From Clostridia bacterium (lineage in GTDB: Bacteria > Bacillota > Clostridia > Oscillospirales > Acutalibacteraceae): DNA of 64,000 nt. The translations under genes were made by a program, and so were the position numbers. The stretch is taken from contig JAFODS010000029.1 of NCBI GenBank assembly GCA_017380575.1, forward strand, positions 1-64,000, in the 5' to 3' direction. Below the pieces are notes generated by a model. The model was not told the DNA's origin and did not search any database. It saw only the letters and a list, made by a program, of their open reading frames with translations. Of the stretch, positions 1 through 64,000 are shown piece by piece (the first letter of the stretch is position 1; each line of letters opens with the position of its first letter).

Positions 1-240
1 GGCATCAACGCTGCTATGAAGGCTGCTGCTAACGATTCATTCGGTTACAACGAGGAGCAGATCGTTTCTTCAGACGTTATCGGTATGCGTTACGGCTCAC
101 TCTTCGATGCAACACAGACAATGGTTGCAAAGATCGATGACGACACATATCAGGTTCAGGTTGTTTCATGGTATGACAACGAGAACTCATACACAAGCCA
201 GATGGTTCGTACAATCAAGTACTTCGCAGAGCTTGCATAA
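1..240 (+). CDS. gap: Glyceraldehyde-3-phosphate dehydrogenase, C-terminal end (5' partial)
   Basis: This is the last 79 codons of a type I glyceraldehyde-3-phosphate dehydrogenase, the glycolytic NAD-dependent enzyme making 1,3-bisphosphoglycerate. The reading frame is open from base 1, so the gene starts outside the window. The C-terminal signature WYDNENSY followed by a Ser/Thr-Xaa-Gln-Met-Val-Arg run is visible, and the stop is followed 16 bases later by a strong terminator. The catalytic Cys-His region lies upstream and cannot be checked. Family identity is secure from the signature. Confidence 0.95.
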
Positions 241-256
241 GTTTAATTCAACATTT

Positions 257-289
257 AAGCACGGGTTTTTGCCCGTGCTTTTTTCTTTT
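257..289 (+). terminator. Rho-independent terminator after gap
   Basis: A 9-bp stem (AAGCACGGG, 257-265, with its complement 272-280) closes a T-rich loop and is followed by a T-rich tail (281-289). Confidence 0.93.
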
Positions 290-300
290 GTGGGATATAG

Positions 301-329
301 TTGACTTTATTCGTCGAAAATTGTAAAAT
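301..329 (+). promoter_or_regulatory. SigA-type promoter for the WG-repeat lipoprotein
   Basis: TTGACT (301-306), a 17-base spacer and TAAAAT (324-329) stand 26 bases before the start codon. The SD AGGTGA lies at 345-350. Confidence 0.8.
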
Positions 330-354
330 AGAGTAAATATAGCGAGGTGATCCG

Positions 355-1707
355 ATGAAAACTAAACTTACAGTAAGAGTTCTTGCTGCTGTCATGGGCG
401 TGATTTTGATTTTGTCCTCTTTTGCAGCATGTTCAAAGGAGAAAGAAAAAGCTCCTGTTGTAACGGACGAGAGTAATAATTACACTCCCGAATGGACGGT
501 TGAACCGACGATATCAGCTCAGCTTATTCAGCCGCTTGTCTGTCCTATATATAATGAGAATACGAATCATTATGATATAAGCTACGCGGACTGTTTTAAG
601 ATAATGGTTGACGGAAAGCTCGGTCTTATCGATTTTAAAGGTAAGTTCCTTGTAGAGCCGAAATATGACGATATTTTCGCTATCCGCGACGGTGACGATT
701 ATCTTGCAATTATTGAGGATGAAGATTCCGTAAAGCAGACTTATATCCACAGCGACACATTTAAAACAGTTTCTGCTTATAAGCAGTATAATACAAAAAA
801 GTATGAGTATTATTGGAATGGTAACTCGCCGTTGTTTGTATGCAATCAGAGCGGAAAAATAACAGAAGAAACATTCGCTCCGTTGTTGCCTGAAGCTGTC
901 AAAGGCGTTAAAAAGCAGGGCGGTGCATTTGAGGCTACAGGTAAGTACGGTCTGTTTGTAAATCAGGTAAACCTTACAGGTATGATTTATACGGGTGCAG
1001 GCTATTACTGTGACGGACTTATTGCTTTTGAGTCAAACAACAAGTGGGGCTATCTTGACTCTAACGGACGTACAATTATTCCGTTTGAATATGATGCGGT
1101 CTGGGGTTACAGTGCAATGGGCGGTAAGGATACTCCTTACGAGAGCTTTGAGGATTGTGTAACCGTTACAAAGAACAAAAAGTTCGGTGTTCTTTCTTCA
1201 ACGGGCGATGTTCTTGTTCCGCTTATGTTTGATAATGCAACACCTGTTGTAGACGGTAAAGCTTTTGTGAAAACCCAGGGCAAATGGGGTGTGCTTAAGG
1301 TATATGAAACTGACGGCTTTGTTACACCGGGCAACACAGATTCCAATACAGAAGCATCGTCGACGACAACTACTACCACAACCACAAGCTCTTCAACCTC
1401 AACAAGCACATCAACTTCTGAATCAACAACTGAACCTTCAACTTCAAAAACAAGTGAATCAACTTCCGAGTCAATAACAAGCACAACAAAAATTGTGTAC
1501 ACAAGCGGTAACTATAAGGTTGCGGTTGATGCTCTTAATCTCAGAAAAGGTCCGGGTGCTGACAATGAACTTGTATATACAGTTTACAAAGATGATGTTA
1601 TTTATGTAAGCAAAGTTGAGAATGGCTGGGGTAAGATTACAATCAGAAAAGATTCGGAAAATGTAATTGAAGGTTGGTTAAATCTTAAATATACAGAAAA
1701 ATATTAA
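355..1707 (+). CDS. Lipoprotein with WG repeats and a C-terminal bacterial SH3 domain
   Basis: A 450-residue secreted lipoprotein. The N-terminus is a lipoprotein signal with lipobox-like FAAC at about residues 23-26. Several WG/KWG repeats follow (KLGLID, KYGLF, KWGYLD, KFGVL, KWGVL, spanning about residues 80-320). Next comes a Ser/Thr-only low-complexity linker at about 335-380, then an SH3b domain containing LNLRKGPG. In this family the WG repeat is a beta-propeller-like unit and SH3b often binds peptidoglycan. The linker suggests the SH3b module reaches across the wall. It has its own promoter and may be co-transcribed with the downstream rsuA-like gene. Function beyond surface binding is unknown. 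Confidence 0.85.
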   Translation: MKTKLTVRVLAAVMGVILILSSFAACSKEKEKAPVVTDESNNYTPEWTVEPTISAQLIQPLVCPIYNENTNHYDISYADCFKIMVDGKLGLIDFKGKFLVEPKYDDIFAIRDGDDYLAIIEDEDSVKQTYIHSDTFKTVSAYKQYNTKKYEYYWNGNSPLFVCNQSGKITEETFAPLLPEAVKGVKKQGGAFEATGKYGLFVNQVNLTGMIYTGAGYYCDGLIAFESNNKWGYLDSNGRTIIPFEYDAVWGYSAMGGKDTPYESFEDCVTVTKNKKFGVLSSTGDVLVPLMFDNATPVVDGKAFVKTQGKWGVLKVYETDGFVTPGNTDSNTEASSTTTTTTTTSSSTSTSTSTSESTTEPSTSKTSESTSESITSTTKIVYTSGNYKVAVDALNLRKGPGADNELVYTVYKDDVIYVSKVENGWGKITIRKDSENVIEGWLNLKYTEKY

Positions 1708-1732
1708 ATAGTAAACTATCAAAGAGGAAACT

Positions 1733-2449
1733 ATGCAACAAAGACTTGATAAACTTATATCCTCACAGGGAAGTTATACCCGCAAACAGGCACAACAGCT
1801 TATAAAAGACGGTCTTGTCAAGGTTGACGGTATAACGGTACGCGACAGAGGTTTTCATATTGACCCTGAGGTTAACTCGGTAATCCTTGACGGAAAAGAG
1901 TTTGCTGTTGAAAAGTTTGTTTATCTTATGCTCAATAAGCCGAAGGGTGTTGTCAGTGCAACAAACGACAGGAGTCAGAAAACGGTTGTTGACCTTGTAC
2001 CTGATGAGCTTAAAAAGAGAAATCTTTTTCCTGCGGGCAGACTTGATATGACAACGACGGGCTTTGTTCTTATCACGGATGACGGTGATTTTGCCCACAG
2101 AATACTTTCACCGAAAAACCATATTGAGAAAACCTACGAGGCTCGTCTGGCTGAGAGCGTTACCGAAGAACAGCTCAGAATGGTAGCTGACGGTATTGTT
2201 CTCAAGGACGGAACAGAGTGTCTGCCGGCAAAGTTTAAGATTCTTGAGGGTGGCGACAATCCGCTTGTTGAAATCAAAATCTGCGAGGGTAAATACCACC
2301 AGATTAAACGGATGTTTGCAGCTGCAGGTAACGGAGTTATAGAACTTAAACGCACAAAAATGGGTAATCTCAGCCTTGATGAAAATTTAGCAGAAGGTGA
2401 GTGCAGAAGGCTTAATGAAGCCGAGGTTGCACTTATTGCAGAGGCTTGA
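1733..2449 (+). CDS. rsuA: RsuA/RluB-family rRNA pseudouridine synthase
   Basis: A 238-residue enzyme converting a uridine in rRNA to pseudouridine. An S4 RNA-binding domain (residues 1-60) precedes the catalytic domain with the motif GRLDMTTTG, whose Asp is the family nucleophile. The LNKPKGVVSAT strand and the ITDDGDFAHR segment resemble RsuA (16S U516) more than RluB. Length matches Gram-positive RsuA homologues of about 240 residues. The SD is AGAGGAA and the gene begins 26 bases after the lipoprotein. The exact target uridine cannot be settled by eye. Confidence 0.85.
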   Translation: MQQRLDKLISSQGSYTRKQAQQLIKDGLVKVDGITVRDRGFHIDPEVNSVILDGKEFAVEKFVYLMLNKPKGVVSATNDRSQKTVVDLVPDELKKRNLFPAGRLDMTTTGFVLITDDGDFAHRILSPKNHIEKTYEARLAESVTEEQLRMVADGIVLKDGTECLPAKFKILEGGDNPLVEIKICEGKYHQIKRMFAAAGNGVIELKRTKMGNLSLDENLAEGECRRLNEAEVALIAEA

Positions 2450-2545
2450 AACGAACTATATTTTCTGAAATAATTCGTGTTTGTGAATGTTTCTGATGAT
2501 AATGCATATTATAAAACAAGCAAATTTCGGATATGAATAAATGTC

Positions 2546-2574
2546 TTGACTTTTTGGATGTTATCCATTATAAT
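2546..2574 (+). promoter_or_regulatory. Near-consensus promoter for greA
   Basis: TTGACT (2546-2551), a 17-base spacer and TATAAT (2569-2574). It overlaps an upstream in-frame ATG at 2546, so the longer greA reading frame cannot be the translated form. Confidence 0.9.
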
Positions 2575-2644
2575 GTTGACATTGCTGTGCATTGGTAGAA
2601 ATTTGTGTTTTTACCATAATACAAGCATTGAAAGGATGAAAATT

Positions 2645-3121
2645 ATGGCACAGGAAATCTTGTTGACTGCGGAAGCTTATAAGAAAAAATTTGATGAGCT
2701 TGAGCAGCTTAAAACCACCGGCAGAGATGAGATTGCCGAAAGAATTAAGGAAGCAAGATCCTTTGGCGATTTATCAGAAAACAGTGAATACGATGAAGCT
2801 CTTAACGATCAGGCAAAGATGGAAGCTAAGATAAGTCAGCTTGAAAACGAGCTTAAAAAAGCCAAGATTCTTGACGAAAGCTCAATTACAACCGATGCTA
2901 TCCATGTTGGCTCAAAGGTTAAAATCCGCGATATCGATTTTGACGAAATTGAGGAGTATAAGATTCTTGGTGAATCTCAGGCTAATCCCGATGAAGGAAT
3001 TATTTCTGATCAGTCAGCAGTAGGCAAGGCTTTGCTCGAAAAGAAAGTGGGAGACATCGTGAAGGTGACATTGCCTAACGGTAATATCATTTCCTTCGAA
3101 GTTCTCGAAATTTCTAAATAA
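2645..3121 (+). CDS. greA: Transcription elongation factor GreA
   Basis: A 158-residue GreA. It binds the RNA polymerase secondary channel and stimulates cleavage of backtracked RNA. The N-terminal coiled coil carries the GDLSENSEYDEA segment, whose tip acidic residues coordinate catalytic Mg. The C-terminal FKBP-like domain ends with the typical GDIVKVTLPNG strand. I place the start at 2645 (MAQEI), eight bases after AAGGA, because the frame can be extended to 2546 only by translating through the promoter. It is monocistronic, with a promoter before it and a terminator after it. Confidence 0.97.
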   Translation: MAQEILLTAEAYKKKFDELEQLKTTGRDEIAERIKEARSFGDLSENSEYDEALNDQAKMEAKISQLENELKKAKILDESSITTDAIHVGSKVKIRDIDFDEIEEYKILGESQANPDEGIISDQSAVGKALLEKKVGDIVKVTLPNGNIISFEVLEISK

Positions 3122-3128
3122 TACATTC

Positions 3129-3159
3129 CGGGCGAAGACGGTGGTCTTACGCCCGTTTT
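3129..3159 (+). terminator. Rho-independent terminator after greA
   Basis: The stem CGGGCG-AAGAC (3129-3139) pairs with 3144-3155, with a single bulged A, followed by TTTTG and later T runs. Confidence 0.85.
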
Positions 3160-3213
3160 GTACTTTTTTAAAACTTGAATCCATAAGCGTTTTTATTGAT
3201 AGGAGAATAAAAA

Positions 3214-4761
3214 ATGGCAGAAATTATAAACGAAACAGTTAACGAAAAGGTTGAAGACACCAACGAATTAAGACAGATAAGAGTTGATAAGCTCAATGCT
3301 CTTCAGCAGGCAGGCAAGGATCCGTTCCAGATTACTCTTGCTGACCAGAATTCTTTGAACGCTGAAGTAACAGCTCGCTTTGAACAGCTTGAAAGCGAAG
3401 TTGCTCTTCTTCCCGATGAAGAAAAACCTGAAATGGTTAAGGTTGAAAATGTATGCATCTGCGGCCGTATTATGACCTGGAGAGATATGGGTAAGGCTAA
3501 CTTTATCGATGTTACAGACCGTTCAGGCAGAATGCAGGTTTACGTTCGTATGAATGATATCGGCGAGGAAGCTTTTGCTGAGTTTAAAAAATGGGATATC
3601 GGCGACATCGTAGAAGTTAAGGGCTATGTTTTCCGCACACGCAGAGGACAGATTTCAGTTCACGCTGAGGAAATCAGACTTCTTACAAAGTCACTTCTTC
3701 CTCTTCCTGAAAAGTTCCACGGTCTTACAAATACAGACACAAGATACCGTCAGCGTTATCTTGACCTTATTGTTAACCCTGAAGTTAAGGATACATTCTT
3801 CAAGCGTTCTGCAATTCTTCGTGCAATCCGTGAATATCTTGACGGTGAAAACTTCATCGAGGTTGAAACTCCGATTCTCGTAAGCAATGCAGGCGGTGCA
3901 GCAGCAAGACCGTTCCTTACACATCACAATGCTCTTAACGAGGATTTCAAGCTTCGTATTTCACTTGAGCTTTACCTCAAGCGTCTTATCGTAGGCGGTA
4001 TGGAAAGAGTTTACGAGATCGGCAGAGTTTTCCGTAACGAAGGCTGTGACACAAGACACAATCCCGAGTTTACACTTATGGAGCTCTATCAGGCATATAC
4101 TGACTATAACGGTATGATGGACCTTACAGAGAATCTTTACCGTTATGTTGCTCAGAAGGTTCTCGGCACAACAAAGGTTGTTTACAACGGTATCGAGATG
4201 GATCTCGGTAAGCCTTTCGAGCGTATTACAATGGTTGACGCTGTTAAGAAGTATGCAGGCGTTGACTGGAACGAAGTTGAAACACTTGATGATGCACGTG
4301 CGCTTGCGGACAAGCATCATATTGAATACGAAAAGCGTCACGGTAAGGGTGATATTCTTGCTCTCTTCTTTGAAGAGTATGCGGAGGATCATCTTATTCA
4401 GCCGACATTTGTTATTGACCATCCGATCGAAATTTCTCCGCTTACAAAGAAAAAGCCGAGCGATCCCAACTATGTTGAGCGTTTTGAATTCTTTATGAAC
4501 GGCTGGGAAATGGCAAATGCTTACTCTGAGCTTAACGATCCTATCGATCAGAGAGAACGTTTCAAGGCTCAGGAAGCTCTTCTTGCACAGGGCGATGACG
4601 AAGCAAACACAACAGACGAGGATTTCCTCACTGCTCTTGAGTACGGTATGCCTCCGACAGGCGGTATCGGTTTCGGTATTGACAGAATGTGTATGCTTCT
4701 TACAGATTCTTCAGCTATCAGGGATGTGCTTCTCTTCCCGACAATGAAGACTCTTGACTGA
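3214..4761 (+). CDS. lysS: Lysyl-tRNA synthetase, class II
   Basis: A 515-residue class II synthetase charging tRNA-Lys. An OB-fold anticodon-binding domain occupies about residues 70-180. Class II motif 2 (RVFRNEG) and motif 3 (GFGIDRMCM) are intact. The N-terminus has a charged extension of about 20 residues before the usual helix. The SD AGGAGA precedes the ATG. The stop lies two bases before a glycosyltransferase start, so the surface-polymer genes downstream are probably read from the same transcript. No T-box leader is visible in the short 5' region. Confidence 0.97.
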   Translation: MAEIINETVNEKVEDTNELRQIRVDKLNALQQAGKDPFQITLADQNSLNAEVTARFEQLESEVALLPDEEKPEMVKVENVCICGRIMTWRDMGKANFIDVTDRSGRMQVYVRMNDIGEEAFAEFKKWDIGDIVEVKGYVFRTRRGQISVHAEEIRLLTKSLLPLPEKFHGLTNTDTRYRQRYLDLIVNPEVKDTFFKRSAILRAIREYLDGENFIEVETPILVSNAGGAAARPFLTHHNALNEDFKLRISLELYLKRLIVGGMERVYEIGRVFRNEGCDTRHNPEFTLMELYQAYTDYNGMMDLTENLYRYVAQKVLGTTKVVYNGIEMDLGKPFERITMVDAVKKYAGVDWNEVETLDDARALADKHHIEYEKRHGKGDILALFFEEYAEDHLIQPTFVIDHPIEISPLTKKKPSDPNYVERFEFFMNGWEMANAYSELNDPIDQRERFKAQEALLAQGDDEANTTDEDFLTALEYGMPPTGGIGFGIDRMCMLLTDSSAIRDVLLFPTMKTLD

Positions 4762-4763
4762 TT

Positions 4764-5450
4764 ATGATTTCAGTTGTTCTTGCCGCTTATAAAGGCGAAA
4801 AATATATCGCAGAGCAGGTCTGTTCAATCCTTTCGCAGCTTGGCGATAGCGACGAGCTGATTGTTTCGGACGATTATCCGCAGGGTGAAACAAGGTCTGC
4901 TTTGAACGGTATTATCGAAAATGACTCCCGTGTACGTTATATTCACGGCAGAAGTCTCGGATTAATTAAAAATTTTGAACACGCTATAAATAACGCAAAA
5001 GGTGACTTTATTTTTCTTTCTGACCAGGACGATGTATGGCTTGAAGGAAAGGTTGAAGCCGTTATGAATGAATTTGAAAATGGTGCCGACGTTGTGTTGC
5101 ATGATGCACTTATAACTGACGGCGAGCTCAATCCTACAGGAGAAAGGGCGTTTGCTCTTAATTCAGCAGGGAAGGGTATTTTCAAAAACATTCTTAAAAA
5201 TTCTTATCAGGGAAGCTGTATGGCATTCAGAAAAGAAATGAAAGAGTATATCCTTCCTTTCCCTGATAAAATTCCGATGCACGACCAGTGGATAGGTCTC
5301 AGAGGAGAAAAATACGGTAATGTTCACCTTATAGACCACCCGTATATTCTTTACAGAAGACATTCTGAAAATGTTTCCGGAGGCGGAAGCTCATTGTTGC
5401 AGAAAATCAAGTGGAGAATTGATATTATCGGGTGCATGTTAAGAAAGTAG
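4764..5450 (+). CDS. Glycosyltransferase family 2 protein (rhamnosyltransferase-like)
   Basis: A 228-residue GT2 enzyme with a GT-A fold. The N-terminal ISVVLAAYKGEKYI strand opens the nucleotide-sugar site. The LSDQDDVW segment at about residue 89 supplies the metal-binding acidic motif typical of GT2 rhamnosyl/galactosyl transferases. It has no membrane segments and probably acts on a lipid-linked intermediate at the cytoplasmic face. It starts two bases after lysS and ends eight bases before the next GT2. The donor and acceptor sugars cannot be assigned. Confidence 0.88.
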   Translation: MISVVLAAYKGEKYIAEQVCSILSQLGDSDELIVSDDYPQGETRSALNGIIENDSRVRYIHGRSLGLIKNFEHAINNAKGDFIFLSDQDDVWLEGKVEAVMNEFENGADVVLHDALITDGELNPTGERAFALNSAGKGIFKNILKNSYQGSCMAFRKEMKEYILPFPDKIPMHDQWIGLRGEKYGNVHLIDHPYILYRRHSENVSGGGSSLLQKIKWRIDIIGCMLRK

Positions 5451-5458
5451 GGTTTCTT

Positions 5459-6220
5459 ATGGGATGTATGGTTTCGGGCAGTGTTGTTACTTATAACAAT
5501 ATGTCAACCATAGATGCAACTTTGAAAACTCTTTTTGAGTTTACAAAGGATATTGATTTTAAACTGTACGTTGTCGATAACAATTCGACAGACGGAACTG
5601 TTGAACATATAAAAACAAATTATCCTCAGGTTGAAATGATTGCACTGGACAAGAATGTAGGCTTCGGTGCAGGTCATAATGAGGCAATCAAGGTTATTGA
5701 TTCGGACTATCATGCCGTAATCAATCCTGATATTATTCTTATTGAAAATTCAATCAAAAAGATGGTTGAATATCTTGAGAGTAATAAAGATATCGGACTT
5801 CTTTCTCCGAAGATTTGCTTTCCGAATGGTAAAGAGCAGATTTTAGGTAAAAAGGTTCCGCATTTAAAATATATCTTTGCAAGCAGACTGCGTGGCGAGG
5901 AACCGGGAAAGCTCCTCAAAGAATATGCAATGCTTGACCACGATCTTACAAAACCGACAGAAATTGAAAATGCAACAGGCTGTTTTATGATGTTCAGAAC
6001 ATCTGTGCTTAAGAAAATCGGCGGTTTTGATGAACGTTATTTTATGTATTTTGAGGATGCCGATATTACCCGCGAAGCAAAAAAGCTTTCGCGAGTAGTT
6101 TACTATCCGGATGCTGTCGTTTCACACGTCTGGAACAGAGACAGTAAGCATAATTACAAACTTCTGGCTATTCACATTCACTCAATGCTTAAGTATTATT
6201 TGAAGTGGAAAACGATCTGA
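5459..6220 (+). CDS. Glycosyltransferase family 2 protein, WbbL-like
   Basis: A 253-residue GT2 enzyme resembling dTDP-rhamnose-dependent WbbL-type transferases. Visible are the VVTYNN strand, the DNNSTDGT motif, the NPDI metal-binding motif, and the acceptor-side segment GCFMMFRTSVLKKIGGFDE followed by FEDAD. I choose ATG 5459, six bases after AGGG and just past the previous stop. A GTG at 5432 and an ATG at 5468 are alternatives. The next gene follows within 11 bases. It probably builds the polymer exported by the adjacent ABC transporter. Confidence 0.87.
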   Translation: MGCMVSGSVVTYNNMSTIDATLKTLFEFTKDIDFKLYVVDNNSTDGTVEHIKTNYPQVEMIALDKNVGFGAGHNEAIKVIDSDYHAVINPDIILIENSIKKMVEYLESNKDIGLLSPKICFPNGKEQILGKKVPHLKYIFASRLRGEEPGKLLKEYAMLDHDLTKPTEIENATGCFMMFRTSVLKKIGGFDERYFMYFEDADITREAKKLSRVVYYPDAVVSHVWNRDSKHNYKLLAIHIHSMLKYYLKWKTI

Positions 6221-6230
6221 GGTGAGCGAT

Positions 6231-7094
6231 ATGAATGAAAAAACGGCAAAAGCTAAAAAAATTCCGATGAAGAACTATCTTAAAAATGCATATAAGTACA
6301 GATATCTTGTGCAGGAAATCGTCAGAAAGAACATAAAACTGCAGTACAGAAACTCTTTCCTTGGTATGTTCTGGACCTTCCTTCAGCCGCTTTTCACTAT
6401 GATCGTGCTGGTACTTATATTCAGCAATGTTTTCGGCAGCTCAAGTTCGGGCGTTGTATGCTATCCGGTTTATGTTCTTTGCGGACGTCTTATTTACGAA
6501 TGCTTCTCTCAGTCGACGAAAAGAGCAATGCGTTCAATCCGTAACAGTGCATCAATAATCAAAAAGGTATATGTGCCGAAATATGTCTATCCGTTATCAA
6601 ACGTACTTGCTAATTTCGTAACATTCCTTATTTCTCTTACTGTTCTGGTTGTTGTATTTGCATTTTTCTTTATCTTCCAGGGCGATGTTTACCCTGATCT
6701 TGTGCTTTCGTGGAGATTCCTTCTGATAATTGTACCGATTGCACTTTTGTTCCTTCTCAGCCTTGGCTGCGGTATGATTCTCAGCGTTCTTAATGTTTTC
6801 TTTAAGGATATTGAATATATTTATGAAGTTTTCTGTATGCTTCTGTTTTATATCACTCCTGTTTTCTACAAGGTTAGCAACCTTAACCTTGGCGGAAAAG
6901 CATGGTTCGGATATATCCTTAAGCTCAATCCGTTGTATTGGATTGTGGATTTGTTCAGAAGCTGTGTTCTTGTAAACGGCTTTGACTGGAACTGGACAGG
7001 ATTCGCATATGTTCTTGTTTTTTCAATCGGCTCAATTGTAGTCGGAGGTTACTTCTTCTATAAAAAGCAGGACAAATTTATTCTTCATATCTGA
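6231..7094 (+). CDS. ABC-2 type polysaccharide/teichoic acid export permease (TagG/Wzm-like)
   Basis: A 287-residue integral membrane subunit with six predicted segments. It exports undecaprenyl-linked polymer across the membrane. The N-terminal amphipathic region (VQEIVRKNIKLQYRNSFLG) is the ABC2 signature of Wzm/TagG proteins. AGGTGA (6220-6225) sits five bases before ATG 6231, so I prefer this over the GTG at 6222, which lies inside that SD. The partner ATPase follows within 12 bases. Confidence 0.9.
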   Translation: MNEKTAKAKKIPMKNYLKNAYKYRYLVQEIVRKNIKLQYRNSFLGMFWTFLQPLFTMIVLVLIFSNVFGSSSSGVVCYPVYVLCGRLIYECFSQSTKRAMRSIRNSASIIKKVYVPKYVYPLSNVLANFVTFLISLTVLVVVFAFFFIFQGDVYPDLVLSWRFLLIIVPIALLFLLSLGCGMILSVLNVFFKDIEYIYEVFCMLLFYITPVFYKVSNLNLGGKAWFGYILKLNPLYWIVDLFRSCVLVNGFDWNWTGFAYVLVFSIGSIVVGGYFFYKKQDKFILHI

Positions 7095-7106
7095 TGAGGT
7101 GTTAAT

Positions 7107-7850
7107 ATGGCAAAACCGGCTGTTGTTGTTGACCACGTCAGCATATTGTTTAATCTTAACAGTGAAAAAATTGATAATATTAAAGAATACTTTATAAAGC
7201 TTATAACTAAAAAGCTTCATTATACTGAATTCTGGGCTCTTAAGGATGTTTCATTTACGGTGGAAAAAGGCGAAAGAATCGGTATTCTCGGCTTTAACGG
7301 TGCAGGTAAGAGTACACTTCTTAAAACTGTTGCAGGTGTTCTTAAGCCGACTAAGGGCACTGTTTCCGTAAGCGGTGTTATTGCACCATTGCTTGAGCTT
7401 GGTGCAGGCTTTGATATGAACTATTCAGGTAAGGAAAACATTTTCCTTTACGGTGCAACGATGGGTTACTCACGTAAATTCATTGAAAGCAAGTATGATG
7501 AAATTGTTGAGTTTTCTGAGCTTGGCGACTTTATCAATGTGCCGATCAAGAACTATTCTTCAGGTATGCGTGCGCGTCTCGGCTTCTCGATTGCAACTGC
7601 AGTTGAGCCCGATGTGCTCATCCTTGATGAAGTTCTTTCTGTCGGTGATGCTAAGTTCCGTAAAAAGAGCGAGGAGAAGGTCAGGTCAATGTTTGACAAG
7701 GGTGTGACCGTGCTTTTCGTTTCTCACAGTACAGATCAGGTAAGACGTCTTTGTAACAAAGCTATCATCCTCAAAAAAGGTGAGATTATCGCTTCAGGCG
7801 ATGTAAATGAAGTTTGTGCAAAGTACGACGAACTTGTTAATAAAAAGTAA
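7107..7850 (+). CDS. ABC transporter ATPase for polysaccharide/teichoic acid export (TagH/Wzt-like)
   Basis: A 247-residue nucleotide-binding subunit. It has Walker A GFNGAGKST at about residue 65, the altered signature YSSGMRARLGFS typical of polysaccharide exporters, Walker B VLILDEVLSVGD, and the switch His in VSHST. It ends soon after the ATPase core. It therefore lacks the C-terminal carbohydrate-binding domain of Wzt proteins that recognise a capped glycan, and export probably does not depend on a terminal cap. It pairs with the permease upstream. Confidence 0.92.
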   Translation: MAKPAVVVDHVSILFNLNSEKIDNIKEYFIKLITKKLHYTEFWALKDVSFTVEKGERIGILGFNGAGKSTLLKTVAGVLKPTKGTVSVSGVIAPLLELGAGFDMNYSGKENIFLYGATMGYSRKFIESKYDEIVEFSELGDFINVPIKNYSSGMRARLGFSIATAVEPDVLILDEVLSVGDAKFRKKSEEKVRSMFDKGVTVLFVSHSTDQVRRLCNKAIILKKGEIIASGDVNEVCAKYDELVNKK

Positions 7851-7856
7851 TTTATG

Positions 7857-7896
7857 AAAGCTCCGGTTCTGATATTCTGGTCAAAACGGAGCTTTT
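7857..7896 (+). terminator. Terminator-like hairpin between the ABC ATPase and the glycerophosphotransferase
   Basis: AAAGCTCCG (7857-7865) pairs with CGGAGCTTT (7887-7895) across a 21-base loop, followed by a T-rich stretch. It sits between two functionally linked genes, so it may be a partial terminator or attenuator rather than an operon end. Confidence 0.65.
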
Positions 7897-7913
7897 ATTT
7901 CGGACGTGTTAAT

Positions 7914-9062
7914 ATGAAAAATCTTTTTTACGGCATATATGCTTTTATGTTTAATATCTTTTGTTTCTTGCCGATGAAAAAGAACAAGGTTTCTTTTTTG
8001 TCTCCGCATAACGAAAGTTTTAACGACAGCCTTGGTGCTGTGCTTAATGAAGTCATAATGCGTGATGAATTCAGAATATGCAAGATTTCGTGCAAGGATC
8101 TTCAGATTGATAAATCTTCGGTAAGAAGTCTTATTATAAGCGCTCTTAAGGCTGTACGATTCTTTACGGTCAAAGCCTATCATCTTGCAACTTCACACTT
8201 TGTCTTTATGAATGACAACTTTATGCCGATGGCTAAGCTTAATTTTAAAAGAGAGACTGTAATAACTCAGCTCTGGCATGCGGAAGGTGCGTTCAAACGT
8301 TTTGGTATGCATATTGAACAGCCTGAAGAAATCCGCAATCTTGAAATTCAGGGTAACAACAAGCTTTCATATGTTGTATGTTCTTCTCAGGGAGTTGCCG
8401 ATATTTACTCGGAGGCCTTCGGTGTTCCACGCTACAAGGTGCTCCCGCTCGGTGCCCCGAGAATTGATGATTTTTTTAAAAAAGTGAACATTGAAAGACT
8501 CCGTTCTGATTTTGACAAGGAGTTTCCTGAGTGCAAAGGAAAGAAGCTTGTGCTGTATGCACCGACATTCCGTGACGACAGAGAGGATGACAAACATCTT
8601 CTTGACACGTTGGATATCTCTGCATTCAACGAACGCTTCGGCGACGAATACCGTTTGCTTGTAAGACTTCATCCACAGGTCAGAACAGGGGAGGCGGACC
8701 TTTCAGGTGCAACCGACGTTGGTGATTATAAGAAGCTTAATAATCTTATTCGACTTGCTGATGTGATGATAACGGATTATTCGTCAATCTGCATGGATTT
8801 TGCTTTTCTTGAGAAGCCGATTTATTTCTACGCTTTTGACCTTGAAAAGTATGTGTCTGACAGGTCATTTTATGAGGATTACGAGTCTTATGTTCCGGGA
8901 CCTGTTGCAAGGGATTTCCAGACTTTGCTTAATCTTCTTAACAATAATGTTGCTCAGTCTTATCAGCGAAGAATGTATGATTTTAAATTCTATAATTTCG
9001 GAGAACAGGACGGCAATGCCTCAAAAAGGGTAGTTGACAGAATTATTTACGACAAAGAATAA
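7914..9062 (+). CDS. CDP-glycerol:poly(glycerophosphate) glycerophosphotransferase family protein (TagB/TagF-like)
   Basis: A 382-residue Glyphos_transf-family enzyme. Homologues transfer glycerol- or ribitol-phosphate from CDP-activated donors to wall teichoic acid or related polymers. Seen are QLWHAEGAFKRFG (the conserved LWH motif, normally LWHG), VLYAPTFRDD, VRLHPQ and DVMITDYSSICMDF near the C-terminus, which forms the donor site. The frame is open from 7854, but that ATG has no SD and lies in a terminator-like hairpin, so I choose ATG 7914. It closes the polymer cluster. Confidence 0.87.
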   Translation: MKNLFYGIYAFMFNIFCFLPMKKNKVSFLSPHNESFNDSLGAVLNEVIMRDEFRICKISCKDLQIDKSSVRSLIISALKAVRFFTVKAYHLATSHFVFMNDNFMPMAKLNFKRETVITQLWHAEGAFKRFGMHIEQPEEIRNLEIQGNNKLSYVVCSSQGVADIYSEAFGVPRYKVLPLGAPRIDDFFKKVNIERLRSDFDKEFPECKGKKLVLYAPTFRDDREDDKHLLDTLDISAFNERFGDEYRLLVRLHPQVRTGEADLSGATDVGDYKKLNNLIRLADVMITDYSSICMDFAFLEKPIYFYAFDLEKYVSDRSFYEDYESYVPGPVARDFQTLLNLLNNNVAQSYQRRMYDFKFYNFGEQDGNASKRVVDRIIYDKE

Positions 9063-9095
9063 AGAAGATGCTATGACATCTTCTTTTCTTTTTGT
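9061..9095 (+). terminator. Terminator at the end of the lysS/surface-polymer cluster
   Basis: AAAGAAGATG (9061-9070) pairs with CATCTTCTTT (9077-9086) around a six-base loop. A T-rich tail follows. The stem overlaps the stop codon. Confidence 0.88.
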
Positions 9096-9179
9096 TTATA
9101 AAATCTGTTTATCAGAATGAATTAATTGAATGTTGTTATAATACTATTAGTGTGCCTGCTTTCTTAATGTATATGCTGT

Positions 9180-9191
9180 CAATATATTGTG
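9180..9191. repeat. Direct repeat copy 1, upstream of murA
   Basis: First copy of CAATATATTGTG. The second copy is at 9302-9313, a spacing of 122 bases start to start. The core is palindromic. Confidence 0.55.
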
Positions 9192-9301
9192 TTTATTGAT
9201 TTATTATAAGTTTTTTTGTACAATATGCTGAATTTTTAGCAAAAAAATATACCTCTGTAGCTATTTATACGATATACGGTTGTTGATTGATATATGATAT
9301 A

Positions 9302-9313
9302 CAATATATTGTG
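9302..9313. repeat. Direct repeat copy 2, upstream of murA
   Basis: Second copy of CAATATATTGTG, ending 44 bases before the murA -35 element. A repressor or activator site is conceivable, but the AT-rich context weakens the case. Confidence 0.55.
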
Positions 9314-9357
9314 CTTTCGGTGTGTAAAATTATATTTCTTACAAAACAAAAAATATG

Positions 9358-9386
9358 TTGCACTTGAGGATGAAAAATGGTATAAT
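9358..9386 (+). promoter_or_regulatory. murA promoter
   Basis: TTGCAC (9358-9363), a 17-base spacer and TATAAT (9381-9386). The leader of about 90 bases contains a weak ACCTG/CAGGT hairpin at 9404-9420. Confidence 0.85.
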
Positions 9387-9481
9387 TTCAAAGGTGTAAT
9401 TTAACCTGGTGTTTTCAGGTAAAAGTGTAAATTTCTTTATTGTTTATATATCAGAGTTTATCAGAATTGGGAGTGTACTTA

Positions 9482-10780
9482 ATGGATAAGATTTTCATTA
9501 ATGGCGGAAATCCTCTCCGTGGCGAAGTCACGATAAGCGGTGCAAAAAATGCCGCTGTCGCTATTCTTCCTGCAATCATTCTCGCACAGGATGTGTGCCG
9601 AGTTGAAAATATTCCTGCAATCAGCGATGTTGATATGATGATAAGAATTCTTCATCAGCTTGGTGCAAAAACAAAAAAGATTGACGACACTACTTATGAG
9701 ATTGATTCTTCAACAATCAACTCTTATGTTGTAACTCACGATATGACAAAGCATCTCAGAGCGTCTTACTACCTTATCGGTGCACTTCTTGCAAGGTTTG
9801 GCAGAGCAAAGGTTGCAATGCCCGGCGGATGCAACTTTGGCGTAAGACCTATTGACCAGCATATCAAGGGCTTCCAGCTTCTCGGTTCTGAAGTAAGCTT
9901 CAAAGAAAATGCTATGATTGATGTTGAAGCTCCCGAGCTTACAGGCGGACTTGTTTACTTTGATGTTGTTTCTGTTGGTGCTACAATCAACCTTATGCTT
10001 GCTGCAGTTAAGGCTAAGGGTCTTACAATTATCGAAAACGCTGCAAAAGAACCGCATATTGTTGACCTTGCAAACTTCCTTAACTCAATGGGTGCTGACG
10101 TAAGAGGTGCAGGTACTGATGTTATCAAAATCCGTGGCGTTGAGCAGATGCACGGATGCACATATTCAATTATTCCTGACCAGATTGAAGCAGGTACATT
10201 TATGGTTGCAGCTGTTGCAACAAAAGGCGAGGTTCTTATCAAGAATGTTATTCCGAAGCATCTTGAATCAATTACTGCAAAGCTTCTTCAGAGCGGTGCA
10301 ACAGTTGAAGAATATGACGATTCGGTTTTTGTCAAAGGTAACGGACGTCCGGGCAAGTGCAATGTAAAGACAATGCCTCATCCCGGTTTCCCGACGGATA
10401 TGCAGCCGCAGATTGCAACAATGCTTGCAATTGCCGACGGTACAAGCATTGTTTCTGAAGGTGTATGGGACAGCAGATTCCAGTATGTTGAACAGCTTTC
10501 AAGAATGGGTGCAAATATTTCCGTTAACGGTAAGGCTGCAACAATTGAGGGTGTCGAAACTCTTAACGGTTCTCCTGTTAAGGCTGATGACCTTCGTGCA
10601 GGTGCTGCAATGCTTATCGCAGGTCTTGTTGCAAAGGGTACAACATCTATCGAAAATATCGTTTATATCGATCGTGGTTATGATAATGTTGTCGGAAAAT
10701 TCCAGTCACTCGGAGCTGATATCTGGCGTGTAAATGATGTAGATTCGCCGAAAGCTCTTGACGATTCTGAGGCAGTATAA
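9482..10780 (+). CDS. murA: UDP-N-acetylglucosamine 1-carboxyvinyltransferase
   Basis: A 432-residue enzyme catalysing the first committed step of peptidoglycan synthesis, transfer of enolpyruvate from PEP to UDP-GlcNAc. The substrate Lys-Asn pair is in SGAKNAAV, and the catalytic Cys is present in PGGCNFGVRP, so the fosfomycin-target residue is retained. The typical C-terminal ERGYDN-like element appears as DRGYDNVVGKF. I start at ATG 9482 (MDKIF), eight bases after GGGAG, rather than the unsupported ATG at 9440. walJ follows 18 bases downstream. Confidence 0.96.
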   Translation: MDKIFINGGNPLRGEVTISGAKNAAVAILPAIILAQDVCRVENIPAISDVDMMIRILHQLGAKTKKIDDTTYEIDSSTINSYVVTHDMTKHLRASYYLIGALLARFGRAKVAMPGGCNFGVRPIDQHIKGFQLLGSEVSFKENAMIDVEAPELTGGLVYFDVVSVGATINLMLAAVKAKGLTIIENAAKEPHIVDLANFLNSMGADVRGAGTDVIKIRGVEQMHGCTYSIIPDQIEAGTFMVAAVATKGEVLIKNVIPKHLESITAKLLQSGATVEEYDDSVFVKGNGRPGKCNVKTMPHPGFPTDMQPQIATMLAIADGTSIVSEGVWDSRFQYVEQLSRMGANISVNGKAATIEGVETLNGSPVKADDLRAGAAMLIAGLVAKGTTSIENIVYIDRGYDNVVGKFQSLGADIWRVNDVDSPKALDDSEAV

Positions 10781-10798
10781 AATTTACTGAGGTGCAAA

Positions 10799-11587
10799 AT
10801 GGCGCGTTTTTCTTCACTTTTTTCATCCAGCAGCGGAAACTGTTCTTACATCGGTTCCGCGAAGGGCGGAATACTTATTGATGCGGGAGCAAGCGCCAAA
10901 CAAATCAATCTGAAACTTGATTGCATTGGTGTCAACCCCGTTGACATCGGTGCAATTTTTGTTACTCACGAACATTCAGATCATGTACGCGGTTTGCGTG
11001 TTTTTGCTTCCAAACATAAAATTCCTGTTTATGCAACTCAGGGTACGGTTGATGCTCTGATCAGCTCAGGAGTAGCGAACGGTAGCTTTGAAATCAATCC
11101 TGTCGACTGTGAGGGTATTGAGGTTAACGGACAGTTTATTGTTCCGTTCAGGACATCTCACGACTCTGCACAGAGTTGCGGTTTTGTTGTTTCAACTACA
11201 GATGACCGTAAGATTGCAGTTGCAACAGATACAGGTTATGTAACGGAAGAAACAAAGGCAGCTGTTAAAGGCTGCGACCTTATTCTTGCTGAGTCAAATC
11301 ACGATATAGGTATGGTCAGAAACGGTATTTATCCTTACATGCTTAAAAGGCGTATCCTTTCCGATGTCGGACATTTATCCAATATCGATTGTAGTAATTT
11401 TGTTACTGATCTTGTTAAAAACGGTACGACCAGGATTGTTCTCGGTCATCTCAGTAAAGAGAATAATATACCTGAATTGGCTTTTCAGACTTCAAAATCT
11501 GCTCTTGACTGTGCAGGGGCTGTACAGTTCAGGGATTACATATTATCGGTCGCAGGTGACAGCGAAATAGAAACGGTGGTGTTGTAA
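10799..11587 (+). CDS. walJ: MBL-fold metallohydrolase WalJ/YycJ
   Basis: A 262-residue metallo-beta-lactamase-fold protein. The N-terminal SSSSGNCSYI and the metal-binding THEHSDHVRGL motif identify the YycJ/WalJ family. Further ligands are in the ATDTGYV and VLGHLSKENN segments. WalJ in Firmicutes is linked to the WalRK cell-wall regulon and to coordination of replication with division, and a nuclease role has also been proposed. Here it sits behind murA and overlaps rlmH by one base, without walRK nearby. Confidence 0.9.
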   Translation: MARFSSLFSSSSGNCSYIGSAKGGILIDAGASAKQINLKLDCIGVNPVDIGAIFVTHEHSDHVRGLRVFASKHKIPVYATQGTVDALISSGVANGSFEINPVDCEGIEVNGQFIVPFRTSHDSAQSCGFVVSTTDDRKIAVATDTGYVTEETKAAVKGCDLILAESNHDIGMVRNGIYPYMLKRRILSDVGHLSNIDCSNFVTDLVKNGTTRIVLGHLSKENNIPELAFQTSKSALDCAGAVQFRDYILSVAGDSEIETVVL

Positions 11588-12069
11588 TGCAGACGGTTAC
11601 AATAATCTGTGAAGGCAAGCTGAAGGAAAAGTATCTTCGTGATGCTTGCGCTGAATACTCAAAAAGATTATCGGCATATTGTAAGCTTAACGTTATTGAA
11701 CTTAATCCACACAGAATTTCTGAAAATCCCTCTGCAGGGGAAATTGATGCGGTACTTGAAGCTGAGGCAAAAGAAATTCTTTCAAAAATTCCCAATACGG
11801 CAAAGGTTTATGCAATGTGCATTGAAGGTAAACAGATGCCGTCGGAAAAGCTTGCCAAGGAGATTTCATCCTGTGCAGTTCAGGGCTTTAACAACATTGT
11901 TTTTATAATCGGCGGTTCGCACGGACTCAGCGATTCTGTTAAAAAAAGAGCGGATTTCAAGCTTTCAATGTCTGAAATGACCTTCCCGCATCAGCTTGCA
12001 AGGGTTATGCTTCTTGAACAGATTTACAGAGCATATCAGATTGCAAACGGCGGAAAATATCATAAATAA
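11587..12069 (+). CDS. rlmH: 23S rRNA (pseudouridine1915-N3)-methyltransferase RlmH
   Basis: A 160-residue SPOUT-class methyltransferase that modifies pseudouridine 1915 in helix 69 of 23S rRNA. The deep-knot motif FIIGGSHGLS and the C-terminal MTFPHQLARVMLLEQIYRA with GGKYHK are diagnostic, and length matches the family. Its ATG overlaps the walJ stop (TAATG), implying translational coupling. WalJ-RlmH adjacency is common in Firmicutes. Confidence 0.96.
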   Translation: MQTVTIICEGKLKEKYLRDACAEYSKRLSAYCKLNVIELNPHRISENPSAGEIDAVLEAEAKEILSKIPNTAKVYAMCIEGKQMPSEKLAKEISSCAVQGFNNIVFIIGGSHGLSDSVKKRADFKLSMSEMTFPHQLARVMLLEQIYRAYQIANGGKYHK

Positions 12070-12105
12070 AATGCTTGTACATCGTTTATGATGTACAAGC
12101 ATTTT
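12068..12105. terminator. Bidirectional terminator between rlmH and the CapA-like gene
   Basis: A 16-bp perfect stem (12068-12083 with 12090-12105) closes a six-base loop. A runs precede it and T runs follow it, so it can serve both convergent genes. Confidence 0.93.
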
Positions 12106-13365
12106 TTAGTTACTGTAATTTGTTTTAAGCTTATCTCCGAACATATTCGTATAGAATTCATTGATATAGCTGAAGGTGAATGAAGTGCTTTCAACACCGT
12201 GTTGAGAGGCAAGCTCCTCGTTATATTCAGCCAAAGGAATGATTCTGACGTTTTTAAATCCGCTGTTATAATGGGTTAATGTAGGGATAAGATGTACAGA
12301 TGATACTGCTGTTTTACCTGTTGAAAAGTCTTTCTCAAAAGTAATATCAGCAATTCCTGCAAGCATATTGTTTTTCTTATTCTGGCAGGAGATTATATTG
12401 CCGAGCGACCATATAACAAGTGCATCTTCACCGTCACCGTTGGGCATAAATTCAATCGGCTGAAGTACGTGAGGTCCAGTTCCGATAATTACATCAGCAC
12501 CAAATTCAAGGAGCTTCGCGGTGATTTCCTTCTGTGATTTGTCGGGAGTTGTTATGTCCTCAGTCTGCCAATGCATTGAAACACATACAACATCGGAAAC
12601 AGCTTTGGCATTGTCAATCATCTGCTTCATTGTTGCATAAATTTCTTCCTGCGAATACCTTGTATCAGTAAGATATACAAGCCCAAGGTCAGAATCCTTA
12701 GGCACAACAAGACCGTTAAGGAATTCCGTGAAGCCGACAAACGAGAGCTTGATGCCGTTAACTTCTCTTATCTGAGGTTTAAGCATTTCCTCCCGTGTTT
12801 CGTAAAGACCTGTAAGAAGAATGTTTTCCTTTGATTTAAAAAGCTCAATATCGTTAAGAGCACCTGAAACCTTCTTGTCCATTGTATGATTTGTTGACTG
12901 GTTGAAAACATCAAAGCCGACATCGATCATTTCGTCAAGTAACTGCTCAGGTGAATTGAAAAGCGGATATGACGACGGTTCGCTTTCAGGGTCAATGATT
13001 GTTTCCTGATTAATAAATGCAAGGTCAGATAATGCAATAATATCGCGGATTTCATTGTAGGAATAACTGAAATCATATCCGTTACCGTCAGCTCTTTCAT
13101 TTGCCTGTTTGTAAATGCTGCGGTGAATAAGGTTGTCACCGGCACACATAAGGCGCGCTGTCTGTTTTCCGTTATTCTGTGCTGAACCGTCAGAATCTTG
13201 TTCATCTTTTCCGTCAACAATACTGTTACTGAAAACCGAGCCGTTATTCATCCGTGAATTGTCAATGATTATTATCATTGAGCTGAGCACTATTGCAAGG
13301 CAAAGAATGCAGTTCACAACAAGAAATGCAATTTTGCCGGAGGTCCATTTATGAGTGTCCTTCAT
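12106..13365 (-). CDS. CapA family protein (PGA_cap metallophosphatase-like)
   Basis: A 419-residue membrane-anchored protein. Residues 9-33 form a single TM segment, followed by a Ser/Asn-rich linker and a calcineurin-like PGA_cap domain: MCAGDNLIHR, FNQSTNHTMDK, VSMHWQTED and GTGPHVLQP supply the metal ligands. CapA proteins are associated with poly-gamma-glutamate capsule export. Without capB/capC nearby, the substrate here is unknown. The gene follows a membrane protein on the same strand by 35 bases and probably shares its transcript. Confidence 0.87.
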   Translation of the reverse strand: MKDTHKWTSGKIAFLVVNCILCLAIVLSSMIIIIDNSRMNNGSVFSNSIVDGKDEQDSDGSAQNNGKQTARLMCAGDNLIHRSIYKQANERADGNGYDFSYSYNEIRDIIALSDLAFINQETIIDPESEPSSYPLFNSPEQLLDEMIDVGFDVFNQSTNHTMDKKVSGALNDIELFKSKENILLTGLYETREEMLKPQIREVNGIKLSFVGFTEFLNGLVVPKDSDLGLVYLTDTRYSQEEIYATMKQMIDNAKAVSDVVCVSMHWQTEDITTPDKSQKEITAKLLEFGADVIIGTGPHVLQPIEFMPNGDGEDALVIWSLGNIISCQNKKNNMLAGIADITFEKDFSTGKTAVSSVHLIPTLTHYNSGFKNVRIIPLAEYNEELASQHGVESTSFTFSYINEFYTNMFGDKLKTNYSN

Positions 13366-13400
13366 TTTTTCATCTCCGTTTTTGTTTTCACGTAATTATA

Positions 13401-14180
13401 TCATACAATAAGTTGCTTTGCAATAATTGTTCTGCTTTGTTTATAGTGAGGATAAACGAAAAATACAGGTAAAATAAGTAAACAGGCGAGGATATGCGGT
13501 AAAAAACTAAGTTTGAATTTTACTACTGTAAAAATGTGTCCCTCAAGCAGATTTATACTTTGTTTAATACATTGAACAATCCCGATATCAGGATTTGATA
13601 CCAGAAGATAATTTGCAAGAAAATAACGCTGAATTATGATAAAACGGAATGTAAATCCGATAACGGACAGTATCAAAGCTCCGATACAAAGCGAAATAAA
13701 CAGGTATAACTCAATACCTCCGCTGAAAGCTGTTGCAATAATAACAAAAACCACCGCAATAACAGGTATAAAAAATATAATTGTCCAAAAAGTCTTTAAT
13801 GTGAACAATATAAAATGAAGTCCTGCAGCCTTTAAGGAAAGTGTCGGCTTCATCCAGTACATAAAACGTCTGAAACAGTATTTTTTTCTTTCTGCTCTGC
13901 CACTGTATAGAGCTTCTTCTCCCGTTGTTACCGCACAGAAAAACACATAGGCAAGAATACCTGCAGAAATGAAATACAGGCATCTTCCGCCACGAAGAGC
14001 CAACAAATAATTACCGGATAAATTGTCGTTGATATAAGCTCCGGTAACTTCTTTAAACAGATAGGTTATCACAGTTATAATAACAGTAATTAAAAGAGCA
14101 GAAAAAGGAATCAATATTGATTTAATATATTTATTTTTGTTGTTAGTTAAAGCAGTTTTTTGTATTTCATTAAAAAGCAT
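13401..14180 (-). CDS. Multi-pass membrane protein, DUF975-like
   Basis: A 259-residue membrane protein with about five hydrophobic segments (about residues 22-45, 69-88, 115-150, 155-180, 227-245). The motif order RYFLANYLLV, then CIKQSINLLEGH, then KLSFL resembles the C-terminal half of DUF975 membrane proteins (Tyr-rich helix, Ser-Lys-Gly loop, LSF). I recognise no enzymatic motif. GGTGAT precedes the ATG. It is upstream of and probably co-transcribed with the CapA-like gene. The function is unknown. Confidence 0.6.
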   Translation of the reverse strand: MLFNEIQKTALTNNKNKYIKSILIPFSALLITVIITVITYLFKEVTGAYINDNLSGNYLLALRGGRCLYFISAGILAYVFFCAVTTGEEALYSGRAERKKYCFRRFMYWMKPTLSLKAAGLHFILFTLKTFWTIIFFIPVIAVVFVIIATAFSGGIELYLFISLCIGALILSVIGFTFRFIIIQRYFLANYLLVSNPDIGIVQCIKQSINLLEGHIFTVVKFKLSFLPHILACLLILPVFFVYPHYKQSRTIIAKQLIV

Positions 14181-14223
14181 AATATCACCAAGGGAATGAT
14201 TGGCCTTTCAGCACAGAAATATT

Positions 14224-14253
14224 CAAGGCGGCACAGAAAACTGCACCGCCTTG
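14224..14253 (-). terminator. Terminator hairpin after the TSCPD gene
   Basis: CAAGGCGG (14224-14231) pairs with CCGCCTTG (14246-14253), with an inner CAG/CTG helix. On the minus strand it follows the TSCPD stop. The T tail is weak. Confidence 0.65.
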
Positions 14254-14267
14254 ATGTAAATTGTAAA

Positions 14268-14516
14268 TTATTTGTTTGCTGCCTGTGCGATTGCCTGAGC
14301 GAGCTGATCGGGACAGGATGTGCTTTTGAAACCGCAGGTAATACCTGAAAGCTTTTCTATAACCTCTTCAACTGTCATTCCGTCTACGAGCTTTGCAATA
14401 CCTTTAAGGTTACCGTTACAACCGCCGTAAAAGCTTACGTTTGAAACTATATTGTCGTTAATATCAAATGTAATCTGACTTGCACAAGTGCCTCTTGTTC
14501 TGTAAGTATATGTCAT
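14268..14516 (-). CDS. TSCPD domain protein, TIGR03905-type (four-cysteine)
   Basis: An 82-residue protein carrying four conserved cysteines in GTCAS, GGCNGN, ITCGF and the eponymous TSCPDQL. The TSCPD domain also forms the C-terminal part of some B12-dependent ribonucleotide reductases, where the cysteines are proposed to bind metal. The stand-alone form is uncharacterised. I start at 14516 (MTYTY), behind AGGAGGT, rather than at the longer frame beginning at 14579, which would read across its promoter. It has its own promoter and hairpin. Confidence 0.85.
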   Translation of the reverse strand: MTYTYRTRGTCASQITFDINDNIVSNVSFYGGCNGNLKGIAKLVDGMTVEEVIEKLSGITCGFKSTSCPDQLAQAIAQAANK

Positions 14517-14550
14517 ATTAAAACCTCCTGTTTCTGTTATTTCCTTGAAT

Positions 14551-14579
14551 ATCTTAATGTAATTACAAGTGTTTGTCAA
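14551..14579 (-). promoter_or_regulatory. Promoter of the TSCPD gene
   Basis: Minus-strand TTGACA (14574-14579), a 17-base spacer and TAAGAT (14551-14556). The -35 element overlaps the stop codon of the upstream small gene. Confidence 0.8.
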
Positions 14580-14866
14580 GTCATAATATAAAGCAAAGCA
14601 AAAATAAGTATTTTGTCGCCGCCGTCTTTTGAAAGCAGAAGAATAAGTGCAAGTATCAGCGAAAAATCGTTACTTTTGTTGCTTGATGAATCGGAAGCGA
14701 ATATGCTTTTTATACCTTGGTTACGGTTGTAAGTGCTACGCTTATTATTGGCACAGTTATCGGAATTATAATCATTTTTATAAATATGGTTAATATCAGA
14801 AATTTCTGCCATTCGCTTCATTTCACGGAGATATTCTGTTGCCTTGTCAAACTCCTGCTGTTGCAC
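14576..14866 (-). CDS. Small protein with hydrophobic C-terminus, unrecognised
   Basis: A 96-residue product starting with GTG at 14866 behind GGGTG. The N-terminal third is a charged helix (EYLREMKRMAEI), the middle is Asn/Ser-rich and low-complexity, and the C-terminus has two short hydrophobic stretches separated by SKDGGDK. This could be a hairpin membrane anchor or a membrane-surface peptide. It is the last of three adjacent small genes on this strand, which suggests an operon. I do not recognise the family. Confidence 0.6.
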   Translation of the reverse strand: MQQQEFDKATEYLREMKRMAEISDINHIYKNDYNSDNCANNKRSTYNRNQGIKSIFASDSSSNKSNDFSLILALILLLSKDGGDKILIFALLYIMT

Positions 14867-14878
14867 TCAATCACACCC

Positions 14879-15244
14879 TTAAAACTTATCTTTCAGTTCT
14901 GCAATCATCGGCATAATCTCAAGTAATTTTAAAATCTGCATTGCTTCATCAGCTTTTTTCTGCCTTTCTCGGCTGAGATTAGGTTTCAACGCTTCAATCA
15001 GTCTGCATCTTTTTCCTGAATCTGAATTCATAAGCGACATTATTCGGCCTATATTAGAAATCATATCGGGATTAAAAGATGAAAAGTTATTTGTGCCGAA
15101 AATAGGATTTGTATCTTTATGTGAATTATCAGTATTTTTTTCGTTGTTAAAGTCGTTGCCGAAAATTGCCTGTGCTGTTTCTTTCAGCGACTGAATATCG
15201 TCGGGTGTAAGAGATGCAATAATATCATTTAAGTTTTCCATCAT
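14879..15244 (-). CDS. Small hypothetical protein, middle gene of a three-gene cluster
   Basis: A 121-residue soluble, charged protein. Residues 1-27 read like a short helical domain (LTPDDIQSLKETAQAIFG), the middle is Asn-rich, and the C-terminal half is helical with SGKRCRLIEALKPNLS and a Lys-rich end. No signal peptide or catalytic motif is visible. Its 5' end overlaps the preceding gene by 20 bases, a sign of coupled translation. The family is not recognised. Confidence 0.6.
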   Translation of the reverse strand: MMENLNDIIASLTPDDIQSLKETAQAIFGNDFNNEKNTDNSHKDTNPIFGTNNFSSFNPDMISNIGRIMSLMNSDSGKRCRLIEALKPNLSRERQKKADEAMQILKLLEIMPMIAELKDKF

Positions 15245-15461
15245 TTTTACCGTTTATCTTTTCAATAATCTGACGTGCGGCACTTGAATTAAGAATTGCA
15301 TCAATTTTACTTCTGTCGGCAAGTATTTTATCAAGCTCGGCTTGTTCATTGTTATTAAGGCCTGATCTGATTTTATCTGCTGTCTGTTTCTTCTCGGTAT
15401 TATCTGCGTTTTTCATAAGATTCATAAAAGCTGATAAATCAAATTGTTTGTTGTTTCTCAT
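15225..15461 (-). CDS. Small hypothetical protein, first gene of a three-gene cluster
   Basis: A 78-residue Lys/Asn-rich helical protein (FDLSAFMNLMKNAD, then DKILADRSKIDAIL and SSAARQIIEKING). GGAG stands 10 bases before ATG. Its tail overlaps the next small gene by 20 bases. The Asn/Lys-rich composition matches its neighbour, so the two may be related in function. The family is not recognised. Confidence 0.6.
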   Translation of the reverse strand: MRNNKQFDLSAFMNLMKNADNTEKKQTADKIRSGLNNNEQAELDKILADRSKIDAILNSSAARQIIEKINGKNDGKLK

Positions 15462-15534
15462 TTACAACCACACTCCGATGATATATAATGTATATAGTAT
15501 ATTTAATATATATTAATATTTAGGGGGTTTATGT

Positions 15535-15993
15535 TTGCGTATTTTGGTTATTTCTGACTCTCACGGTGATCCTTACGCCGTGAAGCAAGCTGTTGATGAA
15601 CAGCCTACAGCAAAAATTCTTTTTTACCTCGGTGACGGTGAACATGACCTTTCACTGATTGAAGGAAGACAGAATATTTATATTCATAAGGTCAAGGGCA
15701 ACTGTGATTACGGCAGTACACTCCCGAGTTATGTTGTTGATGAAGTCGACGGTGTAAGGATTTATGCAACACACGGTTATGTTGAAAGAGTAAAATACGG
15801 TAAAACTCTTTTAAGGCAGTATGCCGCTGACAATAAAGCCACTATTGCATTATATGGTCATACACACGTTGCTGACACAACTTATGACGACGGAATCTGG
15901 CTTGTAAACCCCGGCAGTATAAGAATGGGTGAGTATGCAGTGATTGATATAACACCGAAAGGAATTATGCCTATTCTTTTAAAATTAAAATGA
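15535..15993 (+). CDS. YfcE/MJ0936-type metallophosphoesterase
   Basis: A 152-residue phosphodiesterase of the calcineurin-like YfcE family. All metal-site motifs are present in order: SDSHGD (residue 7), LGDGEHD, GNCDYG, THGYVERV and GHTHVA, then NPGSIR. Homologues hydrolyse phosphodiesters with Mn. The start is a TTG at 15535, seven bases after a GGGGG SD. The nearby ATG at 15531 is out of frame. It is divergent from the three small genes. Confidence 0.9.
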   Translation: MRILVISDSHGDPYAVKQAVDEQPTAKILFYLGDGEHDLSLIEGRQNIYIHKVKGNCDYGSTLPSYVVDEVDGVRIYATHGYVERVKYGKTLLRQYAADNKATIALYGHTHVADTTYDDGIWLVNPGSIRMGEYAVIDITPKGIMPILLKLK

Positions 15994-16003
15994 CAGTAAT
16001 AAA

Positions 16004-16046
16004 CCCCCGTATTTCAGCATAGTTTAAAATAGCTGAATTACGGAGG
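16004..16046 (+). promoter_or_regulatory. Hairpin that pairs with the Shine-Dalgarno of the DUF4830 gene
   Basis: CCGTATTTCAGC (16007-16018) pairs with GCTGAATTACGG (16032-16043) with one T-T mismatch. The helix can extend through 16004-16005 with 16045-16046, which covers the GGAGG of the next gene. It may act as a translational switch or simply end the upstream transcript. The tail (TTAATTTT) is a poor terminator. Confidence 0.55.
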
Positions 16047-16054
16047 TTAATTTT

Positions 16055-16564
16055 ATGTTTGTATTTTCTGTCAGGGCGAACAAGCCTAAGCTGATTGCTG
16101 CACTTTCTGTTTTGCTGGTAGTTCTTGTAATTATATCGTTTTTTATTGACGGTAAAAACAGTCCCGTTACAAAGGGAACGGAAATCAATTCCAAAGCAAC
16201 AACCGCTGAAGAAAGGATTGCCTTTCTTTCACAGTTCGGATGGAAAATCAACGAAGATCCTGTTGAAGTTACTGAAGTGATAATTCCGTCCGAATTTAAC
16301 GATACATATTCAAAGTATAATGAAATACAGAAAAACCAGTCAATGGACCTTGAACCCTACAAAGGAAAGAGAGTCAAAAAATGGGTTTATGAAGTAAAGA
16401 ATTATCCTGGATATGCGGAGGAAAGCGGTTGCATAAGAGCGACACTTCTTGTTTTTGAAGGCATTGTAATCGGTGGGGATATTTCTTCTCTTGAACCCGA
16501 AGGATTTATGCAGGGCTTTGATTTACCGGAAGAAACAGCAACGCAGGTTACAACAAAAAGTTAG
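16055..16564 (+). CDS. DUF4830 domain-containing membrane-anchored protein
   Basis: A 169-residue protein with one N-terminal TM segment (about residues 12-29) and an extracytoplasmic domain. The elements FLSQFGWKI, IPSEFNDTYSKYNEIQ, KKWVYEVKNYPG, VIGGD and GFMQGF match the DUF4830 pattern of Clostridia. Its function is unknown. The SD GGAGG is inside a stable hairpin. The last four bases overlap the convergent transporter gene. Confidence 0.75.
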   Translation: MFVFSVRANKPKLIAALSVLLVVLVIISFFIDGKNSPVTKGTEINSKATTAEERIAFLSQFGWKINEDPVEVTEVIIPSEFNDTYSKYNEIQKNQSMDLEPYKGKRVKKWVYEVKNYPGYAEESGCIRATLLVFEGIVIGGDISSLEPEGFMQGFDLPEETATQVTTKS

Positions 16565-17472
16565 CGGAGCTTCTGCTTCGGGTTAATCTGAGCAATGATG
16601 ATTGCTACGAAGATGACAACACAGCCGATATATTCGACAGCCTGAAGCATTTCATGCGGTGGAAGAATGAAAGCGAATAAAACGGCAAAAAACGATTCAA
16701 GACAGCAGAGCATAGCTGCAATTGTCGGTTCGGTATATTTCTGCCCTATGATCTGGAAAGTAAAGCCGACACCGCTGCTGAGTACACCTGAATAAAGAAT
16801 AGGGATTGCAGCAGCCATAATTTTATCGATTGACGGGTTTTCAAAAATAAACATCAGTATGCAAGATATAATACCTGTTATAAAGAACTGACCGCAGGAA
16901 AGAACGATTGCGTCAACTTTTTTTGCAAATTTGTCAATGATGATGAAATGGACGGAATAGACTAAAGCACAACCTATTCCGAGAAGCTCACCTTTGCCTA
17001 TGGTAAAACTCTTTGATGTTCCCATACACAAAAGATACATTCCGATAAGCCCGAGAACAACACCGATCCATACTGTGAACGGAATTTTCTTTTTAAGGAA
17101 CAGTCCGAGAATCGGAACAAATATCATATATAATGCGGTTAAAAATCCGATTTTGCCTGTTTCGGTGTAGTTGAATGCAAACTGCTGAAAAGAACTTGCA
17201 ACAAATAAGCACAGACCGATTGGTATTATAGCAAGGATGTTTGATTTAAGGAGGTCTTTTTTCTCTTCTTTGCTGAGTTTTTGCGGATTTTTCTTTTTCT
17301 GAATCAGTATAAACGGAAAAAGCACGGCAGAGCCTATAAGCATTCTGATTCCGTTGAATGTAAATCCCTCAACGTGATTCATTCCTTCATTCTGTGCAAC
17401 AAAGGAAAGACCCCATATCATTGCTGCGATTATGAGCAGAATCGGACCTAAAAGTTTGTTTTTTACAGTCAT
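16561..17472 (-). CDS. EamA/DMT superfamily transporter
   Basis: A 303-residue drug/metabolite transporter with two EamA repeats and about ten TM helices. The first repeat begins ILLIIAAMIWGLSFVAQ and the second SVHFIIIDKFAKK. The substrate is not predictable. The stop overlaps the convergent DUF4830 gene by four bases, with no terminator between. A divergent promoter pair separates it from the GDPD gene. Confidence 0.9.
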   Translation of the reverse strand: MTVKNKLLGPILLIIAAMIWGLSFVAQNEGMNHVEGFTFNGIRMLIGSAVLFPFILIQKKKNPQKLSKEEKKDLLKSNILAIIPIGLCLFVASSFQQFAFNYTETGKIGFLTALYMIFVPILGLFLKKKIPFTVWIGVVLGLIGMYLLCMGTSKSFTIGKGELLGIGCALVYSVHFIIIDKFAKKVDAIVLSCGQFFITGIISCILMFIFENPSIDKIMAAAIPILYSGVLSSGVGFTFQIIGQKYTEPTIAAMLCCLESFFAVLFAFILPPHEMLQAVEYIGCVVIFVAIIIAQINPKQKLR

Positions 17473-17511
17473 TTGAAATTTCCTTTCACTTTTGTTAAAC
17501 GAACGGAATTT

Positions 17512-17540
17512 ATTATAGTGCTGTAAATAAAAAAAGTCAA
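17512..17540 (-). promoter_or_regulatory. Promoter of the EamA transporter
   Basis: Minus-strand TTGACT (17535-17540), a 17-base spacer and TATAAT (17512-17517). Confidence 0.85.
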
Positions 17541-17557
17541 ATATTACTTCAAATAAA

Positions 17558-17586
17558 TTGATTTATTGTAAAATTAGTGATATAAT
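17558..17586 (+). promoter_or_regulatory. Promoter of the GDPD gene
   Basis: TTGATT (17558-17563), a 17-base spacer and TATAAT (17581-17586), divergent from the transporter promoter. Confidence 0.85.
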
Positions 17587-17627
17587 ATAAAAGTTATGTG
17601 CTCAGAAAACTAAGGAGGTTAAAAATT

Positions 17628-18386
17628 ATGGCTGTTTGTAATGTAATTTCTCACAGAGGAGCAAATAGAGTTACACCCCAGAATACTATTGAAGCGTTTA
17701 AGAAGGCTATTCAGTTCAGAGCGGACGGTTTTGAAACTGACGTTCATCTTACAAGTGACGGTGTACCTGTAATATGTCACAACTATACAATAGATAAAAC
17801 TTCTGACGGTAAGGGAGCAATTGCGAAAAATACTCTTGATTATCTTAAGGGTTTTGACTTCGGTTCATATTTCCATCATACATTCAAAGGTACAGAGATT
17901 CCTACACTTGAGGAGTTCCTTAATCTTTCAGAGAAAGCAAATCTTAAAGTGCTTAATATCGAAATTAAAAGTCCTCGCAGTAAGGATTACACAATTGTTG
18001 ACAAAGTAATTGAAGCTGTCAAGGCTCACAATCTTTTTGATAAGCTTCTTATTTCAAGCTTTGACCCCGATTTGTTGGTTTATATAAAGGACTATGATGA
18101 AAACTGCAAAACAGGTTTCCTTTATTCTCCGGACAAGCCGATTACCTATAAGCAGGTGCTTGGCAATGAAATCGGTTTTGCAAAAAGCATCGATGCCGAT
18201 GCACTTCATCCGCATCAGATGTTTGTTAATCAGGAGCTTGTTGATTCTGCACATGAAAACGGAATTATGGTTAATCCCTGGACAGTAAACAAAGAAAAAG
18301 ATATCATCAAGCTTGTAAAAATGGGTGTTGACGGTGTTATTACCGATGTTCCCAATATTGCAAAGAGATTGATTGAAGCATTATAA
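17628..18386 (+). CDS. Glycerophosphodiester phosphodiesterase
   Basis: A 252-residue cytoplasmic GDPD that splits glycerophosphodiesters into glycerol-3-phosphate and an alcohol. The catalytic set is intact: SHRGAN (His), FETDVHLTSDG (Glu/Asp metal ligands) and CHNYTIDKTSDG (second His). The core ends with NPWTVN and GVDGVITDVP. ATG 17628 follows AGGAGG. The longer frame from 17598 would begin inside the leader. No signal peptide is present, consistent with a UgpQ-like intracellular enzyme. Confidence 0.93.
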   Translation: MAVCNVISHRGANRVTPQNTIEAFKKAIQFRADGFETDVHLTSDGVPVICHNYTIDKTSDGKGAIAKNTLDYLKGFDFGSYFHHTFKGTEIPTLEEFLNLSEKANLKVLNIEIKSPRSKDYTIVDKVIEAVKAHNLFDKLLISSFDPDLLVYIKDYDENCKTGFLYSPDKPITYKQVLGNEIGFAKSIDADALHPHQMFVNQELVDSAHENGIMVNPWTVNKEKDIIKLVKMGVDGVITDVPNIAKRLIEAL

Positions 18387-18391
18387 AAATT

Positions 18392-18419
18392 AAGTGACCT
18401 CTTGTGAGGTCACTTTTTT
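18392..18419. terminator. Terminator between GDPD and the HAD hydrolase gene
   Basis: AAGTGACCTC (18392-18401) and GAGGTCACTT (18406-18415) around a TTGT loop, with a T tail. It probably serves both convergent genes. Confidence 0.9.
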
Positions 18420-19038
18420 ACATAACAATATTTAATATTTCAGGGAATTCATTGATTGTATAGTCGGGTGAATTAACTTTTCCGAAACCGAAAGAAGCAA
18501 AGATGAAGGGGAGTCCTGCAAATTTTGCAGCGTCCGCATCGCCCTGGGTGTCGCCGACAAATATTGAGTTTTTAAAACCATTTCTTTCAAGAAGGATTTT
18601 CAAATTCTCGCCTTTCGGAAGGCATCTTGCATCAGGGTGCTCTGAGTCGCAGAAGTAATCTTCAAGCTTGTGAAAACGAAGGAAGGTTTCAATGTAGCCG
18701 TCCTGACAGTTGCTGACGATATAAAGCTTAAAATGTTTTTTTAGCTCAGCAAGCGTTTCCTCAAGTCCGTCAAAAAGCATTCCGCCTTTTTGTGAAAGTA
18801 TCTCATCACAGGCAACAATTCCGTCCTCAAAAAACTTCATCTGTGCTTCGGAATCAAGCCCGGGGTAGAGTTTATTCATCAGGTCAATTTTATTAAGTCC
18901 GAGTGCACCTGCCATATCTTCCTTTGTGATTCTCGGCAGGTTGTGTTTATCTGCTGTAATAATCCAGGCTTCTGTAATTGCTTCAAGCGGATTCCAGAGT
19001 GTACCGTCAAGGTCAAATCCTATGCTGTCATATTTCAT
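18418..19038 (-). CDS. HAD family hydrolase, phosphoglycolate phosphatase-like
   Basis: A 206-residue HAD phosphatase. Motif I is FDLDGTLW with the nucleophile Asp, motif II is IVSNCQ, and motif III/IV is FVGDTQGDADAAKFAG. The helical cap sits between residues about 15 and 80. Sugar- or glycolate-phosphates are typical substrates, but the cap gives no clear specificity. It has its own promoter. Confidence 0.9.
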   Translation of the reverse strand: MKYDSIGFDLDGTLWNPLEAITEAWIITADKHNLPRITKEDMAGALGLNKIDLMNKLYPGLDSEAQMKFFEDGIVACDEILSQKGGMLFDGLEETLAELKKHFKLYIVSNCQDGYIETFLRFHKLEDYFCDSEHPDARCLPKGENLKILLERNGFKNSIFVGDTQGDADAAKFAGLPFIFASFGFGKVNSPDYTINEFPEILNIVM

Positions 19039-19062
19039 AATCTATTCCTCCAAACAAGTATG

Positions 19063-19091
19063 ATAATACAATAAACTTCCCGTTTTGTCAA
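19063..19091 (-). promoter_or_regulatory. Promoter of the HAD hydrolase gene
   Basis: Minus-strand TTGACA (19086-19091), a 17-base spacer and TATTAT (19063-19068). Confidence 0.85.
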
Positions 19092-19132
19092 AAAGTATTC
19101 TTGAAATTTTTGTAGAAAGTAATGGATTTGTG

Positions 19133-19141
19133 TGTTATAAT
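19133..19141 (+). promoter_or_regulatory. Extended -10 promoter of the B3/4-iolB pair
   Basis: TGT-TATAAT at 19133-19141 is an extended -10. No good -35 at the right spacing is visible. Confidence 0.65.
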
Positions 19142-19171
19142 AAATCAAATCTATTTTTCAGGGTGATGAAA

Positions 19172-19840
19172 ATGCAGATTAAAATAAGCGATGAAGTGAA
19201 AAATCTTGTTCCGTCGTGTGTTCTGGGCGTTGTAAGATACAAGGCTTTGATCGAAAAGAGCAGTAAAGAACTGACGGAATATTTTGATGGTATAATGGAC
19301 GGCATCGGTTCAAAATATATCACAAAGGATATTGCAGAAAAGCCTCATATACGCCCGACAAGAGCTGCATACAAGGCTCTCGGCAAGGATCCTCATTCCT
19401 ACCGAGGTGCTGCTGAGCAGATGCTTCGAAGAGTTATTCTTAAAAAGGGACTTTATCACGTCAACAATGCTGTTGATATAAATAACATAATTTCCGTTAC
19501 CTCGGGTTATTCAATCGGTTCTTACGATGTTTCTGCAATTGTGGGTGATGCTGTTCTTTGCAGAGCACCTGAGGGAACGCACTATAAAGGAATCGGTAAG
19601 GACGACTATGAATATAACGTAGAGTTTCTGCCTGCTTTCTTTGACGATGCAGGCTGTTTCGGTAATCCTTCAAGCGACAGTCAGCGAACAATGCTTAAAA
19701 ACGGTGTCAGAGAGGTTATATTCGTCTTTTATGCCTTTGACGGTAAAGATGGCCTTGAATACTGGATGAACGAAACAGAGAGGCTTCTCTCGGAATATTG
19801 TGCCGATTACGAAACAATTGAAAAGATTATTATAGAATAG
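19172..19840 (+). CDS. B3/B4 domain protein (phenylalanyl-tRNA synthetase beta editing-like)
   Basis: A 222-residue stand-alone B3/4 domain. The segment RPTRAAYKALGKDPHSYRGAAEQMLRR and the following VNNAVDINNIISV with SIGSYD match the fold found in the editing module of PheRS beta. Free-standing versions are proposed to clear mischarged tRNAs, but the role is not proven. GGGTGA precedes ATG 19172. Upstream in-frame codons from 19085 run through the -10. It is followed 10 bases later by iolB. Confidence 0.85.
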   Translation: MQIKISDEVKNLVPSCVLGVVRYKALIEKSSKELTEYFDGIMDGIGSKYITKDIAEKPHIRPTRAAYKALGKDPHSYRGAAEQMLRRVILKKGLYHVNNAVDINNIISVTSGYSIGSYDVSAIVGDAVLCRAPEGTHYKGIGKDDYEYNVEFLPAFFDDAGCFGNPSSDSQRTMLKNGVREVIFVFYAFDGKDGLEYWMNETERLLSEYCADYETIEKIIIE

Positions 19841-19850
19841 GAGAAACACT

Positions 19851-20624
19851 ATGCTTGAATATTTTGATTTTGACCAGAACAACGAAAGAGTCCTTTGTGA
19901 AATGGGCGGTAAAAATGCTGAAATGCTTATGACTATAAAAGTTAAGAAGCTGTTTAAAGGAGAAACCTTTGATGTGTTTGACGAGAATAATGAAACAGCT
20001 TTTCTTATTCTTAAGGGCAACCTTGATATAAGCTGGAACGGCAGAACGGAAAATATGGTGCGTAAGAATCCGTTTGAGAAAACACCGTACTGTCTTCACG
20101 TATGCAAGGGTATCAAAGTAACTGTTACTGCTAATGAAGAGAGCGAGTTTATCGTTCAGCAGACAGATAATGACAGAGAGTTCGAACCTGTTTTCTATAA
20201 ACCCGAGGATTGTCTTTATCAGCATTTCGGAAAGGATCAGTGGGAAGGTACAGGCTCACGAATCGTTTCAACAATGTTTGACTATGATAATGCACCGTAT
20301 TCAAATATGGTTATGGGTGAGGTTTTCAATCAGCCGGGCAGATGGTCAAGCTATCCGCCGCACCATCATCCGCATCCCGAAGTATATTACTATCAGTTTG
20401 ACCCTCAGCAGGGCTTCGGCGCTTGCTTTAACGGTGATGACGTATTCAAGAGTGTTGACGGTTCATTCTGCACAATCGAGGACGGAAAGGATCATCAGCA
20501 GGTTGTAGCACCGGGTTATACAATGTACTATGTCTGGATGATTAGACATTTCGACGGCGATCCGTGGTATAAGACTACACGCTATTACGCAAAAGAGCAT
20601 GAATGGCTCACAAAAGCAGACTAA
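19851..20624 (+). CDS. iolB: 5-deoxy-glucuronate isomerase IolB-like protein
   Basis: A 257-residue KduI/IolB-type cupin. The second cupin carries the metal-binding cluster PPHHHPHPE with YYYQF, and a later DHQQVV His. In inositol catabolism IolB converts 5-deoxyglucuronate to 5-dehydro-2-deoxygluconate. No other iol gene is in this window, so it may serve another sugar-acid isomerisation. GGAGA precedes the ATG. Confidence 0.85.
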   Translation: MLEYFDFDQNNERVLCEMGGKNAEMLMTIKVKKLFKGETFDVFDENNETAFLILKGNLDISWNGRTENMVRKNPFEKTPYCLHVCKGIKVTVTANEESEFIVQQTDNDREFEPVFYKPEDCLYQHFGKDQWEGTGSRIVSTMFDYDNAPYSNMVMGEVFNQPGRWSSYPPHHHPHPEVYYYQFDPQQGFGACFNGDDVFKSVDGSFCTIEDGKDHQQVVAPGYTMYYVWMIRHFDGDPWYKTTRYYAKEHEWLTKAD

Positions 20625-20632
20625 AATAATGC

Positions 20633-20658
20633 TCCGCACAGCAGATGTTGTGCGGAGT
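20633..20658. terminator. Hairpin between iolB and the GT4 gene
   Basis: CTCCGCACA (20633-20641) pairs with TGTGCGGAG (20650-20658). The T tail is modest, but the position between convergent stops supports shared termination. Confidence 0.75.
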
Positions 20659-20663
20659 AAATT

Positions 20664-21749
20664 TTATATCTTATTAAGAAATCCAAGCCATTTTTGACTT
20701 ATTGCTTCAATTGAATGAGTTTTTAGAAGCTCCCTTGCATTAACTGAAAGTTTAGCTGCAAGCTCGGGATTATTTAGAATTTCAAGAATTGAATCTGCAA
20801 TCTGCTGTGTGCTTCCGACATCAACAAGAATTCCGTTTTTGCCGTTTTCAATCAGCTCTTCAGGCCCCATGTCGCATCGTGTTGAAACACAGGGGACACC
20901 CATTGCCATAGCTTCCATAAGCACATTCGGCATACCCTCAAGGTCAGAAGAAAGAACAAAAACATCAGCTTTATTAACAACTTTAACGGATTTCGGGTCG
21001 GTGCCGGGAAGAAAAATTCTTTCTTCAATTCCGAGCGAAGAGATTTGTTCTTCAAGTTCTTTTCGAAGCTCTCCTTCGCCGAAAATAATCATCTTATGCT
21101 CGGGTATTTTTTCACTTATTGAAGCAAAGGCATCAATAAGAATATCAAAGCGCTTCTGCTTGTTAAGTCGACCGACAGCACAGATCAGCTTTTCTCGTTC
21201 GTCGGGTGGTGTAAGCTCATAAACCGTTTCGTTGAAAATTGCATTCGGGATAATAATATCGGTTTTTCTCAACTTATCTGTGAAGAAAAGTGAAGATTTT
21301 TTTGTCTGAAATATATATCCGTTACAAAGCTTGTAGAAAAACTTTCTGAGAAAAGAATTAATTTTTGTAGCCTTGTATTTATAAGGATTATTTCTTTCCG
21401 TGCCGACCGATTTCGTTTTGGTGAAGGCTGTAGCAATAACGGTATACCACGTCATCGAAAAGCTCATTCCGATAAGTACATCAAGCTCTCTTTGTTTTAT
21501 AAAAGAACGGATCTTCAGCATTCTTTTAAAAGCACCGAGTAATCTTTTGGCTGAAAGAGAAAGAGCTATTTCGTCGAAACCGAGACGAAGGTGACTGACA
21601 TTATCATCCAAAGAATAAAAGCTGTCAACATCTTTGAACGTGATTATTTCCGTGTGTATACCTTTTTTTGAAAAATAGTTCGCAAGCGAAACCGTTGCTC
21701 TTTCAGCACCGCCTGCATTCAGGTCGTTTATAAGGAAGCCTATTTTCAT
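20664..21749 (-). CDS. Glycosyltransferase family 4 protein
   Basis: A 361-residue GT-B enzyme. The N-domain begins FLINDLNAGGAERA, with the Gly-rich acceptor loop. The C-domain holds VGRLNKQKRFD and the EGMPNVLMEAMAMGVP donor motif with the EX7E glutamates. GT4 enzymes retain anomeric configuration and usually act on lipid-linked or surface glycans. Its ATG overlaps the queT stop (ATGA), so it should be translated from the preQ1-controlled transcript, which is unexpected for a surface-glycan enzyme. Confidence 0.92.
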   Translation of the reverse strand: MKIGFLINDLNAGGAERATVSLANYFSKKGIHTEIITFKDVDSFYSLDDNVSHLRLGFDEIALSLSAKRLLGAFKRMLKIRSFIKQRELDVLIGMSFSMTWYTVIATAFTKTKSVGTERNNPYKYKATKINSFLRKFFYKLCNGYIFQTKKSSLFFTDKLRKTDIIIPNAIFNETVYELTPPDEREKLICAVGRLNKQKRFDILIDAFASISEKIPEHKMIIFGEGELRKELEEQISSLGIEERIFLPGTDPKSVKVVNKADVFVLSSDLEGMPNVLMEAMAMGVPCVSTRCDMGPEELIENGKNGILVDVGSTQQIADSILEILNNPELAAKLSVNARELLKTHSIEAISQKWLGFLNKI

Positions 21750-22264
21750 ATCATTTCCTCATTTTTAAATATTCCGGTTTTGTTAAGACCGCTGTATAAA
21801 GGAAGTCCCGCAAGGTAGCAGACAACAATTTCACCGAATGCAACACTTGCACCGGCAGAAAGAAAACCTAACATACTGAATCCTTCGGGAAGGAAAAACG
21901 CTATTTCGAGTCCGACTATCACTCCGTTGAATAAAACGGGAAAGATAAGTGAAAGTAACGGAAGGTTTCTGAAACAGATTTTTCGTGTTAATCTTGAACA
22001 GATTGCAGCAAGTAAGGTTGTGAGTGACCCGCAGATAATATCTATAAGTCCGAACGGGCTGTTCAGATTAGCGATTATGCACCCGACAGTGAGACCTGGG
22101 ATTGCCGCCGGTGTAAGAACCGGTAATACAGTAAGTGCTTCGGCAATTCTGAATTGAACGGAACCGAAAGAAATTGGTGCACAGATAAAAGTGACGGCAA
22201 CGTAGATGCCGGCAATCAGTGCACTCTGGACAAGGTAGTAAGTGCGGTTGTTTTTAGTTTTCAT
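21746..22264 (-). CDS. queT: QueT family queuosine-precursor (preQ1) ECF transporter S component
   Basis: A 172-residue membrane protein with about five to six TM segments. It contains the QueT-characteristic SFGSVQFRIAEALTVLP and NLNSPFGLIDIICGSLTTLLAA. QueT is the substrate-binding S component that, with shared ECF energy-coupling proteins, imports queuosine precursors. The preQ1-I riboswitch directly upstream supports the assignment. The ECF ATPase and T components are not in this window. Confidence 0.93.
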   Translation of the reverse strand: MKTKNNRTYYLVQSALIAGIYVAVTFICAPISFGSVQFRIAEALTVLPVLTPAAIPGLTVGCIIANLNSPFGLIDIICGSLTTLLAAICSRLTRKICFRNLPLLSLIFPVLFNGVIVGLEIAFFLPEGFSMLGFLSAGASVAFGEIVVCYLAGLPLYSGLNKTGIFKNEEMI

Positions 22265-22271
22265 AATAATT

Positions 22272-22312
22272 CTCCTTAGTTTTGTTTATAGTCAGGATGG
22301 TTACGAACTGAC
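22272..22312 (-). promoter_or_regulatory. preQ1-I riboswitch controlling queT
   Basis: On the minus strand, P1 GTCAG (22308-22312) pairs with CTGAC (22291-22295). The loop holds GTAACC. The A-rich tail runs into AACTAAGGAG, which contains the SD. This is the compact class I preQ1 layout: loop CC pairs with the SD region when ligand binds, so translation should be repressed by preQ1. Confidence 0.88.
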
Positions 22313-22327
22313 TTTTATTATTGGCTT

Positions 22328-22356
22328 ATTTTATCATATTGCTGTTGTTTTTTCAA
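22328..22356 (-). promoter_or_regulatory. Promoter of the queT-GT4 operon
   Basis: Minus-strand TTGAAA (22351-22356), a 17-base spacer and TAAAAT (22328-22333), just upstream of the riboswitch. Confidence 0.8.
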
Positions 22357-22390
22357 CCTGATTACAGAATTTGACAAAATATTATTTTTA

Positions 22391-22419
22391 TTTACTTTTT
22401 TTTCATTATGTGATAAAAT
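22391..22419 (+). promoter_or_regulatory. Probable promoter of the XRE regulator
   Basis: TTTACT (22391-22396), a 17-base spacer and TAAAAT (22414-22419), with an extended-10 TGA in front of TAAAAT. Confidence 0.65.
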
Positions 22420-22441
22420 ACTAAAAAGTGAGGTAATTGCT

Positions 22442-22834
22442 ATGGTGGAAAAAAAGAAGATGCCTTTAGCGGACAAGCTTAAGGAGTTAAGAAAAAATTT
22501 TTGTATGACTCAGGATGATATCGCTGAGCTTCTTGATATGAGCCGTACAACTTTTTCTAAATATGAAAACGGAGCGGCAAATCCTCCGCTTTCTGTGTTG
22601 CGTAAGCTTTCGGCAATTTACAACGTTCCGATAGAATATCTTATTCACGATGAATCTTCATCAAAAATGATATTCAACTCAGGGACAGAAGATAAGGTGC
22701 CTGAGGAAGAGTCTGCTTTTCAGTATTTTTCACAGCTTACAAAGGAAGAAAGAATGCTTATTCTTAAGTTGCGTCTTATGAAAAAAGAGAAAAAAGCAGA
22801 GCTTATGCGAAAAATAGAATCTGAAGATGAATAA
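22442..22834 (+). CDS. XRE-family helix-turn-helix transcriptional regulator
   Basis: A 130-residue protein. An HTH_3 domain occupies residues about 10-64 (LKELRKNFCMTQDDIAELLDMSR, then TFSKYENGAANPP), typical of Cro/CI-like repressors. The C-terminal 60 residues are charged and helical (LTKEERMLILKLRLMKKEKKAE) and may dimerise or interact with a partner. It has its own promoter and terminator. Targets cannot be read from the sequence. Neighbours are divergent queT and the downstream ldhA. Confidence 0.92.
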   Translation: MVEKKKMPLADKLKELRKNFCMTQDDIAELLDMSRTTFSKYENGAANPPLSVLRKLSAIYNVPIEYLIHDESSSKMIFNSGTEDKVPEEESAFQYFSQLTKEERMLILKLRLMKKEKKAELMRKIESEDE

Positions 22835-22835
22835 T

Positions 22836-22864
22836 GAACGGTGCTTCGGCACTGTTCTTTTTTG
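22836..22864 (+). terminator. Terminator after the XRE regulator
   Basis: GAACGGTGC (22836-22844) pairs with GCACTGTTC (22849-22857) around a TTCG tetraloop, followed by a T run. Confidence 0.93.
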
Positions 22865-22913
22865 TATAAAAAACATCGTTTTGCTTATCATAATCAGTAG
22901 CGGAGGTTTGATT

Positions 22914-23909
22914 ATGATAACTATAGGTTTTTACGATGCAAAACCATACGATATTGAGTATTTCAATTTAATTAACGAACAGTATGGCTTTAAAATTAAG
23001 TATATTGAAGCAAGGCTCAATGAAAATACGGCTATGCTTTCTTGTGACTGTGATGCTGTCTGTGCTTTTGTCAGTGATGATGTATCAGCAGTAGTAATAG
23101 ACAGACTCTGTTCTGTCGGAGTTAAACTGATTGCGATGCGGTGTGCAGGTTATAACAATGTTGATGTGAAATATGCTGAAAATAAAATTCCGGTTGTAAG
23201 AGTACCTGCTTACTCACCGTATGCCGTTGCCGAGCATGCAATGGCAATGTTGCTTACTCTTAACAGAAGGACTCATAAAGCTTTTTTGAGAACACGTGAT
23301 TTCAACTTCAGCCTTAACGGACTTACAGGCTTTGATCTTCATTCTAAAACAGTAGGTATAATCGGTACAGGAAATATCGGAAGTGTTTTTGTTGATATCT
23401 GCAAAGGCTTCGGAATGAAGGTTATTGCATACGATGTTAACAGGACTATGGATGAAGTTGAGTATGTTGGGCTTGATACACTTTTCAGAAATTCGGATAT
23501 AATTTCTCTGCACTGTCCGTTAAACCCCGGTACCTACCATATGATTGATGAAAACAGTATTTCAAAAATGAAGAAGAATGTTTTCATAGTAAACACTTCA
23601 CGCGGTGCTCTGATAAACAGCGAAGATCTGCTTGAAGCACTTCTGGACGAAAGGGTAGGCGGTGCCTGCCTTGATGTTTACGAAGAAGAAGTAAACTTGT
23701 TTTACGAAGATAATTCTGAAACAATTATAAAGGATGAAATTCTTTCGCGTCTTATCGGTCTTCCGAATGTAATAGTAACTTCACATCAGGGCTTTCTTAC
23801 CCGTGAAGCTCTTACGAATATTGCATCTACAACTCTTGAAAATATCAGCGAATTCTTTATGGAAGGCTCTTTACCGAACAAAATTCAATATAAATCGCTG
23901 AAAAGTTAA
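22914..23909 (+). CDS. ldhA: D-lactate dehydrogenase (D-2-hydroxyacid dehydrogenase family)
   Basis: A 331-residue NAD-dependent enzyme interconverting pyruvate and D-lactate. The Rossmann fingerprint is GTGNIGS. The catalytic Arg lies in NTSRGALI. The Asp/Glu/His relay includes CLDVYEEEVNLFYED, close to the LdhA signature. The late SHQG supplies the catalytic His. I choose ATG 22914 behind CGGAGG; the open frame from 22827 would cross the preceding terminator. The product implies mixed-acid fermentation. Confidence 0.92.
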   Translation: MITIGFYDAKPYDIEYFNLINEQYGFKIKYIEARLNENTAMLSCDCDAVCAFVSDDVSAVVIDRLCSVGVKLIAMRCAGYNNVDVKYAENKIPVVRVPAYSPYAVAEHAMAMLLTLNRRTHKAFLRTRDFNFSLNGLTGFDLHSKTVGIIGTGNIGSVFVDICKGFGMKVIAYDVNRTMDEVEYVGLDTLFRNSDIISLHCPLNPGTYHMIDENSISKMKKNVFIVNTSRGALINSEDLLEALLDERVGGACLDVYEEEVNLFYEDNSETIIKDEILSRLIGLPNVIVTSHQGFLTREALTNIASTTLENISEFFMEGSLPNKIQYKSLKS

Positions 23910-23959
23910 AAAAACAGGGGTAGAGTACCGAATAAGGGACTAAAAATCCGAAAAATAAC

Positions 23960-23971
23960 GAACATTTGTGT
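23960..23971. promoter_or_regulatory. Degenerate LexA-like half-site at the -35
   Basis: GAACATTTGTGT differs from GAACN4GTTY in the right arm. It overlaps the -35 of the downstream small-protein promoter. It counts only as support for the perfect site nearby. Confidence 0.4.
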
Positions 23972-23998
23972 TGACAAATTTAAATTATCTGCTATAAT
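23971..23998 (+). promoter_or_regulatory. Promoter of the 88-residue membrane protein
   Basis: TTGACA (23971-23976), a 16-base spacer and TATAAT (23993-23998), a near-consensus strong promoter that would need tight repression. Confidence 0.88.
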
Positions 23999-24010
23999 AG
24001 AACTCGTAAA

Positions 24011-24022
24011 GAACAAATGTTC
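24011..24022. promoter_or_regulatory. LexA (SOS) box
   Basis: GAACAAATGTTC is a perfect 12-base palindrome matching the Gram-positive LexA consensus GAACRNRYGTTY. It lies just downstream of the expected transcription start. A similar half-site (AATGTTCG) follows at about 24028-24035. Confidence 0.82.
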
Positions 24023-24057
24023 ACAAAATGTTCGGTTAGAATTCGGAGGTAATTATT

Positions 24058-24324
24058 ATGACATTATTATTTGCAATTAAAGTTATTCTTTCAGTTATCG
24101 CAGTTTTGTTTGTATCATACGGCTTGCTTCACGAGGACAAGGTTGTTGCTTTTGAAGATGCAGTTATAAGACTTATCAAGAAAAAGATTTATCTTCACAA
24201 GCGTCGCAAGGCTCTTGAAAAAAGACGTCAGCAGGGGAGAGTTTCTTCCGGTTACGTACGTCCGCAGTATGAAACACCCGTCAGAAGACAGGCTCCTGCA
24301 GCTGAAAGAAGAAGAGTTGCCTGA
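24058..24324 (+). CDS. Small single-TM basic protein under an SOS box
   Basis: An 88-residue protein of unrecognised family. Residues 2-23 form one TM helix (LLFAIKVILSVIAVLFVSYGLL). A short acidic stretch follows, then a strongly basic helical and disordered tail, rich in Lys/Arg (IKKKIYLHKRRKALEKRR) and ending in Arg repeats. CGGAGG precedes ATG. It is a stand-alone gene with a near-consensus promoter, a LexA-type operator and a strong terminator. Unrelated small membrane proteins of SOS regulons (YneA, SidA) block division, so a division-inhibitor role is a reasonable inference, not shown by sequence similarity. Confidence 0.75.
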   Translation: MTLLFAIKVILSVIAVLFVSYGLLHEDKVVAFEDAVIRLIKKKIYLHKRRKALEKRRQQGRVSSGYVRPQYETPVRRQAPAAERRRVA

Positions 24325-24341
24325 CAATATAATAAAATTCA

Positions 24342-24374
24342 AGCGGTGAGCTCAACCAGAGTTCACCGCTTTTT
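24342..24374. terminator. Terminator after the SOS-box small gene
   Basis: A 12-bp stem AGCGGTGAGCTC (24342-24353) with 24359-24370 (one G-T pair), loop AACCA and a TTTT tail. It lies between convergent genes. Confidence 0.92.
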
Positions 24375-24385
24375 CTGTGCTGTAT

Positions 24386-25366
24386 TTATTTTGAAAGCTT
24401 AATGTCGATATCGTATTCGGGAATGTATTTACCCTGAGCGAAATCACGTGCTCTGAAAAGAACGTGGTTGTTATAAGCTTCAATCATAAATCCGATACCT
24501 GCATTATTGTAATCACCGTCTTTGTTAACGATTGCAGTTGACGGAAGATTGATTGAATGGAAGTTGTCAATCTTCTGATATGTATACTGACCAAGACCTG
24601 TATGAAGGTGACCTGAAATCATAATAACGTTTTTGTACTTGTTCATAATCGCCTTAAGCTCGTCAGACTGAGCACCGACTGAACCTGCTGTTTCGCTCGG
24701 GCTGTTCCAAGTGTCAGGAAGACCGTGTGTGAGTTTGAGTGACTGATGGCATACAACAAAAGCGGGTTTACCCTTTGCAGTAGCCTTTGCAAGCTCGCTG
24801 TCAAGCCAGCTGAGCTGAGCCTCGTTGAAATATGATTCTTCAAATTCAGCTGTATCGGTACCAAGAACAAAGAAAGTGTAACCGTTTACATTGTAAGTGT
24901 AATGAAGTGCGTTCATTGTGAAATCGTTGTCTTTGCCGGCATTAAGTTCGTTTGCAAAAGCAGTGAAACGGTTAACAACCTGTTTGTAGCTGCGAAGTCT
25001 TACATCGTGGTTTCCGACAGCCATCATATAACCGCCGACATTAGCGGTTGCAAGCTTTTCTGAAATATATTCATACTCACAAGCAAGTCCGTTTTCAGCA
25101 ATATCTCCGGCAATAAGAAGTGCATCCACGCCTTTACCTGCATTTGAAAGGTCTTCGCAAGCTGCGTTAAACGGCTGGAATCTCTTAGCCATATAATTTG
25201 AAAACTGCGGGTCAGCCCATGCAACAACTGTCATATTTGCACCGTTTTCAGCGTTTCCTTCAATGGGATCGTTGGTTGCCGGAGCAACATAGGGTGTGAA
25301 AGCGAATACGAGGCTAATGAATGCTGCGAGCATTTTGTAGCCTAACTGTGTGAAAAATTCTACCAT
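24386..25366 (-). CDS. Secreted or membrane-anchored metallophosphoesterase
   Basis: A 326-residue calcineurin-like phosphoesterase. A hydrophobic N-terminus (about residues 10-25) looks like an uncleaved anchor or signal peptide. The metal motifs are WADPQFS, AGDIAENG, GNHDVR, VCHQS and SGHLHTG. Substrates of this subgroup are unknown, with phosphodiesters or nucleotides at the cell surface being typical. It has its own promoter. Confidence 0.87.
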   Translation of the reverse strand: MVEFFTQLGYKMLAAFISLVFAFTPYVAPATNDPIEGNAENGANMTVVAWADPQFSNYMAKRFQPFNAACEDLSNAGKGVDALLIAGDIAENGLACEYEYISEKLATANVGGYMMAVGNHDVRLRSYKQVVNRFTAFANELNAGKDNDFTMNALHYTYNVNGYTFFVLGTDTAEFEESYFNEAQLSWLDSELAKATAKGKPAFVVCHQSLKLTHGLPDTWNSPSETAGSVGAQSDELKAIMNKYKNVIMISGHLHTGLGQYTYQKIDNFHSINLPSTAIVNKDGDYNNAGIGFMIEAYNNHVLFRARDFAQGKYIPEYDIDIKLSK

Positions 25367-25398
25367 TGTTAATACATCTCCTTAAATGAGTTGCGAGT

Positions 25399-25428
25399 AT
25401 TTTAACATTATTAGTCTGTTTTTGTCAA
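25399..25428 (-). promoter_or_regulatory. Promoter of the metallophosphoesterase
   Basis: Minus-strand TTGACA (25423-25428), an 18-base spacer and TAAAAT (25399-25404). Confidence 0.8.
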
Positions 25429-25473
25429 TCGGATTAATCATATGTTATGTATAATTTTTTATTGTAAATATAT

Positions 25474-25502
25474 TTGACTACTAATTGAAACTAATATATA
25501 AT
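25474..25502 (+). promoter_or_regulatory. Promoter of the GH31 glycosidase
   Basis: TTGACT (25474-25479), a 17-base spacer and TATAAT (25497-25502). Confidence 0.85.
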
Positions 25503-25533
25503 ATAGCCATAAGTCAAAAAAGGAGCGATATTT

Positions 25534-27963
25534 ATGTATGATTTTCAGAAAGTGTTCGGTATTGAAGAAAATGCCGGATGTTTTGAAAAGTGTTCGGTAA
25601 CCTTTGGAACTGTAAGAATCAGTGCTCTTACGGATTACCTTATTCGTATTGAGGTTCAGAAGGATAAAAAATTCTGTGACTATGCGACTCAGACTGTTCT
25701 TAACAGAAAGCTTGATAAGGTGGATTTTACCGCATACAAGCGTGCGGATTCAATTGTTGTTGAAACTGCAAAAACTCGCTTTGTCATTGGATATCCCTCA
25801 GGTAAACTGCTTAAGGTTGTCCTTGATGACGGCAGAGTAATTACCGATTTTGTATCGGGAAATCTTAAGGGTACAAGACGTACGCTTGACCTTACCGCAA
25901 CTCAGGTTAAAATCGGTGACGGTGTTGTATCAAAAGACGGTGTCGCTCTTATTGATGACAGCGAAACGCTCCTGCTTCTTGCTGACGGTACTGTTAAACC
26001 GCGTAAGGAAATCCTCGGCAGAGATAAAAACGGAAAAGATGAGTACTGCTTTGCTTACGGTTATGACTATAACAAAGCTGTTGCTGATTACTACAGACTT
26101 ACAGGTATGACTCCTCTTATTCCGCGTTTCGTACTCGGTAACTGGTGGAGCAGATATAAGGCATATACTCAGGATGAATACCTCACACTTATGAAGCGCT
26201 TTGAGGCGGAAAAGATTCCTATCACAGTTGCTACTGTCGATATGGACTGGCACTGGGTTAAGATCGGCGAAAAATTCGGTAAGGAAACAACAGTTTTTGA
26301 AAAGCCGAAGAATCCTGTACGTTATGTCCGCGGAAGCTATATGATTCCCGGTTGGACGGGCTACAGCTGGAATACAGATCTTTTCCCTGACTACAAGCAG
26401 TTTCTCAAGGAACTTCAGGATATGAATCTTAAGGTAACTCTCAATCTTCATCCTGCGGCAGGTGTTGCACACTTTGAAGATATGTATGAAGAATTTGCTG
26501 AGTATATGGGTATCGACCCCGCAACAAAGCAGCGAATTGAATTTGATATGACCGATAAGAAGTTCATCGAAGGTTATTTCAGATTCCTTCACCACAAGTA
26601 TGAAGAAGAAGGCGTTGACTTCTGGTGGATGGATTGGCAGCAGGGAAATAAGACAAAGGTTGAAGGACTTGATCCTCTCTGGGCACTTAACCATTACCAC
26701 AGTCTTGACCTTGCACGTGACGGAAAGCGTCCGCTCATTCTTTCAAGATATGCAGGTTACGGTTCACACAGATATCCTCTCGGTTTCTCGGGTGATACAG
26801 CTGTTCTCTGGTCTGCACTTAAGTTCCAGCCTTACTTTACGGCTACAGCTTCAAATATCGGTTATTCATGGTGGAGCCACGATATCGGCGGACATCTTTC
26901 AGGTGTTCGTGACGATGAACTTTATCTCCGTTGGGTACAGTTCGGTGTTTTCAGCCCGATTCTCAGACTTCATTCAACACAGAACGAATATCTTGGAAAA
27001 GAGCCGTGGAAGTTCAGCAAATCAACAGAAATTCTTACCAAGGAATTCTTAAGACTCAGACATAAGCTTATTCCTTATATATACACGGCAAACCACCTTA
27101 CACATACAAAGGGTATTCCTCTTATGAAGCCGATGTATTACGATTATCCGCATAATGCTGACGCTTACGAGGCAAAAAATGAATACATGTTCGGTTCAGA
27201 GCTCATCGTTGCTCCGATTACTGAAAAGACCTCTGAAAAGACCAACACAGCAACTGCATATGTTTGGTTGCCTGAGGGAAGATATACCGATATCTTCAAT
27301 GGCAGAATTTACAATGGTGGTAAAGTTGTCCCGATGTCAAGAGATATGAGTTCGATTCCTGTTCTTGCAAAAGCAGGTGCAATTATTCCTCTTGCAGATG
27401 ATTACGAGAGCAACAATTGGAAGAATCCCGAAAAGCTTGAGGTTCTTATTTACCGAGGAAACGGCAGCTACAGCCTCTATGAAGACGACGGTGAAACAAA
27501 CGCATATAAAGACGGTTGCTTCGCTGAAACAACATATACTGTCAACGAAGCTGACGGCAATATTGTCTTCAACATTTCAGCTGTTCAGGGTGATACCGCA
27601 GTTGTTCCGCAGAAGCGTACATACAAACTTTCTTTTAAGGATGTAGTTGATGCATCTGCAATTAAGGTTACGGTAAATTCAAAGGAAAAGAAGTTTGTTG
27701 CAACTGTGGAGAACGGTACACTTACAGTTATCGTTGACGGAATTAAACCGAAGGATAAGGTTGAAGCAGTTCTTGAAAATGTTTCAGTATTGAAGAATCC
27801 TGATAAGAAAGAACTTATAGCGGACCTTCTTTCTAAAAAGCAGGGATTCAATACAATCAAGTCAATCTATTATGCAGGCTGTCATAAGAACGGATTCAAG
27901 GGCAGATTTATTAAGGATAAGACACTCAAGGCTCAGGCTGAAGAGATTGAAGCATTAGAATAA
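25534..27963 (+). CDS. Glycoside hydrolase family 31 alpha-glucosidase/alpha-xylosidase
   Basis: An 809-residue intracellular GH31 enzyme (no signal peptide). An N-terminal beta-sandwich (about residues 1-190) precedes the catalytic barrel. The nucleophile Asp lies in DFWWMDWQQG (about residue 370) and the acid/base Asp in WWSHDIGGH. C-terminal beta domains include YEDDGETNAYKDG. The usual sugar-binding motif CPRFVLGNWWSRYKAY-like is present. GH31 members release terminal alpha-linked glucose or xylose; specificity is not clear. AAAGGAG precedes the ATG. It has a single-gene transcript followed by a repeat hairpin. Confidence 0.93.
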   Translation: MYDFQKVFGIEENAGCFEKCSVTFGTVRISALTDYLIRIEVQKDKKFCDYATQTVLNRKLDKVDFTAYKRADSIVVETAKTRFVIGYPSGKLLKVVLDDGRVITDFVSGNLKGTRRTLDLTATQVKIGDGVVSKDGVALIDDSETLLLLADGTVKPRKEILGRDKNGKDEYCFAYGYDYNKAVADYYRLTGMTPLIPRFVLGNWWSRYKAYTQDEYLTLMKRFEAEKIPITVATVDMDWHWVKIGEKFGKETTVFEKPKNPVRYVRGSYMIPGWTGYSWNTDLFPDYKQFLKELQDMNLKVTLNLHPAAGVAHFEDMYEEFAEYMGIDPATKQRIEFDMTDKKFIEGYFRFLHHKYEEEGVDFWWMDWQQGNKTKVEGLDPLWALNHYHSLDLARDGKRPLILSRYAGYGSHRYPLGFSGDTAVLWSALKFQPYFTATASNIGYSWWSHDIGGHLSGVRDDELYLRWVQFGVFSPILRLHSTQNEYLGKEPWKFSKSTEILTKEFLRLRHKLIPYIYTANHLTHTKGIPLMKPMYYDYPHNADAYEAKNEYMFGSELIVAPITEKTSEKTNTATAYVWLPEGRYTDIFNGRIYNGGKVVPMSRDMSSIPVLAKAGAIIPLADDYESNNWKNPEKLEVLIYRGNGSYSLYEDDGETNAYKDGCFAETTYTVNEADGNIVFNISAVQGDTAVVPQKRTYKLSFKDVVDASAIKVTVNSKEKKFVATVENGTLTVIVDGIKPKDKVEAVLENVSVLKNPDKKELIADLLSKKQGFNTIKSIYYAGCHKNGFKGRFIKDKTLKAQAEEIEALE

Positions 27964-27974
27964 TCTAAAAACGG

Positions 27975-28042
27975 GGGACGGGTAAAGGCTTAGCTGAAAT
28001 TTGTATTTACATTTAGCTAACACACAGAACCGTCCCTTGTGC
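27975..28042. repeat. Palindromic repeat unit and left inverted repeat of a small islet
   Basis: GGGACGG (27975-27981) pairs with CCGTCCC (28030-28036), and TTAGCT (27990-27995) with AGCTAA (28015-28020), giving a long interrupted hairpin. Bases 28020-28042 match the inverse of 28546-28568 at 21 of 23 positions. The hairpin may also terminate the GH31 transcript. It resembles REP/MITE-type repeats of clostridial genomes. Confidence 0.7.
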
Positions 28043-28109
28043 ACTAGGTGGTGTAGTTTGGGATACCGTTGTCGGTATGGCACAAGATTACATTAAAGAG
28101 CAGTTGTAA
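28041..28109 (+). pseudogene. C-terminal remnant of a small peptide gene, cut by the left repeat
   Basis: An open frame of 22 codons ends at TAA 28107-28109 and reads ALGGVVWDTVVGMAQDYIKEQL minus the last two residues here: ALGGVVWDTVVGMAQDYIKE. There is no start codon, because the frame runs straight into the inverted repeat. A perfect SD for the next gene overlaps its stop, as in coupled operons. The Gly-Gly followed by an amphipathic segment recalls a double-glycine leader peptide, but with so few residues this is only a suggestion. Confidence 0.4.
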
Positions 28110-28120
28110 GGAGGTTTTTT

Positions 28121-28531
28121 ATGTTTTTCTATAACAGAGTTCCTTTAGGATTCTATACTTTGGTGGTATTGGTACTTATTCCGATAGCTATCTATGAGTA
28201 TAACACAAAAACAAAGAAAAAATATCCTAACCATCCGGTAAAATATATCATTGCTACGGCTAGTGTTGGTGGTATAGTATCTATTCTTTTTCGATTTGCT
28301 CAAGAAAACAATCTTGGTGTAGTGTGGACAAAAATCATAAATATATCCATGATTGTGGCGGCTAGTTTGTTCATTTTAAGTATTGTATTTGTATATTATT
28401 TGTTGATTAAGCGTAATTATTTTACTCCAGAAGCACTTGATAAACTTAAACGAACTCTTACTCCACTTTTAGCAATAATTGTTATTAGTGTTGTGATTTT
28501 AATTATTCTGTGGCCATATGCGACGGCATAA
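28121..28531 (+). CDS. Four-TM small membrane protein inside a repeat-bounded islet
   Basis: A 136-residue protein with four hydrophobic helices (about residues 9-27, 41-60, 69-95, 112-134) and short basic loops. AAGGAGG stands six bases before the ATG and overlaps the stop of the truncated peptide frame. Codon choice is richer in TTA/GTA/ATA than in flanking genes, which suggests later acquisition. The family is not recognised. Small multi-TM proteins behind peptide genes are often immunity proteins, an inference that depends on the remnant upstream. Confidence 0.7.
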   Translation: MFFYNRVPLGFYTLVVLVLIPIAIYEYNTKTKKKYPNHPVKYIIATASVGGIVSILFRFAQENNLGVVWTKIINISMIVAASLFILSIVFVYYLLIKRNYFTPEALDKLKRTLTPLLAIIVISVVILIILWPYATA

Positions 28532-28545
28532 GAACAGCAGGTTTA

Positions 28546-28568
28546 GCACAGGGGACGGTTCTCTGTGT
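28546..28568. repeat. Right inverted repeat of the islet
   Basis: GCACAGGGGACGGTTCTCTG and the next three bases match the inverse of 28020-28042 at 21 of 23 positions, bounding 503 bases. Confidence 0.75.
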
Positions 28569-28638
28569 TCTGTAAAAACTAAATCCCTTGGGGTATCCAC
28601 TCCCCATAGATAAACTAAAATCAAATATCATCCAAACC

Positions 28639-28671
28639 GAAAGCACCCGGGAGGGTGCTTTCTTTTCGTTT
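28639..28671 (+). terminator. Terminator after the four-TM gene
   Basis: GAAAGCACCC (28639-28648) pairs with GGGTGCTTTC (28653-28662) around GGGA, with a T-rich tail. Confidence 0.92.
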
Positions 28672-28703
28672 AGATAACTATATATAGAGTTTGCAAGCGA
28701 CAC

Positions 28704-28715
28704 AAACATTTGTTC
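28704..28715. promoter_or_regulatory. LexA (SOS) box upstream of the hydrolase-uvrB-uvrA operon
   Basis: AAACATTTGTTC, read on the other strand as GAACAAATGTTT, fits GAACRNRYGTTY fully. It shares an 11-of-12 core with the box at 24011-24022. It lies 20 bases before the -35. uvrB and uvrA are classical SOS genes. Confidence 0.78.
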
Positions 28716-28734
28716 GAAAAATCTTTCAAAACTG

Positions 28735-28763
28735 TTTACATTTAAAATTTTTTGAGTTATAAT
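28735..28763 (+). promoter_or_regulatory. Promoter of the hydrolase-uvrB-uvrA operon
   Basis: TTTACA (28735-28740), a 17-base spacer and TATAAT (28758-28763). Confidence 0.82.
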
Positions 28764-28790
28764 AATCATATCTATGTGCGAGGTGATATT

Positions 28791-29315
28791 ATGAAAAAGA
28801 TTCTTGTTGTAGTGGATATGCAGAAGGATTTTGTCGACGGTGCTCTCGGAACGGATGAGGCAGTTCAAATTGTCGGAAATGTTGTTCAAAAAATCAACAG
28901 CTTTGACGGCGAAATCATCGTGACATACGATACTCATTTTGAGAATTATCTTAATACATCAGAGGGTGAAAAATTACCTGTTGAGCATTGCATCAAGGGT
29001 ACACCAGGCTGGAATCTTGATTCGGATGTACAGTCTGCATTTGAAAACAGAAAATACCGTACGGTTGAAAAACTTACCTTCGGATCGGTTGAATTGCCCG
29101 CTATTGTTGGTGAAATAACAAAAGGTGAAGAGTTTTCGGTTGAACTTATCGGCTTGTGTACCGATATCTGTGTGGTTTCAAATGCATTGATTCTTAAAGC
29201 AAGTTATCCCGAAGTTTCAATAACAGTTGATTCTTCGTGCTGTGCAGGTGTAACTCCCGAAACACATAACAGCGCACTTACAACTATGAAAATGTGTCAG
29301 ATTAACGTAATCTGA
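28791..29315 (+). CDS. Isochorismatase-like cysteine hydrolase (nicotinamidase-related)
   Basis: A 174-residue cysteine hydrolase. The catalytic Asp is in VVDMQKDFVDGAL, the Lys in EKLTFGS and the Cys in GLCTDICVVSNAL; the cis-peptide region is retained. Its size and HFENYLNTSEG segment fit nicotinamidase-like enzymes, which convert nicotinamide to nicotinate for NAD salvage. AGGTGA precedes ATG 28791. It is the first gene of the operon with uvrB, 33 bases upstream, behind the LexA-type box. Confidence 0.87.
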   Translation: MKKILVVVDMQKDFVDGALGTDEAVQIVGNVVQKINSFDGEIIVTYDTHFENYLNTSEGEKLPVEHCIKGTPGWNLDSDVQSAFENRKYRTVEKLTFGSVELPAIVGEITKGEEFSVELIGLCTDICVVSNALILKASYPEVSITVDSSCCAGVTPETHNSALTTMKMCQINVI

Positions 29316-29348
29316 AAATAATTTAAGACTAAAAAAGGAGGTTTTGCT

Positions 29349-31304
29349 TTGGAAAAGTTCAGATTGGTATCTTCATATAAGCCGATGGGCGACCAGCCCG
29401 AAGCTATCGATGCTCTTGTTGACGGAATCAACAAAGGCTACGATGAACAGACTTTGCTCGGTGTAACCGGCTCAGGTAAAACCTTCACAATGGCTAATAT
29501 AATTGAACGCGTTAACAGGCCGACGCTTGTTCTTGCTCACAACAAAACACTTGCTGCACAGCTTTGCAGTGAATTCAAGGAATTTTTCCCTGATAATGCA
29601 GTCGAGTATTTTGTTTCATACTATGACTACTATCAGCCTGAGGCTTATATTCCGACAACAGATACGTACATTGAGAAGGACTCTGCTATCAATGATGAGA
29701 TAGATAAATTACGTCATTCTGCAACCTCTGCATTGTCTGAAAGACGCGATGTAATTATTGTTGCGAGCGTTTCATGTATATACAGCCTTGGCGACCCTAT
29801 AGACTATCGAAATATGGTTATTTCCTTACGTACGGGTATGGAGAAAAACCGTGATGAACTTATCAGAAAGCTTGTTGAAATACAGTACGAGAGAAACGAT
29901 ATCGGTTTTGCCCGAAACAAGTTCAGAGTAAGGGGAGACGTTGTTGAGGTTTTTCCTGTTTACTCGAATGAAAACGCGATACGAATCGAATTCTTCGGCG
30001 ATGAGATAGACAGAATCAGTGAAATTAACGCTCTTACGGGCGAAGTGAAAAATGTAATTTCACACGTAGCGATTTATCCTGCATCACATTATGTTGTTTC
30101 ACCCGATAAAATGGAAAGATGCATAAAAACCATATACGAAGAGATGCTTGACAGGGTCAATTACTTCCAATCGGAAGGCAAATTGCTTGAGGCACAGCGT
30201 ATTATGGAAAGAACGAATAATGATATTGAAATGCTCAGGGAAACGGGTTTCTGCAAGGGCATTGAGAATTATTCTGCAATTATGTCAGACAGAAAACCGG
30301 GTGAACCTCCGTTCACACTTCTTGATTATTTCCCTGATGATTTTCTTCTGTTTGTTGACGAATCGCATGTAACCTTGCCTCAGGTAAGAGGAATGTACGG
30401 CGGTGACCGTTCACGTAAAGAAAGTCTTATCAACTTCGGATTCAGACTGCCGTCAGCATTTGATAACAGACCGCTTACGTTTGATGAGTTTTATAGTAAA
30501 ATAGGTCAGAAGGTTTTCGTCAGTGCAACTCCGGGTGAGCTTGAAAAGACTAAGAGTGCGCGAATTGCAGAGCAGGTTATCCGACCGACAGGCTTGCTCG
30601 ATCCGCAGATAAGTGTCCGACCGACTGACGGACAGATTGATGACCTGATTTCTGAAATCAATCTTCGTATTGAGCGAAAAGAAAAGGTGCTCGTTACAAC
30701 TCTTACAAAGAAGATGGCAGAGGACCTTACAGAATATATTGAAAATCTCGGCATCGGTGTGAGATATATGCACTATGACGTTGATACCATTGAAAGAATG
30801 AAAATCATCCGTGATCTTCGTCTTGGTGAGTTTGATGTGCTTGTCGGTATCAACCTTCTTCGTGAAGGTCTTGACATTCCCGAAGTGTCGCTCGTTGCAA
30901 TTCTGGATGCTGATAAGGAAGGCTTCCTCAGAAGTGAAACTTCGCTTATTCAGACTATCGGACGAGCCGCACGAAACGCAAACGGCACGGTTATTATGTA
31001 TGCCGATTCGGTTACTCCTTCAATGGAAAGGGCGATAAAGGAAACTCAGCGACGCCGAGAGAAGCAGGAAGCGTATAACATTAAGCACGGAATTATTCCT
31101 GAAACTATACGAAAGGATGTCCGCGATGTGCTTGAGATTTCTTCGAAATCCGAACAGAAATCAAGAAAGCAGATGTCACGTGCTGAGCGAGAAATTCTTA
31201 TTAAACAGCTTACTGCTGAAATGAAGGCTGCGGCAAAGATTCTTGAGTTTGAACACGCAGCATATCTGAGAGATAAGATAGAAAAGTTAAGAGAGGGCAA
31301 ATAA
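29349..31304 (+). CDS. uvrB: Excinuclease ABC subunit B
   Basis: A 651-residue helicase-like damage-verifying subunit of nucleotide excision repair. Visible are Walker [11 protein letters not shown], the beta-hairpin [12 protein letters not shown] that clamps [14 protein letters not shown], motif [11 protein letters not shown], and a C-terminal UVR domain that binds UvrC. The start is TTG at 29349, six bases after AAAGGAGG. The stop overlaps uvrA by one base. uvrC is not in this window. Confidence 0.98.
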
Positions 31305-34129
31305 TGCAACAGAAAAACATTGTTGTCAAAGGAGCAAGAGAACATAATCTTAAAAATGTTGATGTGTCTGTGCCGAGAGATAAATTTATCGTTTTCACGG
31401 GTTTGTCAGGCTCAGGCAAGTCTTCGCTTGCTTTTGATACCATATATGCTGAAGGTCAGCGACGTTATGTTGAGTCGCTTTCGTCCTATGCAAGGCAGTT
31501 CCTCGGACAGATGGAGAAACCGCGCGTTGATTACATTGAGGGACTTTCACCTGCAATTTCAATTGACCAGAAAACTACATCAAAAAACCCGCGTTCAACG
31601 GTGGGTACGGTTACGGAAATTTATGATTATCTGCGTCTGCTTTATGCAAGGGTTGGCATACCGCACTGTCCTGTCTGCGGAAGGGAAATCAGCCGACAGA
31701 GCGTGGATACAATTGTTGACAGAATCCTTACTCTTGAAGAAGGTACAAGGATTCAGATAATGTCACCGATTGTTATGGGAAGAAAAGGTGAGTATGTCAA
31801 GGAGCTTGAAAGTGCACGGAAAAGCGGTTTTGTAAGAGCTCGTGTTGACGGTATAACTTATGACCTTTCAGAAAAAATCCCAATGGAAAAAAATAAAAAA
31901 CATAATATTGAGATTATCGTTGACAGACTTGTGATTAAAGAAGAGATTAAATCGCGTCTTACAGATTCTGTAGAAACTGCGACAAATCTTTCAAACGGAC
32001 TTCTTATTGTTGATGTTATCGGTGGAGAAGAACAGCTTTATTCGCAGAATTATGCGTGTCCCGAGCACGGAGTGAGCATTGAAGAGCTTTCTCCGAGAAT
32101 GTTCAGTTTCAATAACCCGTACGGTGCTTGTCAGAAATGTGCAGGCCTCGGCGTGTTTATGAAAATCAATGAAGATCTTATTGTACCTGATAAAAAGCTT
32201 TCAGTACGTGAGGGTGCAATTAAGGCTTCGGGTTGGAATGTTTCAGAAAACGGCGGTTCAATTGCACAGATGTATTTTGAAGGACTTGCCGAGCATTACG
32301 GGTTTTCTCTTGATGTGCCGTATAAGGAATTGCCGAAGGAAGCAAAAAAAGTTCTTATGTACGGAACAAACGGCAAAAAAATCAAGCTTTACCGCAAGAC
32401 AGTTTACGGTGAAGGTTCATATATGACAGATTTTGAAGGTGTGGTAAACAACCTCGAAAGACGTTATAATGAATCCACAAGCGAATATTCAAGGGGCGAA
32501 ATCGAACAGCTGATGACTGTTGAAGATTGTCCTGAGTGTGGCGGTACACGACTGAAAAAAGAAAGCCTGTACGTTACAGTTTCCGGAATAAATATCCACG
32601 AGTTTTCGAGAAAATCAATCAAGGATGCAATAGCTTTTCTTGATTCTATGAAGCTTAATGAGCGCGACCTTATGATTGCTGAACCGATTCTTAAGGAAAT
32701 TAAAAGCCGTATGAGCTTCCTTGCAAGTGTCGGACTTGAGTATCTTACTCTGACACGTTCTTCAGGGACTTTGTCGGGCGGTGAAAGTCAGCGTATCCGT
32801 CTTGCAACTCAGATCGGCTCATCCTTGATGGGTGTACTTTATATCCTTGACGAGCCGAGTATAGGATTGCATCAGAAGGACAATGCAAAGCTTCTTGAAA
32901 CGCTGAAGCATCTTCGTGACATCGGTAATACACTCATTGTTGTTGAGCATGACGAAGAAACTATGGAGTCAGCGGATTATATTGTTGATATCGGTCCGGG
33001 TGCAGGTATTCACGGTGGTGAAATTGTCTGTGCAGGTACTGTTGACGACATAAAAGAATGTGATAAGTCAATAACAGGACAGTATCTCAGCGGAAAGAAA
33101 AAAATTCCCGTTCCCGAAAAAAGACGTGAAGGTAACGGAAAATACATTGAAATTATAAATGCAGAGGAAAATAACCTTAAAAATGTTGATGTGAAATTGC
33201 CGTTGGGTAAGTTTATCTGTGTAACAGGCGTATCAGGTTCAGGTAAATCTTCTCTTGTTAATGAAATTATATATAAGCGACTTGCAAATGAACTCAACGG
33301 TGCCAAGAAGTTCCCTGGTAAGCATGAGGATATGCTGGGTATTGATAATCTCGATAAGGTTATTGATATCGATCAGGCACCGATCGGCAGAACTCCGCGT
33401 TCAAACCCGGCAACATACACGGGCGTTTTCAATGATATCCGCGATCTTTTCGCGTTAACGACTGAATCCAAGGCAAAGGGCTATAAAGCTAACCGATTCT
33501 CCTTCAATGTTAAGGGCGGCCGATGTGAAGCTTGTCAGGGTGACGGTATTGTGAAGATCGAAATGCATTTCCTGCCCGACATTTATGTTCCGTGTGATGT
33601 CTGTCACGGAAACAGATATAACAGAGAAACTCTTGAAGTCAGGTATAAGGGCAAGAACATTTACGATGTGCTTGAAATGACGGTTGAAGAAGCTGTTGAT
33701 TTCTTCTCTGCCGTCCCCAAAATCAGAAAGAAGCTCAATACTCTTTATGAGGTAGGTCTTGGTTATGTTAAGCTCGGACAGTCTGCAACGACTCTTTCGG
33801 GCGGTGAGGCACAGCGAGTTAAGCTTGCGACCGAGCTTGCGAAAACATCGACAGGCAAAACAATCTATATCCTTGATGAGCCGACAACAGGACTTCATAC
33901 AGCAGATGTACACAGACTTATTGATGTTCTTCAGCGTCTTGTTGATAAGGGTAATACAGTGCTTGTTATCGAGCACAACCTTGATGTAATCAAAACAGCC
34001 GATCATATTATCGATCTCGGACCTGACGGGGGAGATAAGGGCGGAGAGATTGTAGCAACAGGTACTCCTGAAGAAGTTGCAAAAGTCAAGGGCTCTTATA
34101 CAGGTGAATATCTTAATAAAGTACTATAA
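31304..34129 (+). CDS. uvrA: Excinuclease ABC subunit A
   Basis: A 941-residue ABC ATPase that finds DNA lesions and loads UvrB. It has two Walker A sites (GLSGSGKSS near residue 31 and GVSGSGKSS near 640), two [16 protein letters not shown] signatures, and zinc-binding Cys pairs in [19 protein letters not shown] and CDVCHG. Length matches UvrA1. It starts at the ATG overlapping the uvrB stop (TAATG). The terminator follows directly. Confidence 0.98.
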
Positions 34130-34133
34130 AAAT

Positions 34134-34170
34134 AACGCCGCAGATTTTTAAGTCTGTGGCGTTCCTTTTA
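34134..34170 (+). terminator. Terminator after uvrA
   Basis: AACGCCGCAGA (34134-34144) pairs with 34153-34163 with one G-T pair, followed by CCTTTTATT. The stem overlaps the end of the convergent gene. Confidence 0.85.
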
Positions 34171-34936
34171 TTATATTCTTTAAATGTTCGTCAAATGCTT
34201 CGTCACTTTTAGTGTCAGATTGTGTTTTGTTCGGTCTGTCATAGCAGGTGGTTATATCCTGACCTTCGTAATAATCGGCACTTCCGGTAATCTTTTCAAG
34301 CTCAGAGAAGAAGTTGTCGATATAATTAAATGCATCGGAATTTTCTGTTTCAACTTCAGTAGTTTCGGGAAGAATAAAATCTATTATTTCTTCTGACTCA
34401 TATTCTTCGATATTATTATCGGAGGTTTCAGGAATGTTTTCTGTTATCTCTGGCTCAATGTTGACATATTCATCTTCTGCAACCGTTATATTTTCAATTT
34501 CGGAAGAAATTTTGACGGCATTTGTGCCGATAAGTTCTATTTCTTTATTTAATGAAGAAATTTTCGTCATTATCTTTTCAAACTGCTCATTATGACTTAT
34601 AACAGTTTGTTTGGTTTCCTGAATGTATTTCTGAGCTTCAGTTTTTGCGTTATTAATGATTTTGTCAGCTTCGCTCAGACTTTCAAAACCGTCATTTTGT
34701 TCTGATTGTAACTTAAGAGAGTTAAGCTCTTTTAGCTCATCGTTAAGGTTTTTTATTTTGCGGTCTTTTTCTTCAATTTTTTCAATCAGAACCTTGATTT
34801 TTTCTTTGGTTGATTCTATTTCTTCGTGTGTTGTTGAATCACCGCACTTTGACTGTAAATGTGCAAGGTAGTCAATGACCTGACGTCTGTCAAATCCACC
34901 GAAGATATTCTTTTTTATGATGAATTCTTTGTTCAT
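34148..34936 (-). CDS. DivIVA-like coiled-coil protein
   Basis: A 262-residue acidic protein. Residues 1-25 (FIIKKNIFGGFDRRQVIDYLAHLQ) resemble the DivIVA N-terminal motif, which carries Phe-Gly-Gly and recognises curved membrane. A coiled coil follows at about residues 35-150, then an acidic, probably disordered C-terminus. DivIVA-type proteins scaffold poles or septa. ATG 34936 lies seven bases after AGGAGA, so I prefer it to the ATG at 34942. The assignment rests on the N-terminus only. Confidence 0.6.
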   Translation of the reverse strand: MNKEFIIKKNIFGGFDRRQVIDYLAHLQSKCGDSTTHEEIESTKEKIKVLIEKIEEKDRKIKNLNDELKELNSLKLQSEQNDGFESLSEADKIINNAKTEAQKYIQETKQTVISHNEQFEKIMTKISSLNKEIELIGTNAVKISSEIENITVAEDEYVNIEPEITENIPETSDNNIEEYESEEIIDFILPETTEVETENSDAFNYIDNFFSELEKITGSADYYEGQDITTCYDRPNKTQSDTKSDEAFDEHLKNIIKGTPQT

Positions 34937-34963
34937 GGTCATTTCTCCTGTTTGATTTAATTC

Positions 34964-34992
34964 ATATTATCACATTTTTTTATTCTTTTCAA
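34964..34992 (-). promoter_or_regulatory. Promoter of the DivIVA-like gene
   Basis: Minus-strand TTGAAA (34987-34992), a 17-base spacer and TAATAT (34964-34969). Confidence 0.75.
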
Positions 34993-35007
34993 CAAAAACA
35001 TAATTTA

Positions 35008-35036
35008 TTGCATAATTATTGTTTTTATGGTATCAT
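35008..35036 (+). promoter_or_regulatory. Promoter of nnr
   Basis: TTGCAT (35008-35013), a 17-base spacer and TATCAT (35031-35036). Confidence 0.75.
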
Positions 35037-35065
35037 TTACTCAGATAAAAACTTGAGGTGTATTT

Positions 35066-36613
35066 ATGCTTGTTTATACTTGTGAACAGATGCGCGTAAT
35101 TGAAGAGAATGCTGACGTCAACGGTCTTTCTTATGTACAGATGATGGAAAATGCGGGTAACGGATGTGCGGATAAAATCCATTCTGTTATCTGCGGTCTC
35201 GGCGGTGTTGCTAAGAGTGCGGTAATTATCTGCGGTTCAGGACGAAATGGTGGCGACGGTTACGTCATTGCACGGAACTTGTGTGAAAGAGGATATTCTG
35301 TTCAGATTATTCTTGCTGACGGTTTCCCTACGGCTTATGAGTCTAAAATGATGTATTCTTATCTTGAGGATAAGCCTGTTCTTGTCACGGATTTGTCGGA
35401 AAATTATCAGGCGTGTGTATCTGCCTGCCTCGCTTCAAATGCAATTGTCGATTGTGTTTACGGAATTGGTTTTCACGGTCAGCTTAATGAGCTGATTGCG
35501 GGATTTTTTAGGGATATTGCAAAGTCCAAAGCTAAAAAGTTCTCGGTTGATATTCCAAGCGGTCTTGAGGGAAATAACGGCGAAATCAACTCTGAGTTTT
35601 TTAAAACTGATTATACGCTTGCCATTACTTGTTATAAACCTGTTCATATTCTTAAACCAGCATGCGAAAAATGCGGTATCGTAAAGCTTATTGATATCGG
35701 AATTGCGAAAGAGTCGTATGAGGCTGTCGGATCAGAGATCCTTATATCTGCTGACAACAAAGAAATTAAAAGGTTTTTCAGTTTAAGACGCTTTGATTCA
35801 CATAAGGGTGATTTCGGAAAGCTTCTTTCTGTTGCAGGTTCAAGAGATATGCAGGGTGCGGCGGTAATGGCTGCAAGTGCTGCTGTTAACAGTGGTGTTG
35901 GTCTTGTAAGGGCAGTTTTCCCGGATGCTTCATATGCACCGATTGCGTCAAAGCTTACTGAACCGCTTACTATGGCGATGCTTTCAACTCCTTCGGGAAA
36001 TCTCAGCTTCAGGAATGCTGAAAGAATAATTAATCTTGCTAACGATTCAACCGCAATTCTTCTCGGATGCGGTCTTGGTTTCTGTGAAGATACGATAAAG
36101 CTTGTTGAAACGATAATTATGAATACCGATAAACCGATAATTCTCGATGCTGACGGAATAAATGCGGTTAGCTTAAATACAAATATATTGAAAGAAACTA
36201 AGGCTCCGCTTATTCTTACACCGCATATCGGTGAAATGTCGCGGCTTACAGGTCTGAGTATCGAAGAAATCGAGAAAAACAGGGTGAAGGTTGCAAAGGA
36301 TTTTGCTTCTGAATATAACTGTATTCTTGTACTTAAGGGTGCAAACACTGTTGTTGCAGCACCAAAGGGAACTGTTTACATAAACAATACCGGTAATGCA
36401 GGAATGGCAACGGGCGGTTCAGGCGATGTTCTTGCAGGAATTATTGCTTCGTTTGTGTGTCAGTCAATGGGATTGCACTCTGCAACAATTGCTGGTGTTT
36501 ACATACACGGACTCTGTGGCGACGTTGTAAGAGAAAAATATTCAATGCTCGGTGTAACACCGACAAGGATGATTGACGAATTAGCTGAAGTTCTTTCAAA
36601 TTTTGAAGAATAG
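35066..36613 (+). CDS. nnr: Bifunctional NAD(P)H-hydrate epimerase / ADP-dependent dehydratase
   Basis: A 515-residue fusion that repairs hydrated NAD(P)H. The YjeF N-terminal epimerase domain (residues 1-210) carries MMENAGNG and GSGRNGGDGYVIAR. The C-terminal ribokinase-like dehydratase (about 225-510) has HKGDFGKLLSVAGS, the ADP/substrate motif GNAGMATGGSGDVLAGII, and a DADGIN segment. AGGTG precedes the ATG. Downstream a lipoprotein overlaps in context, forming a locus related to the acpS-nnr-alr region of Firmicutes. Confidence 0.95.
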   Translation: MLVYTCEQMRVIEENADVNGLSYVQMMENAGNGCADKIHSVICGLGGVAKSAVIICGSGRNGGDGYVIARNLCERGYSVQIILADGFPTAYESKMMYSYLEDKPVLVTDLSENYQACVSACLASNAIVDCVYGIGFHGQLNELIAGFFRDIAKSKAKKFSVDIPSGLEGNNGEINSEFFKTDYTLAITCYKPVHILKPACEKCGIVKLIDIGIAKESYEAVGSEILISADNKEIKRFFSLRRFDSHKGDFGKLLSVAGSRDMQGAAVMAASAAVNSGVGLVRAVFPDASYAPIASKLTEPLTMAMLSTPSGNLSFRNAERIINLANDSTAILLGCGLGFCEDTIKLVETIIMNTDKPIILDADGINAVSLNTNILKETKAPLILTPHIGEMSRLTGLSIEEIEKNRVKVAKDFASEYNCILVLKGANTVVAAPKGTVYINNTGNAGMATGGSGDVLAGIIASFVCQSMGLHSATIAGVYIHGLCGDVVREKYSMLGVTPTRMIDELAEVLSNFEE

Positions 36614-36626
36614 GCTTGTGAGATTA

Positions 36627-37103
36627 ATGAAAAAACTTCTTTGTGCTTTTTTGTCAGTTTTTATACTTTCTTCATGTAATCGGGTTGATTTTCAACCCGA
36701 TTTTCCTCTTTGTCCTGAGGGTCAGGTGGAGGTGCTTTACAGTGAAACAGTTTACAAGGCGGATATTTATTTTGAAAATGATATGCTTGATTTAAAAATA
36801 GTGCAACCGGATGCACTGAAAGGATTTGAAATCACAGTCACTCCGACAGAGATATCTGTTGTCAACAGTTCTTTGAAATTAAAATATGATAAGAATAAAA
36901 CTGAAGAACTTTTTCCGATTACACAAATATACGATATTTTAATACAACTTAATACTTTAAAACCTGAGTTTAAAGATAATAACGGAAAGCTTGTTGCTTA
37001 CTTTGATGTGAACGGTAACGAGTGTAACTTGATTTTAAACAAACAAAGCAAAAGAATTCTTGAGGTGGAATATAAAAAATTAGTTTTTAAATTTACAACC
37101 TGA
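36627..37103 (+). CDS. Lipoprotein, possibly LolA-fold (YdcC position)
   Basis: A 158-residue lipoprotein. The signal sequence KKLLCAFLSVFIL ends in lipobox LSSC at about residues 13-16. The mature part is beta-rich (YKADIYFENDMLDLKIVQP, then EITVTPTEISV), consistent with a LolA-like sheet. ATG 36627 is preferred; a GTG at 36618 and a TTG at 36603 lie in or near the end of nnr. No SD is strong, so translation may be coupled to nnr. Its place before mazF matches that of B. subtilis ydcC. Confidence 0.6.
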   Translation: MKKLLCAFLSVFILSSCNRVDFQPDFPLCPEGQVEVLYSETVYKADIYFENDMLDLKIVQPDALKGFEITVTPTEISVVNSSLKLKYDKNKTEELFPITQIYDILIQLNTLKPEFKDNNGKLVAYFDVNGNECNLILNKQSKRILEVEYKKLVFKFTT

Positions 37104-37234
37104 TTTGTTTCACTACGAATTAAAATGAATATATTATAATGTCAGCTTTATTTTTCTCCCCGTGATTAAAGATGATTATTCCGCCTGAGAATTGGCAAAT
37201 ATAATATTGACAAAAAATTTCAGGAGTGATTCAA

Positions 37235-37582
37235 ATGACGATAAAACGGGGAGATATCTATTATGCGGATTTAAGTCCTGTCGTCGGCTCTGAACAAGGC
37301 GGTGTACGCCCCGTACTTATTGTTCAGAATGATGTCGGAAACAAATACAGCCCTACGGTTATCGCTGCAGCAATAACGAGCCAACGTTATAAAACAAACC
37401 TTCCTACACATATTCAGGTTGATGCAGAAGATTGCGGCCTTTCCAAAGATTCAATTGTTTTATTGGAGCAGGTACGAACTATTGATAAAAGACGCCTGAA
37501 AGAAAAAATGGGTAATCTACATGAACCTGATATGGCAAGGGTAAACAAAGCGTTATCGGTAAGTCTCGGTATATTAAGCTAA
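37235..37582 (+). CDS. MazF/PemK-family endoribonuclease toxin (EndoA-like), no adjacent antitoxin
   Basis: A 115-residue MazF-family mRNA interferase. [27 protein letters not shown], and [10 protein letters not shown] with [13 protein letters not shown] match B. subtilis NdoA (EndoA) rather than distant PemK paralogues, and the active-site Arg/Thr are present. It starts at ATG 37235, eight bases after AGGAG. The 131 bases before it hold no antitoxin frame. A cognate EndoAI-like antitoxin must be encoded elsewhere or be dispensable. Confidence 0.92.
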
Positions 37583-37585
37583 AAG

Positions 37586-37616
37586 AAACTGCACTGAAAT
37601 GAATCAGTGCAGTTTT
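37586..37616 (+). terminator. Terminator after mazF
   Basis: AACTGCACTGA (37586-37596) pairs with TCAGTGCAGTT (37603-37613), followed by T residues, between convergent genes. Confidence 0.9.
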
Positions 37617-37618
37617 TG

Positions 37619-38587
37619 TTATAATGTTTGATTTTTGAATTCACGGACAAACCAGACGTCCTTTACCTCAAAGCATCTGCCGTTAAGATACTCAAGCTGA
37701 CCTGCTTCTTCATCAAAATTAAAAATAAGTTTGTAAGAATACAGAAACTGCTTTTTATATCCGAAGTCTTTGTTGAGCTTGTTAGTACCGTATTTTCCGT
37801 CGCCGAGGAGAGGGTGTCCGATTGAAGCAAAATGAGCACGAATCTGGTGAGTTCGACCGGTAAGGAGTTCTACCTCAACAAGACTTAGATCTTTCTTTAA
37901 ATCTTTGCTCAGTGCTTTGTACTTGGTTTTTATCTCCTTTGAACCGTCGGTAGGCTTTTTTGTTACCTTGACGATGTTTTTCTTTTCGTCCTTGGTAAGA
38001 TAGCCTTCAAGCAGACCGCTGTCCCTCTCAAGAATCCCGTGTACAACACAAAGATAGAACTTGCGAAGATTCCTTCTTTTCATCTGCGCGTTCATAATAC
38101 GCAGACTCTCAGCATTTTTTGCTGCGATTACAATACCACCCGTGTTTCTGTCAATACGGTTAACCAGAGCAGGCGTAAAGGAATTTTCGTCATCGGGACG
38201 GTATTCACCCTTGTCATAAAGATATTTCTTTAAACGGGTTATGAGTGTGTCTATGTACTCTCTGTCGTCGGGATGGCAAAGAAGTCCTGTTTTCTTGTTG
38301 AGAAGAACAATGTTGTCATCCTCGTAAATAATGTCAAGATTCTTTGATGCTCCCGTAAAATCATACCTTGTTTCGGGTTTTACAAAAAACTCATCGTTAA
38401 TATACATATCAACAATATCACCGACTTTGAGCATTGTGGATATTTCGGCACGCTTTTTGTTAACCTTGATTCGCTTTATACGTATGTATTTGTACATAAG
38501 CGTCTGGGGCAGATTCGGAAGACTTTTTCTTATAAACTTGTCAAGACGCTGATTCGCATCGTTGGATTTAATTTCAAAACTTTTCAT
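37619..38587 (-). CDS. RluA-family rRNA pseudouridine synthase (RluC/D-like)
   Basis: A 322-residue enzyme. An N-terminal S4 RNA-binding domain (about residues 8-70) precedes the catalytic barrel with motif VNRIDRNTGG (nucleophile Asp) and LTGRTHQIRAHF near the C-terminus. Homologues modify 23S rRNA helices. I start at 38587 (MKSFE), four bases after the upstream UPF0210 stop. The longer frame from 38659 lies inside that gene. The SD is weak, so coupling is likely. Confidence 0.88.
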   Translation of the reverse strand: MKSFEIKSNDANQRLDKFIRKSLPNLPQTLMYKYIRIKRIKVNKKRAEISTMLKVGDIVDMYINDEFFVKPETRYDFTGASKNLDIIYEDDNIVLLNKKTGLLCHPDDREYIDTLITRLKKYLYDKGEYRPDDENSFTPALVNRIDRNTGGIVIAAKNAESLRIMNAQMKRRNLRKFYLCVVHGILERDSGLLEGYLTKDEKKNIVKVTKKPTDGSKEIKTKYKALSKDLKKDLSLVEVELLTGRTHQIRAHFASIGHPLLGDGKYGTNKLNKDFGYKKQFLYSYKLIFNFDEEAGQLEYLNGRCFEVKDVWFVREFKNQTL

Positions 38588-38591
38588 ATCG

Positions 38592-39956
38592 TCAGTTCTT
38601 AAAGCTGTGAATCGGAGCGGGGATTCGACCGCCGCGTGAGATGAATTTACTGCAATCAAATTCGTTGACCTTCATAATCGGAGCGTATCCGAGAAGACCG
38701 CCGAATTCAACAGTTTCACCGATTTCTTTGCCGAATACAGGGATGATTCGTACAGCTGTTGTTTTCTGGTTTATCATACCTATCGCCATTTCATCTGCAA
38801 TTATGCCTGAAATGGTTGAGGCTTTTGTGCTGCCGGGTATAGCGATCATATCAAGGCCGACTGAGCAGACACAAGTCATAGCCTCAAGCTTTTCGAGTGT
38901 AAGTGCACCTGCATTAACCGCATCAATCATTCCCTGATCTTCAGAAACGGGGATGAATGCACCCGAAAGACCGCCGACGTATGATGAAGCCATAATACCG
39001 CCTTTTTTGACCTGATCATTAAGCAGAGCAAGGGCTGCTGTTGTACCCGGTGCTCCGACTTTTTCAAGACCCATTTCTTCAAGGATTTCAGCAACGCTGT
39101 CACCGATAGCGGGTGTAGGAGCAAGTGAAAGGTCAATTATTCCGAACGGAACATCGAGTCTTCGTGAAGCCTCCTGAGCAACAAGCTGACCCACTCTTGT
39201 AACCTTGAATGCGGTTTTCTTTATTGTTTCGCAGAGTGTGCCGAAACTTTCTCCTTTAACTTCTGTGATTGCTCGTTTAACAACACCCGGTCCGCTTACG
39301 CCGACATTGATAATTGTATCGGCTTCTGTAACACCGTGGAATGCACCTGCCATAAACGGATTGTCATCGGGAGCGTTACAGAATACAACGAATTTTGCAC
39401 ATCCGATTGATCCGCTGTCCTTTGTAAGTTCTGCTGTTTCAATGATTTTTTCACCGATAAGCTTAACGGCATCCATATCGATACCGGTTTTAGTGGAACC
39501 TACGTTTACCGAACTGCAGACTCTGTTTGTTGATGCAAGAGCCTTTGGAATTGATTCAATAAGAAGCTCGTCAGAAGGTGTCATACCTTTTGAAACAAGA
39601 GCTGAAAAGCCACCGATGAAGTTTACTCCGATTGTGTCAGCTGCACGGTCAAGAGCTTTTGCTATTTCAACATAGTCATCGATTTCTTTACAGCATGATG
39701 CACCGACAAGTGCTATAGGTGTAACAGAAACACGCTTATTAACAATTGGAATACCGAAATCAAGCTCGATTTCTTTACCGACTTTAACAAGATCTTTCGC
39801 TTTTGTTGTAATTTTGTTGTAAATGTTTTCGCAAGTTTTTTCAACAGAGTCTGAGCAACAGTCAAGTAAGCTGATACCCATCGTGATTGTTCTGACATCG
39901 AGGTTGTTTTCCTCGATCATTTTATTGGTTTCACGTACTTCAAAAATATTGGTCAT
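38592..39956 (-). CDS. UPF0210 family protein (DUF711)
   Basis: A 454-residue uncharacterised conserved protein. [42 protein letters not shown] and [12 protein letters not shown] are family landmarks. The fold is related to formate-lyase-like barrels, but no activity is established. AGGTGA precedes the ATG. It is nine bases downstream of an ACT protein (UPF0237), its regular genomic partner, which implies joint function. Confidence 0.92.
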
Positions 39957-39965
39957 AGTGTCACC

Positions 39966-40238
39966 TCAGATTCTGTGCATGATATTAAAGATATCTTCAT
40001 GCTGCATCTTGATTTTAACACCGAGTTCATCGCCGACCTTTTCAATCTCTTCTACTAACACGGAGAAATCCTTTGTTGTCTGCTGTGCGTCAACGATCAT
40101 CATCATGTTGAAAAATCCCTGAACAATTGACTGGTTGATATCAAGGATGTTTATATTGTTTTCAGCAAGAAAAGTGCAAACACGTGCAATGATTCCCACT
40201 CTGTCCTTACCGATTACTGTTATGATTGTTCTGTTCAT
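39966..40238 (-). CDS. ACT domain protein, UPF0237 family
   Basis: A 90-residue stand-alone ACT domain (TVIGKDRVGIIARVCTFLAENNINILDINQ). ACT domains bind amino acids or similar ligands, and the UPF0237 group resembles GcvR. It pairs with UPF0210 downstream, and may be its ligand-sensing partner. The gap to yfhO upstream is five bases. Confidence 0.93.
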   Translation of the reverse strand: MNRTIITVIGKDRVGIIARVCTFLAENNINILDINQSIVQGFFNMMMIVDAQQTTKDFSVLVEEIEKVGDELGVKIKMQHEDIFNIMHRI

Positions 40239-40243
40239 ATTAA

Positions 40244-43228
40244 TTACTCCTCGTCGTTTGTTTCGTTTTCCTGAAGTCCGTTAAGAATTGCATTGAGGTC
40301 AAGCTTCTGTGAGTTAAGAAGCTCATCTGCTCTTGAAAGGGTAGGTGCATTGTTTTCAAGCTGATGTTCAAACTCGTCCTTTGGCTCAAGCAAAGCTTCT
40401 ATATCCTCAATTGTAGCATCCTGACCGAGATCTTCTGCCATCATTTTATCAATTCCTGTTGGACCTTTATCTTCAGCTGATTCAGTAAAGTTTTCAACAT
40501 CAGATGCTTTGTTAACTGCAGTTGCCTTCTTTTTGTTCTTGTAAAGGAATCTGAGAACAAAGAAAATTATAAGCAAGAAAAGTGTTGTTGCTGAAATAAC
40601 AGCACCGATTTTAAGACCCTGCGGTTCATAGCTGAATTCAATATCATGCATACCGGGCTCAATTTTTACACCGATAAGAGCATCTCCGATTTTGATTTTC
40701 TTAGCTTCTTTACCGTCAATTTTTACCGTCCAACCTTCATCGTAGTTGATTGAAGTGTAGAGTATTTTGTTTTCACCTGCGTTGACGTGGCCCTTGATAT
40801 ATGTGTCATCAAATTCATCGATAGTCATTCCGCCTTGCTTGAGTACTTCATAGCCGGCATCAAAGATATCAATATCAAGTCCTGCAGCATAACATTCAAT
40901 ATAACCCGAATCTTTATCTGCGGGTACAGGTACTTCTACGGTAAGAATTTCACCGGGAGCACATTTTCCACAGTCAAGAATATAAGGCTCGTTAAGATTC
41001 TGTGTTACACGGAAGTCTGATTGTTCGGTGAAAACTTCAATATTTTCGATTGTACTGCCTTTGAAATAAAGATATACGTTCTGACTTTCGGGAATATAAT
41101 ATTTTAAAGTGATTTTTCCGTCAGCGTTGGTCTGTTCTTTAAAATAGGTGAATGTGTCAGAGTAAAATTCGTTGCCGTCGTCAGTAATGTTATCGGTTGT
41201 ATAGCTTTGTACATCGATTTTTTTCAGTGCTCCGTAAATGCCGGTTGAATAATACCAAAAATCATTGTGAATATCAAACGGGTTCGAATATTCAGCTGTG
41301 AAATCAACCATTTTTTCGTTAACGGTGAATGCTAACGGCATATAATACTTGTTTTTGTACGCTGTATATTTACCGCAGGTTGCTACAAAATCATAAAGGT
41401 CTGTATTGATTTCACGCTCGTCGTTTTTTACAAGGTATTTAAGCCCCATCATCGCGTTGTAAACGGGTGTCTGTGAATAATAAATGTAACTGTTGATATA
41501 GTTACTGTCCATACCGAGCTTGTCCTGAAGATTTGCTGATTTTTCATATGCCATAGAGGAGAAAACTGAAATACCGTTGTAGTTGAACCACGAAGGATCC
41601 ATTATTGTGTTGCTCCAAGTGAGCTCCATACGGTAATCGTCAGATTCTTCTATTTTATCGAGTGTTTTCTTGAGAGTTCTGAAATCTTCGTAGTCGTTAA
41701 CAAAATTAACTTTTTCCTGAGTAATTTTGATATGGTCGATATCTGCGATTGCTACCTCAGCAAACACACAGCACATAAGAAGAAGTGCGACTGCAGACTG
41801 AGCGATATCTTTTTTCTTCATAAGGCTGAGAATGAGAGTATAAGCTACTGTGAAACCTACTGTGATATAAACAGTATCGTTATCAACGTTACCCATACCG
41901 ATTTCCTGAACGAGAATTGTGAAGATAAGAACTGCAAGTCCAGAGCCGATGATTCCTTTTGGGTTTATGCTCTTGATATGAACAATTACCTGGTAAGCTA
42001 TCTTCAGAAGGAAGAATGAGTATATGAATGAAAATCTGAAGGGAAGGTCATTCGGGAAATGTAATGCGTGAAGAATATAGTTGGCAAAGTTAAGGTTGAA
42101 GCCGACAAAGAATATTGCGAGAAGAACGATGTGTGCAACCTTTTCTTTTGCTTTGATTTTATCACAGAATGCATATAACGGAAGAAGGATGACTGCGAGG
42201 ATTCCGCTGTAAACATTAGGAATCACCGTGTCACCGCTGCTTCTGATTGTCGGTTCAAGTGCTGCAAGATGATTTGCAATAAAGTCGAAGATTGTGTTGT
42301 AGTATGTTGCTTCTTCAGGGAAGGTACCTGATGTTGCGGAACACGATTTAAGGCAGAAATATGTCGGTATAAGTGCGACTGCGGTAAGCATGGCCGCTAT
42401 AACTGAACTGCCTGCAAAAAGCACACCGCTTCTTAAAAATCTGTTATATAAAATCTTGCTGAGCAATGACGATTCTTGCTTGCCTTCGGAGTTGACAGTA
42501 AAGGTAATATTGTCATATGTGTCCTTAAGAGTGTTCTTACTGATGAAATAAACGAGGAAATATATGACTGAGAAGATACAGATCATATATGTCATATAGT
42601 AGGATGCGTAGAATGAAACAGCAAGAGAAACAACGTAAAGTGTGCATTTTCTGTTGCTTATAATATTTTCGATTCCAAGGATGATAAGCGGAAGAAGATA
42701 CATTGCATCAATCCACATAATGTTCCAGTAGTATGCAATAAAGAATCCGCAGAAAGCATACAGGATACCAAAGGCTGAAACAGTAAAATCATTCTTGCCG
42801 GTTGATTTCTTAAGGTAAAACGCAAATGCAGATGCAGCAAGTGCATTTTTAATAAGCACCATTGCACCTACCGCCTCGGGGACGTTTTCGTGGCCTGCAA
42901 TAAGTGTTATGATTGCACCGATCGGGCTCGAAAGATAATTGAAGTAGTTACCTAAAAAGCTTCCGCCACCGCCGGTTGTCCATGAATAAAGGAGGCTTTT
43001 TCCTTCTTTTATTCTGTCAAAAAGCTCCGCAAAAAGCGGGCCGTACTGGTGGAACAGATCCATTCTTAAAACGGTTCTTCCTCCGAACGGAATAATTTCG
43101 TAGCAATAATAAACAAGCAGCATCAATACTGTTGAGCATATAAATGCAAGACCTACATATATATTATTATCAACGAACCTTGAAAGCCGTCCGTTACGTT
43201 TTTTTACTGTTTTTACTCCTGAACTCAT
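40244..43228 (-). CDS. YfhO family multi-pass membrane protein (GT-C-like)
   Basis: A 994-residue membrane protein. About 12-14 TM helices fill residues 20-475, a large extracytoplasmic region follows (about 480-865), then one more TM and an acidic cytoplasmic tail. The first periplasmic loop contains RMDLFHQYGP with the acidic residue typical of GT-C folds. YfhO proteins are implicated in lipoteichoic acid glycosylation in Bacillus and Listeria. AAAGGA precedes ATG 43228 by about eight bases. The ATG at 43237 overlaps the SD. Confidence 0.87.
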   Translation of the reverse strand: MSSGVKTVKKRNGRLSRFVDNNIYVGLAFICSTVLMLLVYYCYEIIPFGGRTVLRMDLFHQYGPLFAELFDRIKEGKSLLYSWTTGGGGSFLGNYFNYLSSPIGAIITLIAGHENVPEAVGAMVLIKNALAASAFAFYLKKSTGKNDFTVSAFGILYAFCGFFIAYYWNIMWIDAMYLLPLIILGIENIISNRKCTLYVVSLAVSFYASYYMTYMICIFSVIYFLVYFISKNTLKDTYDNITFTVNSEGKQESSLLSKILYNRFLRSGVLFAGSSVIAAMLTAVALIPTYFCLKSCSATSGTFPEEATYYNTIFDFIANHLAALEPTIRSSGDTVIPNVYSGILAVILLPLYAFCDKIKAKEKVAHIVLLAIFFVGFNLNFANYILHALHFPNDLPFRFSFIYSFFLLKIAYQVIVHIKSINPKGIIGSGLAVLIFTILVQEIGMGNVDNDTVYITVGFTVAYTLILSLMKKKDIAQSAVALLLMCCVFAEVAIADIDHIKITQEKVNFVNDYEDFRTLKKTLDKIEESDDYRMELTWSNTIMDPSWFNYNGISVFSSMAYEKSANLQDKLGMDSNYINSYIYYSQTPVYNAMMGLKYLVKNDEREINTDLYDFVATCGKYTAYKNKYYMPLAFTVNEKMVDFTAEYSNPFDIHNDFWYYSTGIYGALKKIDVQSYTTDNITDDGNEFYSDTFTYFKEQTNADGKITLKYYIPESQNVYLYFKGSTIENIEVFTEQSDFRVTQNLNEPYILDCGKCAPGEILTVEVPVPADKDSGYIECYAAGLDIDIFDAGYEVLKQGGMTIDEFDDTYIKGHVNAGENKILYTSINYDEGWTVKIDGKEAKKIKIGDALIGVKIEPGMHDIEFSYEPQGLKIGAVISATTLFLLIIFFVLRFLYKNKKKATAVNKASDVENFTESAEDKGPTGIDKMMAEDLGQDATIEDIEALLEPKDEFEHQLENNAPTLSRADELLNSQKLDLNAILNGLQENETNDEE

Positions 43229-43243
43229 CGCAGTCATCCTTTC

Positions 43244-43255
43244 AGAGTATACTCT
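43244..43255. promoter_or_regulatory. Palindrome in the yfhO-spoIIIAA divergent region
   Basis: AGAGTATACTCT is a perfect 12-base palindrome 16 bases before the yfhO start. It could be an operator or contain a weak -10 (TATACT) of the yfhO promoter. No sigma-E promoter for spoIIIA was convincing in the remaining 120 AT-rich bases. Confidence 0.4.
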
Positions 43256-43378
43256 TACAATATATTACCATAAATTTATCTTTCTTTCAATATCTTGTGG
43301 TTAAAGTTAATACTATTTTAATAAAATTTTGTTCTAAAAGAGGACAAGTATTCATAAAAAGTATTGGTGATATAAATA

Positions 43379-44340
43379 ATGAACAGAAAAGCTCAAAATC
43401 TTTCAGAAATTATAAAAATTTTTCCTGAAAAGCTGAAGTCAGCGTTAAGTGGTTTGAACGAACAGAAAGCAGACCAGCTATATGAAATAAGATTAAAATC
43501 AGAACAGCCGGTAATTCTTGTTTTTTCTGCTGAAAAGTATTTTCTGACAGATTCAGGAAGACTTACACGATTTTTTAACAGCAATGTTTTAAGTTTGAGT
43601 GACTATGAATTGAAGCAGATTTTTCGAAGTATGTGCAGCTATTCCGTTTACTCAATGACAGAAAATATCTGTAACGGTTTTGTTACGCTTGAGAACGGTT
43701 GCCGTGTAGGCGTTTACGGAACTGCTGTTGTTGAAGAAGGCAGGGTTACTTCAGTAAGGAACGTAAAAGGACTTAATATCCGTTTAGCAGGAGATTTTGT
43801 TGATATTTCAGCTGATGTCTGTAAACTTTTTGAAAATTCAAAACCCAATATACTTATCTGCGGACCGCCTTCAAGCGGTAAGACAACGTTGATAAAAGAC
43901 TTGTGCAGAAATCTTTCAGACAGGTGTAACTATAAAATATCATTGATTGATGAAAGAGCTGAATTTGAAAATTATTATTCCGGATTTAATACCGATGTTC
44001 TGACAGGATACCCGAAACCGTTTGGTATTATGTTAAGTGTTCGTACACTTTCACCGGATATAATCGTGTTTGATGAGTTAGGAACTTCAGAGGAAGCTGA
44101 AGCGGTTCTTGACGGTATGAACAGCGGTGTAAGCTTTGTTATGAGTATTCATTGTGATAATATGATTGAACTCAAAAAAAAAAACAGATAAAAAAGTTGA
44201 CTGAATTTGAATTTATTGATTATTTTGTTTTTCTGAAGGATAAGGCGGAAGTTTCTCGAATTGTTTCAGCTGAGGTTTTTTATAATGAGGACATTGTCAT
44301 TAATGATAATAGCGGTTTGCTTTGCACTTATGGGTCGTAA
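43379..44340 (+). CDS. spoIIIAA: Stage III sporulation protein AA, frameshifted at an A11 run
   Basis: SpoIIIAA is the ATPase of the SpoIIIA-SpoIIQ feeding-tube complex between mother cell and forespore. Walker A GPPSSGKTTL, ERAEF and FDELGTSEEAEAV are present. The frame from 43379 stops at 44189-44191 (270 residues), directly after an 11-A run (44174-44184). The -1 frame continues with QIKKLTEFEFIDYFVFLKDK and later residues, a normal SpoIIIAA end, to TAA at 44338-44340, giving about 320 residues. It is a real indel, a sequencing error, or slippage at the A tract. Confidence 0.85.
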
Positions 44341-44794
44341 TATTGCGGATTCATATAAAAAACGGGTGTCGATGCTTGAGAAAACCGAAGCGATGATTAC
44401 ATTAATTCGTGATGAAATAGATTTTTGTGCCTTACCGATCAATGAAATGATTCACTTGATTTCTCAAAAAGAATCGTTGAAACAGCTTGCTTTTATTGAA
44501 GAATGTTATCGTTTTTTATCTTCGGGTTTGGATTTTCCGCATGCCTGGAACAATTCGCTTGAAGACAGAAAAAATATTGCTTTTTTAAAGAAGAAAGATG
44601 TTGATTTACTAAAATCTTTTGGCGAAAATCTAGGGATTACTGACAGTGCGGGACAACTTTCAAACTGTAATGTTTATCTGGGTTTGTTGAAGATTAACTA
44701 TAACGAAGCTTTAAAAGATAAAGAACGTTATTCGGGTCTGACAACGGCGATCGGTTTTCTTGTAGGTTTGGGAGTTCTGATTGTTTTTATTTAG
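44285..44794 (+). CDS. spoIIIAB: Stage III sporulation protein AB
   Basis: A 169-residue protein with an N-terminal TM (about residues 2-18) and C-terminal TM (about 150-168) flanking a cytoplasmic helical domain (DEIDFCALPINEMI). It resembles GspF-like components and is required for the mother cell-forespore channel. I start at ATG 44285, which overlaps the restored spoIIIAA tail by 56 bases. A TTG at 44261 is unlikely. Length matches about 170 residues in B. subtilis. Confidence 0.9.
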   Translation: MRTLSLMIIAVCFALMGRNIADSYKKRVSMLEKTEAMITLIRDEIDFCALPINEMIHLISQKESLKQLAFIEECYRFLSSGLDFPHAWNNSLEDRKNIAFLKKKDVDLLKSFGENLGITDSAGQLSNCNVYLGLLKINYNEALKDKERYSGLTTAIGFLVGLGVLIVFI

Positions 44795-44802
44795 AGGTAA
44801 GT

Positions 44803-44991
44803 ATGGATTTGGTATTGAAAATTGCAGGAATCGGAATAATTGTTGCGGTTTTACAGCAGACACTTTCACGTTCAGGTCGTGATGAATACGCTCTTCTGAC
44901 GGTTCTTGCCGGAATAATTGCTGTGATAACGCTGTTAGTGCGTGAGGCTTCGGGATTGTTAGAATCTTTCTCGTTTTTAATGGATTTTTAG
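44803..44991 (+). CDS. spoIIIAC: Stage III sporulation protein AC
   Basis: A 62-residue, two-helix membrane protein (about residues 5-20 and 31-58) with conserved QQTLSRSGRDEYA between the helices. It is part of the SpoIIIA channel base. The order and length match the family of about 65 residues. It is followed one base later by spoIIIAD. Confidence 0.93.
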   Translation: MDLVLKIAGIGIIVAVLQQTLSRSGRDEYALLTVLAGIIAVITLLVREASGLLESFSFLMDF

Positions 44992-44992
44992 T

Positions 44993-45382
44993 ATGGATAT
45001 TCTAAATCTTGTGTCAATTGCGGTTGTTTGTTCAGTAATATGTATTTTGGTGAAACAAATCAAACCCGAGTTTGTGCCTTTTCTGCAGATCAGTTCTTTA
45101 ATTATAATTTTTACGTTTTGTGTAAACGGTGTCAGAAATCTTCTGATATCTATGTCGGATCTTGCAGGTGTCAGCGGTGCTGTGCAGGAAGAGTATGTAC
45201 TATTGCTTCTGAAAGTTCTTTGTGTTGCTTTAATAACAAAATTTGCGATAGACATATGTAATGATTCGGGAAATTCCGCTTTAGGTACAGCGGTGTCCTT
45301 AGCGGGTAAAGCTGTAATACTTATAATGTGCTTTCCTTTGCTGAGTACGGTTGTTGAGCTTGCTGTCGGTATGTTGAAGTGA
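44993..45382 (+). CDS. spoIIIAD: Stage III sporulation protein AD
   Basis: A 129-residue membrane protein with four TM helices, similar in its first half to SpoIIIAC (VKQIKPEFVPFLQ). CNDSGNSALGTAVSLAGKA is characteristic. It is thought to form part of the membrane platform of the SpoIIIA complex. It follows spoIIIAC by one base and precedes spoIIIAE by one. Confidence 0.93.
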   Translation: MDILNLVSIAVVCSVICILVKQIKPEFVPFLQISSLIIIFTFCVNGVRNLLISMSDLAGVSGAVQEEYVLLLLKVLCVALITKFAIDICNDSGNSALGTAVSLAGKAVILIMCFPLLSTVVELAVGMLK

Positions 45383-45383
45383 T

Positions 45384-46493
45384 ATGAAAATATTGGTTAA
45401 AATTTGTTCTGTTTTCCTTATAATGCTTGCTCTTTTGTTAATGACGGGTGTCCAATGTTACGCAGACGAAGCGTTATTCGTAAAAGAGGTTTTCGGAAGT
45501 TTACCTGATGAAGTGCTGGATTTATATGAAGATATCGGAGTTGATTCGCTTGATTTTGATTCAGTATTCAATGTAAGCGGTTCTGATATACTTGAATTGA
45601 TTAAAAAACTTGTTACAGGTGCAGTTGAATCTCCGTTGATTTCGGTTGTAAGACTGATTGCTGCGGTAATAATCATTGCTGTATTTGAATGTTTTTTACC
45701 TGATGATTCGAAAATTAAAGATGTTATGAATTTAGCGGGAGCGTTGTTCTGTGTGTTGAGTATCATAAAACCGCTTGCTTTTGCAGTTACGTCATCTGTT
45801 TCGTCGATTTCTGTTTCAGGGAAATTTATGTTGGTATTGATTCCTGTTCTTACGGGTGTTGTTTCAGCTTCGGGAAATCCTACATTGGCTGTTTCGTTTC
45901 AGTCGATCGCATTTGTGGCAGCTCAGCTGATTGCCTTATTTGCAACGCAGGTTATTGTACCTGTTGTTGGTGTTATTTTGTCATTGGATATTGTTGGATC
46001 GCTAATTCCGGGGTTCAGCCTTTCTTCGTTTACAGATGCAATAAAAAAGAGCATAACAACAGTCCTTTCTTTTGGTGCTACTGTTTTTGTTTCGTTTCTC
46101 GGACTTAAAGCAGGTATGGCGAACACAGCGGACACGCTTATGGGTAAAGGCATGAAGCTTGTTATCAGCTCGGCTGTTCCTGTTATAGGCGGTGCATTGA
46201 GTGAAGCATACTCAGGCGTGGTCGGCAGTATGATGCTTGTCAAAAGTACAATCGGAGTGTTCGGTATAGGTGCAATTGCTCTTGTAACTTTACCGTCATG
46301 CATTCAGCTTCTTGTATGGATTCTTGCGTTGAAAATTTCTTCGGGAATCGCAGGTATGTTTTTACAAAGACAGATAAGCGATTTGCTTAAAGCGGTTTCG
46401 TCTTCTCTTGTGCTGCTCAATGTTACGGTTGTTTTTGTTGCAGTTCTGTTTATAATTTCAACGTCGTTGATACTGGTTCTGAAAGCAGGATGA
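45384..46493 (+). CDS. spoIIIAE: Stage III sporulation protein AE
   Basis: A 369-residue membrane protein with an N-terminal signal peptide (about residues 1-27) and about seven further TM segments. PGFSLSSFTDAIKK and GGALSEAYSGVVGS are recognisable family segments. B. subtilis SpoIIIAE is about 400 residues. It is the largest channel component and overlaps spoIIIAF (ATGA at 46490). Confidence 0.93.
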   Translation: MKILVKICSVFLIMLALLLMTGVQCYADEALFVKEVFGSLPDEVLDLYEDIGVDSLDFDSVFNVSGSDILELIKKLVTGAVESPLISVVRLIAAVIIIAVFECFLPDDSKIKDVMNLAGALFCVLSIIKPLAFAVTSSVSSISVSGKFMLVLIPVLTGVVSASGNPTLAVSFQSIAFVAAQLIALFATQVIVPVVGVILSLDIVGSLIPGFSLSSFTDAIKKSITTVLSFGATVFVSFLGLKAGMANTADTLMGKGMKLVISSAVPVIGGALSEAYSGVVGSMMLVKSTIGVFGIGAIALVTLPSCIQLLVWILALKISSGIAGMFLQRQISDLLKAVSSSLVLLNVTVVFVAVLFIISTSLILVLKAG

Positions 46494-46495
46494 TT

Positions 46496-46957
46496 ATGGA
46501 ATACATAAAACAATGGGCATTGGGGATGGTTCTTACTTCGGTAATCGGTACGGTAATTCTTGTTGTAGCACCTTCAGGCTCAATGGAAAAACAGGTAAGA
46601 CTTGCTGTTTCGCTGGTTCTTTTGATTATGTTTGTCAAACCGTTAGTCGGACTGTCTGATATAAACGGAAAGAATTTTAAAAAATATGAGTTTTTTACAG
46701 AAAGCACATCGTACAACGCTGATGAATATTTTATTACTGCTTTTAAAGATAAGCTGAACGATGATATTGTTGAATTAATTGACGATAAAGGAATTAATGT
46801 GATTAAAACGGAAATTGATGTTTCAATCAATGATGTAAAAGAAATCAGTGTTGACAGGGTTGTCGTTTTTATTGTTGATAAAAATAAAATATCAACCGTT
46901 AAACACTTGATTGAAAAAGAATATGGAATTATTGCAGAAGTCGAGGTGATTTATTGA
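46496..46957 (+). CDS. spoIIIAF: Stage III sporulation protein AF
   Basis: A 153-residue protein with two N-terminal TM helices (about residues 6-25 and 38-52) and a mother-cell-membrane-anchored ring-building-like domain (NVIKTEIDVSIND and the IVDKNKISTVKH segment). ATG 46496 lies five bases after AGGA. The ATG at 46490 overlaps the previous stop and is a possible alternative. The C-terminus overlaps the spoIIIAG TTG by four bases. Confidence 0.88.
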   Translation: MEYIKQWALGMVLTSVIGTVILVVAPSGSMEKQVRLAVSLVLLIMFVKPLVGLSDINGKNFKKYEFFTESTSYNADEYFITAFKDKLNDDIVELIDDKGINVIKTEIDVSINDVKEISVDRVVVFIVDKNKISTVKHLIEKEYGIIAEVEVIY

Positions 46958-47481
46958 AGGATTCTTTCAAAAATCTGATTGAAAAATTTACGTGTGACAA
47001 GAAAAGACTGTTTATTATTGTTGCAGGTATAGTCGGAGTGTTGCTTTTGGTTGTGTCTGAATTTATTCCTGAAAGTGAAGAGGATGTTGAAATAACAGAA
47101 AATGATGATGAAATGAGTTTCACGTCATATGAAAAAGATATTGAAGAAAGATTAAAAAATCTGATCGAATCCATTGACGGAGCAGGAAAGGTTCAGGTTA
47201 TGGTTACGATTGAAAGCGGTGACGAGAAGGTTTATGCAACTGAAAGTAAAAAAACAGAGAACAATGAAGAAAAGAGTTATGTGCTTGTGGATATCGAGGG
47301 CAGTGATAGCGGACTGCTTCTGAAAATAGCACAGCCTGAAATACGAGGTGTAGCGATAGTGTGTCAGGGTGCGGATTCGCCGACAGTAAGAAATGCGGTT
47401 GTTGGTGCGGTTACATCTGTACTGGGGATAAGCAGTAATCGTGTGAATGTTTCAAAAATGAAAAACAGTAACGGAGGATGA
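46954..47481 (+). CDS. spoIIIAG: Stage III sporulation protein AG
   Basis: A 175-residue single-TM protein (about residues 20-40) with a ring-building motif domain (VQVMVTIESGDEKVYATE, then GVAIVCQGADSPTVRNAV). SpoIIIAG forms the large oligomeric ring in the intermembrane space. The start is TTG 46954, behind GAGGTGA, overlapping the spoIIIAF stop. No other start is better supported. Confidence 0.92.
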   Translation: MKDSFKNLIEKFTCDKKRLFIIVAGIVGVLLLVVSEFIPESEEDVEITENDDEMSFTSYEKDIEERLKNLIESIDGAGKVQVMVTIESGDEKVYATESKKTENNEEKSYVLVDIEGSDSGLLLKIAQPEIRGVAIVCQGADSPTVRNAVVGAVTSVLGISSNRVNVSKMKNSNGG

Positions 47482-47485
47482 TTTT

Positions 47486-48028
47486 ATGGTTATAAAAAAG
47501 AAGCAGATAGTTACGGCAACGCTTGCTCTTGCACTGGGTGCAGCTGTGTTTGTAAATTGGTACTATACAGGACCGCAGCCGCAGCAGACTCTGAATAATG
47601 AAAACACAACACAGCCTGCTGAAAGTGAAAATCTCGGTGATGCACAGTATGTTTCTGCGACAACCGGGAAGCAGACTGCAGAAACTCTTGCTGATTTCAA
47701 AATGAAAAGAGACTCGGCACGTGATGAAGCTAAGGAAACTTTGAATTCTGTAATTAAGGATTCAAAATCATCACCTGATGCAATTGCTCAGGCTACGGAG
47801 TCTTTGGCGATAATTGCTGACGATATAAAGGATGAAGCTGATCTTGAAAATCTTATTTTCGCTAAGACATCTTGTGAATGTGTTGTTATAATTGATGCTG
47901 AGGTTTGTCAGGTGATAGTCGGCAAAGGAACACTTTCGCAGAATGTATCGCTTCAGATTAAGGAACTTGTGGTAAAACAGACAAAAATTCCTTCAAAAAA
48001 TATAACAATTATTGAATTAAAAGGTTGA
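47486..48028 (+). CDS. spoIIIAH: Stage III sporulation protein AH
   Basis: A 180-residue single-TM protein (about residues 9-25) with a linker and a ring-building domain related to YscJ/FliF (KSSPDAIAQATESLAIIADD, then CVVIIDAEVCQVIVGKG). It binds SpoIIQ (or its clostridial equivalent) across the intermembrane space. It ends the operon. The next promoter overlaps its last codons. Confidence 0.93.
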   Translation: MVIKKKQIVTATLALALGAAVFVNWYYTGPQPQQTLNNENTTQPAESENLGDAQYVSATTGKQTAETLADFKMKRDSARDEAKETLNSVIKDSKSSPDAIAQATESLAIIADDIKDEADLENLIFAKTSCECVVIIDAEVCQVIVGKGTLSQNVSLQIKELVVKQTKIPSKNITIIELKG

Positions 48029-48052
48029 TGTATTCAAAAAATGTGGTATAAT
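48025..48052 (+). promoter_or_regulatory. Promoter of the nusB operon
   Basis: TTGATG (48025-48030), a 16-base spacer and TATAAT (48047-48052) with an extended -10 TGG. It overlaps the spoIIIAH stop. Confidence 0.8.
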
Positions 48053-48058
48053 ATGCAT

Positions 48059-48167
48059 TAAAGTATGAATATATACAGTTAGTGCACCTTAAAAATCTGC
48101 AGATAGTTGCGGAGAATATACCTGTTGATAAGTGCCCTCTGTATTCATACGGAGGGTTTATTTTTTT
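48059..48167 (+). promoter_or_regulatory. Attenuator-like leader RNA upstream of nusB
   Basis: A leader of about 110 bases ends in a textbook terminator: 48135-48143 pairs with 48148-48156 around TTCA, then a T run (48157-48167), with the nusB SD directly after it. A 9-base segment near the 5' end, GTATGAATA (48063-48071), is the exact complement of TATTCATAC (48142-48150) inside the terminator. The two structures are mutually exclusive, an attenuator layout. I do not recognise the class. Confidence 0.7.
48135..48167 (+). terminator. Intrinsic terminator within the nusB leader
   Basis: The 9-bp stem with a TTCA loop has one T-G pair and a long T tail. It also could end the spoIIIA transcript. 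Confidence 0.85.
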
Positions 48168-48182
48168 GAAAGGATGATAAAA

Positions 48183-48599
48183 ATGAGTACAATATCCGAA
48201 AAAAGACGTAAGTCAAGAGAACAGTCTTTCATCGTTCTTTTTGAAAAGTCGTTTAACGAGGAGCAGTCTTTTGATGAGATTGTAGAGATTGCAATCGAAT
48301 CGGAAGTAATCGAAAAAGATAAATTTATGAACAGCATTCTTAAATATGCCGAGGAAAACCTTGTGGATATAGATGCTGAAATAGAAAAAAATCTTAAAGG
48401 CTGGAGTAAATCAAGAATTTCAAAGGTCAGTCTTGCACTTCTGAGAATGGCTATCGCTGAAATGAAGTATATAGATGATGTGCCGGTTGGTGTTTCTATC
48501 AACGAAGCTGTTGAAATTTGTAAAATTTACGGTTCTGATGAAGATAAATCTTTTGTCAACGGAGTTCTCGGCTCGGTTGCAAGAGGCATAGAGGCGTAA
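48183..48599 (+). CDS. nusB: Transcription antitermination factor NusB
   Basis: A 138-residue all-helical protein that binds boxA RNA with NusE (S10) for rRNA antitermination. KRRKSREQSFIVLFEKSF, the mid helix VSLALLRMAIAEMKY and VPVGVSINEAVEICKIYGSDE are the family core. ATG 48183 lies eight bases after AAAGGA. Upstream in-frame codons from 48132 run through the terminator. The gene heads an operon to recN. Confidence 0.95.
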   Translation: MSTISEKRRKSREQSFIVLFEKSFNEEQSFDEIVEIAIESEVIEKDKFMNSILKYAEENLVDIDAEIEKNLKGWSKSRISKVSLALLRMAIAEMKYIDDVPVGVSINEAVEICKIYGSDEDKSFVNGVLGSVARGIEA

Positions 48600-48600
48600 A

Positions 48601-49518
48601 ATGGCTTATTATTTAGGGATCGACACAAGCAACTACACAACTTCGTGTGCGGTTTATGACGATGTTAGCGATACGGTTGTGCAGAAGAAAAAGCTTTTGC
48701 CTGTAAAGCAGGGCGAACTGGGACTCAGGCAGAGTGATGCTGTGTTTCATCATACTGTACAGCTTCCTGATTTGATTAAGGAACTGTTTTCTGATTTTAA
48801 CAGTGATATCAACGCTGTCGGTGTTTCGGAAGTACCTGTAAGACAGGAAGGGTCGTATATGCCTTGTTTTCTTCCGGGTGTAAGTGCAGCAACTGCGGTA
48901 GCCAGTGTAAATAAAATTGACTTGTATAAATATTCACATCAGCAGGGACATCTTATGGCTGCCTTATATTCAGCAGGAAAACGTGAACTTTACGGTAAAG
49001 AGTTTCTTGCTTTTCACGTCTCGGGCGGCACAACTCAGCTTTTGAAAGTAAAAGGTGATCTTGAAGCAACTCTTATTGCTGCGTCTCTTGATCTTAAAGC
49101 GGGTCAGGCTGTTGACCGTGTGGGTGTTATGCTTGGTTTTCAGTTTCCTGCAGGCAGATACGTTGACGAGCTTGCATCAAAAAGTGAAAAGAAATATAAA
49201 ATCAATCTTAAACTCAACAACGGAAACTGTAACCTTTCGGGTGTTGAAAATAAATGTAAAGAAATGTTCAGAAACGGTGAGAAAAAAGAGGATATATGCC
49301 GTTACTGTATAGATTACATAATGACTGCATTGGAAAAAATGATGCTTTATGCACTTGCTGAATACGGTGATATGCCTGTTGTGTTTTCCGGCGGTGTTAT
49401 GTCGAACAGTATAATTAAGAAATATTTTACTGAAAAATATGGAGCGTATTTTGCTGAACCTGAATTTTCATCAGATAATGCCGCAGGTATAGCAATTCTT
49501 GCTTCTATGAGGAAATAA
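48601..49518 (+). CDS. TsaD/Kae1-like (peptidase M22) family protein
   Basis: A 305-residue ASKHA-fold protein. LGIDTSNYTTS is the phosphate-1 motif, SHQQGHLMAA the HxxGH metal site, HVSGGTTQLL the phosphate-2 motif, and SSDNAAGIA the terminal Asp. It resembles TsaD (tRNA t6A synthesis) but is shorter, and the EGS-type residues in the metal loop are replaced. It is more likely a second paralogue found beside nusB/xseA in Clostridia than the housekeeping TsaD. Activity is unknown. Confidence 0.8.
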   Translation: MAYYLGIDTSNYTTSCAVYDDVSDTVVQKKKLLPVKQGELGLRQSDAVFHHTVQLPDLIKELFSDFNSDINAVGVSEVPVRQEGSYMPCFLPGVSAATAVASVNKIDLYKYSHQQGHLMAALYSAGKRELYGKEFLAFHVSGGTTQLLKVKGDLEATLIAASLDLKAGQAVDRVGVMLGFQFPAGRYVDELASKSEKKYKINLKLNNGNCNLSGVENKCKEMFRNGEKKEDICRYCIDYIMTALEKMMLYALAEYGDMPVVFSGGVMSNSIIKKYFTEKYGAYFAEPEFSSDNAAGIAILASMRK

Positions 49519-49521
49519 TTA

Positions 49522-50715
49522 ATGTTGGAATCAACTGTTTTAAGTGTGACACAACTTAATACTTACGTTAAATCCATTCTTGAAGGTGATTTGCTTCTCC
49601 GTAATGTCTTTGTTGTTGGTGAAATTTCTAACTTTACCAACCATTACCGTACAGGACATTATTATATGACGCTTAAGGATGAAATTTCCTGTATAAAAGC
49701 TGTAATGTTCAGGTCTGCTAACCAAAGACTTCGTTTTATGCCAGAAAGCGGAATGGGCGTAATAGTCCGCGGAAGAGTGTCTCTTTATGACCGAGACGGT
49801 CAGTATCAGCTATATATTGAAGATATGCAACCCGACGGAATAGGTGCTTTGAATCTTGCTTTTGAACAGTTGAAAAACAAACTTGCTGCAGAAGGACTTT
49901 TTGATGAAAGTTTAAAAAAGCCTATTCCTTCAAGAGTAAGGAAAATCGGTGTTGTAACATCTGCTACGGGTGCCGTAATCCAGGATATTAAAAATGTTGT
50001 TTCAAGAAGATATCCGTTGGCTGAAATTATACTTGCTCCTGTTGAGGTTCAGGGTGTAAATGCTGCACCTCAGATTGCAGCAGCAATTGACGATTTAAAT
50101 TCGGGTGACTATGCCGATGTGCTCATTGTAGGCAGAGGCGGTGGCTCACTTGAGGATTTATGGGCATTCAATGAAGAAATTGTAGCTCGTGCGGTGTTCA
50201 GAAGCAAAATACCCGTTATTTCTGCTGTCGGACATGAAACTGATTTTACAATCTGCGATTTCGTTGCTGATCTCAGAGCTCCGACGCCTTCAGCGGCTGC
50301 CGAGCTTGCAGTACCTGATATTCGTGACGATATTGCATTTGTTAACGGTGCATTTTCGTTGATGGAAAGTGCAATTGATAAACGTATTAAAAGTGAACTC
50401 GATAAGCTTTGTCTTCTTAAAGATAAACTTAATTTATTGAGTCCTACAAACCTTATTGATGAAAGAATGAATACTGTTTCTCTTTTATATAATGATGCAC
50501 TCAACAGAATAAATGATAAGTTGAATTGTGAAGGAAATCGCTTTGCGGTTGCTTGTGCAAAAATCGATTCCCTTAATCCGATAAAGGTTCTCAGCAGGGG
50601 ATACTCCATTACGATGAAAGAGAACAAAATAATAAAAAGTATAAATGATGTTACTTGCGGAGACAGAATATCCGTTAAGTTTTCAGACGGCGAAAAAGAA
50701 TGTGAGGTGCTTTGA
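49522..50715 (+). CDS. xseA: Exodeoxyribonuclease VII large subunit
   Basis: A 397-residue nuclease subunit. An OB-fold (about residues 1-100: VTQLNTYVKSIL, FVVGEISN) precedes the catalytic domain with GVVTSATGAVIQDI and GRGGGSLEDLW, then SAVGHETDFTI. The C-terminal coiled coil binds XseB. Exo VII degrades single-stranded DNA. It is slightly shorter than the 450-residue E. coli form, in the coiled-coil region. Confidence 0.95.
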   Translation: MLESTVLSVTQLNTYVKSILEGDLLLRNVFVVGEISNFTNHYRTGHYYMTLKDEISCIKAVMFRSANQRLRFMPESGMGVIVRGRVSLYDRDGQYQLYIEDMQPDGIGALNLAFEQLKNKLAAEGLFDESLKKPIPSRVRKIGVVTSATGAVIQDIKNVVSRRYPLAEIILAPVEVQGVNAAPQIAAAIDDLNSGDYADVLIVGRGGGSLEDLWAFNEEIVARAVFRSKIPVISAVGHETDFTICDFVADLRAPTPSAAAELAVPDIRDDIAFVNGAFSLMESAIDKRIKSELDKLCLLKDKLNLLSPTNLIDERMNTVSLLYNDALNRINDKLNCEGNRFAVACAKIDSLNPIKVLSRGYSITMKENKIIKSINDVTCGDRISVKFSDGEKECEVL

Positions 50716-50907
50716 GTGGCAACAAAAATGACCTATGAAGAGGCAATTGTACGCCTTGAAGAAAATGTTGAAAAACTCAATGACGGAAGTCTTTCTCTTG
50801 ATGAATCAATCAAGATTTTTGAAGAGAGTACAAAATTGGCAGTGTTTTGTAACGATTGCCTTGAAAAAGCAAAGCTTAAAGTTACAGAACTTTCAAAAGC
50901 TGAGTAA
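50716..50907 (+). CDS. xseB: Exodeoxyribonuclease VII small subunit
   Basis: A 63-residue protein with the family pattern TYEEAIVRLEENVEKL, then GSLSLDESIKIFEE. It starts at GTG 50716, immediately after the xseA TGA, behind AGGTG. It oligomerises on the XseA coiled coil. Confidence 0.94.
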   Translation: MATKMTYEEAIVRLEENVEKLNDGSLSLDESIKIFEESTKLAVFCNDCLEKAKLKVTELSKAE

Positions 50908-50919
50908 AGGAAGTTTTGT

Positions 50920-51768
50920 ATGGATAAATATATTGATTTAATAAATAGGGCTCTTGATTCATATCTTCCTGATTCGGATGATATTGTTTCTCAGGCGATG
51001 AGGTACAGCGTTGAAAACGGTGGCAAAAGAGTGCGTCCTGCACTTTTACTTGCTTTCTGTGAATTGTGCTCGGGCGATATAAATAAAGCAATGCCTCTTG
51101 CATGTGCACTCGAAATGATTCACACATACTCGCTCATACATGATGATTTACCTTGCATGGATAATGATGATTTCAGACGCGGTAAGCCATCTTGTCATAT
51201 AAAATATGGTTATGAGTATGCTTTGCTTGCAGGTGATGCATTGTTGACACTTGCGTTTGAAACAGCTTTGAAAGCAGAGCTTCCTGCAGACCTTCTTGTT
51301 AAGGCAACAAAAGAGCTTGCAGTTGCTTCGGGATGGGCAGGAATGGTCGGAGGTCAGGTTATAGATCTTCAGAATGAAGGAAAAAAGGTTCAGGTTGAAG
51401 ATGTCGTTAAAATGTACAACCTTAAAACCGGCGAACTTATACGTGCTGCTTGTGTTATCGGTTGTATCTCAGCAGGTGCTTTGTCCAAGATACCTTATGC
51501 AACTGTATATGCACATAATATAGGACTTTCGTTCCAGATTGTTGATGATATACTTGATGTTACAAGTGATTCACAAACTCTCGGAAAGCCTGTCGGCAGT
51601 GATGAAGAAAACGAAAAATGTACGTATGTATCGCTTAAGGGACTTGAGGAATCCAAGCGTGTTGTTTCTGTGCTCACCGAGGAGGCTAAGGCTGTCCTTG
51701 ATAATTTTAATGCTGATACAACTGCACTTAAAAAGTTTGCGGATAAAATGGAAAACAGAAAGAATTAA
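50920..51768 (+). CDS. ispA: Farnesyl/geranyl diphosphate synthase (IspA-type)
   Basis: A 282-residue short-chain prenyl transferase making C15 (or C20) diphosphate for undecaprenyl and quinone precursors. The first Asp-rich motif is HDDLPCMDNDD with the RRGKPS that follows, the second FQIVDDILDV. GGKRVRP supplies a diphosphate-binding Arg. Its neighbour dxs makes the precursors, so the pair is a compact isoprenoid module. Confidence 0.94.
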   Translation: MDKYIDLINRALDSYLPDSDDIVSQAMRYSVENGGKRVRPALLLAFCELCSGDINKAMPLACALEMIHTYSLIHDDLPCMDNDDFRRGKPSCHIKYGYEYALLAGDALLTLAFETALKAELPADLLVKATKELAVASGWAGMVGGQVIDLQNEGKKVQVEDVVKMYNLKTGELIRAACVIGCISAGALSKIPYATVYAHNIGLSFQIVDDILDVTSDSQTLGKPVGSDEENEKCTYVSLKGLEESKRVVSVLTEEAKAVLDNFNADTTALKKFADKMENRKN

Positions 51769-51795
51769 GAATTCGATATCTTTGGAAGTGATTAA

Positions 51796-53658
51796 ATGGA
51801 AAATGATTTCAAATATCTTAGTAGCATAAAATCTCCCGATGATGTAAAAAAGCTTGACGAAAATGAGCTGAATGAACTTGCAGCAGAAATAAGACAGAAG
51901 CTTATTCAGACAGTTTCAAAAAACGGCGGACATCTTGCATCAAATCTTGGTGTTGTTGAACTTACTCTTGCTATTCATAAGGTTTTTGATTCACCGAAAG
52001 ATAAAATAGTCTGGGACGTAGGTCATCAGGCTTATACTCACAAACTCATTACAGGTAGATACGATGTATTTGATACAATCCGTCAGAAGGACGGAATTTC
52101 CGGCTTTTGCCATCCGAACGAAAGTGAACACGACGTGTTTTACAGCGGACACAGCGGAACTTCTGTTTCGTCTGCATTCGGAATTGCGCAGGCTAAAAAG
52201 ATTAATAATGACGATTCTTTTACCGTTGCTGTGATCGGTGACGGCTCATTTACCGGCGGTCTTGTTTATGAAGCACTTAACAATGCAGGCCGTTCTAAGA
52301 CAAACCTTATTGTAATTCTTAACGATAACGAGATGTCAATTTCTCCCAATGTCGGCTCGTTTGCAAAGCATCTTGCAAAAATAAGATCGAAGAAACGTTA
52401 TGTAAGCATGAAAGCTTCACTCGAGAATATTCTTTGTAAGATTCCGTTTGTCGGCACTAAAATTGCTGACGGTGTCTACAAGATAAAAACTTCGGTAAAG
52501 AATTTTCTTTATGAAAGCACAATATTTGAAAAGCTCGGTTTCAGATACATGGGACCGGTTGACGGACACGATATATCTCTTGTTACGGAAGCTCTTAATA
52601 CAGCTAAAGAAATCGGCGGTCCTGTAGTGTTGCATGTTAATACTGTCAAAGGAAAGGGATATGACTTTGCTGAAAAAGATCCCAGCTCCTTCCACGGTAT
52701 TTCTAATTTTGATATTAATACAGGTGAATGGGTTTCAGGCAATACAACTTTCGGAAATGAATTCGGAAAGCTCATGTGCACAATGGCCGAAAAGGATAAG
52801 CGAATTTCTGTTATCACTGCGGCAATGAGTCTTGGTACAGGTCTTTCAGAGTTTTCTGAAAAGCATGCTGACCGATTCTTTGATGTTGGTATTGCGGAAG
52901 AACACGCTGTAACATTTGCTTCGGGACTTTCAAAAGGCGGTATGCTTCCTGTTTTTGCAGTTTATTCAACATTCTTACAGCGTTGCTATGATGAAATTAT
53001 ACATGACGGTGCTCTTCAGGATCAGAAAATGGTTCTTGCAATTGACCGTGCAGGCTTTGTCGGTGATGACGGAGAAACACATAACGGTCTTTATGATGTT
53101 GCGTTCTTGCAGAGTATTCCGAAGGTTACTGTTTATTCTCCGACAACCTATGATGAAATGAAGGTTGCCTTCGGTAATGCTTTTTATAAAGATACCGATG
53201 TTGTTGCAGTTAGATATCCGAGAGGTTCTGAACCGGAACTTCCTGAGGATTATGAGCCTTCTTTCGGAACATATGATCTGTACGGTCATATGTGGGCTGA
53301 CACTGTAATTGTAACCTACGGCAGATTATTCAGCGAAGCTGCAAAGGCTGCGAATATCCTTCTCAAAAAAGGTAAAAAGGTAAAAATTCTTAAGCTTAAC
53401 AGAATCAAGCCTATTGATATGGATGCAGTTGATGCTGTAATTGACTCTAAGCATATTATTTTCTACGAAGAAGGTGTGAGAAGCGGTGGAATAGGTGAAA
53501 AGTTTGCTGCACTTCTTCTTCAGAAAGGATATAAGGGCACTTACGATATTACTGCAATTGACGATTGCTTTGTAAAACAGGCAAAGATTCCTGATTTGTT
53601 GAAAGAATACAAATTTGATTGTGACAGTATTGTTGAAAAACTCAGCGGTGAAAATTGA
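51796..53658 (+). CDS. dxs: 1-deoxy-D-xylulose-5-phosphate synthase
   Basis: A 620-residue thiamine-diphosphate enzyme, first step of the MEP isoprenoid pathway, from pyruvate and glyceraldehyde-3-phosphate. WDVGHQAYTHKL, the TPP motif GDGSFTGG with NDNEMS, the transketolase-like AIDRAGFVGDDGETHNG, and a C-terminal transketolase domain are all present. Its ATG is 28 bases after ispA. Confidence 0.97.
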   Translation: MENDFKYLSSIKSPDDVKKLDENELNELAAEIRQKLIQTVSKNGGHLASNLGVVELTLAIHKVFDSPKDKIVWDVGHQAYTHKLITGRYDVFDTIRQKDGISGFCHPNESEHDVFYSGHSGTSVSSAFGIAQAKKINNDDSFTVAVIGDGSFTGGLVYEALNNAGRSKTNLIVILNDNEMSISPNVGSFAKHLAKIRSKKRYVSMKASLENILCKIPFVGTKIADGVYKIKTSVKNFLYESTIFEKLGFRYMGPVDGHDISLVTEALNTAKEIGGPVVLHVNTVKGKGYDFAEKDPSSFHGISNFDINTGEWVSGNTTFGNEFGKLMCTMAEKDKRISVITAAMSLGTGLSEFSEKHADRFFDVGIAEEHAVTFASGLSKGGMLPVFAVYSTFLQRCYDEIIHDGALQDQKMVLAIDRAGFVGDDGETHNGLYDVAFLQSIPKVTVYSPTTYDEMKVAFGNAFYKDTDVVAVRYPRGSEPELPEDYEPSFGTYDLYGHMWADTVIVTYGRLFSEAAKAANILLKKGKKVKILKLNRIKPIDMDAVDAVIDSKHIIFYEEGVRSGGIGEKFAALLLQKGYKGTYDITAIDDCFVKQAKIPDLLKEYKFDCDSIVEKLSGEN

Positions 53659-53667
53659 GGTGAAATT

Positions 53668-54477
53668 GTGGCTGATAAACAAAGACTTGATATAGCTGTA
53701 ACGGCAAGAGGTCTTGTTCCTTCACGTGAAAAAGCAAAGGCACTTATTATGGCAGGGCAGGTATATGTCAACGGTCAGAAGGAACTTAAGGCCGGTGCAA
53801 ACGTAAAGGAAACCGACCTGATTGAAGTCAGAGGCAGTCAAAATCCTTTTGTAAGCCGTGGCGGACTTAAACTGCAGAAAGCTGCAAAGGAATTTGACAT
53901 AAACCTCAATGATTGTATCTGTATGGATATCGGAGCTTCAACAGGCGGATTTACTGACTGTATGCTTACTTACGGTGCCAAGAAGGTTTATGCAATTGAT
54001 GTCGGTTACGGACAGCTTGCATGGAAGCTCAGAACAGATGAACGTGTTGTAAATATGGAACGAACAAATTTCAGATATGTTACTCACGAACAGATACCTG
54101 AAGAAATTGATTTCGCAAGTGTAGACGTTTCTTTTATTTCGCTTAAGATTATTCTTCCGGTTCTTCGTGAGCTCCTTAAAAATGAAGGTGAAGCTGTTTG
54201 TCTTATTAAACCACAGTTTGAGGCAGGGAAAGAAAAAATCGGTAAAAAAGGTGTTGTTCGTGACCCGTCAGTTCATACAGAGGTTGTTGAAAATATAACT
54301 CAGTTTGCTGTTGAAACGGGATTCACTATCAAAAATCTTGATTTTTCACCGATAAAAGGGCCTGAAGGTAACATTGAATACCTTATGCATATAATCAAGA
54401 ATGATAATCCTGAAGTAGTCTGTGATGTCAAGCCTGCGGAGCTTGTTACACGTTCTCACAGTACTCTGGATAAATGA
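53668..54477 (+). CDS. tlyA: TlyA family rRNA (cytidine-2'-O)-methyltransferase
   Basis: A 269-residue S4-FtsJ fusion. The S4 domain (about residues 1-65, with [18 protein letters not shown]) precedes the Rossmann-like methyltransferase domain with [29 protein letters not shown] and IKPQFEAGK. TlyA in actinobacteria methylates 16S and 23S cytidines and affects capreomycin action. Firmicute copies are less studied. The start is GTG 53668, behind GAGGTG. Confidence 0.92.
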
Positions 54478-54490
54478 CAGGTGTGATAAT

Positions 54491-55333
54491 ATGAAAATCG
54501 CATTAATGCCTAACCTGACAAGGAAAAATGCATTGTGTGTATCACTTGAGGTATGTGCTCAGCTTGATAAACTTAATGCAGATTACATAGTCAGTACAGA
54601 ACAAAAAGAATATTTTCTAAATACAAGTGCACGCTTTTTGTCAAAAGAAGAAATGATTGAAGAGTGCGATGTAATTATTGCAGTCGGCGGTGACGGAACA
54701 ATTATCCATGCCGCAAAAGCAGGCAAGCCGATTCTCGGTATAAATGCAGGAAGAATTGCATTTATGGCAGGACTTGAGCCTACTGAACTTGATATGCTGA
54801 AAAACCTTATTGACGGCAATTATGAAAATGACCGACGTATGATGCTCAAGGCTGATGTATGCAATGCAGACGGAACTGTCATAAAAACATGTTATTGTAT
54901 TAATGACGTGGTGATTGCACGGGGTACACAGATCAAAATGGAAGATATTTCTGTTGAACACAACGGGAAATTAATCAATAACTACACGGCAGACGGTATT
55001 ATAATTTCTACTCCGACGGGTTCTACAGCGTACAGCCTGTCTGCGGGCGGTCCTGTTGTTGATCCGCAGATTGAAAGTATATTGCTTACACCGATCTGCA
55101 CGCATTCACTTTTTTCAAGAGCGTTGATTTTTAAACCTGATTCGGTATTTAAACTCTATTCACCGAACCTTATTGAACTCGGACTTTCCTGTGACGGTGA
55201 CGAAACGGTGACTGTTCCTAAAGGTCATTATGTACTTGTACGCAAGGCTGAAATATACGGTGAATTTATAAGAATTAAAAACGAAACATTCCTTGAAATT
55301 TTGAACAGTAAACTTGCTCAACGCAGACTGTAA
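54491..55333 (+). CDS. nadK: NAD kinase
   Basis: A 280-residue enzyme that phosphorylates NAD to NADP. The GGDGTII motif (Asp catalytic), [10 protein letters not shown], and [15 protein letters not shown] are diagnostic. ATG 54491 follows AGGTGTG. The longer frame from 54422 lies inside tlyA. It sits in the conserved tlyA-nadK-argR-recN order. Confidence 0.96.
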
Positions 55334-55345
55334 GGAGAGGGTAGT

Positions 55346-55795
55346 ATGAAGAAAAAAAGACACAGTATGATTCTGAAATTAATCAGTAAATACGAAATAG
55401 GTACTCAGGAAGAGCTTATGGAAAAATTGCGTGAGAACGGATTTGATGCAACTCAGGCAACTGTTTCACGCGATATCAAAGAACTTCGTCTTGTTAAGCA
55501 AATGGACAAAAAAGGCTCATACAGATATGTTGAGGGTAAAAGTGAAACTGACGAATATCTTTCTAAGTTTAACGCAATTTTTTCTCATTCGGTTATTTCC
55601 TGCGATTATGCACTTAATACTGTTGTTATAAAGTGTTATACAGGTATGGCTCAGGCTGCCTGTGCAACGTTTGACAATATGCAGTGGGAAGGTCTTGTCG
55701 GAACAATTGCAGGTGACGATACTATTTTTGCTCTTTGCAGAACAGAACAGCTCGCAAAAGAGCTTAAGAATTCTATTGAACGATTAGTAAAGTAA
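55346..55795 (+). CDS. argR: Arginine repressor ArgR
   Basis: A 149-residue ArgR. The winged-helix DNA-binding domain (about residues 1-70) has DATQATVSRDIKELRLVK. The C-terminal hexamerisation and arginine-binding domain contains GTIAGDDTIFALCR. It represses arginine biosynthesis and can activate catabolism. GGAGAGG precedes the ATG. Confidence 0.96.
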   Translation: MKKKRHSMILKLISKYEIGTQEELMEKLRENGFDATQATVSRDIKELRLVKQMDKKGSYRYVEGKSETDEYLSKFNAIFSHSVISCDYALNTVVIKCYTGMAQAACATFDNMQWEGLVGTIAGDDTIFALCRTEQLAKELKNSIERLVK

Positions 55796-55811
55796 TTACG
55801 GACGTGGTGTT

Positions 55812-57473
55812 ATGCTTACAAGCCTGAAAATTGAAAATGTTGCAATAATTGAAAGTGCTGCGATAGAATTCGGCTGCGGACTTAATGTTCTGACAGGTGA
55901 AACGGGTGCAGGTAAATCCATAATTATTGACTCAATTAACGCTGTTCTTGGTGAGAGAACTTCAAAGGATATTATCAGAACAGGTGAGGACAGTGCAAAG
56001 GTTTATGCAGTTTTTGAAGATGTTTCCGAAACGGCACGTGATGTTCTTTCTGAAAACGGAATTGATTGTGAAGATGATGTTCTTATTGTAAACAGGGTAA
56101 TCAACCGTGACGAAAAAAATTCCTGCAGAATCAATGGTGTTCCTGTAACTGTTAATATGCTCAAGGCTGTTACGAGAGAGCTTATTGACATTCACGGTCA
56201 GCACGATAATCAGGCGTTGCTCAATCCGGACAGACACTGTGGTTTTATCGACAGCTTTGCAGGTTGTGATGAGCTTATTAATACATACAGAGATTCTTAT
56301 TACGCGCTTTGCGATGTCCGTAAAAAACTGAATTCTTTAAAAACTGATGAAAGCACGAAGGCACAAAGAATAGATTTGCTTCAATATCAGATTAATGAGA
56401 TTGAAATGGCAAATATAACTGTCGGTGAGCGTGATGAACTCATTGAAAGAAAGAATCTTATCAATAATTCTCAGAAAATAATCAAATCGCTTAATTCTGC
56501 ATATGATTTGCTTAAAGGCGACGGTTGCGGTGTTGATTGTATTTCTGATTCAGCTTATGAGATTGAGAAGGCAGAAGAATGTTTCACATCACTTTCTCCG
56601 GTACTTGAAAAAATAAACAATATTAAATATGATTTAGAAGATGTTGCGGAGGAAATACGCGACAGACTTTCTGAGCTTGATTACGATGAGTATGAGCTTG
56701 ATGAAATCGAATCGAGGCTTGATTTGTTGTATCGTTTTTCAAGAAAATATGGTGAAACAGAAGAAGATATACTGAATTACCTTGAAAATGCAAGAAAAGA
56801 GCTTGATGAAATTACTTTTTCTGAAGAAAGAATACAATTGCTTACAGAAAAAGAAAAAGAGCTCAACAGCGTAACAACCGGGCTTGCTGAAAAGCTTACT
56901 CAGGAAAGAGTTGAGGCCGGAAACAAACTCAGCAAGCTTATTTCGGAAGAGCTTGAATTTCTTGATATGCCCAATGTTGCTTTTGTGGTTTCAAGGGCTG
57001 CAACTGAGCTTTCAGAAAACGGGGCAGATGAAATTGAGTTCCTTATTTCAGCTAATGCGGGCGAAACGCTTAAACCTCTTGTTAAAATTGCATCAGGTGG
57101 CGAACTTTCAAGAATTATGCTTGCTATTAAGAATGTTCTTGCGGATGCCGACAATATCGGAACGATGATTTTTGACGAAATTGATACAGGTGTCAGTGGA
57201 AGAGCGGCACAAAAAATTGCAATGAAGCTTCGCCAGGTTTCGGAAGGCAGACAGGTTATCTGTGTTACACATCTTGCACAGATCGCATCGCAAGGAGATG
57301 TACACTTGTTTATCAATAAATCAGTCAGAGATTCAAAGACATATACCGAGGTGTCTGTATTACTTGATGAAAAAAGAGTGTACGAGATTGCAAGAATTAT
57401 GGGTGGCATCGAAATTACAGATCTTCAGCTGCAGAGTGCACGAGAAATGCTTGAAAAAGCTGGAAATCTTTAA
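55812..57473 (+). CDS. recN: DNA repair protein RecN
   Basis: A 553-residue SMC-like ATPase acting on double-strand breaks. Walker A is TGETGAGKSIIID and the signature/Walker B block is KIASGGELSRIMLAIK then MIFDEIDTGVSG. Two coiled coils lie between about residues 150 and 370. In Bacillus recN is followed by spoIVB-spo0A. Here the next gene is a lipoprotein on its own promoter. Confidence 0.97.
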   Translation: MLTSLKIENVAIIESAAIEFGCGLNVLTGETGAGKSIIIDSINAVLGERTSKDIIRTGEDSAKVYAVFEDVSETARDVLSENGIDCEDDVLIVNRVINRDEKNSCRINGVPVTVNMLKAVTRELIDIHGQHDNQALLNPDRHCGFIDSFAGCDELINTYRDSYYALCDVRKKLNSLKTDESTKAQRIDLLQYQINEIEMANITVGERDELIERKNLINNSQKIIKSLNSAYDLLKGDGCGVDCISDSAYEIEKAEECFTSLSPVLEKINNIKYDLEDVAEEIRDRLSELDYDEYELDEIESRLDLLYRFSRKYGETEEDILNYLENARKELDEITFSEERIQLLTEKEKELNSVTTGLAEKLTQERVEAGNKLSKLISEELEFLDMPNVAFVVSRAATELSENGADEIEFLISANAGETLKPLVKIASGGELSRIMLAIKNVLADADNIGTMIFDEIDTGVSGRAAQKIAMKLRQVSEGRQVICVTHLAQIASQGDVHLFINKSVRDSKTYTEVSVLLDEKRVYEIARIMGGIEITDLQLQSAREMLEKAGNL

Positions 57474-57486
57474 CATTAACGGATTA

Positions 57487-57515
57487 TTGTAATAAATGTT
57501 ACTCTGTGATATAAT
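57487..57515 (+). promoter_or_regulatory. Promoter of the DUF4474-like lipoprotein
   Basis: TTGTAA (57487-57492), a 17-base spacer and TATAAT (57510-57515) with an extended -10 TGA. Confidence 0.8.
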
Positions 57516-57551
57516 CAGCAGAGAAGTTAATAATATATGGAGAAATATCAA

Positions 57552-58541
57552 ATGAAGAAAAATTTTACTAAAACAAGAATAACAGCTCTTATATCTGCTT
57601 TGATTTTTGTTTTTTCATTGGTGTTATCGGGATGTTCAAATGGCAAAGACATTGAAAGCCCCGAAAAAACTACAGAGAAAAAAGATGTAATAAATATTGG
57701 TGAAGGTGATCCGACAATTCCTCCGGATTCGCAGATTGTTATTGGCGATGACGGACAGTCGTATCTTGTGGACAGTGAAGGTAATTCAATTGTTTATAAT
57801 CACTATTACCAAAATCCTGTAACGCCTCAGCCAAATACTCCGCCTTCTAATACACCGGGTGTACCCGAAGAATCAACATCTTCAACAACAAAACCTACTG
57901 TTCCGACGCTACCGTCAAGCACAGAATCAACAACGAGCATTTTTAACCTGATTAGCAGTAAGCGAAGTGTAGGTTATAATAAAGCAACAGCATCAAGTGC
58001 GGCAATTCCTGACAGTTATCTTGATACGCTCAGAGTTTATTTTACATACAATAACAAGGATTGGCTGATTGAGTTCTGGAAAGGCGAGTACGGAAAAGCG
58101 CACGTTGGCGGAGAAGTAGGTATCTATACTAACAGCACTCCGTCTTCAACGGGAACAGATTATTTGCATGCAAGCATAGGTGAAGCAAAAGTTTTCAATG
58201 CTGCCGGCCATAGCGACCGACTTAATTGCTCAGTACAGTTATGGCAGTATGTTAAATCAACAGATCCGGAACCGATTTCTATTGCTTCAACAGCTATGAA
58301 GGTTTGTCAGAGAAATTATGGTTTTAAAGAGGGCGTTCTTGAAAACGTAAAATACAGATCTACAATTGTTATGAGTGCTAAAATAGAATTTCCGACTCTT
58401 GATATGCTTGATCTTTTTACGTTTGCTCTTGATGAAAAAGGTTTTCAAGAAGCAAGCACATCGTCATATAAAGATGTTGAAAGATATTATGTTGATGACA
58501 GAACAGTTACTGTTAACTGGCGCTATCATAATGATGGTTAA
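57552..58541 (+). CDS. Lipoprotein with DUF4474-like domain
   Basis: A 329-residue lipoprotein. The signal sequence and lipobox LSGC end at about residue 28. A Pro/Thr/Ser-rich linker (about 30-135) leads to a C-terminal globular domain with FTYNNKDWLIEFWKGEYG and GGEVGIYTN, the central pattern of DUF4474, whose role is unknown. ATG 57552 is nine bases after GGAG. The ATG at 57537 overlaps that SD. It has its own promoter and terminator. Confidence 0.78.
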   Translation: MKKNFTKTRITALISALIFVFSLVLSGCSNGKDIESPEKTTEKKDVINIGEGDPTIPPDSQIVIGDDGQSYLVDSEGNSIVYNHYYQNPVTPQPNTPPSNTPGVPEESTSSTTKPTVPTLPSSTESTTSIFNLISSKRSVGYNKATASSAAIPDSYLDTLRVYFTYNNKDWLIEFWKGEYGKAHVGGEVGIYTNSTPSSTGTDYLHASIGEAKVFNAAGHSDRLNCSVQLWQYVKSTDPEPISIASTAMKVCQRNYGFKEGVLENVKYRSTIVMSAKIEFPTLDMLDLFTFALDEKGFQEASTSSYKDVERYYVDDRTVTVNWRYHNDG

Positions 58542-58561
58542 TTGAAATGATTTTTTATTCT

Positions 58562-58593
58562 AAAGGTGACGGTTTCGTCACCTTTATTTTTTC
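58562..58593 (+). terminator. Terminator after the DUF4474-like lipoprotein
   Basis: AAAGGTGACG (58562-58571) pairs with CGTCACCTTT (58576-58585) around GTTT, with T tail. Confidence 0.93.
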
Positions 58594-58658
58594 CAAAAGT
58601 TAATGAATATTTAACAATTTCTGCAAGTTAATGTGATACTATACTCGTCAGAGCTGAT

Positions 58659-59147
58659 TTAATCGATTTCACTTTTCAAAGTCGGTTTATGAACGGATTC
58701 TGAATTTTCTTGTTTAATAATATAAGTAATCCCTAACGAGTTATGTACTGAGTATATTTTCCAACTGTTTTTATTAAAACTGTTAGTGGATTCTTTCAAT
58801 AACGATTCAATGTTTTCTGCTTTTTCTCCGACAATTGTCGAACTGATTGCAGAAAAAATTCTGCAATTTTCCGGATTATTTATATCAAAAGACGAAAGTG
58901 TACATTGAATTATTTCTCCGTTTTTGTTACAATAAAAGGACAGTATGTTTTTATCGTCTGTTATTTTGTGGTAGATTATATTCTCACTTTTCTCGATTAT
59001 AAAATCACTTATATTGAGATTATATTGATATGAAGAATTAAGAGCTTTAATAATTTCATGAATATTTTTTTCTGAATGTGATTGACAGGCTGTTAATGAT
59101 ATCACAATAGTAATTGTTGCAAGTGCAGCTATTAATTTTTTAAACAT
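58659..59147 (-). CDS. Small lipoprotein of unknown function
   Basis: A 162-residue lipoprotein. The lipobox LTAC is at about residues 18-21, preceded by a clear hydrophobic signal. The mature part is Ser/Asn-rich and mixed alpha/beta without a recognised motif. GGTGAT precedes the ATG. It is divergent from the MacA-like gene and convergent with the lipoprotein to its left. The family is not recognised. Confidence 0.7.
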   Translation of the reverse strand: MFKKLIAALATITIVISLTACQSHSEKNIHEIIKALNSSYQYNLNISDFIIEKSENIIYHKITDDKNILSFYCNKNGEIIQCTLSSFDINNPENCRIFSAISSTIVGEKAENIESLLKESTNSFNKNSWKIYSVHNSLGITYIIKQENSESVHKPTLKSEID

Positions 59148-59212
59148 ATTATCACCACCGATTTTTAATATATATTCATAATAATAAATTTTATCACGGA
59201 AGAGGTTGCATT

Positions 59213-60778
59213 ATGGAAAAGAAAAAGCTTAGCAAAAAAACTAAAAAAATAATAGTTTCACTTGTGCTTGTAGTCGCAATTGTTGCAGGTGTATGTGCGG
59301 TGGTTTTTAAACCTGAAGAAAAGTTAAAGGTTGAAACCGTTAATGCTTCAGTTCAGACTATAAGTGAAACACTTGACACTTCCGGAACAGTTTCGACTGT
59401 TTCACAGGATGCTTTCAGCTTGCCTTCGGGTGTTAAGATTGAACAGCTTAACGTCAAAGAGGGCGATATGGTTGAGGCGGGCGACATCATTGCAACCTTT
59501 GACTTGACATCTCTTGACGAGTCACTTAAAGATAAAAAAAGTGCTTATAATAAGGCTGAATCAGCATATAAAACTGCACAGCAGACTGCAGTTCAGTCTA
59601 AATCGAAAGTTTCAGAGGTTAAAAAACAGATTGCGGAGCTTGAAAGTGAAGTTGAGCGTCTTAGCAACAAAGCAGAAACTAATTCGGATAAAAACAAACC
59701 GTCTGCAAACACTTCTGCTGTGTCCGATTCAATGACCGAACGCTTTATTAAGGTTGCCAAGCTTTTTGGTGCTGACTACAGTAAGGACGAAGCTAAAGAA
59801 ATTCTTTCAGGTTTTATTGGTTCGGGAAGCAGCACGAACGAAGTTTCTTCTTTCCTTGATAATCTCGGTATAATCGGTGCAAATAACGGTTCGTTTGATT
59901 TTTCTTCTTTAAGCGGGATGACTGAATCTTCTGAATTAATGTCAGCAGAAATGAGTCTTATTCAGCTCAAAGCTCAGCTTGCTACGCTTGAATTACAGTC
60001 GGATGAGTCTTATGTTGCAACATTCAAAACAGTTGCTGACAAGACAAAGGAAGCATATCTTCTGGCAAAAACACAGATTGATTCGATGAGAAACGGTTGG
60101 ATTGCTAAAGATAAAGGTATTGTTGCTGAAGTCAATATCAGCGAAAACGGTGTGTCGAATAACAACTCGATGAACAGCTCTGTTGATATAAGTGCGGTTC
60201 TTAGTGCTGTAACTTCAGGTGCTGATGTAACATCTATGCTTTCGTCTTTCCTCGGTCAGGGTCAGGTTGCTGTAAGAGTTTTATATTATCCGCTCGTTGC
60301 AGATGTTTCTTTGAGTAAGTATGATGTTCTTGACGTTTCACTTAATCAGGATGTAATTATTAAGCCTGCAAGCGGTAACGAATTAAAGGGTAAGGTCTCT
60401 TATATCAGTGCTGTTGCAACTTCTTCAAACGGACTTGATATCGGTGCAATTATGGGCAGTGCTTCAGCATCAAGTACTATTCCTGCTCAGGTTACAATTG
60501 AAAATGCGGACAGATCGGTTATCGTAGGTGTTGATGTTCAGGTGTCAATTGTCACTCAGACAATCGAAAACGCTGTTGTTGTGCCTGTTGAAGTAATCTG
60601 CATTGACGGTGAAGAAGTGTTTGTTTACGTGCTTGAGGACGGTAAAGCAGTAAAACGAGACGTTGAACTCGGTATTTCAAGTGATACTCATTATCAGATA
60701 CTTTCCGGTATAACTAATGATGATATTCTTATTAAGAACACTTTTGGCCTTGAAGAAGGAGTCAGCGTTGAAAGCTGA
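59213..60778 (+). CDS. HlyD/MacA-like membrane fusion (adaptor) protein
   Basis: A 521-residue adaptor. TM at about residues 12-30, a biotinyl-lipoyl-like half (KEGDMVEAGDIIATFD) at about 80, a long coiled coil (about 100-155 and 245-290), a second lipoyl half (GIVAEVNISENG) and a beta-barrel (DVQVSIVTQTI, VVVPVEVI). A Ser/Asn-rich insert of about 90 residues splits the helical hairpin. It is followed 18 bases later by a MacB-like permease; together they form an export or lipoprotein-handling ABC system. Confidence 0.88.
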   Translation: MEKKKLSKKTKKIIVSLVLVVAIVAGVCAVVFKPEEKLKVETVNASVQTISETLDTSGTVSTVSQDAFSLPSGVKIEQLNVKEGDMVEAGDIIATFDLTSLDESLKDKKSAYNKAESAYKTAQQTAVQSKSKVSEVKKQIAELESEVERLSNKAETNSDKNKPSANTSAVSDSMTERFIKVAKLFGADYSKDEAKEILSGFIGSGSSTNEVSSFLDNLGIIGANNGSFDFSSLSGMTESSELMSAEMSLIQLKAQLATLELQSDESYVATFKTVADKTKEAYLLAKTQIDSMRNGWIAKDKGIVAEVNISENGVSNNNSMNSSVDISAVLSAVTSGADVTSMLSSFLGQGQVAVRVLYYPLVADVSLSKYDVLDVSLNQDVIIKPASGNELKGKVSYISAVATSSNGLDIGAIMGSASASSTIPAQVTIENADRSVIVGVDVQVSIVTQTIENAVVVPVEVICIDGEEVFVYVLEDGKAVKRDVELGISSDTHYQILSGITNDDILIKNTFGLEEGVSVES

Positions 60779-60796
60779 TAAGCGGAGGTAAATATT

Positions 60797-62038
60797 GTGG
60801 ATATCAGAGAAAACATACGAATAGCTGTTTTCAGTATCAAGACTAATATGATGCGCTCTCTGCTTACAATGTTAGGCATAATAATCGGTGTTGCTTCTGT
60901 TATTGCAATCATTACCGTCGGTGACGGAGGACGTGACTATATTGTCGGTATGATTGAGGATATGGGCTCAAATGCGATTCAGATTGTGGTTAATGCTACT
61001 AAAGCTGAGTCTTCGCATTACCTTACAGAAGCTGATGTTAATGCAGTACGCAGACTTGATAACGTCAAATACTGTTCGCCGTACGAATATTCCTTCGGGC
61101 AGGTTGACACTAAAGACTATAACAGTTTTGCATTTACGATTGCCGGAAATGAAGACGTTTTCCGAATTAATGAAATTGCAACAAAGTATGGTCGTGCTTG
61201 GACAAAAACAGAGTATGAAGAAGGAAAGTTCGTTTGCGTTCTTAGCACACTTACAGCTAAGGATGCATTTGGCAGAGAAAATTGCGTTGGTGAAACAATC
61301 AACTATACCGTAAATGAAAAAACGATACCTTTGAAAGTTATCGGTATCGTGGATATGGCTGATATGATGCAGCTTTCTGAAGATCAGGCTTCGTCGATGG
61401 ATATGACACAGATGATGGGCGGAGTCAGTATGGGAATGATAGGCATTCCTGCAAGTCTTAATGCACAGCTTAACAACAGGGTTGATCAGTACTCACAGAT
61501 CTTTTTTATAACAGAGGATGGTGCCGATTTACAGAATGTCGGTGAATCTGCTTTGAATGTTATTAAAACACGACACGGTAGTTTTGATGATTCTATTTAC
61601 ACATTGAGCATTATGGCTATGTATATTGATTTGCTTGATTCTGTAATAAACATATTTACAACATTTATTGCGGCAGTAAGTGCGATTTCACTTATAGTCG
61701 GTGGTATAGGTGTTATGAATATTATGCTCGTTTCCGTAACTGAACGAACACGTGAAATCGGTATACGTAAAGCTCTCGGTGCAAGGACATCGACAATTAT
61801 GTTCCAGTTTCTTACCGAATCTGTCATATTATGTCTGATTGGCGGATTTATCGGCTTGGTTCTTGGTGTTTCGGTAGCTCTTGGGGTAGCGGGAATATTA
61901 GATATTCCTATTGCTGTTAAGGCTTCTACTGTTGCTATAGCGGTTGGTTTCTCAAGTGCAATCGGTATTTTCTTCGGAATTTATCCTGCAAAACGTGCTG
62001 CACAGCTTACACCTATTGAAGCTTTGAGAAGAGAATAA
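60797..62038 (+). CDS. MacB-like (FtsX-domain) ABC transporter permease
   Basis: A 413-residue permease. An N-terminal TM (about 20-42, TMLGIIIGVASVIAI) is followed by a MacB periplasmic core domain (about 45-270) and three C-terminal FtsX TM helices (VGGIGVMNIMLVSVTERTRE, ALGART). The start is GTG 60797, behind CGGAGG. The usual ATPase gene is missing between or beside the two genes in this window, so the ATPase must come from elsewhere. Confidence 0.9.
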   Translation: MDIRENIRIAVFSIKTNMMRSLLTMLGIIIGVASVIAIITVGDGGRDYIVGMIEDMGSNAIQIVVNATKAESSHYLTEADVNAVRRLDNVKYCSPYEYSFGQVDTKDYNSFAFTIAGNEDVFRINEIATKYGRAWTKTEYEEGKFVCVLSTLTAKDAFGRENCVGETINYTVNEKTIPLKVIGIVDMADMMQLSEDQASSMDMTQMMGGVSMGMIGIPASLNAQLNNRVDQYSQIFFITEDGADLQNVGESALNVIKTRHGSFDDSIYTLSIMAMYIDLLDSVINIFTTFIAAVSAISLIVGGIGVMNIMLVSVTERTREIGIRKALGARTSTIMFQFLTESVILCLIGGFIGLVLGVSVALGVAGILDIPIAVKASTVAIAVGFSSAIGIFFGIYPAKRAAQLTPIEALRRE

Positions 62039-62044
62039 ATGATT

Positions 62045-62073
62045 AAGAGGAGGTTAAACCTCCTCTTTTTTTA
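62045..62073. terminator. Terminator between the permease and glmS
   Basis: AAGAGGAGGT (62045-62054) pairs with ACCTCCTCTT (62058-62067) around TAA, with T tail. It serves the permease and, less clearly, glmS. Confidence 0.9.
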
Positions 62074-63867
62074 TTCCACTGTAACACTTTTAGCAAGGTT
62101 TTTTGGTTTGTCAATTTCACAGCCTTTAATAAGAGCTGTATTGTATGCCAAAAGCTGTAATGGTATGATTTCCAAAAGCGGATAATAAATCTCAATTGTT
62201 TCAGGTATTATGATATCGCCTGAAATTTTTTTGGTTACTACGGTTAATACTTCTGCACCTCTTGCTTTAGTTTCATTCACGTTACTTAACGTTTTTGAAC
62301 TCAGTCTGTCTGAACAACAAAGTGCTATTACAAGACTGTTTTTGTCAATCAGAGAAATTGTTCCGTGTTTAAGTTCACCTGCGGCATATGCTTCGCACGG
62401 AATATATGAAATTTCTTTAAGTTTCAGTGAAGCTTCCATAACGGTGCAGTATTCATAATTACGTCCGATGAAACAGATATATTCAGAATTCAGTATTTTC
62501 TCGGATAGTGTTTTATAGTCGATATTCTGATTGAGGATTGTTTCAATTTTTTCGGGAATACGTTTTAATTCGTCAATATATTTTACTGCTTCGATTTTTT
62601 TGAGTTCTCCGCTTATTACAGCCAGATATAAGACCAGTGAATAAATAGCGGCTAACTGAGCTGAATAAGCCTTAGTTGTTGCAACTGCTATTTCAGGACC
62701 TGCTTTAGTGAAAATGGTGTTTTTACTTTCTAACGAAATTGTACTGTTTTCTACATTGACGATTGAAATTACTTTTGCATTTTTTTCGTTTGCTATGCGC
62801 AAAGCAGCTAATGTATCGGCTGTTTCTCCGCTTTGGCTTATTATTACAATCAATGTGTTCTTATCAATGCAAGGGTTGCTGTACCTGAATTCTGATGCAA
62901 TTTCTGCTGTACTGTTTCTTTTGAAAAGTTCGGTGCAGACATATGCTCCTACCATACCTGCATGGTATGCAGAACCGCAGGCAACAAAATGCACATTGTT
63001 AATTTGTTTAATGTCGTTAGCGGACCATTTAAGACCTTTAAATCTGATTTTTCGCCCGTCAAAAATTTCACTTAAAGTTTTTCGGATCGAAGCAGGCTGT
63101 TCCATTATTTCTTTAAGCATAAAGTGTTCGTATCCGTCTTTATTAATGTTATTTTCGATGTTTTTAATTTTAATTTCACTTTTTTTAATTCTGCAACCGT
63201 CAGTATCATAAACTTTAAAACTGTCTTTTGTAAGCAGACCGATCTCTCCGTCATTAAGTCTAAAGATTCGTTTGCTTTTTTGTGTTAGTGCTGATATGTC
63301 GCTTGCAATATAGGCACTGTTTGAATCTGTGCCGACAAAGAGGGGACTTGACCGCTTTGCACATACTATTGTGTCGGGATAATCTTTACAAAGTATTGCC
63401 AAAGCATATGAGCCTTCCAATAATGGTAATGTAGCACTTACCGCACCCTTTAGATCCCCCTTGTAGTTTTCCTCAATTAAATGTGCAATTACCTCTGTAT
63501 CGGTCTCTGAGACGAAATTATAGCCCTTATCCATCAACTCTGTTTTGAGCTTTTCGTAATTTTCGATAATTCCGTTGTGAACAACTGCGAAAATACCGTT
63601 TTGACTCAGATGAGGGTGAGCATTAATTTCATCTGCACGACCGTGGGTTGCCCAGCGGTTATGCCCTATACCTATATTTGAATAAAGTTCTGATGTTTTT
63701 TCTTTCAGTTCTGCAGGGCTCCCGATACACTTTTTGCATATGATATCTTCGTATGAATAAACAGCGATTCCGGCTGAATCATATCCGCGGTATTCCAATG
63801 CTTCAAGTCCTGAAATAATTATTTCAGTTGCATTTTCCTCACCTATATAACCCATAATTCCACACAT
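62071..63867 (-). CDS. glmS: Glutamine-fructose-6-phosphate aminotransferase (isomerizing)
   Basis: A 598-residue enzyme making glucosamine-6-phosphate, the first step to UDP-GlcNAc. The N-terminal glutaminase has the Cys2 nucleophile (MCGIMGYIG), RWATHG and HNGIIENY. Two SIS sugar-binding domains follow (SQSGETADT; then GRNYEY), and the C-terminal KNLAKSVTVE is canonical. AGGTGG precedes the ATG. The leader is only about 30 bases, too short for a glmS ribozyme. Confidence 0.97.
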   Translation of the reverse strand: MCGIMGYIGEENATEIIISGLEALEYRGYDSAGIAVYSYEDIICKKCIGSPAELKEKTSELYSNIGIGHNRWATHGRADEINAHPHLSQNGIFAVVHNGIIENYEKLKTELMDKGYNFVSETDTEVIAHLIEENYKGDLKGAVSATLPLLEGSYALAILCKDYPDTIVCAKRSSPLFVGTDSNSAYIASDISALTQKSKRIFRLNDGEIGLLTKDSFKVYDTDGCRIKKSEIKIKNIENNINKDGYEHFMLKEIMEQPASIRKTLSEIFDGRKIRFKGLKWSANDIKQINNVHFVACGSAYHAGMVGAYVCTELFKRNSTAEIASEFRYSNPCIDKNTLIVIISQSGETADTLAALRIANEKNAKVISIVNVENSTISLESKNTIFTKAGPEIAVATTKAYSAQLAAIYSLVLYLAVISGELKKIEAVKYIDELKRIPEKIETILNQNIDYKTLSEKILNSEYICFIGRNYEYCTVMEASLKLKEISYIPCEAYAAGELKHGTISLIDKNSLVIALCCSDRLSSKTLSNVNETKARGAEVLTVVTKKISGDIIIPETIEIYYPLLEIIPLQLLAYNTALIKGCEIDKPKNLAKSVTVE

Positions 63868-63896
63868 AAAGCTACCACCTTTGATTTTATAAATAT

Positions 63897-63926
63897 ATTC
63901 TATGCGTGGAAAAATTTTTTATCCAA
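63897..63926 (-). promoter_or_regulatory. Probable glmS promoter
   Basis: Minus-strand TTGGAT (63921-63926), an 18-base spacer and TAGAAT (63897-63902). Confidence 0.55.
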
Positions 63927-63953
63927 AGAAAAAAGGACTGCATTGCAGTCCTT
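63926..63953 (-). terminator. Terminator of a minus-strand gene beyond the window
   Basis: AAGGACTGC (63933-63941) pairs with GCAGTCCTT (63945-63953). On the minus strand it is followed by a T run, so it ends a transcript coming from beyond base 64000. A minus-strand frame open at 63999 stops at 63958-63960, which could be that gene's end, but 13 codons are too few to judge. Confidence 0.8.
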
Positions 63954-64000
63954 AAAACTATTTATTCTGAAATACGAAATCCAAAAGCAGTGCGGCGTTA

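What the first reader, a model, noticed from the sequence alone, without database searches (positions are those of the whole stretch)
23960..24324. Candidate undescribed SOS effector: 88-residue single-TM basic protein behind a perfect LexA box
Seen: a near-consensus promoter (23971-23998) with GAACAAATGTTC at 24011-24022, a degenerate second site on the -35, a single gene and a terminator. The protein has one N-terminal TM and a Lys/Arg-rich tail and is unlike any family I know. Known: SOS regulons of several bacteria carry unrelated small membrane proteins that stop division (B. subtilis YneA, Caulobacter SidA). Inference: this is the lineage's own division inhibitor or damage-response protein.
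Basis: partly seen in the sequence, partly recalled or inferred. Interest (0 to 1): 0.85.

Follow-up and report, generated by a model that had tools for sequence, protein, structure and literature searches.

The report
Lineage-specific SOS-induced membrane checkpoint protein
A small unnamed membrane protein, found across one family of gut-type Clostridia, sits behind a doubled switch for the bacterial DNA-damage repressor and usually ends in a conserved tail that looks like a self-destruct signal, so it is probably this lineage's own brake on cell division after DNA damage.

Summary
In detail: a 12/12 sigma-70 promoter, a perfect GAACAAATGTTC box, a degenerate second box on the -35, one 88-aa gene, a terminator. 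The genome encodes LexA, and the same box core lies at lexA, at a Y-family polymerase gene and before the uvrBA stretch. The protein belongs to an unnamed family: 111 of 300 genomes sampled from its own (unnamed) family; order and class samples gave no hit outside it. Of 117 homologue loci examined, 96 have a LexA-type box within 130 bp. Conversely, the promoter word GAACATTTGTNTTGACA alone occurs once in each of 48 of 300 genomes; 45 of the 48 lie just upstream of this gene, and a 46th before a diverged version. LexA control is near certain. Conserved are the TM segment, a juxtamembrane motif (E26, F32, E33) and, unexpectedly, a C-terminal alanine (82 of 95 boxed proteins; 28 of 281 other ORFs), resembling ssrA/FtsH-type degrons. 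Many loci carry a second conserved dyad or NrdR-like boxes, hinting at further replication-stress inputs. Best reading: an SOS checkpoint protein acting in the membrane, probably a division inhibitor working like YneA/SosA but unrelated in sequence, without LysM, tail predicted inside. Function is untested.

The parts
23924..23941 (.). Upstream dyad AGTACC-N6-GGGACT; conserved second cis element, factor unknown
   Evidence: GT[AC]C-N8-G[GT]AC in 70 of 117 homologue upstream regions, 0.4% of shuffles; only AGT[AC]C-N8-G[GT]AC[AT] dyad in the window
23960..23971 (.). O1: degenerate LexA site GAACATTTGTGT overlapping the -35
   Evidence: 41 of 58 loci of the first homologue set have it
23971..23998 (+). 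Promoter TTGACA-N16-TATAAT
   Evidence: 12 of 12 consensus positions
24011..24022 (.). O2: LexA box GAACAAATGTTC downstream of the -10
   Evidence: conserved in relatives
24044..24049 (+). Shine-Dalgarno CGGAGG
   Evidence: sequence
24058..24324 (+). 88-aa single-TM protein with basic tail and C-terminal -RRRVA
24341..24371 (+). Intrinsic terminator
28704..28715 (.). Companion LexA-type box AAACATTTGTTC upstream of an isochorismatase-family gene that is followed by uvrB and uvrA

Best explanation
The gene is a LexA-repressed SOS effector, held off by two LexA sites that bracket its promoter and switched on when RecA filaments trigger LexA cleavage (regulation shown by comparative evidence; induction inferred). 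The product is a single-pass membrane protein, N-terminus out and basic tail in the cytosol (predicted). The TM segment plus the juxtamembrane motif G-x3-E-[DE]-K-x-[IV]-x-F-E is the conserved working part and most likely binds a partner in the membrane, best guess the septal synthase FtsW/FtsI or its regulators, and delays division until repair is done (inferred). The conserved C-terminal -[V/A/C/I]A is a built-in degron for FtsH or ClpXP that clears the protein on recovery (inferred).
For: LexA in the genome. LexA over the cut-off in 70 of 73 homologue genomes tested and 47 of 63 homologue-less ones tested (Fisher p 4e-4). Box within 130 bp in 50 of 58 and 46 of 59 loci, 63 of them exact, against about 0.1% exact and 3% one-mismatch in mononucleotide shuffles. 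The promoter word finds the gene independently: 45 of 48 by coordinates, a 46th by eye. Own lexA promoter has a box of this kind in 35 of 40 boxed genomes and 3 of 10 boxless ones (p 7e-4). Conserved TM and E26/F32/E33. C-terminal Ala in 82 of 95 boxed complete proteins, with all four Ala codons and three stops in use; background 28 of 281. K+R density 0.31 per residue in 26-55 against 0.05 in 1-8 (means 9.4 and 0.4). No small LysM (YneA-type) protein among 2 LysM hits of the own genome (open frames 515 and 360 aa). Small single-TM SOS division inhibitors are common in Gram-positives, and YneA targets FtsW by its TM (PMC6851548, passages; PMC13396833, abstract and first part of the discussion).
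Against: No functional datum of any kind. 21 of 117 loci lack a box within one mismatch. The inhibitors of this kind described in PMC6851548 have the C-terminus outside; here it is predicted inside, and acidic residues next to the membrane make the charge rule less clean. 13 of 95 boxed proteins do not end in Ala. 47 of 63 homologue-less genomes tested have LexA, and 22 of 30 of their lexA promoters carry a box of the same kind, so an SOS system with this operator does without the protein in many members of the same family. Genomes are related, so the p values overstate independence.
Confidence: 0.52

Rival explanations
1. SOS-induced membrane toxin or dormancy peptide (TisB/DinQ-like): the TM peptide depolarises the membrane and slows growth rather than acting on the divisome.
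For: Small, hydrophobic N-terminus, two repressor sites; E. coli has an SOS-regulated toxic single-TM peptide, DinQ (abstract in search listing).
Against: The family keeps a charged juxtamembrane motif (E26, F32, E33) and usually a tail of tens of residues, not expected of a pore peptide. Rfam at gathering thresholds found no RNA near the gene in 16 loci (one distant THF riboswitch); antisense RNA was not otherwise looked for.
Confidence: 0.17
2. A membrane anchor for the damaged nucleoid or for a repair or replication protein: the basic tail binds DNA or an acidic partner while the TM holds it to the membrane.
For: Tail net charge median +8 in 95 boxed proteins; inputs linked to replication (LexA boxes, NrdR-like boxes).
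Against: The tail is the least conserved part apart from its last residues, and its net charge is zero or negative in seven boxed members.
Confidence: 0.17
3. A general SOS-regulated envelope or stress protein (for example a modulator of a protease or transporter) with no checkpoint role.
For: Nothing in the sequence names the partner; upstream neighbours differ between the loci scanned.
Against: Two operators on one promoter, kept in most of the first homologue set (41 of 58 with O1), would suit a product that is harmful when not needed; this is weak.
Confidence: 0.11
4. The box is served by another S24-type repressor of a mobile element, and the gene is mobile cargo.
For: A HTH-S24 repressor gene with the same box exists in the genome (L060).
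Against: No hit in phage or plasmid collections or viral contigs (single-protein query); same box core at lexA and repair genes; boxed and boxless genomes differ in their lexA promoters.
Confidence: 0.03

Closest known systems
YneA (Bacillus subtilis, Listeria) and ChiZ
   Same: SOS-controlled, small, one N-terminal TM; the TM is the targeting part in YneA
   Different: YneA has an extracellular LysM domain and is cleared in part by CtpA; here no LysM and a tail predicted cytosolic. YneA itself was not compared by alignment; LysM was tested by Pfam
SosA (Staphylococcus aureus)
   Same: Short single-TM SOS protein without LysM; conserved stretch just after the TM; C-terminus governs turnover
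   Different: SosA C-terminus was shown extracellular and linked to CtpA (PMC6851548, passages); this one is predicted inside; SosA was not aligned here
SidA and DidA (Caulobacter)
   Same: Small damage-induced division inhibitors (DidA abstract in listing; SidA recalled)
   Different: Not compared in sequence here; here one gene may gather LexA and other inputs
ClpXP/FtsH C-degrons (ssrA, RseA 1-108 ending -VAA, LpxC ending -VLA)
   Same: Nonpolar Ala-ending C-terminus (table in PMC8138137, passages); own-genome ssrA tag predicted to end -MAA
   Different: Here it would be native, on an SOS membrane protein; not tested
TisB/DinQ
   Same: SOS-induced small hydrophobic proteins
   Different: Those are shorter and paired with antisense RNAs (TisB recalled; DinQ listing); here a longer conserved polar part

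Membership tests
LexA (SOS) regulon | LexA present in the genome | tested here: met
   PF01726 hit over cut-off at G000:C55 with S24 peptidase domain
LexA (SOS) regulon | Operator matching the lineage's LexA box at the promoter, conserved in orthologues | tested here: met
   96 of 117 loci
LexA (SOS) regulon | Induction by DNA damage, lexA-dependent | not testable with these tools
   needs an experiment
YneA/ChiZ-type inhibitors | LysM domain | tested here: not met
   No Pfam LysM in the protein or in the 29 relatives aligned with it
YneA/ChiZ-type inhibitors | Single N-terminal TM | tested here: met
   one hydrophobic segment near the N-terminus; no second above KD19 1.6 in 95 boxed proteins
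YneA/SosA-type inhibitors | Extracellular C-terminus | tested here: inconclusive
   K/R distribution predicts C-inside; no experiment, no dedicated topology predictor
SOS division inhibitors in general | Blocks division when expressed | not testable with these tools
   needs an experiment
Any named protein family | Curated profile match | tested here: not met
   Pfam, NCBIfam, PHROGs: scattered weak hits only; PADLOC not scanned

The most novel reading that the evidence does not exclude
One membrane checkpoint protein gathers several replication-stress signals at its promoter: LexA (DNA damage), NrdR (dNTP state) in some lineages and in one genus apparently instead of LexA, and an unidentified factor at the GT[AC]C-N8-G[GT]AC dyad. 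It acts from the cytosolic face of the membrane and carries its own C-terminal self-destruct signal, an SOS timer built differently from the described Gram-positive inhibitors.
Probability: 0.3. Interest if true: 0.85.

Novelty: new variant of a known kind. Interest (0 to 1): 0.68.

Why it matters
The SOS division block is understood in few bacteria, and its effectors are mostly unrelated from lineage to lineage. This adds a well-bounded protein family with a sharp regulatory signature in a large, little-studied group of Clostridia, and gives directly testable predictions: induction, a membrane partner, orientation, and a two-residue degron. If the NrdR input is real, it would link nucleotide supply to a division checkpoint.

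Tried and rejected
Chance box: rejected by conservation and by the independent promoter search. Mobile cargo: no hits in viral contigs, phages or plasmids. A YneA-like gene beside lexA in homologue-less genomes: I looked at 30 lexA loci there with a crude LysM regular expression and none was flagged; so no complementary pattern. Two operator types within the family: my first count suggested that homologue-less genomes lack the box at lexA, but that count ignored AAACN4GTTT; with the criterion it is 22 of 30, so I dropped that idea. Dyad as a terminator: some copies extend to a T-run (L209, L213, by eye), most do not; not settled. Dyad or gene as part of an Rfam RNA: 16 loci gave one distant THF riboswitch only. 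NrdR-like boxes belonging to a neighbouring reductase gene: of 19 upstream neighbours scanned none is a reductase; 12 have Pfam domains (YebC, tRNA synthetase, two HAD, AraC, two 2-hydroxyacid dehydrogenases, three Obg, two dUTPase) and 7 have none; the two dUTPase genes are divergent and could own the box there.

Limits. Distribution counts are lower bounds for a short protein; at most 13 candidates per genome were scored in the order and class searches and 17 in the family search. Most homologues come from fragmented, unnamed assemblies. Start codons were chosen by script. L047 (frame broken) and truncated L053 were left out of C-terminus counts. Not all places were fetched; 117 loci were examined in all. 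Alignment A2 left out the boxless weak hits L087, L088, L089, L095 and L103, which leans it towards boxed members; still recovered boxless ones. LexA was tested in 73 homologue genomes (72 of the 111, plus G138) and in 63 of the 189 without a match, chosen mainly for completeness. NrdR itself was not searched for, and the NrdR box consensus is recalled.

Full report
Observation. The window has, on the + strand, a 12-of-12 sigma-70 promoter at 23971-23998, GAACAAATGTTC at 24011-24022, GAACATTTGTGT at 23960-23971 over the -35, an 88-codon ORF at 24058-24324 with a good Shine-Dalgarno, and a terminator at 24341-24371. Upstream is a 2-hydroxyacid dehydrogenase gene and downstream, convergent, a metallophosphoesterase gene.

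Is the box real? The loose motif GAACN4GTTY is common in this genome (165 strand matches against 408 for the reversed control), so a box alone would prove little. The core GAACAAATGTTY has 8 sites against 3 for the reversed control. They are the window gene; the isochorismatase-uvrB-uvrA stretch of the same window; a Y-family polymerase gene; a HTH-S24 repressor region; a region with a C5 DNA methylase; one site inside a coding frame (L059); and two at other genes (L016, L065). The genome encodes LexA, and the lexA promoter has AAACAAATGTTT. Published C. difficile boxes for lexA and recA share the ACAAATGTT core (PMC4234289, passages).

Relatives. tblastn finds the protein in 43 of 300 genomes sampled from the same unnamed family, own genome included. 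Two more relatives, 73% and 70% identical, are in Clostridia MAGs from water deer gut. A profile (A2, 35 rows) finds it in 111 of 300, 49 of 135 genera. In samples of 394 genomes of the order and 391 of the class the 14 and 2 genomes with a hit all belong to the same family; at most 13 candidates per genome were scored there, so absence elsewhere is not proven. Pfam, NCBIfam and PHROGs know no such family.

Promoter conservation. I examined 117 loci. A site within one mismatch of GAACN4GTTC lies within 130 bp of the start in 50 of 58 loci of the first set and 46 of 59 of the profile-only set; 34 and 29 are exact. Mononucleotide shuffles give about 0.1% exact and 3% one-mismatch. In the first set 41 of 58 have O1 on the -35; the O1-O2 distance is 50-51 or 55-56 bp in 34 of these 41. 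The converse test is the strongest. GAACATTTGTNTTGACA, used alone, occurs in 48 of 300 genomes, one place each, with no control match in the rows shown. By coordinates 45 of the 48 lie less than 200 bp upstream of a place found by the protein profile, on the same strand. At a 46th, G138, I read a diverged TM protein that the profile missed, behind a GAACGAATGTTC box and again ending -NAA; this assignment is by eye. The other two (L140, L155) lack such a gene.

Trans factor. LexA over the cut-off is in 70 of 73 homologue genomes tested and 47 of 63 homologue-less ones tested (p 4e-4). Of the three without it, G273 is boxed but in 410 contigs, while G092 and G001 are boxless. The lexA promoter carries a box of this kind within 200 bp in 35 of 40 boxed genomes, 3 of 10 boxless ones and 4 of 5 with an ATAT-core variant; the criterion there also admits AAACN4GTTT and its chance rate was not measured. 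In homologue-less genomes it is 22 of 30 by the same criterion, so the operator is shared more widely than the gene. In three genomes of genus g53 the LexA recognition helix has changed and the gene has no box. These are counts of related genomes, not independent events.

The protein. In 95 boxed complete proteins there is one hydrophobic segment near the N-terminus and no second above KD19 1.6. K+R density is 0.31 per residue in positions 26-55 and 0.05 in 1-8 (means 9.4 of 30 and 0.4 of 8), so the tail is predicted inside; acidic residues directly after the TM make this less certain. In 35 diverse sequences E26 and E33 are invariant and F32 nearly so; in the first 30, M1, E26, F32, E33 and the C-terminal Ala are invariant and G22 nearly so. 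The tail between varies in length and sequence. Yet 82 of 95 end in Ala, 75 of these with V, C, A or I before it; all four Ala codons and all three stops occur, so selection acts on the protein. Of 281 ORFs of at least 150 codons from the loci then held, 28 end in Ala. Of the 13 exceptions most have short tails. Ala-ending nonpolar C-termini are known degrons of ClpXP and FtsH (table in PMC8138137, passages), and the own ssrA tag is predicted to end -MAA. If the tail were outside after all, the same ending might suit CtpA-type proteases, which act on SosA and YneA (PMC6851548, passages).

Other inputs. A dyad GT[AC]C-N8-G[GT]AC lies upstream in 70 of 117 loci (shuffles 0.4%), including the window (23924-23941); in 20 loci a -10-like hexamer follows at a constant 10 bp. 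In the sequences then held, dyad plus spaced -10 occurs as 26 distinct matches, 22 inside the 200-bp upstream regions and, by position, the other four 210-350 bp upstream of homologues; those sequences are centred on this gene, so this is no genome-wide count. In 19 of 117 loci a site matches 12 or more of 14 positions of the NrdR box (consensus recalled), against 1 of 117 shuffled ones. In three loci of genus g128 it sits in the core promoter and there is no LexA box. The upstream neighbours of 19 such loci include no reductase gene. NrdR is described as a dATP-responsive repressor of ribonucleotide reductase genes (PMC4409342, passages); I did not search for NrdR in these genomes. This suggests that the gene is wired to replication stress in more ways than LexA.

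Function. Shown by comparison: LexA-type operators conserved at this gene; the family, its TM, motif and C-terminus. Inferred: induction, orientation, degron, target. Small single-TM SOS proteins that block division are common in Gram-positives (PMC6851548, passages), and YneA binds TM7 of FtsW with its TM (PMC13396833, abstract and first part of the discussion). The own genome (88.8% complete) has 2 LysM hits, both in long frames. I hold about 0.95 for LexA control, about 0.5 for a division-checkpoint role and about 0.5 for a degron function of the C-terminus.

Novelty. Literature searches returned no paper that by its listing describes this family or an SOS effector of this lineage; listings were cut (10 of 13 and 10 of 46), and subscription papers are mostly not held. 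I file it as a new variant of a known kind: it may work like YneA or SosA, but it is not a YneA (no LysM).

Noticed in passing
window 28704-28715: AAACATTTGTTC upstream of an isochorismatase-family gene that is followed by uvrB and uvrA: a LexA-type site for excision-repair genes with an unexpected hydrolase first.
   Followed up: partly
L060 (G000:C28), L064 (G000:C44): Perfect GAACAAATGTTC sites beside a HTH-S24 repressor gene and beside a region with a C5 DNA methylase gene, suggesting SOS-tied mobile elements.
   Followed up: partly
L087, L088, L089, L103: Boxless paralogue-like hits; L088 and L089 lie about 3.4 kb apart on one contig and share the TM plus EDKLVDFE motif, possibly element-borne copies.
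   Followed up: no
upstream regions of 70 homologue loci; window 23924-23941: GT[AC]C-N8-G[GT]AC dyad of unknown factor, in 20 loci exactly 10 bp from a -10-like hexamer.
   Followed up: partly
L203, L206, L207 (genus g128): NrdR-like box in the core promoter where no LexA box is seen.
   Followed up: partly
L298, L299, L300 (genus g53): LexA with a diverged recognition helix (GISCATVQRYL instead of GLKSTSSVQANL), implying a changed operator.
   Followed up: no
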